DNA from: Candidatus Methanomethylicus mesodigestus
GTDB taxonomy: Archaea; Thermoproteota; Methanomethylicia; Methanomethylicales; Methanomethylicaceae
Length of the DNA stretch: 38,047 nucleotides
Assembly (NCBI GenBank): GCA_001717005.1
Contig: MAGS01000082.1
Location: 1 to 38,047, forward strand
Reading direction: 5' to 3'
Shown piece after piece: positions 1 to 38,047 of the stretch. The position numbers and the translations under genes are program-made. How positions within the stretch are numbered: position 1 is the stretch's first letter; every line of letters starts with the position of its first letter. The notes under the pieces are model-generated. The model ran no database searches and was not told the DNA's origin. It saw only the letters and a list, made by a program, of their open reading frames with translations.

Positions 1-28
1 GTTCTTTATCTAAAAAATACACATTATG

Positions 29-49
29 GGTTATACATACATAAATTAC
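29..49 (+). promoter_or_regulatory. Probable promoter of the CoA operon
   Basis: The first 60 bases are strongly A/T-rich in a GC-rich genome. They contain TATA-like stretches (TTATACATACA at 31-41 and ATAAATTAC at 41-49) placed 30-50 bp before the coaBC translation signals. This fits an archaeal TATA box with a short leader. Which stretch is the real box cannot be decided from sequence alone. Confidence 0.4.
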
Positions 50-79
50 ATAAGCTCCCTCGTCCCTCTCTGTTAGGAG

Positions 80-1330
80 GTGTTGGATATTCACCCGTCA
101 AAGGACATACTCTGCGCCTCGAGCAGGCTGATTGCAGGCAAAAGGATAGCCCTCGGGCTCTGCGGCAGCGTCGCGGCGATGCGGTCGCCGGACCTGGCGA
201 GGGCGCTGATGAGGCACGGCGCCGAGGTATCCGTGTTCATGTCTAGGGCCTCCCAGTCGATAATCTCCCCGGACCTCATGGAGTGGGCGACAGGGAACCC
301 CGTCGTGACGGCGCTGACGGGCAAGATCGAGCACGTCGCCCTTGGCGGCGGAGCAGAAGGCTCGGCCGACCTCGTGGTGATCGCGCCTGCCACCGCCAAC
401 ACCGTAAGCAAGATCGCATCCGGCATAGACGACACGCCGGTCACGTCGCTTGCGACCACGGCGATAGGCGCAGGCATCCCGATCCTAGTCGCCCCCGCGA
501 TGCACGTCAGCATGATGCGCCACCCCGCAGTCGTGGAGAACCTGAAGCGGCTCGAGGGGATGGGCATAACCGTGCTCGCGCCCGAGATCGCGGAGGGGAA
601 GGCCAAGATCGCCAGCAACGAGCGGATCTTGGAGGCATCGCTCTCCGCCCTCTCCAGGAAGGACCTGAAGGGCAGGCGGATGCTGATCACCGCGGGCCCG
701 ACCCGCTCCTACATGGACGCGATAAGGTATCTCACCAACTCCAGCTCGGGGCGGATGGGCTTCGCCCTGGCACTGGAGGCCGCCGCCAGGGGGGCATGCG
801 TGACCATCGTGGCCGGGCCGGTCCTCCTGCCTGAGCTGCCGGGCGTCAGCGTCATAAGGGTCTCGACGACGGAGGAGATGCTCTCCGCCGTCCTCAATGA
901 GCTCAGGTCGGGCAGGTACGACGCCCTCGTGCTGGCGGCTGCCCCCCTCGACTTCTCCTTCAGCAGCAGGGCAGAGGGGAAGGTCTCGAGCAGCGCGCCG
1001 ATCAGCGTGGACCTCATCCCCCTGCCGAAGATCTCAAGCGAGGCCAGGAAGCTCGCGCCGGGGCTCTTCATAGTCGGGTTCAAGGCGGAGTACGGCGTTG
1101 CCGAGGACGAGCTCATAAGGCGCGCCAGCTCGCGGCTCGCCGACACCGGCATGGACCTGATAGCGGCCAACGACCTGTCGAAGGCGGGCGTGGGTTTCCA
1201 GACCGAGACCAACGAGATATGCCTCATCGACAAGAACGGGCCATTCCTGCGCATCCCTCTCTCCCACAAGCGCGAGGTCGCAAGGCAGATCCTCGACGCC
1301 TACTCGAGCAGGGGTGGCAGAAGTGATTAG
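80..1330 (+). CDS. coaBC: Bifunctional phosphopantothenoylcysteine decarboxylase / phosphopantothenate-cysteine ligase
   Basis: CoaBC joins cysteine to 4'-phosphopantothenate and decarboxylates the product to 4'-phosphopantetheine in the cytosol. About 416 residues is the usual length. The N-terminal half is an FMN-binding CoaC flavoprotein fold (ALGLCGSVAA near residue 25-35, APAMH near 138). The C-terminal half is the CoaB ligase with the NSSSGRMG nucleotide-binding signature at about 220-227. It heads an operon in which every gene belongs to pantothenate/CoA synthesis. The start is uncertain. A perfect Shine-Dalgarno AGGAGGTG occupies 75-82 and contains the GTG at 80, so that GTG is an unlikely initiator. 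TTG at 83 directly abuts it. ATT at 89 has ideal spacing and would begin the protein at HPSKDI. The stop overlaps the next gene. Confidence 0.93.
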   Translation: MLDIHPSKDILCASSRLIAGKRIALGLCGSVAAMRSPDLARALMRHGAEVSVFMSRASQSIISPDLMEWATGNPVVTALTGKIEHVALGGGAEGSADLVVIAPATANTVSKIASGIDDTPVTSLATTAIGAGIPILVAPAMHVSMMRHPAVVENLKRLEGMGITVLAPEIAEGKAKIASNERILEASLSALSRKDLKGRRMLITAGPTRSYMDAIRYLTNSSSGRMGFALALEAAARGACVTIVAGPVLLPELPGVSVIRVSTTEEMLSAVLNELRSGRYDALVLAAAPLDFSFSSRAEGKVSSSAPISVDLIPLPKISSEARKLAPGLFIVGFKAEYGVAEDELIRRASSRLADTGMDLIAANDLSKAGVGFQTETNEICLIDKNGPFLRIPLSHKREVARQILDAYSSRGGRSD

Positions 1331-2309
1331 CGCGCCGCGGGTCGGCCGCTCTGAACAGCCGGCGGTCGACGTCGAAGGCACGGGCGAGGGCTACTCGCCG
1401 GGTCACATCACCGCCTTCTTCAGCATCCACATGACGAACGACCCGATGCTCACTGGCTCGACCGGGGCCGGCATATGCCTTGAGGAGGGGGTCCGCACGA
1501 GGGTCACCCTCCTGCCCGGCAGCTCCGGGTCCGCGCTCTCCATGAAATTCAACGGCAGGGCGGTAAGCGACGCGCCTACATGCGACTACCTCGTGCGGTC
1601 GATGTCCGCGCGCATCGGCTGCTCCATCCGCGTCTCGGCTGAGCAGGAGTCGGCGCTGCCGCCGAACTACGGCTACGGGCTAAGCGGCGCATCCGCCCTC
1701 AGCCTGGCGCTGGCGATCAACAAGGCCGCGGACCTCCGCCTCTCGATGAACGAGGTCGGTCAGTTGGCGCACGAGGCAGAGGTCGCCAACCTGACCGGCC
1801 TGGGCGACGTCCCGGCGCAGCTCACCGGCGGGGTTGAGGTCAGGGTGAGGCCGGGCGCCCCGGGCCTTGGGGAGGTGCGTCGGCTCCCCCACCCCGAGGG
1901 GCTAGCGGTGGTGACCGCGCCGGTGGTCAGGTTCCCTACCCGGACGATGATCACCGCCAGAAAGTACGTCGCCCGCATAAACCGGCTCGGCGCCCGCGCC
2001 ATGTCCTCATTCATGGACTCCCCTGTTGTCGACAACCTCATGCGGCAGTCACGCCTCTTCTGGCAGGGCGTCGGCATAGAGGAGGCGCGCATGCTTGCCG
2101 TAATCAAGCTCTTCGAAGGGGCGGGCATAGCCTGGCCGTCGGCAAAGAAGGGCATCGTCTTCGGCATCATACGCCGGGACGAGCTGCCCGCGGTCGCCGC
2201 GAGGCTGGGCTGCCCTTCCCCTGCGCCGGACGCACCGATGCCCATCGTGCTCGGCGGCAAGGGGATCAATCTTATCGTAACTGAGATAGCAAACAGGGGT
2301 GCACTATGA
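1323..2309 (+). CDS. Pantoate kinase (archaeal, GHMP family)
   Basis: Archaeal pantoate kinase phosphorylates pantoate to 4-phosphopantoate with ATP, the step that with phosphopantothenate synthetase replaces bacterial PanC/CoaA. The roughly 328-residue protein has the GHMP-kinase ATP-binding signature PPNYGYGLSGASA at about residues 113-125 and a C-terminal GGKG turn (LGGKGINL). Identification rests on this fold plus its position directly before phosphopantothenate synthetase, the classic pair. GTG at 1323 is chosen because GGGGTGG lies just before it; GTG at 1314 would add three residues. The start lies inside the end of coaBC and the stop overlaps the next ATG (ATGA), indicating translational coupling. 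Confidence 0.88.
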   Translation: MISAPRVGRSEQPAVDVEGTGEGYSPGHITAFFSIHMTNDPMLTGSTGAGICLEEGVRTRVTLLPGSSGSALSMKFNGRAVSDAPTCDYLVRSMSARIGCSIRVSAEQESALPPNYGYGLSGASALSLALAINKAADLRLSMNEVGQLAHEAEVANLTGLGDVPAQLTGGVEVRVRPGAPGLGEVRRLPHPEGLAVVTAPVVRFPTRTMITARKYVARINRLGARAMSSFMDSPVVDNLMRQSRLFWQGVGIEEARMLAVIKLFEGAGIAWPSAKKGIVFGIIRRDELPAVAARLGCPSPAPDAPMPIVLGGKGINLIVTEIANRGAL

Positions 2310-3082
2310 TGGAGACAGGCTTCAACATACCCGATAACCATCCAAGGGCCGCCTCGATGAGGATCCGGGAGAGGCTGATAGAGGGCGAGGAGCGGTCTGT
2401 CGTGACCAAGGCGGGCCTATTCGCACACGGCAGGGGCGAGGCATTCGACTACCTGATCGGGGAGGCCTCGATGCCGGCAGCCCTATCCGCTGCCAGGGCT
2501 GCGGCCGCCTCCCTCCTCCTGGCTTCGCACCCGGTCATATCCGTGAACGGCAACGTGGCCGCCCTCGTCCCAGAGGCGGCGGTCGAGCTCTCGCAGTTGT
2601 CGGGCGCCCCGCTCGAGGTGAACCTCTTCTACCGGACCCGGAAGCGGGAGCTGGCAGTGAGGGACGCGCTCCTCACAGCAGGCGCCACCGCCGTGCTGGG
2701 CCTGGGCCCCAAGACCGCAACGATCCCCGAGCTCTTCAGCGAACGGCGGATAGTGGACCCTGAGGGCATCTACAAGGCAGACGTCGTCGTCGTGCCGCTG
2801 GAGGACGGCGACAGGACTGAGGCGCTCAAGCGCATCGGCAAGTTCGTGATCACCATAGACCTCAACCCGCTCTCGAGGACCGCCCAGACTGCCGACATAA
2901 CCATCGTCGACAACATAACCCGGGCCATCCCGAACATCGTGGGCGCGATCCGAGCGCTCAGGCCGTGCGGCGCCGGAACGCAGAGGTCCGTAGCCCGCGG
3001 CTTCGACAACCGGAGGAACCTCTCTGAGGCGCTAATCTTCATCAGAGACCGGCTGACTGCCCTGGCCGGAGGGCGAGGCTGA
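2306..3082 (+). CDS. 4-phosphopantoate--beta-alanine ligase (phosphopantothenate synthetase)
   Basis: This enzyme condenses 4-phosphopantoate with beta-alanine using ATP to give 4'-phosphopantothenate. The 258-residue protein matches the archaeal COG1701 family throughout. The N-terminus carries IPDNHPRAASMRIRERL then AGLFAHGRGEAFDYLIGE, the family hallmark. Further conserved blocks are VNLFYRT, ALLTAGATAVLG and VVPLEDGDRTEAL, with a C-terminal IDLNPLSRTAQTADITIVDN. The start ATG overlaps the stop of pantoate kinase by four bases; a second ATG at 2309 is equally possible. A 60-bp gap follows before ketopantoate reductase. Confidence 0.93.
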   Translation: MMETGFNIPDNHPRAASMRIRERLIEGEERSVVTKAGLFAHGRGEAFDYLIGEASMPAALSAARAAAASLLLASHPVISVNGNVAALVPEAAVELSQLSGAPLEVNLFYRTRKRELAVRDALLTAGATAVLGLGPKTATIPELFSERRIVDPEGIYKADVVVVPLEDGDRTEALKRIGKFVITIDLNPLSRTAQTADITIVDNITRAIPNIVGAIRALRPCGAGTQRSVARGFDNRRNLSEALIFIRDRLTALAGGRG

Positions 3083-3142
3083 GCGCGCCAAACGCCGGCC
3101 CAGCAGGATGCGTGTACAGGTGAGATCAGGAGAGATGGAAAA

Positions 3143-4033
3143 ATGGCCTTTAAGAGAGTCTTCATAGTGGGCGCCGGGGCGGTCGGCAGCTGCTACGGGG
3201 CGCTGCTGTCGGGGAAGAACGACGTAACGCTGATCGGGCGGCAGCCCCACGTCGACGCGATAAACTCGGGCGGGCTGGTCGTCGACGGCGATCTCAAGGG
3301 CAGGTTCCATCTTAACGCCGCGACATCCGTATCCGACATTCCGGCGAACTCGCTGGTACTCCTGACCACGAAGGCGCAGGCTGCCGCTAAGGCATGCGAG
3401 GCGCTGCGGCCGGCATTGAAGGGCGACACCGTCCTGCTGGCACTGCAGAACGGGCTGGGCATAAAGGGGCTTATCGAGGGCGCGGTCGCCGGCAAGGCAA
3501 GGGTCGCCCGGGGCCTGGTTCTGATGGCCGCGGAGTTCCTCGAGCCGGGGAAGGTCACGTATTGGAAGGGTCCCACGATAATAGAAGCGACTGAGACCGG
3601 GGAGCGCATCCGGGCGCTGTTCGAGGAGAGCGGGCTGGATGCCGAGGTCGCCCCGGACATCCTGACGAGGGAATGGGACAAGATGGTGATCAACTGCGTC
3701 GTGAACCCGCTGTCCACAATCCTGCGGGTCAGGGACCGCGAGGTGGCAGCACCGGCACTGAGGGGGATTCGGCGCGCGATAATCGGCGAGTGCGCATCGG
3801 TGGCGGCCGCCGAGGGCGTTCACCTCGACGACGGACTGGCGGCCGGCATTGACCGCCGGATAAGGTCCTATGAGAACTACTCCTCGATGTATCAGGACGT
3901 GATGAAGGGCAACGATACCGAGATCGGCTTTCTCAACGCAAGGATCGTCGAGCTCGGCGGCAGGCACGGCATCAGGGCGCCCGTCAACGAGGCGCTGGCG
4001 GGGATGATCAGATTCATGGAGGCTAAAAAATGA
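3143..4033 (+). CDS. panE: 2-dehydropantoate 2-reductase (ketopantoate reductase)
   Basis: PanE/ApbA reduces ketopantoate to pantoate with NAD(P)H. The 296-residue protein begins with a Rossmann motif GAGAVGS at residues 10-16. It has the conserved TTKAQ lysine region near 75 and LQNGLG near 103, and its C-terminal helical domain has NPLSTILR and a YENYSSMYQDV block typical of the family. GGAGAGATGG precedes the ATG at about 6 nt. The stop overlaps the ATG of panB by four bases (ATGA), so panE and panB are coupled. In some archaea this enzyme is feedback-inhibited by CoA; nothing in the sequence confirms or excludes that here. Confidence 0.93.
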   Translation: MAFKRVFIVGAGAVGSCYGALLSGKNDVTLIGRQPHVDAINSGGLVVDGDLKGRFHLNAATSVSDIPANSLVLLTTKAQAAAKACEALRPALKGDTVLLALQNGLGIKGLIEGAVAGKARVARGLVLMAAEFLEPGKVTYWKGPTIIEATETGERIRALFEESGLDAEVAPDILTREWDKMVINCVVNPLSTILRVRDREVAAPALRGIRRAIIGECASVAAAEGVHLDDGLAAGIDRRIRSYENYSSMYQDVMKGNDTEIGFLNARIVELGGRHGIRAPVNEALAGMIRFMEAKK

Positions 4034-4797
4034 AACTTGACGACTTCAGAGACCGGAAGGGGAAAGAGAAGATAGTCATGCTGACTGCCTACGACAGCCA
4101 GATCGCAAAGATTGTGGACCAAGCCGAGATCGACATCATCCTGATCGGCGACAGCCTAGGGATGGTCTTTCAGGGGAACACCAATACCAGGGGCGTGACG
4201 ATGCGCGACATGGTCTACCACACGCAGGCGGTCGCCAGGGGCGCCAATAGGACGCCAATAGTGGCCGACATGCCATTCAAGAGCGACTCAACGGTGCCCG
4301 CCGCCCTCAGAAACGCACGGCGGCTCCTCGAGGCGGGCGCGCAGGGGGTAAAGATCGAGGGGCGAAAGACCGAGGTGATAAAGGCCCTCATAGGGGAGGG
4401 CATCCCCGTGATGGCGCACATCGGGCTCCTGCCGCAGACAGCGGCAGCCTACCGGCTGATTGGGAAGACGCCCGAGGACGCGGAAAGGATCATGCAGGAC
4501 GCCATACGCCTAGACGCGCTGGGCGTCTTCTCCATGGTCCTGGAGTCCATCCCTGAGGGCTTGGCCAAGGCGATCACCGAGACCGTCCGGACGCCGACGA
4601 TAGGGATAGGCGCCGGGAAGCACTGCGACGGGCAGGTCTTGGTGATAAACGACATGCTCGGCCTCGACCCGGCCTTCACGCCCAAGTACCTCAAGAGGTA
4701 CGCCGACCTCAGCCAGATAATCTCAAACTCCGTCGGCGCGTTCAAGCTGGAAGTTAGGGGCGGCGAATACCCTGGCCCGGAGCAGACATACCGTTGA
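4030..4797 (+). CDS. panB: 3-methyl-2-oxobutanoate hydroxymethyltransferase (ketopantoate hydroxymethyltransferase)
   Basis: PanB transfers a hydroxymethyl group from methylenetetrahydropterin to 2-oxoisovalerate, giving ketopantoate, the committed step of pantoate synthesis. The 255-residue TIM-barrel protein is of normal length. It shows MLTAYDSQIAKI, the metal-binding IGDSLGMV near residue 41-48, VADMPF, GAQGVKIEG, HIGLLPQ and LESIPEGLA with the catalytic glutamate. It ends the CoA operon (coaBC, pantoate kinase, phosphopantothenate synthetase, panE, panB). The presence of both panB and panE indicates that pantoate is made de novo rather than imported. Confidence 0.95.
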   Translation: MKLDDFRDRKGKEKIVMLTAYDSQIAKIVDQAEIDIILIGDSLGMVFQGNTNTRGVTMRDMVYHTQAVARGANRTPIVADMPFKSDSTVPAALRNARRLLEAGAQGVKIEGRKTEVIKALIGEGIPVMAHIGLLPQTAAAYRLIGKTPEDAERIMQDAIRLDALGVFSMVLESIPEGLAKAITETVRTPTIGIGAGKHCDGQVLVINDMLGLDPAFTPKYLKRYADLSQIISNSVGAFKLEVRGGEYPGPEQTYR

Positions 4798-4810
4798 CCC
4801 GCTGGGACGG

Positions 4811-4851
4811 GGGGCCCGGGGAACCGGTTACCCCTCGCGCCCGGGCGCCCC
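4811..4851 (+). terminator. GC-rich hairpin after panB
   Basis: GGGGCCCGGG at 4811-4820 can pair with CCCGGGCGCCCC at 4840-4851 (one bulged G). The 19-base loop contains AACCGGTT and a C run. It lies 13 bp past the panB stop and could end or protect the CoA-operon transcript. No T-tract follows it, so intrinsic termination is uncertain. Confidence 0.35.
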
Positions 4852-4903
4852 TATACATTGTTGAATATCCGGCTAGGATAACTGGGCTTTGCATTAACCA
4901 TAC

Positions 4904-4970
4904 TTGATCAAACATAATATTTTATGCCAAAAAACTAATGTTTTTTAAAGAAAATACTTATAAGTAAACA
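4904..4970 (+). promoter_or_regulatory. argGH promoter region
   Basis: A sharply A/T-rich block separates the CoA and arginine operons. The palindromic ACTTATAAGT at 4956-4965 is a good TATA box about 60 bp before the argG start, predicting a transcript start near 4985-4990. Another palindrome, TTGATCAA (4904-4911), and oligo-A/T runs (4929-4954) lie upstream. They could bind an arginine-responsive regulator, but no known arginine operator is recognisable. Confidence 0.55.
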
Positions 4971-5022
4971 TTTAGCTTCCTTTTTTTGCGAATCGTTAAA
5001 GAATACTGAATGGGTGATAAAG

Positions 5023-6228
5023 GTGACTGAGATCAAGAGAATAGCCCTCGCTTATTCGGGCGGTTTGGATACTTCCGTGGCCATAAAGTGGCTCGCAGAG
5101 AAGTATGGCGCCAAGGTAATCACCGTTACAGTGGACCTCGGACAGGATGAGGACTTCAAGGCAATCGGCGACAAGGCCCTGAAGGTCGGCGCCGAGAACC
5201 ACTACACCGTAGACGCAAAGCGCGAGTTCGCCACCGGGTACATCTTCCCGTCGATCAAGGCCAACGGGATATACCAGTTCAAGTACCCGATCTCGACCTC
5301 GCTCGGCAGGCCGCTCATAGCCGAGAAGCTCGTGGAGATCGCGCACAAGGAGGGTTGCGACTCGGTCGCGCACGGCTGCACCGGCAAGGGCAACGACCAG
5401 ATCCGGATCGAGGTCTCATGCATGGCGCGGGACCCGTCCCTCAAGATCCTCGCCCCTACGCGCAACTGGGGCATGAGCCGGGACCAGGAGATCGAGTACG
5501 CCAAGAAGCACGGCATCCCGATCTCCAAGGCCGCAAAGAAGTACAGCATAGACGAGTGCCTGTGGGGCAGGTCGATCGAGAGCGGCCCGCTCGAGAACCC
5601 GTGGAACGCCCCGCAGGACGACGGCTGGCTGTGGACGACGTCGCCCGAGTCAGCTCCAGACAAGCCGACGATCATCGAGGTTGAGTTCAAGCAGGGCGTC
5701 CCAGTGGCGCTTGACGGCGTCGCGATGGAGCCCGTGGACCTGATCAGGAAGGTCAATCGGATCGCCGGGGAGAACGGCGTCGGCAGGGTCGACCACATGG
5801 AGGACCGGATCGTCGGGATCAAGTCGCGCGAGACATACGAGTGCCCGGCAGCGACCGTGCTGCTCGAGGCGCACCGGGACCTGGAGAAGCTCATACTCAA
5901 CAGGCACGAGCACGAGTTCAAGAAGCTCGTGGACGACAAGTGGGCGTTCCTCGTCTACGCCGGGCTGTGGGACGACCCGCTGCGCGAGGAGCTCGAGGCC
6001 TTCATAAACAAGTCCAACGAGCGCGTCGACGGCAAGGTCCGGGTCAAGCTCTACAAGGGCTCGGCGATGGTCTGCGGCAGGTCATCCCCGAACTCTGTGT
6101 ACGACTTCAAGACCGCCACCTACGACTCGTCGTCGACATTCGACCAGACCCTCTCGAACGGCTTCATCCCGCTCTGGGGGCTGCAGACGGTAGTCTCAAG
6201 AAAGGTAATCTCCAATAGGAGAGCGTGA
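5023..6228 (+). CDS. argG: Argininosuccinate synthase
   Basis: ArgG joins citrulline and aspartate with ATP to form argininosuccinate, the penultimate step of arginine synthesis. The roughly 401-residue protein is full length. The PP-loop SGGLDTS lies at residues 12-18, followed by HGCTGKGNDQIR near 123-134, DECLWGRSIESGPLE near 175-190 and RSSPNSVYD near the C-terminus. The GTG at 5023 is preferred because GGGTGAT (5012-5018) sits 4-5 nt before it; GTG at 5014 would place the ribosome site inside the gene. argH follows after 25 bp, so the two form an operon. Confidence 0.96.
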   Translation: MTEIKRIALAYSGGLDTSVAIKWLAEKYGAKVITVTVDLGQDEDFKAIGDKALKVGAENHYTVDAKREFATGYIFPSIKANGIYQFKYPISTSLGRPLIAEKLVEIAHKEGCDSVAHGCTGKGNDQIRIEVSCMARDPSLKILAPTRNWGMSRDQEIEYAKKHGIPISKAAKKYSIDECLWGRSIESGPLENPWNAPQDDGWLWTTSPESAPDKPTIIEVEFKQGVPVALDGVAMEPVDLIRKVNRIAGENGVGRVDHMEDRIVGIKSRETYECPAATVLLEAHRDLEKLILNRHEHEFKKLVDDKWAFLVYAGLWDDPLREELEAFINKSNERVDGKVRVKLYKGSAMVCGRSSPNSVYDFKTATYDSSSTFDQTLSNGFIPLWGLQTVVSRKVISNRRA

Positions 6229-6253
6229 GCATAATCTGTATGGGGGGTCTCGA

Positions 6254-7711
6254 TTGAAGATAACTCGCGGCGGACGCCTGACCGGCGACCTGACGGACGA
6301 TGTGGCTAGTCTCACCTCGTCCTCCGAACATGACCACTACATCGCGGACGACGTGATCGAGATAAACATGGCCCACTCGCTGATGCTGGTCAAGGCGGGG
6401 TGCCTCACCCCGGCGGAGGGCAGGGCGATAGTCGCCGCGCTGAAGCCCCTCATAGGGAAGATCAAATCGGTCCCGCCAGACATGGAGGACGTCCACATGG
6501 TGATCGAGGAGGAGGTCACCAAGGCAGTGGGCGCCGAGATCGGAGGCAAGATGCACACCGGGAAGAGCCGCAACGACCAGGTCGCGACCGCCCTCAGGAT
6601 GCGCCTCCGCTCCTACCTCATCGCGATATGCAAGGCGGTCTCCGAACTGCAGACCGCCCTGAACGGGAAGGCGGCGGAGTCTGCCGGCACGGTCATGCCC
6701 GGCTTCACGCACCTCCAGCACGCGCAGCCGGTGAGCGCGGCGCTCCACATGCTCGCATACAGCGACATGCTGGGGAGGAGCCTCGGGAGGCTGATGGACT
6801 GCTACCGGCGCGTCAACCTCTCGCCCATGGGCGCGGCGGCACTGGCCGGCACGGGATTCCCGATCGACCGCGCCCTCGTCGCAAGGTATCTTGGCTTCGA
6901 CGGACTCTTGGAGAACACCATGGATGCGGTCGCCTCAAGGGACTTCGCCCTCGAGGCGGTATCCGCGCTCTCGATAATGATGGTCGACATGAGCCGCCTG
7001 GCGGAGGAGCTCGTGATCTGGAGCACGCTGGAGTTCGGCTACGTTGACATGCCGGACGATCACTCCTCGACGAGCAGCATAATGCCCCAGAAGAAGAACC
7101 CGGTCACCTCCGAGATCATGAGGGCCAAGGTCGGGGACGTCTTCGGCGAGCTCGCTGCCATGACGGTCATAATGAAGTCGCTCCCGCTGGCGTACAACCT
7201 CGACATGCAGGAGGTCAACCCGCACATCTGGCGCGCATGCGAGGCATCGCTGCTGTCGCTGAGGGTGATGGCCGACCTCGTCCGCAAGATGCGCCTCCGG
7301 GATAGCCGCCTCAAGGACGTGGTTACGAAGGACTTCTCGGTCGCTACCGAGCTCGCCGACGTGCTCGTCAGGGAGGGCGGCCTGCCGTTCAGGAAGGCCC
7401 ATCAGGCGGTGGGCGCCATAGTGAAGGACCTCTCAGCGTCTTCAAAATCGCTCTCCGAGGAGCCCGCCTCAAGGGTGGCCGGCATGGTGCTCGAGAAGGC
7501 CGGCGTCCGGATAAGCGAGGCGTCCGTCGCATCCGCCATAGACCCGGTCAAGAACGCCGACGTCAGGGCGACGACCGGCGGTCCGGCCCGCAAGGAGATC
7601 AAGCGGATGCTGGCCGAGCGGGGCGCATCGGCAAAGAAGACCGCGGCCGCGTTGGTCGCCCTCTCTGAGCCGATCGACCGCGGCAGGCGCTCGATGGACG
7701 CGGCTCTATAG
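6254..7711 (+). CDS. argH: Argininosuccinate lyase
   Basis: ArgH splits argininosuccinate into arginine and fumarate. The 485-residue protein belongs to the fumarase/aspartase superfamily. It has VHMVIEEEV, THLQHAQPVS and the signature SSIMPQKKNP at about 274-283 carrying the catalytic serine loop. It starts at TTG (6254), with GGGGGG 6 nt upstream and no better ATG nearby. The C-terminus overlaps the 3' end of a convergent minus-strand gene by six bases, so argGH and the topoisomerase operon meet tail to tail. Confidence 0.95.
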   Translation: MKITRGGRLTGDLTDDVASLTSSSEHDHYIADDVIEINMAHSLMLVKAGCLTPAEGRAIVAALKPLIGKIKSVPPDMEDVHMVIEEEVTKAVGAEIGGKMHTGKSRNDQVATALRMRLRSYLIAICKAVSELQTALNGKAAESAGTVMPGFTHLQHAQPVSAALHMLAYSDMLGRSLGRLMDCYRRVNLSPMGAAALAGTGFPIDRALVARYLGFDGLLENTMDAVASRDFALEAVSALSIMMVDMSRLAEELVIWSTLEFGYVDMPDDHSSTSSIMPQKKNPVTSEIMRAKVGDVFGELAAMTVIMKSLPLAYNLDMQEVNPHIWRACEASLLSLRVMADLVRKMRLRDSRLKDVVTKDFSVATELADVLVREGGLPFRKAHQAVGAIVKDLSASSKSLSEEPASRVAGMVLEKAGVRISEASVASAIDPVKNADVRATTGGPARKEIKRMLAERGASAKKTAAALVALSEPIDRGRRSMDAAL

Positions 7712-8023
7712 GCCGCCCTCGCCCTCGTCGCTGCCGTCATCATCATCATCATCATCGTTCCCTGCGTTGCCGTCGCCGCTCCGCTCCCCTGGATCGCCTT
7801 TATCCGTTTCTGGATTCCCCCGCAGGTGTGCCGCAACCTCCTTGACCGCCGATCCCGTCGCCGGGTTCCCCTGCACCCTCTTGAGGTAGTCCTGCCAGCC
7901 CACGCCCATGCGCTCCCTCCATACTTCGAAGTGCCTCTCAAGCCTCTTCTTAGCCTCGAGGTGGAGCTCGCAGAGCTCGCCGCCTGCCGCCCCGCCGCAT
8001 ACCGCGCACTTATCCGCCGCCAC
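7706..8023 (-). CDS. Small Cys/His-motif protein with acidic tail, function unknown
   Basis: The 105-residue protein starts with CAVCGGAAGGELCELH (C6, C9, C18, H21), a compact zinc-binding pattern. A charged helical segment follows with FEVWRERMGVGWQDYLKRV and NPATGSAVKEVAAHL. The layout resembles small conserved archaeal zinc-motif proteins of unknown function. The last 30 residues are low-complexity Gly/Asp (GNDDDDDDDGSDEGEG). The GTG start at 8023 lies 14 bases inside the end of topA with GGAGG upstream, so it is co-translated with the topoisomerase. A role in helping or regulating topoisomerase is only a guess from position. Confidence 0.7.
   Translation of the reverse strand: MAADKCAVCGGAAGGELCELHLEAKKRLERHFEVWRERMGVGWQDYLKRVQGNPATGSAVKEVAAHLRGNPETDKGDPGERSGDGNAGNDDDDDDDGSDEGEGGL
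7737..7757. repeat. CAT trinucleotide repeat
   Basis: Six or more tandem CAT units (ATG/GAT on the other strand) encode the poly-Asp run in the tail of the small Cys-motif protein. The tract lies just beyond the argH stop. Such a tract can change length by slippage, in whole codons. Confidence 0.75.
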
Positions 8024-10091
8024 GCTTCTCCCTCCCCCTCTTTGTTGGGCATTCGACGTTTATGCAGAGCCTCCAGACATACCTCCCGAGCCCCCTCACC
8101 TCCACTATGGGGTAGCCGCACTCCTTGCAGACCCTCTTGCTGGTCGAGATCCTCCCCCTCTGCGGCAGCGGGGCCGTGAACCTGCAGCCGCTGCTATAGC
8201 CGGAGCAGCCGATGAACCTCTTCCCGCTCTTCTTGGACCTTATTATCGTGAGTCTCCCGGTCTTGCAGGACGGGCACTGGCCGACGGTCCTCCTCCCCTC
8301 CCGCTTGGCCTTGACGAGGTCCGCGAGCCCCTCCCCCAGCCCGCCCTTCCCGGATATCATCCTCTCGAACGTCCCCCTCACCTCGTCGATCGAGACCGCC
8401 AGCACCTCCTCCCTGCTCCTCTTACCGCCCTCTATCTCCTCCATCCCCGCCTCCACCCCCCTCGTCAGGCCGATGGACACCAGCTTGGGGAAGTGCCTCC
8501 TCAGCGCCGCGATGACCCCTGCACCGAGGGCGGTCACCTCTATCATGCCCCCCTCGATGTAGCCCCGCCTGTAGAGCGTGTCCACGATATCCGCCCTCGT
8601 CGACTTGGTCCCCAGCCCGTTCTTCTCCATGAACTTTATTATGCTGCTCTGGTTGAACCTCGGCGGCGGCTCGGTGTACCTCTCCTCGTGCGAGACCGAT
8701 GCCATCCTTGCAGGGTCGCCCTCCGAGACCTTCGGCAGCTCCACCTCCTTGAGGAAGGAGTACGGCGCGTAGAACCTGACCCACCCCTCGCTGAGCACCG
8801 CCTCGCCCCTCGCCAAGAAGCGGTCCCTGCCGCCGCAAGTTATCTCCACATCCGTCACCTCCTTGACCGCATCCTCCGCGAAGGCGGCCAGGAACCTCTT
8901 GACGATGAGGTCGTACACCCTGAACTCGTCCCTGCCGAGCCCCTCCGCGGCGTTCCCAGTCGGGTGCACCGCGGGGTGGGCCGGGTCCACCTTCTTCCCC
9001 TCCCTCGGGCGGAGCTGCCTGCCGCTCAAGAGCAGCTCCCCCGCCGCCTCGGCATAGTGCCTGTTCTTCCTCAGCCCCTCTAGGATCCTGGCGTACCCGA
9101 GCGAGGGCGGCAGCCTCTGGCTCGACGTCCTCGGGTAGGATATGAGCGCATCAAGGTACAGCTTCTCGGCCATCTTCTGCGTCCTCGATGGCGAGAAGCC
9201 GAAGTGACGGTATGCCTCGGACTGCAGGACGCCCAGGTCGAACGGGGCCGGCGGCGGGATGACCATCCTCTTGCCGGCGACCCTGCTCACCGCCCCCTCC
9301 GCGCCGTTGCACCTCCGGGCGATCCCCTCCGCCTCCCTGAGCGAGAGCACCCTCCCCTCCGCGTACTCCGCCGGGACCCTCTCGCCCGCGATCTCGGCCT
9401 CGGCTTCTATGACCCAGTAGGGGTCCGGCACGTGGAGCCGGATGCCGTTCTCCCTCCGGTAGAGGGCGTAGAGCGTCGGGCTCTGGACCCTGCCCGCGCT
9501 GAGGACCTCGTAGCCGCCGCCCGCCCTTATCTGTGAGTCCATGAGCGCCCGCGAGACGTTGACCCCAAAGATCCAGTCCAGCTCGTGCCTTGCGCGCCCC
9601 GCCTCGATCACCGGGATGTCGAGCTCGCCCGACATGCCCTCGTAGGCCGCAACGAGGTCCTGCTTGGTGAGCGTCGAGAAGCGCATCCGCCTCGCCTTGG
9701 CGTCGGCCCCCCTGCAGGCATACCTGAGAATGTTGAAGGCTATCAGGCTCCCCTCGGTGTCGTAGTCGCAGGCGCTTACGAACTCGTCGACCCCCTCCGC
9801 ATGCTTCGCTATCGAGCCGATCCACGCCTTGACCCTCGCCATCCTCCTCTCCACCTCGTTGATCGGCACCCACCTGATGTCGAAGACGGGGTAGCTCCAG
9901 CCTATGCTCTGCTGGTCGAGGGCGTATAGGTGGCCGAGCGCGGAGACCACGGTGATCTGGTTCGGCCCCCTCTTAAGGCTGAACGCCGGGAAGAACCTTC
10001 CGCCCACCCTCTTGACGCCCCCCTCCCCCAGCGCGTATGCTACCTTCATCGCCGCAGAGGGCTTCTCGCATATGATGAGCTGTTTCGCCAT
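8010..10091 (-). CDS. topA: DNA topoisomerase I (type IA, archaeal TopA)
   Basis: Type IA topoisomerase relaxes negative supercoils by transient single-strand cleavage. The 693-residue protein opens with a TOPRIM domain (ICEKPSAA with Glu9; ACDYDTEG with Asp109, Asp111, Glu113). The active-site tyrosine is in LISYPRTSS at Tyr319, followed by GLGTKSTRADIVDTLYRRGY. The C-terminus carries zinc ribbons (CPSCKTG...CSGYSSGC and CKECGYP...CINVECP), usual for archaeal topoisomerase I/III. The ATG at 10091 has no clear ribosome site. A TATA-like TATTAAAG (minus strand, 10111-10118) lies about 24 bp upstream, suggesting a leaderless transcript. It is followed by the small Cys-motif gene. Confidence 0.95.
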   Translation of the reverse strand: MAKQLIICEKPSAAMKVAYALGEGGVKRVGGRFFPAFSLKRGPNQITVVSALGHLYALDQQSIGWSYPVFDIRWVPINEVERRMARVKAWIGSIAKHAEGVDEFVSACDYDTEGSLIAFNILRYACRGADAKARRMRFSTLTKQDLVAAYEGMSGELDIPVIEAGRARHELDWIFGVNVSRALMDSQIRAGGGYEVLSAGRVQSPTLYALYRRENGIRLHVPDPYWVIEAEAEIAGERVPAEYAEGRVLSLREAEGIARRCNGAEGAVSRVAGKRMVIPPPAPFDLGVLQSEAYRHFGFSPSRTQKMAEKLYLDALISYPRTSSQRLPPSLGYARILEGLRKNRHYAEAAGELLLSGRQLRPREGKKVDPAHPAVHPTGNAAEGLGRDEFRVYDLIVKRFLAAFAEDAVKEVTDVEITCGGRDRFLARGEAVLSEGWVRFYAPYSFLKEVELPKVSEGDPARMASVSHEERYTEPPPRFNQSSIIKFMEKNGLGTKSTRADIVDTLYRRGYIEGGMIEVTALGAGVIAALRRHFPKLVSIGLTRGVEAGMEEIEGGKRSREEVLAVSIDEVRGTFERMISGKGGLGEGLADLVKAKREGRRTVGQCPSCKTGRLTIIRSKKSGKRFIGCSGYSSGCRFTAPLPQRGRISTSKRVCKECGYPIVEVRGLGRYVWRLCINVECPTKRGREKRGGG

Positions 10092-10100
10092 CAGACAAAC

Positions 10101-10120
10101 CCGGCTTAAACTTTAATACA
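10101..10120. promoter_or_regulatory. Shared bidirectional promoter of topA and the membrane-protein operon
   Basis: Only 60 bp separate the divergent starts at 10091 and 10152. The single A/T-rich core CTTAAACTTTAATACA carries TATA-like elements in both directions: about 24 bp from the topA ATG and about 40 bp from the ATG at 10152. Transcription of the two units probably competes. Confidence 0.5.
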
Positions 10121-10151
10121 CCTGCTACGACTATTAACCCTGTCCTGAATT

Positions 10152-10712
10152 ATGCGTATCTTCGACACGCTGAGGTCAAGGCTCCTCCTCCTCTCGCTCT
10201 CCATATTCTACGACGTGGCATTCGTCGACCGGCTCTGGACTGACGCCAAGATGAGGCGCGCCACAATTGGCACGATCGGCGTCATCACGGTGGGCGTCGC
10301 AGGCTCGGTATACGCCCTGGACCGCCTCCTCTCGATACAGCCTGCCTACCCCGCAATGGACATGATGATGCTTGCCGGCGTCGCGCTCTTCGTGGCCGGC
10401 AGCTGGAGGGGGCGCATAAGCCTGGCGTTCAACGTCGCCGAGTCGAAGGAGGTCCTACGGTCGAGGCGAACTGTGATCTGCTACCTATCCGACGTGAAGC
10501 AGGCATCTGCCTACATAGAGGTCATAATGGACCGGTCGCAGATGATGATCGGCGAGAATTCTTTAAAAGCTACCGAATCATATCTAGTATTCGCATCCGA
10601 GATCTGGTTCGAGTCGATGGCCAAGAAGGGCCTCAACCTGATCGGCGAGGTGCTGCCTTACAAGAATGTGGGTGATCTGGTTGCCCGTCAGGCTGGTATG
10701 TCATCAATGTAA
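10152..10712 (+). CDS. Two-TM membrane protein, unknown function
   Basis: I do not recognise the family. The 186-residue protein has a basic, hydrophobic N-terminus (RSRLLLLSLSIFYDVAF). Two membrane segments follow at about 37-55 (TIGVITVGVAGSVYAL) and 68-84 (MDMMMLAGVALFVAGSW), then a soluble 100-residue domain containing SRRTVICYLSDVKQASAYIEV. It is the first gene of a plus-strand unit with a zinc-ribbon protein (overlapping by 32 bp) and a pterin kinase homologue. The tight overlap argues that it is a real, co-translated gene. Confidence 0.65.
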   Translation: MRIFDTLRSRLLLLSLSIFYDVAFVDRLWTDAKMRRATIGTIGVITVGVAGSVYALDRLLSIQPAYPAMDMMMLAGVALFVAGSWRGRISLAFNVAESKEVLRSRRTVICYLSDVKQASAYIEVIMDRSQMMIGENSLKATESYLVFASEIWFESMAKKGLNLIGEVLPYKNVGDLVARQAGMSSM

Positions 10713-10887
10713 TGCGGTAATCTACGAGGACCCCGAGCTCGTCTCCCCCAAGGAGGTCATCGAAAAGTCCGAGGGGAAGTGCCCGAAGTGCTCCGCGCCG
10801 CTGACGTTCGATCCGTCGAAGCTGACGATAACCATAAACGACACCGACAAGAAGGGTCTTCTCAAGATATTCCAGAAGGGCCATTGA
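10681..10887 (+). CDS. Small zinc-ribbon protein
   Basis: This 68-residue protein has two CxxC knuckles, CHQC at residues 7-10 and CPKC at 34-37, separated by 23 residues. Next come APLTFDPSKLTITIND and a basic C-terminus, a plausible stand-alone zinc ribbon. The TTG at 10681 is preferred because GGGTGATC (10670-10677) precedes it by 3 nt; an ATG at 10666 would put this site inside the gene. It overlaps the membrane-protein gene and precedes mptE by 15 bp. Function is unknown. A scaffold role for RNA or protein contacts is typical of such ribbons but unproven here. Confidence 0.65.
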   Translation: MPVRLVCHQCNAVIYEDPELVSPKEVIEKSEGKCPKCSAPLTFDPSKLTITINDTDKKGLLKIFQKGH

Positions 10888-10902
10888 GGACGATGGTGCC
10901 CT

Positions 10903-11688
10903 TTGGATCTGGCGTCCTGGATGGAAACTTACAGGGGCATAGCGGCGACGCTGTCGCTTGACGAGGAGAGGGACGCCGAAGCCGCGGTCCTGCTCTCATC
11001 GCTGCTGGAAGGCAGGCGCGTCACAACCATTGACGCCCTCAGGTCATCCGTAGCCGGGAAAGCGGTCGGGGTGTGGGGCGCGGGCCCGTCGCTCGAGCAC
11101 GACCTGAAGTGCGTCATCGGCGGCGGCCTGCTGCGCTCGATTGCCAACTTCGTCGCGGACGGCGCCGTGACCGTCTTCCTTGAAGCGGGGGCAGTGCCCG
11201 ACGCGGTCTTCACCGACCTGGACGGCCCAGCCCCTGACCTCCTGAGGGTCAGCTCCCTCGGCTGCACGACCGTTATCCACGCCCACGGCGACAACATGCC
11301 CCTGCTCCGCAGCCTGGCCGGGGGCTTCAAAGGCGCCGTGGTCGGGTCGACCCAGGTCCGCCCGATACCGCCCCGGGTTCTCAACCTCGGCGGCTTCACG
11401 GACGGGGACCGCGCCGCCCACTGGGCATGTGAGCTGGGCGCCTCCGCCATCTTCCTGTTCGGCATGGATCTCGGCACCGAGGTCGGGAGGCACTCGAAGC
11501 GGGGGCTGACCGGCGAGCGCCTCAAGCGGAAGCTGGTCAAGCTCGGCATCGCAAGGGACCTGCTGGCATCTCTGTCAAGACGGATTCCAGTATACAACTT
11601 CACGTCCTCCGGAAACAAGATCCCCTTTATCCCGAATGCCCCAATCTGCGGCCTGAAGGAGCGGCTGGCCAGGGCGAATAGGTTATAG
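10903..11688 (+). CDS. mptE: 6-hydroxymethyl-7,8-dihydropterin diphosphokinase, MptE type
   Basis: MptE-type enzymes (DUF115) activate 6-hydroxymethyl-dihydropterin with ATP for tetrahydromethanopterin or folate synthesis in archaea. The 261-residue protein shows the diagnostic GVWGAGPSL (56-64), AVFTDLDG (101-108) with metal-binding aspartates, HAHGDN (about 125-130), GFTDGDRAAH and FLFGMDLG. TTG at 10903 is supported by GGTG at 10895-10898, four bases upstream. It is the last gene of the membrane-protein / zinc-ribbon unit. Its presence implies a reduced C1-carrier pterin in this organism. Confidence 0.88.
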   Translation: MDLASWMETYRGIAATLSLDEERDAEAAVLLSSLLEGRRVTTIDALRSSVAGKAVGVWGAGPSLEHDLKCVIGGGLLRSIANFVADGAVTVFLEAGAVPDAVFTDLDGPAPDLLRVSSLGCTTVIHAHGDNMPLLRSLAGGFKGAVVGSTQVRPIPPRVLNLGGFTDGDRAAHWACELGASAIFLFGMDLGTEVGRHSKRGLTGERLKRKLVKLGIARDLLASLSRRIPVYNFTSSGNKIPFIPNAPICGLKERLARANRL

Positions 11689-11722
11689 AAGCTCACGCCA
11701 TAGATGGTGTTAGGGCGATGCG

Positions 11723-12526
11723 ATGAAGCTGTACGTCCTCGACAACGGCTGGCTGGAGTGCGACGCCAACTGGATGGTTGCGATGTCTGTCGTCGGGACG
11801 CTCGAAGACAAGACCCCGCAGACGAAATGGATCAGGATACCCGTCTACGCCGTTCTGATCGACTCCCCCGAGGGCAAGGTTCTATACGACACCGGGTGCC
11901 ACCCCGAGGCAATGGCGGGATACTGGCCCCCCGGCCTGAGGTCGATCTTCCCCTATTACCATAATCCCGACCAGCTCCTGCTAAGGCAGCTCGAACTGGC
12001 GGGCACCGCCCCTGAGGAAATAAGGACGCTGGTTCTTTCACACATGCATCTGGACCATGCGGGGAATGCGCACCTCTTCAGGAATGCAGAAGTATTTGTC
12101 CACCGTAAGGACTATGCTTATGGCAAGTCCCTGACCAAATCCAGCCCTGACCCCGCCGACCATGGGGCATATGTGAAAGCCGATCTCGACATCCCTGAAG
12201 GCAACCTCCATCTGGTGGACGATGATTTCGAACTCGCCAAAGGCATTGAAATCATCACGCTGCCCGGCCACACCCCCGGCATCTTGGGGCTGATGGCGCA
12301 CCTCAGGAACAGCGGGACCATGATCTTCCCGATGGATGCCGTATACACCGAAAAGAACTACGGTCCGCCGGTGAAGATGTCGGGCATAGTATACGACAGC
12401 GTTTCCTTTACCGATTCCATTGAGAAGATAAGGCGCCTGCAGGGGAAGTATGACGCCAAGGTCATGTATTCCCACGACATGCCCTTCTTCAAGACAATGC
12501 GCCTCGCTCCGCGTTATTACGATTAA
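11723..12526 (+). CDS. Metallo-beta-lactamase-fold hydrolase, N-acyl-homoserine-lactonase-like
   Basis: The 267-residue protein has a full set of metal ligands: HMHLDHAGN (H107, H109, D111, H112), H183 in GHTPG, D205 in FPMDAVY and H251 in YSHDMP. The N-terminal start MKLYVLDNGW and LYDTGCHPE match the lactonase branch (AiiA/AttM-like) of the superfamily. Members open lactone rings, but substrate cannot be read from sequence; a glyoxalase-II-like or other esterase role is possible. Base composition falls toward the 3' half relative to the flanking operons. It precedes a convergent methyltransferase-like gene by 129 bp, a stretch in which I see no gene. Confidence 0.8.
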   Translation: MKLYVLDNGWLECDANWMVAMSVVGTLEDKTPQTKWIRIPVYAVLIDSPEGKVLYDTGCHPEAMAGYWPPGLRSIFPYYHNPDQLLLRQLELAGTAPEEIRTLVLSHMHLDHAGNAHLFRNAEVFVHRKDYAYGKSLTKSSPDPADHGAYVKADLDIPEGNLHLVDDDFELAKGIEIITLPGHTPGILGLMAHLRNSGTMIFPMDAVYTEKNYGPPVKMSGIVYDSVSFTDSIEKIRRLQGKYDAKVMYSHDMPFFKTMRLAPRYYD

Positions 12527-12655
12527 TGTAATTCGTTGGGCCACATCCGATGCCTCTTCGTGAACAGGTGCCTAAACTGATCGCACCGTTCACCAGCCTC
12601 GTATTAACGCGCCCCGCAGGTTCAGGATAGATGCGCAACCCGCAACCGGTCCGCC

Positions 12656-13156
12656 TCACTCTCTTGGCTTCCAAGGTAGCAGGAAGGAAGTTCTCCGTCT
12701 ATACTCTGAATACTCCCGACCAAACCTCTTGAGAAGCATGGGCTCCTCCCTCTTCTTTATCCATATCAAAACGAGGGCGACCAAAAGAACCGACAGGATA
12801 AATGCCATCGTAAACGATCCGCAAAATATCCCCGTTCCGAGTATGAACAGCCCAAAACCGAAGAGCATTGGGTTGCGCGAATACCTGTAGATTCCCCCCG
12901 TCACCATCTTGGATGACTGGGCATCGCTGGAGATGTCTCCCCATGGCATGCCTGCGCCATGGGCGTAAAGCTGCCATATTGCTGTCACGCTTGCGAGAAA
13001 TCCCGCCATGATTACGGGAACTCCCAGTAGCCATGCGCCCCCCAAAGACAGCGATGGGAACAGGCAATGGTCAATGCTCCTGCCAATATACGCCAATATC
13101 GCAGGGATGACAAAAAGGAAGAGCCCTGCAGCCGCGGCAATTCTGATCTTCTGCAT
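12656..13156 (-). CDS. Isoprenylcysteine carboxyl methyltransferase-like integral membrane protein
   Basis: The 166-residue protein has about four membrane segments (roughly 5-25, 38-62, 95-112, 114-132). The C-terminal block GGIYRYSRNPMLFGF, then EEPMLLKRFGREYSEYR, is the SAM- and substrate-binding signature of the ICMT / phospholipid methyltransferase-like family. Substrate is unknown; membrane lipids, prenyl groups or heavy-metal-linked functions occur in relatives. The ATG at 13156 has GGAGATG 4-5 nt upstream. A TATA-like ACTTTTATCC (minus strand, 13194-13203) lies about 40 bp away and is shared with the divergent regulator gene. Lower GC than the surroundings suggests transfer. Confidence 0.8.
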   Translation of the reverse strand: MQKIRIAAAAGLFLFVIPAILAYIGRSIDHCLFPSLSLGGAWLLGVPVIMAGFLASVTAIWQLYAHGAGMPWGDISSDAQSSKMVTGGIYRYSRNPMLFGFGLFILGTGIFCGSFTMAFILSVLLVALVLIWIKKREEPMLLKRFGREYSEYRRRTSFLLPWKPRE

Positions 13157-13193
13157 GCTGCATCTCCACTAATGCTCCCTTGGCAAAGAAAGG

Positions 13194-13203
13194 ATAAAAG
13201 TTT
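13194..13203. promoter_or_regulatory. TATA box of the divergent regulator/methyltransferase pair
   Basis: ATAAAAGTTT is centred about 26 bp before the ATG at 13224, so the plus-strand regulator mRNA is probably leaderless; no ribosome site precedes that ATG. Read on the other strand it lies about 40 bp before the methyltransferase ATG, which does have a ribosome site. Confidence 0.6.
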
Positions 13204-13206
13204 GTT

Positions 13207-13223
13207 GTTACTATTGTAGTAAC
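13207..13223. promoter_or_regulatory. Perfect inverted-repeat operator next to the TrmB-family gene
   Basis: GTTACTATTGTAGTAAC is a perfect 7-bp inverted repeat with a 3-base spacer, ending on the base before the regulator ATG. It fills the space between the TATA box and the predicted transcript start, where a bound protein would block RNA polymerase. The TACT...AGTA core resembles half-sites reported for some archaeal TrmB proteins. Autoregulation is an inference. Confidence 0.7.
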
Positions 13224-14009
13224 ATGTCTGAGATCACCGCCAAACTCACCAAACTGGGCTTTAAGGAATATGAAGCGAAGGTTTACACCGCCTTGGTGGG
13301 GCTCGGCGAGGGGACTGCGAAGCAGATCCACAATGCCAGCGGCGTCCCGCGCCCTCGTGTTTATGACATCCTTGAAGGGCTAGTAAAAGACGGATTTGTG
13401 GAGGTCAGGCAGGGGGCGCCGATGTGCTACAAGGCTTTGGAGCCATGCCTGGTGGTTTCACGCCTCAAGAGCGACATGGTCGCCGCAGCCGAAGACGCCA
13501 TCAAAGACCTCCAAAAGCTCAGCGTCGATACCAATGAACGGGCCTCGCCAATATGGCTTGTAAGGGGAGAACGGAGCATACGGAGCAAGTTTGAGCATCT
13601 CGTTGCAAGGGCAGACAAGGAGCTGCTCATGGTGTGGTATGACACCAGACTCCTGAAGGAGGAGGCTGAAAAGGTCAGCGAAGCTGCCAGCAAAAAGACA
13701 GTTGTCTGCCTGTTTGCAGGTCGCCCGGGGGATCTGGCCAATAGGCTGGGGGCGGCCGATGTCAGGGCGGTCTCCGAAGTCGACTTCATGAAGATGCTGC
13801 TGGATGATAGGGGCTTCAAGGGCAAGGTCAAGGTCCATGATGCTGATCATAAACTCGAATGCCTGATTGTGGCCGACGGCCAGGAATCGATAATCATCTA
13901 TGATGTCGATACGGAGCGAATGGCCATAACGATAAGGCTGCCCCTAATAACCTTCATACAACGAGCATTCATTGAGAAAATAATGATTGATGCGAAGAGG
14001 GCCGTCTAA
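13224..14009 (+). CDS. TrmB-family transcriptional regulator
   Basis: The 261-residue protein starts with a winged helix-turn-helix of the TrmB family: LTKLGFKEYEAKVYTALVGL, then GTAKQIHNASGVPRPRVYDI and a wing ending in FVEVRQGAPMCYKAL (residues about 7-75). A coiled linker and a C-terminal effector/phospholipase-D-like domain follow (WLVRGERSIRSKFEHLV; a C-terminal IMIDAKRAV). Relatives sense sugars or other small molecules. A perfect inverted repeat abuts the start codon. The divergent neighbour is a membrane methyltransferase, the likeliest target besides itself. Its GC content is lower than the housekeeping genes around it. Confidence 0.85.
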   Translation: MSEITAKLTKLGFKEYEAKVYTALVGLGEGTAKQIHNASGVPRPRVYDILEGLVKDGFVEVRQGAPMCYKALEPCLVVSRLKSDMVAAAEDAIKDLQKLSVDTNERASPIWLVRGERSIRSKFEHLVARADKELLMVWYDTRLLKEEAEKVSEAASKKTVVCLFAGRPGDLANRLGAADVRAVSEVDFMKMLLDDRGFKGKVKVHDADHKLECLIVADGQESIIIYDVDTERMAITIRLPLITFIQRAFIEKIMIDAKRAV

Positions 14010-14121
14010 CTGGTGGAAGGGGCCCGCCTCGAAGCCGCAACAAAAAAAGTGATGAAGCGCTGAGCTGCAGGATTAAGGTTAAATCCAACTGTCACTCAAT
14101 CCTCACTGAGGTTGAAGCCGA

Positions 14122-14529
14122 ATGTCAAATTCCATCGACGCAGGCGGCAACTCCGTAAGGCTGGGACTGAAGTACGCCGCCACCCACGAATGGATCGATC
14201 TCTCATCGTCACCGCCGACTGTCGGGATATCCGACTTCGCGCAGAAGAGCCTCCACGATGTGGTCTTCGTGGAGCTGCCGAAGGTAGGGCAGGCCCTGAA
14301 GAGGGGGGCGCCCATGTGCACCCTTGAGTCGATAAAGGCGGTCGCGGAGGCATACGCCCCCGTCGATGGCACCGTCGCCGAGGTCAACAGCGCGCTCGAG
14401 AGCAACCCCGAGCTGGTCAACAAGGACCCTTACGGCAAGGGCTGGCTCATCAGGGTCGAGGTGAAGGGGGATGCCTCCCCGCTGCTCTCGCCTGAGGCAT
14501 ACGCCGAGGCGGTCAAAAAGCAGCTCTAG
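14122..14529 (+). CDS. gcvH: Glycine cleavage system H protein
   Basis: GcvH is a lipoyl-carrier protein that shuttles the aminomethyl group in the glycine cleavage complex. In organisms lacking that complex it may serve in lipoate assembly. The 135-residue protein has THEWIDL, VGISDFAQKSLHDVVFVELP and the lipoylation site CTLESIKAVAEAYAP with Lys72. NPELVNKDPYGKGWL completes the family pattern. GAGGTTG (14108-14114) lies 7 nt before the ATG, and a TATA-like stretch is at 14076-14086. No gcvP, gcvT or lipoate ligase gene lies in the window, so partners must be elsewhere or absent. Confidence 0.93.
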   Translation: MSNSIDAGGNSVRLGLKYAATHEWIDLSSSPPTVGISDFAQKSLHDVVFVELPKVGQALKRGAPMCTLESIKAVAEAYAPVDGTVAEVNSALESNPELVNKDPYGKGWLIRVEVKGDASPLLSPEAYAEAVKKQL

Positions 14530-14534
14530 CGGCC

Positions 14535-14585
14535 GCATGCCTGCACGGCGCCCCATGGCGCCACTTCATACGGCGAGTTGCATGC
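14535..14585. terminator. Nested inverted repeats between convergent genes
   Basis: GGCGCC-CCAT-GGCGCC (14547-14562) forms a 6-bp stem with a 4-base loop. It is flanked by GCATGC at 14535-14540 and 14580-14585. The structure lies between the tail-to-tail gcvH and kinase-like genes and could mark bidirectional transcript ends. No T-tract is present. Confidence 0.3.
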
Positions 14586-14604
14586 CGCGTCCCGCCGGAG
14601 GCGG

Positions 14605-15708
14605 CTAGCACTCTGACCTCTTCACCCTGAACGTATTGTAATCGACAAGCACCTTCACGCCGCCCCTGAACCATCCGTCGACTTCCCTGTCCCCCGTATC
14701 CGACCTTATCGCCTCCATCCCTTCCAGCTTCTCCCTCGTCGAGACGACCGTGACTGCCCCCCTGCCCAGCGCCCTGAGCGCCCGTCCGCTGATCTGCTGG
14801 TTCCCCCTGCCGAATATGAACCCCTGCCTCCCAATAGGGGAGACTATGATCCTGCCATCCCTCCCCGCTATCGCCGCCATCACCTCCTCCTCACCTGCAT
14901 CCTTCCTGATGAGCTTCCCGTCGAGCACGATGTCCACGCCGAGCAGCGAGTAGTCGATCCCCAGCGCCTCGCTTATCGCCTTGACCGTGCTCCCCGGGCC
15001 GAGCAGGTAGACGACCCCCTTCTCCATGCTCTCGACGACCCACCTCGCTATCGCCTGCCTGTTCTCCTCCGAGTCTTCCGTGAGCGGCGTCGCCGCCTTC
15101 ATGCCCTGCACCCCAGCCGGCTCGTGCGGGACCGACAGGTAGCCGTACAGCCTTGAGGAGACCCGCCCCTGCCTGAACGCCTCCTCGTCGACGTCCGCGA
15201 CCTCCCCCCTCATGAGCGGCAGCTCCCCCCAGATGAACCTTATTGCTATCCCCGCGGCCGCCTCCGGCGTCACCGCGAAGACCCCGCTGTGCATCTTCAC
15301 GCCCGCCGGTATCCCGAGCACGGGCACCCTCTCCCCCACCGCGTCCATGATGTCCCTGGCCGTCCCGTCCCCGCCGCAGAACGCTATCATCTGGACGCCC
15401 GTGCCCTCCATGATCTTGGCCGCATCCCGCGTGTCGCCCGCCCCGGTCGCGCCCCCGCCGACCTCCAGCACCCTGACCCTGTAGCCGCCATCGGCGAACG
15501 CGTCCTCCCCCATCGCGCCCCTGCAGGTCACGAACGAGACCGCCGTCCGGAGCGCCGAGAATCCGGAGACGAACGCCCTCGCCCTGCCGCAGGAGCTGGG
15601 CCTGGCCCCGCGCCTGAGCGCCTCGGCGAGCGCCTCAGCCCCGTCCGTGCCCTTCAGCCCGACGGCCCCTCCCATGCCTGCCACCGGGTTGACTATGAGC
15701 CCCAACAC
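14605..15708 (-). CDS. ATP-NAD kinase-like protein (COG3199 / AcoX-type)
   Basis: Members carry an NAD-kinase/diacylglycerol-kinase fold. The 367-residue product has a GLIVNPVAGMGG start, the nucleotide-binding GGDGTARD at about 112-119 and VLGIPAGVKMHSGVFAVTPEAA. A C-terminal part with YLLGPGSTVKAI and ISPIGRQGFIFGRGNQQIS is typical of COG3199, and a phosphotransferase role is likely. The GTG at 15708 is chosen because AGGAGGGG precedes it by a few bases; GTG at 15723 would add five residues and include the ribosome site. GGTATAAAGG (minus strand, 15760-15769) and a TGGATAAACA nearer the gene are candidate TATA boxes. It is transcribed away from aglB. Confidence 0.82.
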   Translation of the reverse strand: MLGLIVNPVAGMGGAVGLKGTDGAEALAEALRRGARPSSCGRARAFVSGFSALRTAVSFVTCRGAMGEDAFADGGYRVRVLEVGGGATGAGDTRDAAKIMEGTGVQMIAFCGGDGTARDIMDAVGERVPVLGIPAGVKMHSGVFAVTPEAAAGIAIRFIWGELPLMRGEVADVDEEAFRQGRVSSRLYGYLSVPHEPAGVQGMKAATPLTEDSEENRQAIARWVVESMEKGVVYLLGPGSTVKAISEALGIDYSLLGVDIVLDGKLIRKDAGEEEVMAAIAGRDGRIIVSPIGRQGFIFGRGNQQISGRALRALGRGAVTVVSTREKLEGMEAIRSDTGDREVDGWFRGGVKVLVDYNTFRVKRSEC

Positions 15709-15798
15709 CCTCCCCTCCTGCACCGCAGCGCCCCCTGTTTATCCACCAACCAACCACCCCTTTATACCTGACACCATTCGATGGCAGGAAATCCGTTA

Positions 15799-15808
15799 GA
15801 GTTAAATT
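15799..15808 (+). promoter_or_regulatory. aglB TATA box
   Basis: GAGTTAAATT lies about 45 bp before the ATG at 15849. It predicts a transcript start near 15826-15830, downstream of the alternative ATG at 15816. This supports the later start codon. Confidence 0.45.
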
Positions 15809-15848
15809 CTACTCGATGACTAGTTTGATTGATTCCGAGGTTGGGATA

Positions 15849-17864
15849 ATGGATCTTAAAGCCCCATCGCTCAAACCGAAGGCATTCTCAATCACCCGGA
15901 TTGACCTCCTTGTGTACGCTGCGCTGGCGGCAATAGTGGTCTTCGCAGTCGCGATAAGACTCCTGCCGCTGCAGTGGGGCGTCTACCTCGACGAGTTCGA
16001 CCCGTACATCCAGTACAAGGGCGCGCAGTATATCGTCGAGAACGGCTTCAACGCGTGGTACACCTGGTTCGACCCCACGAGGTGGGCACCTTGGGGCGCC
16101 AGCCAGTTCGAGCAGGGGCTTCTCGGCACGCCGTTCACCGGGGCCGCCGCCTACATGTTCCTAACCTCCCTCGGCATGAACGTCTCGCTCCTTGACGTCT
16201 GCGCCTTCTTCCCCGTCTTCGCGGGCGCCATCATCGCCGTCCTTGCCTTCTTCCTGGGCAAGCAGCTCGTCAACCGAGGCATCGGGCTCCTCACGGCCTT
16301 CGTCTTCGCGGTCGACCCGACCTCCATCCAGAGGACGGCGCTCGGGTTCTTCGACACCGAGTCCACTGGCATGATGGGGATGTTCATAGCTCTCATCTTC
16401 TTCGTCAAGTCCCTGAAGAGCCGGACGATCCCATACGCGATCATATCCGGGCTCGGCATGGCCTACATGGCGCTCTGCTGGAGGGCCTTCCTCTATCCGA
16501 TCAACTTCATCGCGCTCTTCGTGGTCGTAATGGTCCTCATGGGTAAGTGGAGCCGCAGGCTGACCACCTCCTTCACCATAATCGCCTCCATAACCCTCTT
16601 CGCGATAATAGTGACGCCGAGCTACGGGATCGGGACCGCCATCTCCGCCTACACCGTCGGCCCGATCGTAGCGGTCTTGGTGTGCCTCCTCCGCTCATTC
16701 ACCGAGATGATCCCGGACGTCGCGAAGAGGCAGAGGTACACCATAGGGATAGTCCTCGGGACGCTCACGGTGTTCGGCATCCTCACGCTGACAGGAGTGT
16801 TCGGGGACATAACCGGCAAGTTCCTCGCCATAATCAACCCGTTCTCGAGGGCGGGCATCGGCTACGTCACCACCGTAGGCGAGCAGTTCCCTGCGATATG
16901 GAGCCACTTCTTCACGACTTACCACGTGCTGATACTCCTCGTCCCGGTGGGCATAATCTTCGCGCTGAGGCGGAACCGCGTTGAGGACCTCTTCGTCGTA
17001 CTCTTCGTCCTGACCGCACTCTATGGCGGCGGATCCTTCGTCAGGCTCCTCATTCTCGCGGCCCCTGCGGTGGCAATAGTGGCGGGCCTGGCGCTCACGA
17101 ACCTGATGAGCCGCGTCGGGGTGGTCCTCAGGCAGCAGGTCGACAAGAAGAGCCGCGGCGCCCTGCTCAGCAAGTACTACGGCGTCTTCGTGATAGCGGT
17201 GGTCATGCTTGCCATGGTCCCTGTTGCCTACGACAACCTCAGCAACGCGAACCGCCCAGCAATGATTGTCTCAGCCTCCACGGGCGCGGCCGTCGAGATA
17301 CCTGACTGGATCGAGGCCCTTGCGTGGATGCACGCCAACCTGCCCGAGGACACCATAGTCGCTTCATGGTGGGACTATGGATACTGGATAAACGTCATGG
17401 CCAACCTCTCCGTCGTGGACGACAACTCGACTTGGAACAGCACCCAGATCCAGAAGGTCGCGGAGGCGTTCCTGAACAACGAGAGCGTCTCGGTCGAGAT
17501 CTTCAAGACCATGAACGCCTCATACGTCGTGGTCTACGAGCCATTCCAGCTCATCTACAACAATCCGCCGCTGGCCCTGCCCATCACCTCCCTGAAGGGC
17601 GACTTTGAGAAGTCCGAGGCGATGATGGTGTGGATCGGCTACAACGCGAGCGACTACATCTCATACGTCAGCCTCGGGAGCGGGTACAGCTGGCCGCTGC
17701 CGGCGGGGCCGAAGGCAGCGAACACGACGCTCTACCAGCTCCTCTTCTACCCGTACATAACCGGGTACAAGACGCTGCTGAACGTCACCATAACGCCGCC
17801 GACGATGTACACGCCGGTCTTCATATCGTCGAACGGTTGGGTCATGGTCTACCGGATCCTCTGA
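15849..17864 (+). CDS. aglB: Dolichyl-phosphooligosaccharide-protein glycotransferase AglB (STT3 family)
   Basis: AglB transfers lipid-linked glycans to Asn-X-Ser/Thr on proteins outside the cytoplasmic membrane. The 671-residue protein has a hydrophobic N-terminal two thirds with about 12-13 membrane helices. It carries the metal-binding YLDEFDPY motif in the first outer loop, FFDTESTG, and the hallmark WWDYGYW at about residues 507-513 in the C-terminal globular domain. The ATG at 15849 has GAGGTTG (15837-15843) five bases upstream; the ATG at 15816 lies before the predicted transcript start. The gene appears monocistronic, with no glycosyltransferase neighbours, and is followed by a long pyrimidine-rich tract. 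Confidence 0.95.
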   Translation: MDLKAPSLKPKAFSITRIDLLVYAALAAIVVFAVAIRLLPLQWGVYLDEFDPYIQYKGAQYIVENGFNAWYTWFDPTRWAPWGASQFEQGLLGTPFTGAAAYMFLTSLGMNVSLLDVCAFFPVFAGAIIAVLAFFLGKQLVNRGIGLLTAFVFAVDPTSIQRTALGFFDTESTGMMGMFIALIFFVKSLKSRTIPYAIISGLGMAYMALCWRAFLYPINFIALFVVVMVLMGKWSRRLTTSFTIIASITLFAIIVTPSYGIGTAISAYTVGPIVAVLVCLLRSFTEMIPDVAKRQRYTIGIVLGTLTVFGILTLTGVFGDITGKFLAIINPFSRAGIGYVTTVGEQFPAIWSHFFTTYHVLILLVPVGIIFALRRNRVEDLFVVLFVLTALYGGGSFVRLLILAAPAVAIVAGLALTNLMSRVGVVLRQQVDKKSRGALLSKYYGVFVIAVVMLAMVPVAYDNLSNANRPAMIVSASTGAAVEIPDWIEALAWMHANLPEDTIVASWWDYGYWINVMANLSVVDDNSTWNSTQIQKVAEAFLNNESVSVEIFKTMNASYVVVYEPFQLIYNNPPLALPITSLKGDFEKSEAMMVWIGYNASDYISYVSLGSGYSWPLPAGPKAANTTLYQLLFYPYITGYKTLLNVTITPPTMYTPVFISSNGWVMVYRIL

Positions 17865-17869
17865 TCCGA

Positions 17870-17917
17870 TCCGCCTTTCTTTCTCCCTTCCTTTTTCTTT
17901 ATCTTCCATCTCTCTTT
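17870..17917 (+). terminator. T-rich terminator after aglB
   Basis: Almost 50 bases of T/C with several T-runs (TTTCTTTCTCCC, CCTTTTTCTTTATC) begin six bases after the aglB stop. This is a typical archaeal poly-T type termination region. Confidence 0.6.
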
Positions 17918-18010
17918 CTGTCTCGCCGGCCGGATTTTGCTAGAGCCACAATCGATGGTAAAAAAACCGTAATCCCATTCCGACGTAATTCCGGAGATCA
18001 AGTCGTGCCA

Positions 18011-18023
18011 GAAGAAAAAAAAT
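18011..18023 (-). terminator. T-tract terminator after nop10
   Basis: On the minus strand the nop10 stop is followed about 45 bp later by GATTTTTTTTCTTCT. Directly repeated AAGCAAGC units (plus strand, 18034-18058) lie between. It would end the long minus-strand information-processing unit. Confidence 0.5.
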
Positions 18024-18064
18024 CATGATCAGGGCCAAGCAAGCTGGCTCAAGCAAGCCAAACG

Positions 18065-18256
18065 TCAAGCCGGACTTTCGGGCGTCCTGCCGCCCTCCCC
18101 TTCCCGCTTCAGGGCAAGCCTGTACCTGCTGTACTTGTCCTCAGGCGAGAACTTTGCCGGGTGTGGGTTCTTGACCGCCCCGCCGCACTTCGGGCAGTGG
18201 TCCGTCTTCATGGTATAATCCCCGCACGATGCGCACTTGCGGATCATGCCCTTCAA
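18065..18256 (-). CDS. nop10: H/ACA ribonucleoprotein subunit Nop10
   Basis: Nop10 is a structural subunit of the H/ACA guide ribonucleoprotein that directs pseudouridylation of rRNA with Cbf5, Gar1 and L7Ae. The 63-residue protein has the single archaeal zinc ribbon (C8, C11, C21, C24; IRKCASCGDYTMK, CPKCGG) and the conserved HPAKFSPEDKYSRYRLALKRE. TTG at 18256 gives MKGMIRKC, the usual N-terminus; an ATG three codons on is possible. It lies 9 bp after aIF2-alpha, a gene order conserved across many archaea. Confidence 0.93.
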   Translation of the reverse strand: MKGMIRKCASCGDYTMKTDHCPKCGGAVKNPHPAKFSPEDKYSRYRLALKREGEGGRTPESPA

Positions 18257-18265
18257 TTGTACCGC

Positions 18266-19051
18266 CTACCTCAGGAACTCGCTGGAGCCGCCCGCGTCCC
18301 CCATCTTGGAAACGATGACCTCCGCGGCCTTCTTCATCGACTCCTCCGCGGTCTTGTAGTCCTTCGCGGTGACCTCGATCCTGTACTTCGGCGCGCCGAC
18401 ATAGGTCACATCCATCCTGATGTCCTTCGACGATGCCGCCTTGACCCCCGAGACGATCGCGGACTTGATGTCCTCAACGCCCTTGGGCTTGGGCGACTTG
18501 ATCTGGATTATGCCGGTAACCTGCACCATCGGCGTCTCTATGTGGCCCTTGGATGACTCGAAGAGGGCGTTCGCCCAGTTCTCCGGGATCCTCGCCTCTG
18601 TGAGCGCCTTCGGCCCCTTCGTCGTGGCCGCCTCGAGCGCAGCATAGAGGTCACCGAAGTGGTCCTCCAGCGGAATCCCGACTGTCCTCACCGCGTCGGC
18701 GTATGAGACGTTGAGGGCCTTGGCGGCGTTCTCCATGAGCTTCTCCGCCTTCTTGGTCTTCTTCCACTGGATGAGCTTCTCCTTCTTCTCCCTCTCGGTA
18801 ACCTTCCTGAGCGAGAGGTCGATGTGCCCCTTGCGGTCGTCGATCCTTATGACCTTGAGCACGAGCTTCTGCCCCTCCTTGACAAAGTCCTTTATGTTCT
18901 TGACCCAGGTCGAGGCCACCTCGCCGATCGGCACGTAGCCGCCCTTGTCGAACTCGTCCAGGCTCACGTAGACCCCGTGCTCCTGAAGCCTCGTCGCCGT
19001 CGCGATGACGTACTCTCCTATCTCCGGGTAATCCTTCTTCCTGAGGACCAT
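18266..19051 (-). CDS. Translation initiation factor aIF2 subunit alpha
   Basis: aIF2-alpha is part of the heterotrimer that delivers initiator Met-tRNA to the small ribosomal subunit. The protein (261 residues from this start) begins VLRKKDYPEIGEYVIAT and has an N-terminal S1 RNA-binding domain (GVYVSLDEF, GYVPIGEVA, HIDLSLRKV). A helical middle domain and a C-terminal alpha-beta domain follow (RMDVTYVGAPKYRIEVTAKDYK). The start is placed at ATG 19051 to match the family N-terminus; ATG 19057 and TTG 19066 are in-frame alternatives. A 147-bp gap from rps27e suggests its own promoter or leader. Nop10 follows directly. Confidence 0.95.
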   Translation of the reverse strand: MVLRKKDYPEIGEYVIATATRLQEHGVYVSLDEFDKGGYVPIGEVASTWVKNIKDFVKEGQKLVLKVIRIDDRKGHIDLSLRKVTEREKKEKLIQWKKTKKAEKLMENAAKALNVSYADAVRTVGIPLEDHFGDLYAALEAATTKGPKALTEARIPENWANALFESSKGHIETPMVQVTGIIQIKSPKPKGVEDIKSAIVSGVKAASSKDIRMDVTYVGAPKYRIEVTAKDYKTAEESMKKAAEVIVSKMGDAGGSSEFLR

Positions 19052-19092
19052 TGTCATCCCATCCAATCAGTAATCAACAAACCGTGCCGAAG

Positions 19093-19107
19093 ACGTCCAT
19101 AGGACGT
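19093..19107. promoter_or_regulatory. Inverted repeat upstream of aIF2-alpha
   Basis: ACGTCC-ATA-GGACGT is a perfect 6-bp inverted repeat with a 3-base spacer, about 42-56 bp before the aIF2-alpha ATG in the only sizeable gap of this gene run. It could be a protein-binding site or part of a leader hairpin; no known motif is recognised. Confidence 0.35.
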
Positions 19108-19213
19108 GCATCAGTTACAGTAGTTATGGCTTAACCAGCGAAGGGTAATAAAACTGTCGAGAATTCCGCCCGGGCCAATGCGCATTGCTGCCAGGCGGAG
19201 AGCAAAAAAGCGC

Positions 19214-19411
19214 TCAGGCGATCTCTTTTACCTTGTCGGAGAGCAGCTTGCTCTTGCCGCCGGTCGGGAGAGCCAGCTCTTTGCCGCAGATGGTGCACTT
19301 GACGACAGACGCGACGCTAGAGAAGACCGTCTGCTCGTTCCCGCACTCCGGGCACTGCACCCTCAGGAACTTGCTCTTTGGCACCGGCGTAAGCATGTCC
19401 TTCCTCTTCAT
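19214..19411 (-). CDS. rps27e: 30S ribosomal protein S27e
   Basis: This 65-residue small-subunit protein has the S27e zinc finger with C20, C23, C39 and C42 (CPECGNEQ, CTICGKEL) preceded by a PKSKFLRVQC strand. It binds rRNA in the archaeal/eukaryotic 30S/40S body. It starts at ATG 19411, eleven bases after the rpl44e stop, and is certainly co-transcribed with it. Linkage to L44e and aIF2-alpha is widespread in archaea. Confidence 0.95.
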   Translation of the reverse strand: MKRKDMLTPVPKSKFLRVQCPECGNEQTVFSSVASVVKCTICGKELALPTGGKSKLLSDKVKEIA

Positions 19412-19422
19412 GCCATATCACC

Positions 19423-19698
19423 TCAGACTATCTCCAGCTTCTTCAGCCGCATCCCCGGCCTCTGGTTCATGTACCCGCACTTCTTGCACTTGAGCCTCAG
19501 GCTGAGCTTCTTGGTAGTCTTTGCAGTCCTCTTCTGCACCGGCTTTCTGGAGCTTCCGTAACCCTTCTTCTTCCTCTCGTACCTTCTGGTACCTTCTGCG
19601 AGGGCCCTCTCCTTGCCCTTCTTGTACAGGGAGACGCTGTGGGCCGTGTAAGCCTTGCACTTCGGGCAGTACGTGTTCATCTCTTTTGGTGTTTTCAT
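19423..19698 (-). CDS. rpl44e: 50S ribosomal protein L44e
   Basis: The 91-residue large-subunit protein L44e lies near the ribosomal E site. It carries two CxxC knuckles, CPKC at 11-14 and CKKC at 71-74, around a very basic middle ([26 protein letters not shown]), and a [17 protein letters not shown]-terminus. The ATG at 19698 follows the gins stop by five bases. This ties translation genes to the replication genes upstream in one unit. Confidence 0.95.
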
Positions 19699-19703
19699 CT
19701 GAG

Positions 19704-20204
19704 TTACCTTCTTTGTATCTCCGTCGCTATGCCCCTCTTGACGAGAGCATCCGTGTTCTGTGCCGGTAACAGCACCACGTCCTCGGACTTATAGGGACCG
19801 TAGGTTTTTAAATCTGCCCCTACGAACGATGGAACATCTCGGAGCAGCCTAACTAATATCCTTTTCGCAGCCTCTGCGGGCGCCGCCACACCATCAGCCA
19901 CCGGCTCTGCGGGCGCAATCTTGGCCCCCGGGGACTCGTCCTCCATCAGGTTCGACTCGTTCAGGGTGCCATCCGCGGAGGCGGCGCAGATCTTCCCCAT
20001 CCTCAGGGCCCTGATCGCGTCAAGCATCCGCCTCGCCCTCGCCGCCTCTGCCTCTGCCAGCTTCGCCTGTATCCCGTTGCCGTTGCCGGCGTTTGTGAGC
20101 CCCTTCAGGTACTCCTCGACCCCCTCCTTAAACTCGAACGGCGGGGCCTGAAGCTCCCTCGCCTCCCTCTCGTTGACCCAGAACTCAATGATCTTCTTGT
20201 ACAC
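19704..20204 (-). CDS. GINS complex subunit, Gins51 (Gins15) type
   Basis: GINS joins MCM helicase and the GAN/Cdc45-like nuclease at the replication fork. The 166-residue protein has a helical N-terminal A domain (residues 1-75, ending [11 protein letters not shown]). An Ala/Glu/Pro-rich linker (about 80-120) and a small C-terminal B domain follow, with [27 protein letters not shown]. The A-then-B order marks the Sld5/Psf1-like Gins51 type rather than Gins23. It starts at GTG 20204, four bases after the priS stop, with GGGTGTGAG upstream, so it is translated with the primase genes. No Gins23 gene is present here. Confidence 0.88.
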
Positions 20205-20208
20205 GGGC

Positions 20209-21438
20209 TCACACCCTGGGATCGGCGGCTCCCTTGCATAACAGGTAGAGCCCCAGCGCCCTCGGCACCTCCATCTCGGTGCCCTTTGCAGGGCCCACCT
20301 CGCAATCCCCTATCCTAACTCGAGGTATCTCCTTCACATATATCTTTATACTGCCCCCCATGAACGCCACCGCGTCCCTAAGGGGGTCGAATCGCTCCAG
20401 GTCCGAGTAGGAGACCCTGGCGGTCTTCAGCGCCGACTTCCCGTGGAGGCTGTTCGGCTGCCTTATCAGCCGCTTCACGTCGAGCGTGACCCTCTCGTCG
20501 ATGTTGCAGACGTGCTCCCTCGCCGCTGCGTTGGCTATCTTCATCAGGCTCTCGAGGCTGTACCCCCTCATCCCTCCCCAGTGGGGCGGCGCGTCCGATA
20601 TGTTCTGGAGGAACTTCTCCCTGCCCTTCGATATGTTGTCCGCCACGACAGGCCCGACCACCGCCCTCAGCTCCTCCTGGCTCCTCCCGCTCACGAACTC
20701 ATAGATCGCCCTCGCGATCTTCCCCCTCCATCCCCCGTCCCTCATGTCTGGGCCAACTATCGGGCCGGTGCCGGTGACCTGCCTGAAGCCGTGCTCCTTG
20801 GGGTCCAGCCCTATCCCCCTCACGTAGTCTGCTATCTCCCTCCTGCCGTCGCCGGTCAGCCCGCGGACGCCCTCCGAGACTACGTGCAGGTGATAGCCCC
20901 TGTGGCCGGAGAAGCAGATCTCGATCTCCCCCAGCGACACGCCGAAGTCCGGGACTATGAAGTCATCGATGAGCTTGAATATCTCCCTCTTGGCCGTCTC
21001 CAGGCAGCCCTCGCATACCCACGTGACCGTGTCGATCTTCTTCATGCCGCACTTAGGGCACGCGTCCGGGGGGAAGCCCCTCCCCCTGCATCCGCAGTCG
21101 AGGCACGCCCAGGTGTCGTGCTCGTCCTTGCAGTCGGTCCTTATGTGGTCGGCGTCTATGTCGAATATCAGGTCCGCCCCCTCCCAGCCCTTGGCGTTCA
21201 TGTCGTCCGCCTGGGGGTTCCTGTAGTATGCCGAGGAGTAGTAGACGTTCGCGGGGACCCCCTCGACTAGGCTCCTCTTCAGCTCCGAGACGCTGTCGAA
21301 CTTGAGGTGCCTGATCATCTTCTGGTCGCCGAAGTGCAGCAGGGCATACTCCCTCCTGACGAAGTCCTTCACGTCCAGCTGCTCGGCGGGCAGCCTCGAG
21401 TAGTAGCCCCTGAACTCATCGAGGACGACCTTGTGCAC
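20209..21438 (-). CDS. priS: DNA primase small (catalytic) subunit PriS
   Basis: PriS makes RNA primers for replication. The 409-residue protein has the catalytic DIDADH with Asp93, Asp95 and Asp97, and SGHRGYHLHV at about 177-186. A cysteine-rich zinc region sits between them (C103, C112, C115, C117, C127, C130, C142, C145), as in archaeal/eukaryotic primases. A long C-terminal region with PNSLHGKSALK is present. It begins at GTG 21438, 23 bases inside the end of priL, with GGAGG eight bases upstream, a strong sign of translational coupling. gins follows after four bases. Confidence 0.95.
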   Translation of the reverse strand: MHKVVLDEFRGYYSRLPAEQLDVKDFVRREYALLHFGDQKMIRHLKFDSVSELKRSLVEGVPANVYYSSAYYRNPQADDMNAKGWEGADLIFDIDADHIRTDCKDEHDTWACLDCGCRGRGFPPDACPKCGMKKIDTVTWVCEGCLETAKREIFKLIDDFIVPDFGVSLGEIEICFSGHRGYHLHVVSEGVRGLTGDGRREIADYVRGIGLDPKEHGFRQVTGTGPIVGPDMRDGGWRGKIARAIYEFVSGRSQEELRAVVGPVVADNISKGREKFLQNISDAPPHWGGMRGYSLESLMKIANAAAREHVCNIDERVTLDVKRLIRQPNSLHGKSALKTARVSYSDLERFDPLRDAVAFMGGSIKIYVKEIPRVRIGDCEVGPAKGTEMEVPRALGLYLLCKGAADPRV

Positions 21439-22576
21439 CCTTCTCTCCTCCCACTCCTGCTGCCCCTGCCCCCCTCCCTCTCCCCTTCACCCTCCCTTCC
21501 CTCGTTGGCGCCTCCCCTCCCGTCGGAGCCTTCGCGCCTGCCCCCGCCCTGACCTTCCTCTTGTAGTAGTTCAGCGGGTGGCTCACCGTCGCGCAGAGCC
21601 TGTCCGGCTCGGCGCAGAGCCCGAACGACCTGAGGACCTCGCACTTGGGCGGCGCGTACTTCGTCCTCGAGCCGGTAATGCCCGCTATGTGCTCCACCTG
21701 GTACCTGGCCTTCCCCTCGTCAAAGTCCGCCACGTTGCCGAAGAGCTTGAGGACGCCGTCGACGCTCTCCCCCACGTTGAGCATGAACGTCGTTATCGCG
21801 AACCTCGCCATGTGCGAGAGGCTCTTTCCGGCGCTGAGGTCGTTCATTATCGCGACGATGCACGGCGGCCTCGCGTCGTCCACCAGCCCCTCCGGGAACT
21901 CGTCCTCGTACAGCTGCCTCTTCCCCTCCAGCAGCCCCGCTATGCCGCCCAGGTGGGGCTGGAGCGCCGCCGGGAGCTCGAAGTCCTTGACGCCCTCCTC
22001 CCCCGCCTTCCTTATTATCCTCAGCTTCAGGTTCTCCGCCAGCAGCCTCGCGAAGTCCTTAGCATCAAGGAAGACGCGCCCCCTGTCGACGTACTTGTTG
22101 GTGAGCTTCCATGAGGGCGAGTGGAACTGCGGCGCCACCTCAAGGTACTCCGCCATCCCGAGGCTGAACGTCAGCCGCTCCCACTCCAGCTTCAGGTCCT
22201 CGAGGCCGACCCTCCATCCGAAGCTGGCCTTCGCCACCTCCGCCAGCTTTGGGGCGGTCTCCATCTTCAGGAGCTCCTCGCACCGCTTCGCCTCGAACGT
22301 GGCGAACCTGTTGACGAGCCACCGCACCCTGCTGGCGTACACGAGCGCAAGGGCGAGCGGGTACGACAGTATCTCCGTCTCCGGGTCGCCCAGCTGCAGC
22401 GGCGAGGCGCCGCCCTCTATGCTGCACCTGACCCTCTCCACCGCGCGGCCCACTATCCCCGAGTATGCCGGCGCAGAGAGGTCCGAGAGCGTGAGGTTGT
22501 AGCCCTCTATGAACGCCGCCGACTGGTCGAGGAAAGGGTACTTCGCGAGGTCCTCTTTTGTAAGCATCTTGCTCAA
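21416..22576 (-). CDS. priL: DNA primase large subunit PriL
   Basis: PriL regulates primer length and template contact through a 4Fe-4S cluster. The 386-residue protein has the conserved C-terminal cluster cysteines C239 (ARPPCI), C312 and C321 (CEVLRSFGLC) and C328 (LCATVSHPLNYY). The last about 45 residues are a low-complexity Gly/Ala/Arg tail whose end is overlapped by priS. The start is TTG 22576 or ATG 22567; GAGGT lies 3 nt before the TTG. TATAAAAAATAG (plus-strand 22602-22613, read TTTTTTATA on the minus strand) is a likely promoter, so priL-priS-gins may be transcribed separately from pcn. Confidence 0.95.
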   Translation of the reverse strand: MSKMLTKEDLAKYPFLDQSAAFIEGYNLTLSDLSAPAYSGIVGRAVERVRCSIEGGASPLQLGDPETEILSYPLALALVYASRVRWLVNRFATFEAKRCEELLKMETAPKLAEVAKASFGWRVGLEDLKLEWERLTFSLGMAEYLEVAPQFHSPSWKLTNKYVDRGRVFLDAKDFARLLAENLKLRIIRKAGEEGVKDFELPAALQPHLGGIAGLLEGKRQLYEDEFPEGLVDDARPPCIVAIMNDLSAGKSLSHMARFAITTFMLNVGESVDGVLKLFGNVADFDEGKARYQVEHIAGITGSRTKYAPPKCEVLRSFGLCAEPDRLCATVSHPLNYYKRKVRAGAGAKAPTGGEAPTREGRVKGRGRGAGAAGVGGEKGAQGRPR

Positions 22577-22597
22577 CAGACCTCTATCTGCCGCCAG

Positions 22598-22613
22598 TTA
22601 TAAAAAATAGCTT
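22598..22613 (-). promoter_or_regulatory. Promoter of the primase-GINS operon
   Basis: On the minus strand the sequence reads CTATTTTTTATAACTGG, a strong TATA element about 25-35 bp before the priL start codon. It lies in the 95-bp gap after pcn. Confidence 0.6.
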
Positions 22614-22671
22614 GGGGCCGCGCCCAGGCACGCCCGTCGCCGGTCAGCCCCCCCGCATCGAGGTCCGCCCC

Positions 22672-23424
22672 TCAGTCGTTCTCCATCCTTGGAGCCAAGA
22701 AGTAGACTATCTTGCCGCCGCTCGCCAGGTTGAACTCGATCCTCAGCGGCATGTCCGTCGAGAACATGACTATCGCGATGTCCGAGAGCGCCGATGCCGC
22801 CATCATCTTGCTCAGGTATGTGAGGCTGTAGAGCGCCTTGGCCATCTCCTTGAGCTCTATCGAGAGGAGCTCGCCGCTCTCCTTCGTTATTATGATGTCC
22901 GCCTCCCCCCTCTCCCCCGAGGCGCTCACCTTGAGCTGGCCGTTCTCCGCGATCACCCTGACGAAGTCGCTGACGACCTCCGCATCCCTTATCGCCTCGA
23001 GCAGGGTCCCCGCCGGAACCTTGACCGTGGCGTTGAACGGTATCCGCGGCGCCGAGAGCTCCTCCTTGCCGAGGTCCAGGAGCGAGAGCGAGAATGTCCT
23101 GGCGCTCTTCCCCTTGAACCTTATCTTCAGCCGCGCCTCCTCGTCCTGCTTCTCGAGCTCGAGCTTCTCGCCTCCGCCCACCCTCTTCATGATGTTCTTC
23201 ATGTCCTCAAAGTTGACGCCTATCGGGGTTTCCGCCCCGCACTCGTAGGACTCGAAGGCAGCCTTAGGGAGCTCCAAGTCTACCATCGCGACCCTCGACG
23301 GGTCCATCGCCCTGAGCTTGATGCCTGAAGGATCTGCTATGAAAACGCCCTCCTCGACGAGGGTAGATACCGACTCTATGATGCTCTTCCAAATACGTCC
23401 ATCAGCAAGAACTGCCTTGAACAC
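22672..23424 (-). CDS. pcn: DNA polymerase sliding clamp (PCNA)
   Basis: PCNA encircles DNA and tethers polymerase, ligase and nucleases through PIP-box contacts. The 250-residue protein shows both clamp domains. The first has GVFIADPSGIKLRAMDPSRVAMVDL and the second YSLTYLSKMM and IVYFLAPRM near the C-terminus. One pcn gene is seen here; TACK archaea may have several, which the window cannot show. It starts at GTG 23424 with GGAGG seven bases upstream. A clear TATA box (CTTTTTATAGAG on the minus strand, 23447-23458) is about 25-30 bp away. TFS lies immediately upstream. Confidence 0.96.
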   Translation of the reverse strand: MFKAVLADGRIWKSIIESVSTLVEEGVFIADPSGIKLRAMDPSRVAMVDLELPKAAFESYECGAETPIGVNFEDMKNIMKRVGGGEKLELEKQDEEARLKIRFKGKSARTFSLSLLDLGKEELSAPRIPFNATVKVPAGTLLEAIRDAEVVSDFVRVIAENGQLKVSASGERGEADIIITKESGELLSIELKEMAKALYSLTYLSKMMAASALSDIAIVMFSTDMPLRIEFNLASGGKIVYFLAPRMEND

Positions 23425-23446
23425 AAATCTTCCTCCACGCCAAACT

Positions 23447-23458
23447 CTATAAAAAGTA
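23447..23458 (-). promoter_or_regulatory. pcn promoter TATA box
   Basis: CTTTTTATAGAG on the minus strand lies 23-34 bp before the pcn GTG. The GTG also has a GGAGG ribosome site, implying a very short leader. Confidence 0.55.
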
Positions 23459-23526
23459 GGGATACTTAACGGTTGCGAGCTATAGCCCGCGGCCGTTCAC
23501 GGGGGCAAAAATGCCATGCGCCGCCC

Positions 23527-23856
23527 CTACTCGTATTCGCGCCAGGTCATGCCGCACTTCGTGCACCTGTAGAACCTCGTGGAGGGCTCGTCCGCGCTCC
23601 TCGTCTGGATCATCCAGTAGTAAGCCTCCATGTTGCCGCACTTCTTGCACTCCGCCCGGGTCGACGGCAGCGTCGCGTCCTTGGGGTTGTCGCTGTCCTT
23701 CACTATCAGCTCGCTCTTCGGCTTGCTGATCACCTCGACGAACCTCTGGCTCCCGCTACCCTTCGCGGGCTTCTCGAACTTGCACTTCCTGCAGACAAGG
23801 ACCTTCCTCTTCGGGTCCTCTATGAGGAAGCATTTGCACTTCGGGCAGAACTCCAT
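23527..23856 (-). CDS. tfs: Transcription factor S (TFS/TFIIS-like)
   Basis: TFS stimulates transcript cleavage by stalled RNA polymerase. The 109-residue protein has an N-terminal zinc ribbon (C4, C7, C22, C25). Its C-terminal catalytic ribbon (C70, C73, C98, C101) carries the acidic tip QTRSADEPSTRFYRC with Asp89-Glu90. This is the full active form, not an inhibitory paralogue lacking the acidic pair. The ATG at 23856 has GAGGCGTG upstream and a TATA-like GGTTAAATTT (minus strand, about 23891-23900). Proteins starting further upstream in this frame would be artificial. Confidence 0.95.
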   Translation of the reverse strand: MEFCPKCKCFLIEDPKRKVLVCRKCKFEKPAKGSGSQRFVEVISKPKSELIVKDSDNPKDATLPSTRAECKKCGNMEAYYWMIQTRSADEPSTRFYRCTKCGMTWREYE

Positions 23857-23899
23857 TTTTCTTACACACGCCTCAAACAAAGTGCTGCGAAATTTAACC

Positions 23900-24361
23900 T
23901 TAGCGGTCGCCCCTGCCGCGCCCCTCCGGGCTCCCGGCGCCCAGGTACTCCCCGACCCCGCGCGAGATGGTCGCCGCCTGCGAGGCGTTCCTCCTGCCGA
24001 GGCCGCGTGACTCGAAGCCCCTGGCGGCCGCCCACCCCGCCAGGCCGTCCGCCTCAGCCCTGCCCCACGCGGATTCCGGCCCCGCACCTATGCTGGTCGC
24101 GGTAACCTCGAGCATGAACCCCTGCGACTCGAGCCATTCCGCCGCCGCAGCCCAACCGCCCGGGTCCGCCCTCGCCGCCATGCAGTCGATCCACCCTCCC
24201 CGGAAGACGATCGCCAGAAGCGCACCCCCCGCTCCGCCGATCACGTCGATGAAGAGCACCCTCCCCTCCCTCTTACCGCTCCTGATCTTAATCCTGCTCC
24301 TGCTCTCGCTTCTGCCCCCCGCCTCGATCTTGCCTTCCCCCGTGCGCCGCCGCGCCGCCAT
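23900..24361 (-). CDS. Conserved-context hypothetical protein next to RNase-III-like gene
   Basis: I do not recognise this 153-residue protein. It has an Arg/Ser-rich basic start (MAARRRTGEGKIEAGGRS) and a hydrophobic strand RVLFIDVIGGAGGALLAIVF. A WIDCMAARADPGGW segment and an ESQGFMLEVTATSIGAGPES strand come next. It ends in a Gly/Arg-rich tail. The alternation suggests a small alpha/beta fold. The ATG at 24361 shares one base with the stop of the RNase-III-like gene (TGATG), which makes coupled translation likely and fixes the start. tfs follows after 43 bp. Confidence 0.6.
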   Translation of the reverse strand: MAARRRTGEGKIEAGGRSESRSRIKIRSGKREGRVLFIDVIGGAGGALLAIVFRGGWIDCMAARADPGGWAAAAEWLESQGFMLEVTATSIGAGPESAWGRAEADGLAGWAAARGFESRGLGRRNASQAATISRGVGEYLGAGSPEGRGRGDR

Positions 24362-24783
24362 CAGCCGGGCGCCTCCCCATCTTGGATCTTCGCCATCACA
24401 GACTTGAGGAGCCCCGAGAATGCCCTGGCCGCCGCCTCCCGCTCGAGCGCCGCGCTCCTGAACTCCATCCCCGAGAGCGACTGCTGGACGGCTGCCGCCG
24501 CCTCGTCTATGGACAGCGCCCCCCTGGTCCACGCGCAGGCCAGGGCCGCCTCGACTATGTTCCCCCTCTCGCCGCACTTCAGCCGCGCCGGGGCCGGGAG
24601 GCCGGACATCCCGAGCGCCTCCGAGAGCACCCTGTCGGGGACCTTCTCCCCCACTGGGGTCCCGAGGTACCTCGTCTTCGCAAGAGAGTATACTAGGTTG
24701 ACAAAAGAATCGCCGAGCTGCGCCAACCCCCTGTCGTCGCAGAAGGCCTGGAGCCTCGCCCTCACGAGGGCCTCAGTAGCCAA
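24361..24783 (-). CDS. Ribonuclease III-like family protein (archaeal, Mini-III type)
   Basis: The 140-residue helical protein has LAQLGDSFVNLVYSLAKTRYLG followed by PVGEKVPDRVLSEALGMSGL and ERGNIVEAALACAWTRGALSI. The GDS, GNIVEA and helical spacing match a small archaeal RNase-III-domain family without a dsRNA-binding domain. The conserved acidic positions (Asp in GDS, Glu in VEA) fit metal binding, but nuclease activity is inferred. It starts at TTG 24783 with GAGGGGC upstream and a TATA element TTGTATAAAGAG (minus strand, 24829-24840). It therefore heads a transcription unit with the orphan gene and tfs. Confidence 0.65.
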   Translation of the reverse strand: MATEALVRARLQAFCDDRGLAQLGDSFVNLVYSLAKTRYLGTPVGEKVPDRVLSEALGMSGLPAPARLKCGERGNIVEAALACAWTRGALSIDEAAAAVQQSLSGMEFRSAALEREAAARAFSGLLKSVMAKIQDGEAPG

Positions 24784-24828
24784 TGCGCGCCCCTCTGCCT
24801 GATACTATGGACCTGCGTCCGGAACCGT

Positions 24829-24840
24829 CTCTTTATACAA
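24829..24840 (-). promoter_or_regulatory. Promoter before the RNase-III-like gene
   Basis: TTGTATAAAGAG on the minus strand is a good archaeal TATA box, located in the 58-bp gap between rpo11 and the TTG start at 24783. Confidence 0.55.
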
Positions 24841-24841
24841 T

Positions 24842-25120
24842 CTAAGCCTTCGCCTTGTTGAACTTGCTCTTGAAATCCTTGGCCTGCGCTTCCATCTTGG
24901 CCAGCGCGCTGTCGATGGCCTTCCTCGGGCTCCCGTTGCCCTCGGTCGCCACCACGACCCTTATGCCGCCGGTAAGCGGGTGGACGATCTGGTACCCTGC
25001 CTGCTTGACCTTCGGCTCGGCGAGCAGCATCGCCCTCAGGTAGTTCCCTAGCGTGTGGTCCTCGTTGGCAATCTCGATCTCGATCATGTTCTTGGTCTCG
25101 GATATTATCTTGACGTTCAT
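24842..25120 (-). CDS. rpo11: DNA-directed RNA polymerase subunit Rpo11 (RpoL)
   Basis: Rpo11 pairs with Rpo3 as the archaeal counterpart of the bacterial alpha dimer that starts polymerase assembly. The 92-residue protein contains the alpha motif EDHTLGNYLRAMLL (residues about 20-33) and AGYQIVHPLTGGIRVVV, followed by a C-terminal helix. GGGAGTGAT precedes the ATG at 25120, four bases after the csl4 stop. Pairing of csl4 with rpo11 is common in archaea. Confidence 0.95.
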   Translation of the reverse strand: MNVKIISETKNMIEIEIANEDHTLGNYLRAMLLAEPKVKQAGYQIVHPLTGGIRVVVATEGNGSPRKAIDSALAKMEAQAKDFKSKFNKAKA

Positions 25121-25124
25121 TCTA

Positions 25125-25685
25125 TCACTCCCTCAACAAATACTCGCTCGACACCTTCCTCCTCTCGTAGACCTTCTCCGTCAAGCATACCAGCTTGTCC
25201 CCCCTGAGCACGAGGTTGTCGCCGCACTTCGTGCATGTCGCGAATATGACGCCCAAGTTGTCGTCGGCGGTCGACAGCTGGTAGGGGGTCCACCCCGTTA
25301 TGACCTTGGCAAGTATCCTGTCGTTCACGTTGGTGACGTCGTGCATGGACTTCGTGTAGCTCTTGGCGGCCTGCGATATGTGCAGCTCGCCCGTGAAGTC
25401 GCCGGAGAGGCCCTTCTTGCCCCTGATGGCGACTATCTTGACCACCGCCTTGTCATCCTTGGTGAGCGTGACTATCGCCTCCACAAGGTCGCCCGCCTCC
25501 GGCACGGCGGCCCTCCGGCTCACCTTGACTCCCACCTTCCTGTTCTTGGCATCAAGGTCAAGCGCGCCTACGCTGTAGGACTTGATCTTGCCGTCGTCCT
25601 CGTAGGTGCCGCTGCCCGGCATGTACTCCTCGATAACGCCCAACTCGTCCCCGGGCATTACAACGCCTCTGCCTGACTTTGCCAT
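25125..25685 (-). CDS. csl4: Exosome RNA-binding subunit Csl4
   Basis: Csl4 caps the archaeal RNA exosome (Rrp41/Rrp42) and recruits RNA and DnaG. The roughly 186-residue protein has an N-terminal domain (VVMPGDELGVIEEYMPGSGT), an S1 domain (GDLVEAIVTLTKDDKAVVKI, GELHISQA) and a C-terminal zinc-ribbon region (FATCTKCGDNLVLRGDKLVC). Only three of the usual four ribbon cysteines are present: the expected last CxxC reads CLTE. The ATG at 25685 is preferred over TTG 25691 because GAGGGAT lies about six bases before it. It overlaps the control region of the methyltransferase stop and is followed by rpo11. Confidence 0.92.
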   Translation of the reverse strand: MAKSGRGVVMPGDELGVIEEYMPGSGTYEDDGKIKSYSVGALDLDAKNRKVGVKVSRRAAVPEAGDLVEAIVTLTKDDKAVVKIVAIRGKKGLSGDFTGELHISQAAKSYTKSMHDVTNVNDRILAKVITGWTPYQLSTADDNLGVIFATCTKCGDNLVLRGDKLVCLTEKVYERRKVSSEYLLRE

Positions 25686-25687
25686 TC

Positions 25688-26308
25688 TCAATCCCTCACA
25701 ATTCTGTAAAGATCAACATCAAACGCATGAAATCTCTTTTTATGGAAGTGATATGTAGGAGGTAGTTTTATCTTTAACGGCAGTATCTCGTCGACCCTCC
25801 CGCCGAGCTCCTTGGTGTACTTGACGATGAACTCCCTCACCTCCTGGCCGCCCTTGTGGAGTGAGTATGCCGTCGGGGCGCACTCCAGCGCTCCCCTCAG
25901 GAACGCCCTGTCCGCCTCCCTGACCCTGACCCCGAAGGGCGGGTTCTGTATCACCACGTCCGCCCTCGCCGGCGGGTGCCCCGCGTCGCCCTCCACGAAG
26001 TCCGTCGCCCTGCCCACCCCGAGCCTGCGGGCGGTCTCCCTCGCCGCCCCGATCGCCTCAAGGTCCAGGTCGACGCCGACGACCACGTCCGCCCCCATGA
26101 GCGCCGCCCCTATCGTGAACATGCCCGTGCCGCATCCGAGGTCGGCGACAGCCCTCCCCTCGATGTCCCTGTGCCTCAGCCCTATGTACCACAGGATCTC
26201 CGCCACCTGGGGCGCCGGGAGCCTGTACTGCTCGAGCATTATCTTCGGGTTGGAGAAGTGCCCGACCCTCTCGAGGGCAATCTCGAGCTCGCTCTTCGAT
26301 GTTATCAT
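25688..26308 (-). CDS. METTL5-like rRNA adenine methyltransferase (COG2263)
   Basis: The 206-residue SAM-dependent methyltransferase has LEQYRLPAPQVAEILWYI, motif I ADLGCGTGMFTIGAAL (56-71), the acidic VGVDLD and the catalytic NPPFG at 122-126. A C-terminal TYHFHKKRFHAF block completes the match. These fit METTL5, which makes m6A in small-subunit rRNA as a complex with Trm112 in eukaryotes; the archaeal role is inferred. It starts at ATG 26308, four bases after dph2, and ends at the csl4 start. It thus lies in an operon of translation-modification and RNA-decay genes. Confidence 0.85.
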   Translation of the reverse strand: MITSKSELEIALERVGHFSNPKIMLEQYRLPAPQVAEILWYIGLRHRDIEGRAVADLGCGTGMFTIGAALMGADVVVGVDLDLEAIGAARETARRLGVGRATDFVEGDAGHPPARADVVIQNPPFGVRVREADRAFLRGALECAPTAYSLHKGGQEVREFIVKYTKELGGRVDEILPLKIKLPPTYHFHKKRFHAFDVDLYRIVRD

Positions 26309-26312
26309 CCGC

Positions 26313-27281
26313 TCACAGCCTCTTCAGGAGCTCCTCGCACTCCTGCATGTTGAGCACCGGTTTGGGGAAGCTCGCCTGGTTGTCCGGCGCGACCCTGGGG
26401 CAGCCGGTCACCACGATCGCGTCTGCGAAGGCGAACCCGGAGAGCCTCTCCCAGCTCGCCTCCCTCGCCGCTATCATGAACACGCGCCTCCCTTTGCCCT
26501 CGAGCCTCGCCTTCAGCGACCTTGCCCCCCCGGCGTCGAGCTGGCCGGACTTTGCCACGACCACCACCCCGAAGGTCTTGGCACGCATCGCCTCCATTAT
26601 CGCCCACCACCTCTTGGCGAGCTCCCTCTTCTTGAGGGGTGCCATGTCCTTGACCTCCCCCCGGTACGGGTCCGCCGCGTAGACCTCCTTCTCGACCGCG
26701 TTCGCGACCCCCAGCGCGTGGAAGTCCCCGCCGCCGATGAAGAGGAGCGCGTCCACCTCCCCCTCTATTGCAGTCGCTGCCGCGGTCCTGCACCCGAGGA
26801 CGAGCCCGCCGGTGCGCCCGTCCACCACCGACCTCACTCCTGCCGCCTCGAGCGCCTTGGCGAACTCGCCTATGTACGGCAGGTGCTGCGTGTTGGCCAC
26901 GAGCCCGACCGCCCTGAACCCCTTCCCAGCCATGATGCCCGCCGCCTTGGCAGCAAGCCCGCGCAGGTCGGCGATGTGCGCAGCAGGGACGTACATGGTA
27001 GGCACGCCCCCCTCCCTCCCCTCCCCCTCCGAGAACCTGTGGTGCCCTATGTGGACGATCATGTCCGCCCCGACGCTCCGCGCCTCGCCCTCCGCGAGGT
27101 CGCAACCCCCGTAGCACGGGTCCGCGGAGATGATGGGTGAGAAGCCCATCGCCTCGAGCCTGCCGTAGAACTCCGCGAGGTGCTGCTTGAGCCCGTCCGG
27201 GGCCTGGATCAGGAGCGCCCTCGCCCCCCTGCCCCTCGCCTCCCTCGCCACCCTCTCAAGCTCGAAGTCATAGTCGCTCAT
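26313..27281 (-). CDS. dph2: Diphthamide synthesis enzyme Dph2 (2-(3-amino-3-carboxypropyl)histidine synthase)
   Basis: Dph2 is a non-canonical radical-SAM enzyme that starts diphthamide synthesis on the target histidine of elongation factor aEF2. The 322-residue protein has the three cluster-binding cysteines at C56 (ADPCYGGCD), C164 (VLGCRTA) and C294 (VTGCPRVAPD), each heading one of three repeated domains, plus LIQAPDGLKQ near the start. The ATG at 27281 is chosen because a TATA box (minus strand CTCTTATATT, 27318-27327) lies about 40 bp upstream. An in-frame start at 27332 would precede that box. It leads the dph2 - METTL5-like - csl4 - rpo11 operon. Confidence 0.94.
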   Translation of the reverse strand: MSDYDFELERVAREARGRGARALLIQAPDGLKQHLAEFYGRLEAMGFSPIISADPCYGGCDLAEGEARSVGADMIVHIGHHRFSEGEGREGGVPTMYVPAAHIADLRGLAAKAAGIMAGKGFRAVGLVANTQHLPYIGEFAKALEAAGVRSVVDGRTGGLVLGCRTAAATAIEGEVDALLFIGGGDFHALGVANAVEKEVYAADPYRGEVKDMAPLKKRELAKRWWAIMEAMRAKTFGVVVVAKSGQLDAGGARSLKARLEGKGRRVFMIAAREASWERLSGFAFADAIVVTGCPRVAPDNQASFPKPVLNMQECEELLKRL

Positions 27282-27317
27282 GGGGACATGCCTGCGATAA
27301 TTGGTTCGCCTTCCCGC

Positions 27318-27327
27318 AATATAAGAG
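27318..27327 (-). promoter_or_regulatory. dph2 operon promoter TATA box
   Basis: CTCTTATATT on the minus strand, 37-46 bp before the dph2 ATG, follows the L10e terminator hairpin. It marks the start of a new transcription unit. Confidence 0.5.
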
Positions 27328-27380
27328 TGCAACCGGCGGCGGACCTGCTGGCGGGGGCGCCGGCTCCCGCTCAGGCTTGA

Positions 27381-27409
27381 AAATGATAAAAACCGCGCCC
27401 GATGGCGCG
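27381..27409 (-). terminator. Intrinsic-type terminator after rpl10e
   Basis: Reading the minus strand, CGCGCC-ATCG-GGCGCG (27409-27394) forms a perfect 6-bp GC stem with a 4-base loop and is immediately followed by GTTTTTATCATTTT. It lies 24 bp past the rpl10e stop. The arrangement is bacterial-like but also found to work in archaea, where the T-run is the key element. Confidence 0.65.
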
Positions 27410-27432
27410 TCGGTGCTGGCCTGCTCAGCCGC

Positions 27433-27933
27433 TCACTCTACGTCGACTACCCTGCATGGCATGGGCATCTTGGCGCAGGCGAGGCTCAGCGCGTCGCGTG
27501 CCTCCTTCCTCTTGCCCGCCGGCACCCTCAGGTCGATGATCGGCTGAAGGAAATCCAGCCTCGCGGCGGTGCCGCACGGCTTGCCGAATGACCTCCTCAT
27601 GCCGTCCTGGAGACGGTCCGCTCCAGCGAATGCCATCATCTTGTTCTCCCTTAGCACCTGGTGCGGGTAGGTCCTGACCTTGAGGTAGTATCCCGTGTCG
27701 CCGAGCGCCACCGACATCGTCTTAGTCACGATGACCCTCGCGGCCTCCAGCGCGTTGTGCCTGATCTGCCCCGCCTCTAGCGGGACCAGCCTCACCAATA
27801 CCGGGAAGTCCCCCTTGGGGTTTCCATAGTCGAACTTTGTGATCTTTGAGCCGGGCACGCCTCTGATGTACTTCCTCCTCGTGTACGCTGGCGTGTCGAA
27901 ATAACGATAGCAGCTTGCCGGTCTGTCTGGCAT
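27433..27933 (-). CDS. rpl10e: 50S ribosomal protein L10e (uL16)
   Basis: L10e (universal L16) lies by the A-site tRNA and the peptidyl transferase region. The roughly 166-residue protein starts PDRPASCYRYFDTPAYTRRKYI. It has VPGSKITKFDYGNPKGDFP, RVRTYPHQVLRENKMMA-type sequence and the loop around GADRLQDGMRRSFGKPCGTAAR. The ATG at 27933 is preferred, with GGAGGA six to seven bases upstream; an in-frame start at 27957 would lie before this site. It ends the L21e-to-L10e region and is followed by a GC hairpin and T-run. Confidence 0.94.
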   Translation of the reverse strand: MPDRPASCYRYFDTPAYTRRKYIRGVPGSKITKFDYGNPKGDFPVLVRLVPLEAGQIRHNALEAARVIVTKTMSVALGDTGYYLKVRTYPHQVLRENKMMAFAGADRLQDGMRRSFGKPCGTAARLDFLQPIIDLRVPAGKRKEARDALSLACAKMPMPCRVVDVE

Positions 27934-27980
27934 GTGTCTTCCTCCGTCTGCTTCCAAATGGAGAATATTGACAGCCTATT

Positions 27981-28574
27981 TTAGTCTTTCTGCGACCCGG
28001 CATGGAACGCCTCGATGACCGCGAGCTCCTCGAACTGGAATCCCCTCCTGATGACGACCCTCCCCTCCAGCCCTGCCCTCGCCAGCCTGCGGGCGGTCTC
28101 GCCCTCGCCGTTGAGCGACGACTGCAGGAAGAACGCCCTCCCGCCCCCCTCCAAGACCCCTCCCATGCCGTCTATGAACCGGTCTATCACCGCCCTCCCC
28201 CTGGGGCCGCCGCTCCATGCCATGTCTGGCGCGTCGCCCTCCCCCTCCGGGAGGTAAGGCGGGTTCATCAAGATCAGGTCGAACCTGCCGCGGACGCAGG
28301 CGAAGAGGTCCCCTACGGCAAAGTCCGCCCTCCCGCCGAGCCCGTTCCTCTCGAAGTTCAGCCTGGCGTTGGCGACCGCACGCGGGTCCGCGTCGATCTC
28401 CAGTATCGACCCGGCGCCCCCGGCGGCGACGAGCCCGACCGCCCCGGTCCCGCAGCAGACCTCCAGCGCCCTGCCCGACCGGACGCCCCTTATGGCGTCT
28501 ATGAGCAGGAATGTGTCCTCGGAGGGCGGGTAGACCCCATCCAGCACAGCCACTTCAACCCCGTCTATCCTCAT
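27981..28574 (-). CDS. HemK2/Mtq2-like protein methyltransferase
   Basis: This 197-residue SAM methyltransferase has the class-defining YPPSEDTFLL (15-24), motif I ALEVCCGTGAVGL (36-48), an acidic LEIDADP and the catalytic NPPY at 104-107. Relatives in eukaryotes and archaea (Mtq2/HemK2 with Trm112) methylate the glutamine of the GGQ loop in release factor 1; some also modify histones or DNA. It begins at ATG 28574, two bases after the ksgA stop, so the two are coupled. Longer in-frame sequence upstream is the ksgA gene read in another frame. Confidence 0.88.
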   Translation of the reverse strand: MRIDGVEVAVLDGVYPPSEDTFLLIDAIRGVRSGRALEVCCGTGAVGLVAAGGAGSILEIDADPRAVANARLNFERNGLGGRADFAVGDLFACVRGRFDLILMNPPYLPEGEGDAPDMAWSGGPRGRAVIDRFIDGMGGVLEGGGRAFFLQSSLNGEGETARRLARAGLEGRVVIRRGFQFEELAVIEAFHAGSQKD

Positions 28575-28576
28575 CC

Positions 28577-29416
28577 TCACACGCCCAGCCTGTTGCCCTC
28601 GATCCTGCTCAGTCCCTCCGCGATTGACATGAAGTCCCGCGGCGAGAGCTCGAAGACCCTCCTGCCCATCAGCTCCTCCCCTATCCCCTGCAGGCGCGGC
28701 ACTCCTATGCGCTTTATCTTGCCGTACGTCCCCAGCGCCTTCCTGAGGGTCCTCTTCCTCTGCGAGAACATCGCCTTGAGCGTGTCCTCCATCCACGCCC
28801 ACTGCCTGCCGTCCATGGCCCCCTGCCTCGGCCTCATCCTGACCACTGCGCTCTCCACCTTTGGGGCCGGGAAGAAGGCGCTCTCCGGGAACGTGCCGGC
28901 GACCTCGACCTCCGCCCTCAGCTGACATGCAACGCTCAGCCTCGAGTACTCGGGCCCGCCGGGGCCGGCGACCATCCTGTCCGCCACCTCCTTCTGGTAG
29001 GTGAGGACCGCGAGCCTGAACCTCCCCTGCGAGAGGAGCCTGAACGTGAGGGGCGTCGAGATCGAGTATGGGAGGTTAGAGACGACCTTGTCCACGGCAG
29101 GCAGCTCCGCCTCGAGCGCGTCGCAGTGGAGCACCTCGACGTTGCCCGGGGCGGCCCTCCCCAGGTACTCCGCGGCAGCCGCATCCTTCTCCATGGCGAT
29201 CACCCTCCCGGCCCTGCCGGCGATCGCCCCGGTGAGCGTCCCGATGCCCGCGCCGATCTCCAGCACGGTGTCCGCCCTGCTCAATTCCGCCGCGTCGAGC
29301 ATGCAGTCTATGAGCGACTGGTCCACGACAAAGTTCTGCCCTAGCCTCCTGCTCGGCTTCAGCCCGGCCTCAACAAGCGCCCGCTTGGTCCGCTCCAAGA
29401 TGCCCGGGCTTATCAA
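28577..29416 (-). CDS. ksgA: 16S rRNA dimethyladenosine transferase KsgA/Dim1
   Basis: KsgA dimethylates two adjacent adenosines in the last helix of 16S rRNA during 30S maturation. The 279-residue protein has RLGQNFVVDQSLI (24-36), SAM motif EIGAGIGTLTG (53-63) and the catalytic NLPYSIS (114-120). PAPKVESAVVRM and QRKRTLRKAL complete the family pattern. It starts at TTG 29416 with GGAGATC six bases upstream, just three bases after DUF655. The DUF655 - ksgA - hemK2 order is common in archaea. Confidence 0.95.
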   Translation of the reverse strand: MISPGILERTKRALVEAGLKPSRRLGQNFVVDQSLIDCMLDAAELSRADTVLEIGAGIGTLTGAIAGRAGRVIAMEKDAAAAEYLGRAAPGNVEVLHCDALEAELPAVDKVVSNLPYSISTPLTFRLLSQGRFRLAVLTYQKEVADRMVAGPGGPEYSRLSVACQLRAEVEVAGTFPESAFFPAPKVESAVVRMRPRQGAMDGRQWAWMEDTLKAMFSQRKRTLRKALGTYGKIKRIGVPRLQGIGEELMGRRVFELSPRDFMSIAEGLSRIEGNRLGV

Positions 29417-29419
29417 CCA

Positions 29420-30016
29420 TCAGATCTCCTTCTTCATGGGGGGCTTGCAGAAGATGTAGTACTTGTCTTCGTTCTGCATCTCCGCGAATATCCTCTTGAT
29501 GACCGTCTTCTTCGGGTCGGCTATATGCGTCCTCTTCTGAATGTCGTTGAAGTCCACAAACGGGCCCTTCTTCCGCTCCTCAAGGATCTGCCACATGGCC
29601 TTCTTTCCTATGCCCGGCAGTAGCTCCAGCGAGTGCATCCGGGTCGTTACCGGGCCCGAGTTGTTGAAGAAGCTGACGAACCTCTTCTCGTTCTTCATGA
29701 CGAGCTCCTCGACTATCCCCTGCAGGACGTCCTTGGCGTTCTGCGTCAGCTCGTCGTACTCTATCCTCCTCTTCACGTGGTCGATCTTGTCCCTGCCCCA
29801 CCTTCCTATGGCTATCTGGTCCCCCTGCTTCAGCTGGGCGCCAGGGATGGGTATCAGCTCAAGCAGAGTGAAGAAGTCCTCGCCAACTGCCTGGACGATG
29901 GGCTCCCTGCGGTAGAGCGGCCTCGTGTCCTTCGGATGCCCATAAGGCAGGTGTTCGAGGATGTAAGCAATCTCCTCGAACTTCCTTGGCTGGTCTCCTC
30001 TGTTTGGCTGCATCAT
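29420..30016 (-). CDS. DUF655 family protein, probable nucleic-acid binder
   Basis: The 198-residue protein matches the archaeal DUF655 family: EIAYILEHLPYGHP near the start, an OB-like stretch ELIPIPGAQLKQGDQIAIG (53-71), then a helix-hairpin-helix motif LPGIGKKAMWQIL at 133-145 and FNDIQKRTHIADPKK. The HhH motif and its constant neighbours (rpo4, rpl21e, ksgA) point to RNA or DNA binding linked to ribosome maturation, but its function is not established. It starts at ATG 30016 (a second ATG follows) with GGTG upstream and a very clear TATA box. Confidence 0.9.
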   Translation of the reverse strand: MMQPNRGDQPRKFEEIAYILEHLPYGHPKDTRPLYRREPIVQAVGEDFFTLLELIPIPGAQLKQGDQIAIGRWGRDKIDHVKRRIEYDELTQNAKDVLQGIVEELVMKNEKRFVSFFNNSGPVTTRMHSLELLPGIGKKAMWQILEERKKGPFVDFNDIQKRTHIADPKKTVIKRIFAEMQNEDKYYIFCKPPMKKEI

Positions 30017-30047
30017 TAAACACCATTCTAATGTAACTGGCTTAAGA

Positions 30048-30059
30048 CTTTATATAATT
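30048..30059 (-). promoter_or_regulatory. Promoter of the DUF655-ksgA-hemK2 operon
   Basis: AATTATATAAAG on the minus strand is one of the best TATA boxes in the window, about 35-40 bp before the DUF655 start. It lies in the 61-bp gap after rpo4. Confidence 0.65.
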
Positions 30060-30077
30060 AGGGATGGAAAAAATAAA

Positions 30078-30410
30078 CTATCCCCTGAACGTGCTGACCA
30101 CGGTCAGGATCTTCTCCAGCTCCGACGGAATCATCGGCTTCGACTCCGCCATGAATATCATCCTCAGCTCGTCGACGCTCTCCGGCATGATGTTCACTAT
30201 CTGCGTCGCTATGAACGGGGATATGCCGTCATCCTTGAGCCTCTTGAGCAGGCCGTCCGCCTTCTCGGCAGAGAGCTTGGAGAACTTCGTCGCATAGTCG
30301 TACGTCCGCTTCTGGAAGTCGCTGAGCTCCCCTTCCTTCATCCTCTGCTCCAGCAGCATCTTGACCTTGGGGAGGGATGCCTCCTCCTCGCGAACGATCT
30401 CCCGTGGCAT
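30078..30410 (-). CDS. rpo4: DNA-directed RNA polymerase subunit Rpo4 (RpoF)
   Basis: Rpo4 forms the polymerase stalk with Rpo7. The 110-residue helical protein shows MLLEQRMKEGELSDFQKRTYDYATKFSK, then ISPFIATQIVNIMPESVDELRMIF and a C-terminal IPSELEKILTVV, all typical of Rpb4-like subunits. Its ATG directly abuts the rpl21e stop (no gap), so the two are co-translated. rpo7 is not in the window. Confidence 0.94.
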   Translation of the reverse strand: MPREIVREEEASLPKVKMLLEQRMKEGELSDFQKRTYDYATKFSKLSAEKADGLLKRLKDDGISPFIATQIVNIMPESVDELRMIFMAESKPMIPSELEKILTVVSTFRG

Positions 30411-30707
30411 TCACTTTGCCTCTAGTGGTTTTATGTGCTCCGGCCTTACTATGATTACCTTCTCGAAGCCGCCCATGTGGGCCTTGACCACGTATGCCCT
30501 GCCCCTCCTCTCTATGACGGTGGCAGTCTTCCCGTGGAACCTCCTGTGGGGCATGCCCTTGAGCGCGGACGGGTCGATCTTAACGACTACCTTCTCCCCC
30601 GCCTCGTAGATCCTGAGGATCCTGTTGATCGGGGAGAGCCCCCTCTCCCTGGGCTTCTTCTTGAGCAGTGTTCTTGTTCTGTTCCTGTATCCTACCGAAT
30701 GCTTCAT
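30411..30707 (-). CDS. rpl21e: 50S ribosomal protein L21e
   Basis: The 98-residue large-subunit protein starts MKHSVGYRNRTRTLLKKKPRERGLSP-like, the L21e hallmark. A beta-barrel follows with YEAGEKVVVKIDPSALKGMPHRRFHGKTA and RRGRAYVVKAHMGG. GGTG lies a few bases before the ATG at 30707, which follows the pus10 stop by two bases. The pus10 - rpl21e - rpo4 order is conserved in many archaea. Confidence 0.95.
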   Translation of the reverse strand: MKHSVGYRNRTRTLLKKKPRERGLSPINRILRIYEAGEKVVVKIDPSALKGMPHRRFHGKTATVIERRGRAYVVKAHMGGFEKVIIVRPEHIKPLEAK

Positions 30708-30709
30708 GC

Positions 30710-32131
30710 CTATGCACCTTCGTTAACCGCAATCACGTCCAGTTCAACGCACCGCGCGCTGCATCCGATCACGTCCGCGACGCACGGCTTGGTCCTGCCC
30801 TCGTCGCCGGATATGAGCTCCTTTACATAGAGCCCGCCTTGGCAGCGCACGACCAGCTCGATCATGCGGTCACCGACCGCCCGGGCCGTCATCTCGTGCA
30901 CCTTCTTTAGCCTAAGCTTGTCCGCTCGCCGGTGCAGTACTCTGTTCGGAGTTAATTGATTTATGACGCCCCCCTTAAAGCTTTTCTCCAATTTCCTGAG
31001 CGCCTCCTCCGGCACCGCGCACCCCAGCTCGACAAGCGCCCTGTAAACCTTCTCGGCGACCTTCGCCTTCTCCTTGAGGGACCTGACCCTCTTCTTGTCC
31101 GAGTACTTCAGGCCCACGACCTCGACCTTCCCCCCGCCGGACGCGTTCACCGCCTCCTCCAGCGCCTGCAGGTCCACCGCCCTGACCTTCGCCTCCTTGA
31201 CCTCGACCACGAAGGGCCTCCCGTTCCCCCTCATTATCGCGTCGACGTCCTCCCTGCCCGCACCGTGGAATTTTGCCCCTGCCCCGCCGGTAGCCGCGAT
31301 CACAGGGCACGTGATTATCTCCTCGACCGATATCGGGTATATCTTCCCGGTGCCATGGCAGACCTCGCATCCCTTCCCGCCGCAGTGGACGCAGTCCCAC
31401 TTGGACTGCGGGATCCCCCTCACCAGCTTCCTGTACCTGCCGGAGATGAAGAGGGGCATGGACCTCACCTCGAACCCCGGGCCCGGCAGCTCGACGGTGA
31501 CGACCACATCCGGCCTCTCGAACTCCACGTCCTTCTGCAGGATCTTCGAGACCTCCTTGCCGATCTCCCTGCTCGCCTCCATCTTGAGCGACTCGCCGAA
31601 CTCGATGGCGAACTCGGTCTTCAGGGCGTCCTCCCTCTCCGCCACCTCGCCCGCCACGCGGACCCCGACGAGGAAGTTGCCGAAGCCGTACCCCTCAAGC
31701 GCCTTGGCTGCCCCCTCCGCGTACTCCCTGACCCTGTCAAGCTCACCGCCGCAGAGGTAGCAGGCGCCGCTGCCTCCGCAGGCGCCGCCGAGCACGTTGG
31801 CAGCCGGCTGGAAGCCCCCTTTCGTAGCGAGCGCCCGCAGGAGGCGCTCCCCGTCCGCCTTCTCATTGCCATTACCATTACCGCTGCCATCAACATTGCC
31901 GTCGTCATTAGCATTTACCGTATCGTTCGCCGTCCCTGTCCCGTCCGCCCCGACCTTCTTGGACTCCATGTGCCCCTCCATCGCAAGGACGAGCTTTACC
32001 GCCCTGCCCCTCTCCCTGTTTGTCACGCCACGGGCGAGGCCGCCGTACTGCCTCCCAAGGCAGCAGTCGCAGAGCGTATACTTCGAGATCATCTTCCTTG
32101 CGCTTTCGAGGATCAACAGCAACACCTTCAT
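30710..32131 (-). CDS. pus10: tRNA pseudouridine synthase Pus10
   Basis: Pus10 makes pseudouridine 55, and often 54, in archaeal tRNA. The 473-residue protein has an N-terminal zinc site (C21, C24, C124, C127), a THUMP-like region and a second CxxC pair C247/C250/C255/C258 (CVHCGGKGCEVCHGTG). The catalytic block GAGREDVDAIMRGNGRPFVVE lies near 290-310 and HRRADKLRLKKV near the C-terminus. Residues about 61-92 form an unusual Gly/Asn/Asp-rich insert encoded by near-repeats. The ATG at 32131 follows a TTTTTAAG element about 33 bp upstream. Upstream in-frame sequence belongs to trmY in another frame. Confidence 0.92.
   Translation of the reverse strand: MKVLLLILESARKMISKYTLCDCCLGRQYGGLARGVTNRERGRAVKLVLAMEGHMESKKVGADGTGTANDTVNANDDGNVDGSGNGNGNEKADGERLLRALATKGGFQPAANVLGGACGGSGACYLCGGELDRVREYAEGAAKALEGYGFGNFLVGVRVAGEVAEREDALKTEFAIEFGESLKMEASREIGKEVSKILQKDVEFERPDVVVTVELPGPGFEVRSMPLFISGRYRKLVRGIPQSKWDCVHCGGKGCEVCHGTGKIYPISVEEIITCPVIAATGGAGAKFHGAGREDVDAIMRGNGRPFVVEVKEAKVRAVDLQALEEAVNASGGGKVEVVGLKYSDKKRVRSLKEKAKVAEKVYRALVELGCAVPEEALRKLEKSFKGGVINQLTPNRVLHRRADKLRLKKVHEMTARAVGDRMIELVVRCQGGLYVKELISGDEGRTKPCVADVIGCSARCVELDVIAVNEGA
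31868..31950 (-). repeat. Low-complexity Asn/Gly/Asp insert in pus10
   Basis: The plus strand shows degenerate hexamer-like units (CATTAC, CATTAC, CATCAAC, CATTGC, CATTAGC) encoding a stretch such as NANDDGNVDGSGNGNGNE between the zinc site halves. It looks like repeat expansion within a surface loop. It is locally A/T-richer than the rest of the gene. Confidence 0.6.
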
Positions 32132-32198
32132 GCTTCGTGACGATGAAACATGGCGCCTGCTTAAAAATGATGATGGTTCGTCCGCCCCGGCCGCGCCG

Positions 32199-32738
32199 TC
32201 ATCCCTGCCTGCAGTCGTCCCTGTCAGCCCTGATATTGGCGACGACCGCCGCCTGGTCGACGGGCATGGGCACTGCCCCCAGGTTGACCGCCACGAACCC
32301 CGCCCTCGTGAGCGCCCCCTCCGTGCCTGCCGCGAGCGCCGGGTGCTCGAAGACCGCGCAGAAGTCGCCCCTGAGGCTGACTGCCCTCCCCCCCTGCCCC
32401 CTGTAGTAGACTCTCGTGCCCTTGGCACGCGCGATCGAGTCCTCGAGCCGGGCGTCGCTGGCGTAGATTCCCTGCATGACCCTCCCTCCACCCGTGTCCC
32501 TGACCTTCCTGAGCCCAGCTCTGAGGATGCCCGAGAGCGACTGCTCGTCCGGCCTGACGTTCCTCATGCTTGCCCCCTCGAAGCTGACCGCCCCGGCACC
32601 GCCGAAGTAGACGCTGACCTTGGCGTCGCGCCTCGCCCCGTGAGAGACGAGCAGCGCGCCGACGACGAACCTCGTGACGATGCCCGCCTCCCTGGAGGCG
32701 AGCGCATCGGGGGGCGCAAGCAGCGCAAATTCGCGCAA
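32199..32738 (-). CDS. trmY: tRNA (pseudouridine(54)-N(1))-methyltransferase TrmY
   Basis: TrmY (SPOUT class) methylates N1 of pseudouridine 54 in archaeal tRNA. The 179-residue protein begins REFALLAPPDA and has TRFVVGALLVSHGARRDAKVSV, SMRNVRPDEQSLSGILRAGL and MQGIYASD. A C-terminal part with FEHPAL and VAVNLGAVPMPVDQAAVV is in TrmY order. TTG at 32738 is chosen because it gives the family N-terminus (M-R-E-F) and has GAGGTAG seven bases upstream; GTG at 32744 is an alternative. It starts five bases after srp54 and lies directly before pus10, whose product is its substrate. Sequence in frame upstream is srp54 misread. Confidence 0.88.
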   Translation of the reverse strand: MREFALLAPPDALASREAGIVTRFVVGALLVSHGARRDAKVSVYFGGAGAVSFEGASMRNVRPDEQSLSGILRAGLRKVRDTGGGRVMQGIYASDARLEDSIARAKGTRVYYRGQGGRAVSLRGDFCAVFEHPALAAGTEGALTRAGFVAVNLGAVPMPVDQAAVVANIRADRDDCRQG

Positions 32739-32743
32739 GTCCA

Positions 32744-34087
32744 CTACCTCTGCTTCATGCCGGGCATTGCCCCTGGGAACCTCTTCTGCTTCGTGACCAT
32801 CTGCTTGATGAACTTCTTGCTCATCCTGTACTGCTCGAGCAGCTCCCTCACGTCCTTCGGCGTCGTCCCGGAGCCCTTCGCCACCCTCCTTATCCTGGAG
32901 CCGTCCAGTATGTGCGGCTCCTCCATCTCTGCCGAGGTCATGGACTGCATTATGACCATCCACCTCTTCATCCTCTCCTCGGAGACGTCCATCGCCTCCT
33001 TCGGCATGTTCATCCCGAGGCCCGGGAGCGACTGGATTATCTTGCTGAACGGCCCCATCTTCCTGATGGCCTGCATCTGCGCGTAGAGTTCCTTGAGCGT
33101 GAACCTGCCTGAAGCGATTGCGCTCATCGTGTCCTTGGACGAGGGTATCGCCTGGAGCTCCTTCACCTTCTCGACGAGGGCCTCGATGTCCCCCATGCCG
33201 AGCAGCCTTCCAACGAACCGGGGCGGGCTGAAGACCTCTATCTCCTCAGGCCCCTCGCCCGTGCCTATGAACCTGATCGGCGCCTTCGTGGCCGCGACCG
33301 CCGAGAGCGCCCCGCCTCCCCTCGCGGACCCGTCAAGCTTCGTGAGGAATATCGTCCCCACCTTCGTGGCGCTGTTGAACGCCTCCGCCTGCTGCATCGC
33401 CTGCTGGCCTATGGTGCCGTCGAGAACGAGTATGATCTCGTCCGGCGCCACCGCCTCGGCTATCTGCTTCATCTCGTTGATCAGATCGCCCTCGTTCTTG
33501 TGCCGGCCGGCGGTGTCCACCATTATGACCTCTGTCCTGCTCTCCTTGAAGCGCCTGACGCCGTTGCCCGCTATCTTTGCCGCGTCCGGGTTGTCCCTCT
33601 CGCCATAGAACTCAGCCCCTGTCTTCTGGGCGAGCTGCATAAGCTGGTCGTAGGCGCCTGCGCGGAAGTTGTCGGCGCATACCAGCCCCACCGTGTACCC
33701 CTGCTTCTTGAGGTACCACGTGAGCTTCGATGCGCTCGTGGTCTTCCCCGAGCCCTGTATGCCGATGAGGAGCAGGATCGTCGTCTTGCCCTTCGGGTAC
33801 TTCTGCAGCTGGACCTTCTCCCCGCCGAGCAGCGCCGTAAGCTCGTCGTAGACCACCTTCACTGCGAGCTCCCTGCGCGTGATCCCGGGCGGGAGGTCCT
33901 CCTCGAGCACCTTCTTCTCAAGGCTCTTGGAGAGGTCCAGGACCAGCTTGACGTTGACGTCGGATTGGATGAGCGCCCTCTGGATGTCCCTGACGAGCTC
34001 CTTCACTACCTTCTCGTCCACGACCGGCGCCTTGAGGACCTTCTTAATCGCATTGCTTAGGGACCCGCTGAGGCCATCCAATACCAT
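32744..34087 (-). CDS. srp54: Signal recognition particle GTPase SRP54 (Ffh)
   Basis: SRP54 binds signal sequences and 7S RNA and targets ribosomes to the membrane with FtsY. The 447-residue protein has the N-terminal four-helix bundle and a G domain with GIQGSGKTTSASKL (109-122), DTAGRH and TKLDGSARGGGALS. A methionine-rich M domain (from about 300) contains MKRWMVIMQSMTSAEMEEP and the RNA-binding GSRIRRVAKGSG. The ATG at 34087 has GGTG upstream. The 7S RNA gene is not visible in the window. trmY follows immediately. Confidence 0.96.
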   Translation of the reverse strand: MVLDGLSGSLSNAIKKVLKAPVVDEKVVKELVRDIQRALIQSDVNVKLVLDLSKSLEKKVLEEDLPPGITRRELAVKVVYDELTALLGGEKVQLQKYPKGKTTILLLIGIQGSGKTTSASKLTWYLKKQGYTVGLVCADNFRAGAYDQLMQLAQKTGAEFYGERDNPDAAKIAGNGVRRFKESRTEVIMVDTAGRHKNEGDLINEMKQIAEAVAPDEIILVLDGTIGQQAMQQAEAFNSATKVGTIFLTKLDGSARGGGALSAVAATKAPIRFIGTGEGPEEIEVFSPPRFVGRLLGMGDIEALVEKVKELQAIPSSKDTMSAIASGRFTLKELYAQMQAIRKMGPFSKIIQSLPGLGMNMPKEAMDVSEERMKRWMVIMQSMTSAEMEEPHILDGSRIRRVAKGSGTTPKDVRELLEQYRMSKKFIKQMVTKQKRFPGAMPGMKQR

Positions 34088-34187
34088 CCGGCAACACCTT
34101 CAGAACTCAATCGGCGAACTTACTAAAAAAGCCTTTAGCCGCACCGCGGGCGGAGCAGCCGCCTAAAATAAAATAATCTGATGAGGA

Positions 34188-34583
34188 TCACTTGACCCTC
34201 ATTATATTCTTCTCGTTTAGCATGTCCCAGTACTCTATCTCGGCACCGTTCGCAAGCTTGGCGAGAAGCGCCTCGTCCTTCGGCTTCTTTATCTCGAAGG
34301 TCTCGTAGTTCTCGAGATCCATGACCTGCACGGTGTCCTGCATTATTGCTATGACCTGGGCGTTCCTCTTCTCGACTAGAGGAACGTCAACTCGCGTGTC
34401 CGCCGGGGCAACGATGTTCCTCTTCGTCCCGTCGAATATGCCCACTGCCACGACCCTGCCCTTCGCTGAGCCGTGCTTGCCGGGCTTCGACTTCTCCATC
34501 GAAACGACCCTGCACGGAACGCCGTCAATGACAACGAAGCTGCCCTCCCTGAGGGCGCCAATTTCAACCGGTTTTGTCGACAT
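34188..34583 (-). CDS. Translation initiation factor aIF5A (hypusine-containing)
   Basis: aIF5A rescues ribosomes stalled at difficult peptide bonds such as proline runs. The 131-residue protein has the hypusination loop SKPGKHGSAK with modified Lys36, preceded by GVPCRVVSME. Its OB-fold C-terminal domain contains VMDLENYETFEIKKP. The ATG at 34583 has GGAAGGGATGG upstream. A TATA-like stretch (CACTTATTTAG on the minus strand, about 34628-34638) indicates a separate promoter. It is the first gene of the long minus-strand information-processing run; 100 bp separate it from srp54. Deoxyhypusine synthase is not in the window. Confidence 0.95.
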   Translation of the reverse strand: MSTKPVEIGALREGSFVVIDGVPCRVVSMEKSKPGKHGSAKGRVVAVGIFDGTKRNIVAPADTRVDVPLVEKRNAQVIAIMQDTVQVMDLENYETFEIKKPKDEALLAKLANGAEIEYWDMLNEKNIMRVK

Positions 34584-34685
34584 TCGTCCATCCCTTCCAA
34601 TACAATCTGACTAAAACAAGATTAACTAAATAAGTGTTATTATACAGTTGCCCATGAATCAATAGCGTTTAGAAGACCAACTCCT

Positions 34686-35465
34686 TTAACCCTGCTTTGG
34701 TCTGTGCCATAGCCTCGAGATCAAGACCGTGCCCATCAGGGCAACTGCGATAATGGCTATGCCGGCCTCGAGCGCCATCAGGATGGCGGGATGCGGCATC
34801 TGCTTTACGGCTATGCCCGCAAGAGCCCAAATTATTACGAGCTCATACCCTATGTCCTTTCTTGTGACTATAACCGCCATCGCTATCAATAGCGCGACAG
34901 CCGTGATGAGAAGGGCCCATGTTTCGGCCGCTATTCCCAATCCGCCCCAATTCAATGCGACCAAAGTTACGGCTACGTCAGCAATCGTCGCAATGGTGAT
35001 CCAGCCTAGGTAAACGCTGAATGGAAGATGCACCGCCAGCCTCTCGCGCACCGGCGCCTGCTCCCTGCCAACATTCAGGCGCAGATAGATTGTGATCAGG
35101 CTTATCAGAAGCAGGAATATCAATCCCACAGAGACGACGAGCTGCCCGTACTGCCAGCAGAATATCCATGCTATGTTCATGATGCTGCTTACCACAAAGA
35201 GCCAGCCGATCTTCCTTTGGAAACCATTTCCATTCTGGCTCGGCAGCGCTTGGTAGACAACGAAGATGCCAAGCAGCAGATAGATCACCCCCCAGATGGC
35301 AAACGTATAGCCCGCCGGGGTGATGAGCGTAGGGTACGCGTCAGAGACCTCGGCCGTGTTCACGCCGCCAATGAGCTTGGTGCTGCCCGCGATGCCATTT
35401 ATCACGAGGGTCAATATGAATGCCGCCAGATTGCTCGCTTTCAACAACCAAGAATCTGTCGCCAC
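34686..35465 (-). CDS. TspO/MBR-family-like (tryptophan-rich sensory) membrane protein
   Basis: The 259-residue protein has about seven or eight membrane helices. It contains the conserved block DAYPTLITPAGYTFAIWGVIYLLLG (residues about 42-66), followed by ASSIMNIAWIFCWQ-like and VSVGLIFLLLISLITIY segments. This matches the long 'tryptophan-rich sensory protein' relatives of TspO, whose ligands (porphyrins, lipids) and roles vary. Base composition is visibly lower in GC than in the neighbouring aIF5A-SRP54 region, hinting at acquisition. It starts at GTG 35465 after a very strong GGGGGAGGTTA ribosome site. A TATA box AATTTTTATACC (minus strand, 35509-35520) lies about 45-55 bp upstream. Confidence 0.78.
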   Translation of the reverse strand: MATDSWLLKASNLAAFILTLVINGIAGSTKLIGGVNTAEVSDAYPTLITPAGYTFAIWGVIYLLLGIFVVYQALPSQNGNGFQRKIGWLFVVSSIMNIAWIFCWQYGQLVVSVGLIFLLLISLITIYLRLNVGREQAPVRERLAVHLPFSVYLGWITIATIADVAVTLVALNWGGLGIAAETWALLITAVALLIAMAVIVTRKDIGYELVIIWALAGIAVKQMPHPAILMALEAGIAIIAVALMGTVLISRLWHRPKQG

Positions 35466-35508
35466 AATTAACCTCCCCCAAAAGTTCCTATGTACCTATG
35501 CTGACCGC

Positions 35509-35630
35509 GGTATAAAAATTCTATGAGCTGGAATGATCTCCCCCTTCCTGACCTCGAGCCTCTACCGATTTGCCTCCTTGGATTTCGATTGCTGCCCCCT
35601 CGAGCCGGATGCGATAACCCTTTAATACAA
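35509..35630. promoter_or_regulatory. Divergent promoters of the TspO-like and transglutaminase-like genes
   Basis: The 0.2 kb between these divergent genes holds a minus-strand TATA (AATTTTTATACC, 35509-35520) and a plus-strand TATA (TTTAATACAA, 35621-35630). The plus-strand box predicts a transcript start near 35648-35652. I see no other gene in the interval. Confidence 0.5.
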
Positions 35631-35809
35631 TCTGAAGGCAAGCATGATTTGTGGCGATTTCAATGAGTGATAGTGGAGTCTATGCCCCACCGCCGCCCCC
35701 GCCGCCAAAGGGCAGGGACATGGCGAAGCTAGCGCTGGTGGGGGCCGTGGTTTTCCTGATGGTAATAACAGGGGTCGTCTACTTGCAGCTTAGTGGGCAG
35801 GTCACTAGC

Positions 35810-35836
35810 CTGCAGGGCTCATACAACGCCCTCAAC
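35810..35836 (+). repeat. 27-bp direct repeat, copy 1
   Basis: This 27-base unit encoding LQGSYNALN is identical to 35935-35961. It is part of the heptad-repeat region. The copies are 125 bp apart; 126 bp would equal exactly six heptads. Confidence 0.9.
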
Positions 35837-35934
35837 GCTAATTATGCCGACCTGCAGGGTGACTTTTTGACGCTGAACCAGAGCTACACGTGCTGCAGGG
35901 ATCGTACAGCTCGCTAACGGCGAACTATAACTCC

Positions 35935-35961
35935 CTGCAGGGCTCATACAACGCCCTCAAC
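35935..35961 (+). repeat. 27-bp direct repeat, copy 2
   Basis: Identical to 35810-35836 but in a different reading frame relative to it because of the one-base shift between them. Recombination between the copies could change the coiled-coil length. Confidence 0.9.
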
Positions 35962-36883
35962 TCCAACTTCTTGAGCCTCCAAGGCGCATACGGTGCGCTC
36001 AACAGTAGCTATCAGGGCCTGCAAGCGCAGTACGCGAACCTGAGTGGCAGGTACAGCGCGCTCGCGTCGGAGTATGACACGCTGGCGACGGAGTACGAGA
36101 TAGTGACGACGCTACACGTCGGCACCTCGATGGAGACCTACTTCGATTACGTCAGGGCGAACGTCATAACTCTTGGCGGCCAACCGCTTGGAGAGGAGGA
36201 ATGGGCAAACTACCCTGACTACTATGAGGACAGCTGCAAGATGGCCGCCTACTTTGCCGCGCATGACGCAGGGCAGCTCTACTGGCCCTCGATGGAGGAC
36301 GAATCCGGATACTACGAGGCGACTGGAGAGTACTCCTACGAGACTGCGGTGGCAATGGTCGACTACGCGCTGGAGGTCGCCGGCGTGAACAGCTGGGACT
36401 CGGACGTCGTCAAGATCGACAAGATACTCGCGTTCATGGATGCGAGGGTGGAGTATGAGACGCGGCTCATCGACCACATGTGGTTCCCCATCGAAACACT
36501 GTCATTCAGGTCAGGGGACTGCACGAGCTTCTCGATACTGGCTGGCTGCATGTTTGAGCGGGTCGGGATCAAGAGCGCGGTCGGCTTCTTCACAAACGAC
36601 ACTCTAGGCGCACATGCGATGGCCCTCGTGCACATGGACGACCTGGGGCCCTACGGGTACGTCTACTACTCGTCACTCACCGGCTATGGGCTGGCCTCCG
36701 GGACTTGGATTGTCATCGAACCCCAGACCGGCTCGCTGGAGGAGAATTATGAGTATACCGATTGGATCTTGTATTGGGACCTTGTAGCGGCGTCGGAAGT
36801 GAAGTATGGGGCCTAGTGCCCTCCCCACTTTTTTATTGCGCCAAGAATTGTCGCGCTGGAGGCTGTCGTGCGCAACGTGTTTT

Positions 36884-37711
36884 TTAATCACTCGGCTGCT
36901 TGATTGCCATGACCTTCATGCTGACGACATTCTTTGCGTATCCTCTTGCCTGATCAATGGATACCTTGCCTGCCCCGATGGCCTCTTTCACTTCAGGAAG
37001 GTCAATGAGCGAATCAATTGAATACACCGACTCCTCAAGTTCTCTTATACCTGCGAACCCCGCCCCTTCCATGGCCTTCAGGTACTCCTTCTTCAGCGCC
37101 GCCCCGCCGACGCAGGCAACAAGCGACGCCGTGGACTTGAGGAACGCCGGCAGAGGCGCCAGCAGGACGATGTCCGATACCATGATCCTGCCGCCGGGGC
37201 GCAGAACCCTATGCGCTTCTCGGAAGACCCTCCCCTTCTCCGGCGAGAGGTTGATGACACAATTGGATATGACCACGTCTATTGAATTGTCTGCCACCGG
37301 CAAGTTTTCGATCTCCCCGAGCCTGAACTCAACATTCTCAAATCCGCCATTCTTGGCGTTCTTCCTTGCCCTTTCGAGCATCTCCGGCGTCATATCGACA
37401 CCTATCACCCTGCCCTTCGGGCCGACTCTCCGGGATGCCAAGAAGGAATCGAAGCCCGCGCCGGAACCCAGGTCCAGCACCGCCTCGCCCTCTTTAAGGG
37501 ACGCCAAGGCGACCGGGTTTCCGCATCCGAGGCCCAGATTCGCGCCTTCTGGTATCGAGTTGACATCCTCGTCAGAGTATCCTATCTTCTTGCTGACCTC
37601 CTCCGGAGTGATCGTATTGCAGCATGAGCTTGAGCAACAACCTGATTGTTCTCCTTTGGCTATGCTTCCATATCTCTTACGGACCGCCTTCCGCACGCTG
37701 TCCCCCTTCAT
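36884..37711 (-). CDS. arsM: Arsenite methyltransferase ArsM
   Basis: ArsM methylates As(III) with SAM to mono-, di- and trimethyl species. The 275-residue protein has a Cys-rich start (GCCSSSCC, C25, C26, C30, C31) and C63 in LGLGCGNP. SAM motif I is VLDLGSGAGFDSFLA (78-92), with the As-binding cysteines C151 (ISNCVINLSPEKG) and C200 (LVACVGGA) matching the three-cysteine set of known enzymes. The ATG at 37711 has GAGGGGGCAGG just upstream. A CATTTATGC TATA-like element (minus strand, about 37743-37751) lies 30-40 bp away. It is transcribed away from a corrinoid-protein gene. Confidence 0.92.
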   Translation of the reverse strand: MKGDSVRKAVRKRYGSIAKGEQSGCCSSSCCNTITPEEVSKKIGYSDEDVNSIPEGANLGLGCGNPVALASLKEGEAVLDLGSGAGFDSFLASRRVGPKGRVIGVDMTPEMLERARKNAKNGGFENVEFRLGEIENLPVADNSIDVVISNCVINLSPEKGRVFREAHRVLRPGGRIMVSDIVLLAPLPAFLKSTASLVACVGGAALKKEYLKAMEGAGFAGIRELEESVYSIDSLIDLPEVKEAIGAGKVSIDQARGYAKNVVSMKVMAIKQPSD

Positions 37712-37793
37712 ACCTGCCCCCTCTTCATCATCTGCTCTATAGCATAAATGTGGTCATTAACTTTATTCCAGCAAATCATAGGCCTCACCGAAA

Positions 37794-37824
37794 TACTTAT
37801 AGACATATTCCAATATCTAGATAT
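37794..37824 (+). promoter_or_regulatory. Promoter and palindrome before the corrinoid-protein gene
   Basis: ACTTATAGA (37794-37802) is a TATA box about 45 bp before the ATG at 37844. The perfect 12-bp palindrome ATATCTAGATAT (37813-37824) lies just downstream of it, at or before the expected transcript start. A repressor bound there would block initiation. Confidence 0.5.
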
Positions 37825-37843
37825 ATAACTGTGCTGGTATCCT

Positions 37844-38047
37844 ATGTCTGCCATAGAAAAAATATCTGACGCAATACTGTCAGGAGATGCAGCTGAGGCC
37901 GCAGGCGCAACACTGGGCGCAGTAGAGTCCGGCACGAGCCCTTATGACATAATCAGGAGCGGCGTCCTGAAGGCATGGTCTGATTTCTGCATATGGTACG
38001 AACGAGACGAGAAAGAGTCACTGAAGGCGTGGCTTGGCTGCTTCAAT
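37844..38047 (+). CDS. Corrinoid (B12)-binding methyltransferase-associated protein, N-terminal part
   Basis: The first 68 residues are present and the gene runs off the window. The helical sequence IEKISDAILSGDAAEAAG, then VESGTSPYDIIRSGVLKAW, resembles the N-terminal cap domain of corrinoid proteins that serve methylamine, methanol or methylthiol methyltransferases. The continuation with SDFCIWYERDEKESLKAW differs from the commonest subgroup, and the B12-binding His motif lies beyond the window, so the assignment is provisional. No clear ribosome site precedes the ATG; the leader is about 20 bases. Its divergent neighbour is arsM. Confidence 0.5.
   Translation, partial: MSAIEKISDAILSGDAAEAAGATLGAVESGTSPYDIIRSGVLKAWSDFCIWYERDEKESLKAWLGCFN

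Follow-up and report, generated by a model that had tools for sequence, protein, structure and literature searches.

A probable one-base frame slip in an archaeal gene for a predicted stalked, transglutaminase-like surface enzyme

The window, by which we mean the whole 38,047-nucleotide stretch of Candidatus Methanomethylicus mesodigestus DNA that was analysed, very probably carries a recently broken copy of a gene that normally lies in one reading frame and encodes a stalked surface enzyme, the two parts being out of register by a one-base slip. The frameshift itself is ordinary, and the protein family around it is little described. As predicted from the sequences of its members, this family combines a short tail in the cytoplasm and a single transmembrane helix with a straight coiled-coil stalk and a head of transglutaminase fold, and it appears to occur in archaea and in a few MAGs labelled as bacterial. 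The features of the locus, in window coordinates, are as follows.

35663..35917, plus strand: ORF 1, with a Pro-rich cytoplasmic tail, a transmembrane segment, the first heptads and out-of-frame residues to a TAA (ORF list, heptad register)
35890..36816, plus strand: ORF 2, with the remaining stalk, the complete putative catalytic head and a TAG stop (ORF list)
35663..35728, plus strand: Pro-rich N-terminal tail, MSDSGVYAPPPPPPPKGRDMAK (translation)
35729..35788, plus strand: single hydrophobic segment (by eye)
35789..35887, plus strand: coiled-coil heptads in the frame of ORF 1, four full and one cut (heptad register)
35888..35892, plus strand: frame break, register off by one base (heptad register and switch-point scan)
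35893..36102, plus strand: ten more heptads, in the frame of ORF 2 (heptad register, alignment)
35810..35836, plus strand: 27-bp unit, copy 1 (exact repeat)
35935..35961, plus strand: 27-bp unit, copy 2, identical to copy 1 (exact repeat)
35890..35943, plus strand: hairpin whose 9-bp stem pairs 35893-35901 with 35932-35940 and whose foot touches the break (folding)
36109..36813, plus strand: transglutaminase-like head, with Cys at 36520-36522, His at 36613-36615 and Glu at 36718-36720 (profiles, alignment, model)
35133..36714, no strand: stretch of about 1.58 kb missing from the same-genus genome G001 (flank alignment)

ORF 1 starts at ATG 35663, with GTG 35651 as an alternative, and its TAA occupies 35915-35917. 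The frame of ORF 2 is open from 35863 to the TAG at 36814-36816, and the two frames overlap over 35863-35917. Because ORF 2 runs for 308 codons without a further stop, we infer that the break is young. The Pro-rich tail and the one transmembrane segment ahead of the stalk, both named in a preliminary description of this DNA, are evident in the translation of ORF 1; positive residues preceding the hydrophobic segment suggest an N-in topology with the head outside. Pro-rich tails are present also in two of the relatives described below (L043 and L054).

The coiled coil locates the break. Heptads of the form L-x-x-x-Y/F-x-x follow one frame up to 35887 and another from 35893, and 15 of them can be read without any change of base, with Leu at position a in all 15 and Tyr or Phe at position e in 14, the latter being the number originally counted. 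The heptad score is 29, compared with 15 for the best shuffle; it was never equalled when the residues were shuffled 20,000 times. A scan with a heptad profile built from four relatives puts the switch of frame at about 35887-35893 (scores 27.7, 30.6 and 27.7), which bears out the earlier claim of a one-base slip within the coil and agrees with its placement at 35888-35891. There is no homopolymer at this point, the five bases there having no run of like bases. The same L-x-x-x-Y pattern is seen in the unbroken stalks of four relatives (L033, L035, L041 and L038). By arithmetic, at 1.5 Å per residue, a straight helix of 15 heptads (about 105 residues) would be about 16 nm long.

Repeats and secondary structure surround the break. 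The two 27-bp units are identical and lie 125 bp apart, start to start, where six heptads would span 126 bp, exactly as first reported, and 42-bp units are also repeated around the break. The hairpin has a predicted folding energy of −26.8 kcal/mol (z −4.3), and none of 200 shuffles is as stable; three other stretches of the stalk gave z values of −2.3, −1.4 and 0.3. Hairpins are a known kind of site for small deletions.

Several comparisons bear on the identity of the head. In the AlphaFold model of ORF 2 (pLDDT 89.3) a helix at residues 2-91 precedes a mixed head, and in that of the intact relative L035 (pLDDT 90.7) one helix at 5-128 is followed by a similar head. Foldseek matched 4u65 (LapG) and 3isr, each with an E-value of 1.4e-4. 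Its top two rows are chains of axonemal doublet microtubules (9y6s_8G and 9e5c_1m), which we take, from the model, to reflect a shared arrangement of coil plus fold. VIA-align returned 4xz7 (Z 10.2, rmsd 3.1, 143 aligned), 3isr (Z 10.0, rmsd 3.4, 136 aligned) and LapG 4u65 (Z 9.8, rmsd 5.5, 150 aligned), three values that are tied within 1, and a Z below about 13 may carry little weight when a model is rich in helix; rows for human transglutaminase and factor XIII had Z of 7.4-9.7. As modelled, the head is of transglutaminase/papain-like fold, and weak Pfam matches agree, ORF 2 scoring below the cut-offs of both PF01841 (17.5 of 23 bits) and PF04473 (13.7 of 20.5 bits). In a profile search against solved chains the best match was LapG (4u65, E 1.6e-5; 4fgo, E 0.001), and by sequence profile the head is a predicted transglutaminase-fold cysteine-enzyme domain with LapG as its nearest relation. 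The tethered transglutaminase- or papain-like head that the preliminary description had proposed, with its Cys/His/Glu set intact, is thus supported: the putative catalytic residues Cys211, His242 and Glu277 are present in the window protein and conserved in all 23 rows of alignment A2 (the window plus 22 of the 25 named relatives, with L047, L050, L056 and L021 left out), where they belong, with Gln279, to twelve invariant positions.

Relatives were sought at several distances. Seven of 101 genomes (the window's own and relatives of it) match the head at 1e-5, and the family alignment finds 19 genomes at 1e-10 among the 398 searched in the phylum, the own genome being included in both counts. 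Ten of the 19 match only partly, and these (G034, G140, G145, G197, G202, G241, G271, G358, G364 and G392) were left out of the integrity count. Among 23 genomes of the order only the own genome (G000) matches at 1e-20, and a pattern search that used the head protein alone returned 12 stretches, none of them confirmed as a relative. Comparison of the six-row alignment A1 with named genomes yielded 26 loci, one of them, L058 (Mesorhizobium, query residues 174-227, E 1e-5), being set aside because the match was short. By their titles the loci belong to Nitrososphaeria, Thaumarchaeota, Crenarchaeota, Bathyarchaeota, Brockarchaeota, Thermoplasmatota, Hadesarchaea, Euryarchaeota and Woesearchaeota, together with three loci in two bacterial-labelled MAGs (Dehalococcoidia and Patescibacteria) and the Mesorhizobium match that was set aside. 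The nearest relative is that of Nitrososphaeria archaeon DRTY6_bin.115 (L033; 50% identity), which pairs with the window protein in a tree of 23 heads with support of 100/100.

The integrity of the gene was then scored in 26 relatives, namely 25 loci of the A1 scan (without L058) plus L021 of genome G106; the test asked for one open frame with a hydrophobic segment, the Cys motif and an E-P-Q motif followed by no fewer than 22 residues. Nineteen of the 26 hold a transmembrane segment and complete head in one frame, four are broken, and three were left unjudged (L039, whose frame starts 110 bp into its contig with no transmembrane segment seen; L046, cut by a contig end; and L056, with a run of X from N in its stalk). 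Most of the one-frame relatives carry a heptad stalk between transmembrane segment and head. This architecture, at first considered unusual, is thus a trait of the family. Since 19 of the 23 judged relatives have the gene in a single frame, that state is most likely ancestral and the slip in the window derived, in keeping with the original view of a break that is recent or artefactual. Two relatives suggest other ways to head the same enzyme, L037 with an LPGC lipobox-like start and L047 with zinc-ribbon-like Cys motifs before the hydrophobic segment.

Each of the four broken relatives has its own lesion. L033 has an in-frame TAG 23 codons before its end (L033:4039); L034 has a TGA ahead of the head (L034:3283), where its relative L036 has Gly; L053 has a TAA directly after the transmembrane segment, between it and the stalk (L053:2998-3000); and L021 slips frame twice, first in the stalk and then in the head, immediately past the Cys motif. 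The stalk slip of L021 lies nearer the head than that of the window and is the only one among the 23 judged relatives, none of which is broken at the window's heptad. The preliminary description had named, as evidence against its reading, homologues that close at the first stop or begin independently in the second frame. Such homologues were sought; none ends there, and L053 stops after the transmembrane segment. As a control, SRP54 was examined in ten genomes, giving nine matches (none in G087 at 1e-60), of which eight rows are without a stop and one (G371) has one TAA listed and an open frame of 450 aa. Since SRP54 is essential, the control says nothing on whether four broken of 23 is high for a dispensable gene, and no significance is claimed for it.

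That a programmed −1 frameshift, stimulated by the hairpin, lets both ORFs yield a single protein is very improbable on this evidence, given that no shift is needed in 19 of 23 judged relatives. The two frames do overlap, a slip would keep both residue number and heptad register, and the hairpin lies downstream; however, none of the 18 codon pairs in the overlap is a slippery X XXY YYZ pair, and the only near-slippery one (a T-run at 35864-35869) lies 23 nt ahead of the 9-bp stem and would yield DAEPELHV instead of heptads (score 14.0, versus 30.6 at the break). The gene of G106, a distant relative, also changes frame in its stalk, and in the same sense, but at another place; no canonical heptamer lies between the two frames there, and the further slip in its head suggests decay or error. 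Recoding at the break is therefore unlikely, and the device for recoding or phase variation that had been suggested finds no slippery heptamer, no homopolymer and no judged relative (0/23) broken at the same heptad.

We attach a very slight probability to the ORFs being separate genuine genes, one for a small membrane protein and one for a head protein with its own start. Start codons are available in the frame of ORF 2 (GTG 35890, TTG 35971, GTG 36103 and ATG 36130), GTG 36103 is preceded by the four-base Shine-Dalgarno core GGAG, and L053 has its stop between transmembrane segment and stalk; but no five-base Shine-Dalgarno match stands close before any of the four starts (to 36140), a test that is weak because the starts of ORF 1 are also without a match. 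Against two genes there are, further, a head ORF without signal or anchor, heptads cut midway, and the single frame kept in 19 of 23 judged relatives.

A single broken gene being preferred, the same-genus genomes bear on how the break arose. Four genus genomes were searched with the DNA of the locus. In G001 the flanks align at 88-94% up to window position 35132 and from 36715, and the missing stretch between them takes in most of the gene as well as the 5' portion of the membrane-protein gene next to it; what remains of the former is its last 34 codons only, 88% identical. The junction lies at L010:3562-3575 (G001:C83), and a short imperfect match is common to both edges (ATCAATCCCACAGA and ATCGAACCCCAGA), which suits a deletion between short homologies. 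No match to the locus DNA was obtained in G002 (59% complete) or G003 (78% complete), and in G003 a different ORF adjoins aIF5A. Of the two genus genomes with the locus in view, the gene is thus broken in one and deleted in the other.

We lean, if only slightly, towards a frame slip in the cell's own DNA; the loss of the gene in G001 and the hairpin foot at the break both support a true mutation. An error of assembly or consensus, which would leave the gene whole in the cell and confine the slip to the MAG, and which the 42-bp units and the hairpin favour, is somewhat less probable and still a serious contender. The host genome is a scaffolded MAG of 88 contigs (1.43 Mb, 89.55% complete), and an 824-N scaffold gap lies at 38048-38871 of its contig (G000:C81), past the window end and 1.2 kb downstream of the gene, where the 135 bp before the gap (37913-38047) are identical to those after it (38872-39006), an unmerged overlap. 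Repeats and hairpins of the kind found at the break also trouble assemblies, and the head frame is otherwise clean. Against an error, the bases at the break form no run, the loss of the gene in G001 makes real decay in the lineage plausible by itself, and net frame differences between G000 and G001 are few: over 19,466 aligned bases of ORFs picked by length, five ORFs differ in net frame by hand count, two of them at the deletion edge, and most gapped ORFs return to frame (also by hand count). The stalk slip of G106 fits decay or error, yet it is a second stalk slip.

To the left of the gene, on the minus strand, are SRP54, aIF5A and a 259-aa membrane protein (34686-35465) that has no Pfam match at 0.001 and that we take to be TspO-like; to its right, also on the minus strand, is a methyltransferase, presumably an arsenite methyltransferase, for which Pfam gives methyltransferase only. 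Beyond this the window ends within a plus-strand ORF that has a B12-binding match just short of its cut-off (22.2 of 23 bits). Neither gene adjoining the broken one is on its strand, and no partner gene was linked to the locus. Among the other large ORFs of the window, nine of the ten scanned match Pfam and are by name ordinary archaeal core genes.

The host genome also encodes a PylS-type pyrrolysyl-tRNA synthetase (253.5 bits against a cut-off of 178.15; G000:C34:5494-6210), and both ORF 2 and the remnant in G001 end in TAG. Bridging of the break by pyrrolysine is ruled out, ORF 1 ending in TAA and not TAG. A pyrrolysine reading of the in-frame TAG in L033 is not supported either, its genome (G398) having only sub-threshold matches (best 30.1 bits).

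If the predicted topology is correct, the head of the intact protein would stand outside the cell, held about 16 nm off the membrane by the 15 heptads, or approximately at the height of a surface layer. There it may cut or cross-link surface proteins in the manner of LapG, a cutter of adhesins; our reading of the intact protein is a rod-mounted surface protease or transamidase. From the DNA in its present form, ORF 1 would be expected to yield a membrane stub. ORF 2 has neither transmembrane segment nor signal and would yield either nothing or a misplaced head. In this lineage the gene is probably dispensable and in the course of being lost. A bolder reading, to which we give little credence, is that a stalked LapG/transglutaminase-like enzyme of several archaeal phyla has been switched off repeatedly, by independent lesions (the window frameshift, the G001 deletion, the stops of L033, L034 and L053, and the G106 slips), under on-off selection, for example by viruses or neighbours that exploit an exposed enzyme. 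The value of the family lies in the prospect of enzymes set at a fixed height over the archaeal membrane on a Tyr-heptad rod, in hosts that are uncultured lineages with little-known surface biology.

Parts of this architecture have counterparts among known families. Transglut_core (PF01841) and DUF553 (PF04473) each match 21 of the 23 aligned members at E 0.01; when six relatives were scanned against the cut-offs of the two models, L035, L036, L037 and L044 passed both and L049 passed DUF553 only, and L033 matches neither at E 0.01. None of the Pfam models matched spans anchor, stalk and head together. The S-layer protein SlaB of Metallosphaera (NCBIfam NF040788) matches weakly, the match being confined to the heptad stalk (E 2.6e-4, residues 4-63), with 20 bits against an equivalog cut-off of 700. 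SlaB is a membrane-anchored coiled-coil stalk and, to our knowledge, has no catalytic head. No description of the stalked archaeal family was found in the literature searched, which included PMC4359373, PMC13090378 and PMC10318531, a weak negative given that subscription journals lay outside the search.

The closest comparison is with LapG, a periplasmic cysteine protease (BTLCP, peptidase family C93; 4u65, 4fgo). Common to both are the transglutaminase-type fold, a G-D-C nucleophile motif, a His and an acidic third residue, and a location outside the membrane, which for the present head is predicted. The two differ in that LapG is soluble and the present enzyme would sit on a stalk, and in the third residue, which by alignment is Glu277 in 23 of 23 rows of the present family and Asp in LapG, whose triad is given as C-H-D in PMC4359373 and PMC13090378. 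A further difference concerns calcium. The window protein and L033 read D-C-T-S (36517-36528 in the window), with the Asp before the Cys kept and the acid after it missing, whereas the other 21 of 23 rows read D-C-[DE]-D, with acids at both 212 and 213; the calcium site is likely to have been lost in the clade of these two. LapG models match other family members at E 0.01 (NF045674 13 of 23, PF06035 3 of 23), and no LapG or C93 HMM matches the window protein at E 0.1. With Glu for Asp, the calcium-site acids missing and no LapG HMM match, the window protein is not filed as LapG; it may well work like LapG nonetheless.

The nearest analogue in overall design is DvhG of Desulfovibrio vulgaris, which PMC13090378 presents as a LapG-type protease held in the membrane by an N-terminal transmembrane helix. 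Some 180 residues precede its catalytic core, its triad is C-H-D, and it depends on a calcium site (D316/E318, next to C317). Its long spacer is described there as at least partly disordered and is not a coil of Tyr heptads, and its gene lies in an adhesin operon, whereas the present gene has no same-strand neighbour. If our reading is right, the family would be a membrane-held archaeal counterpart of the LapG-type enzymes, with a different third catalytic residue and with one clade that seems to do without the calcium site.
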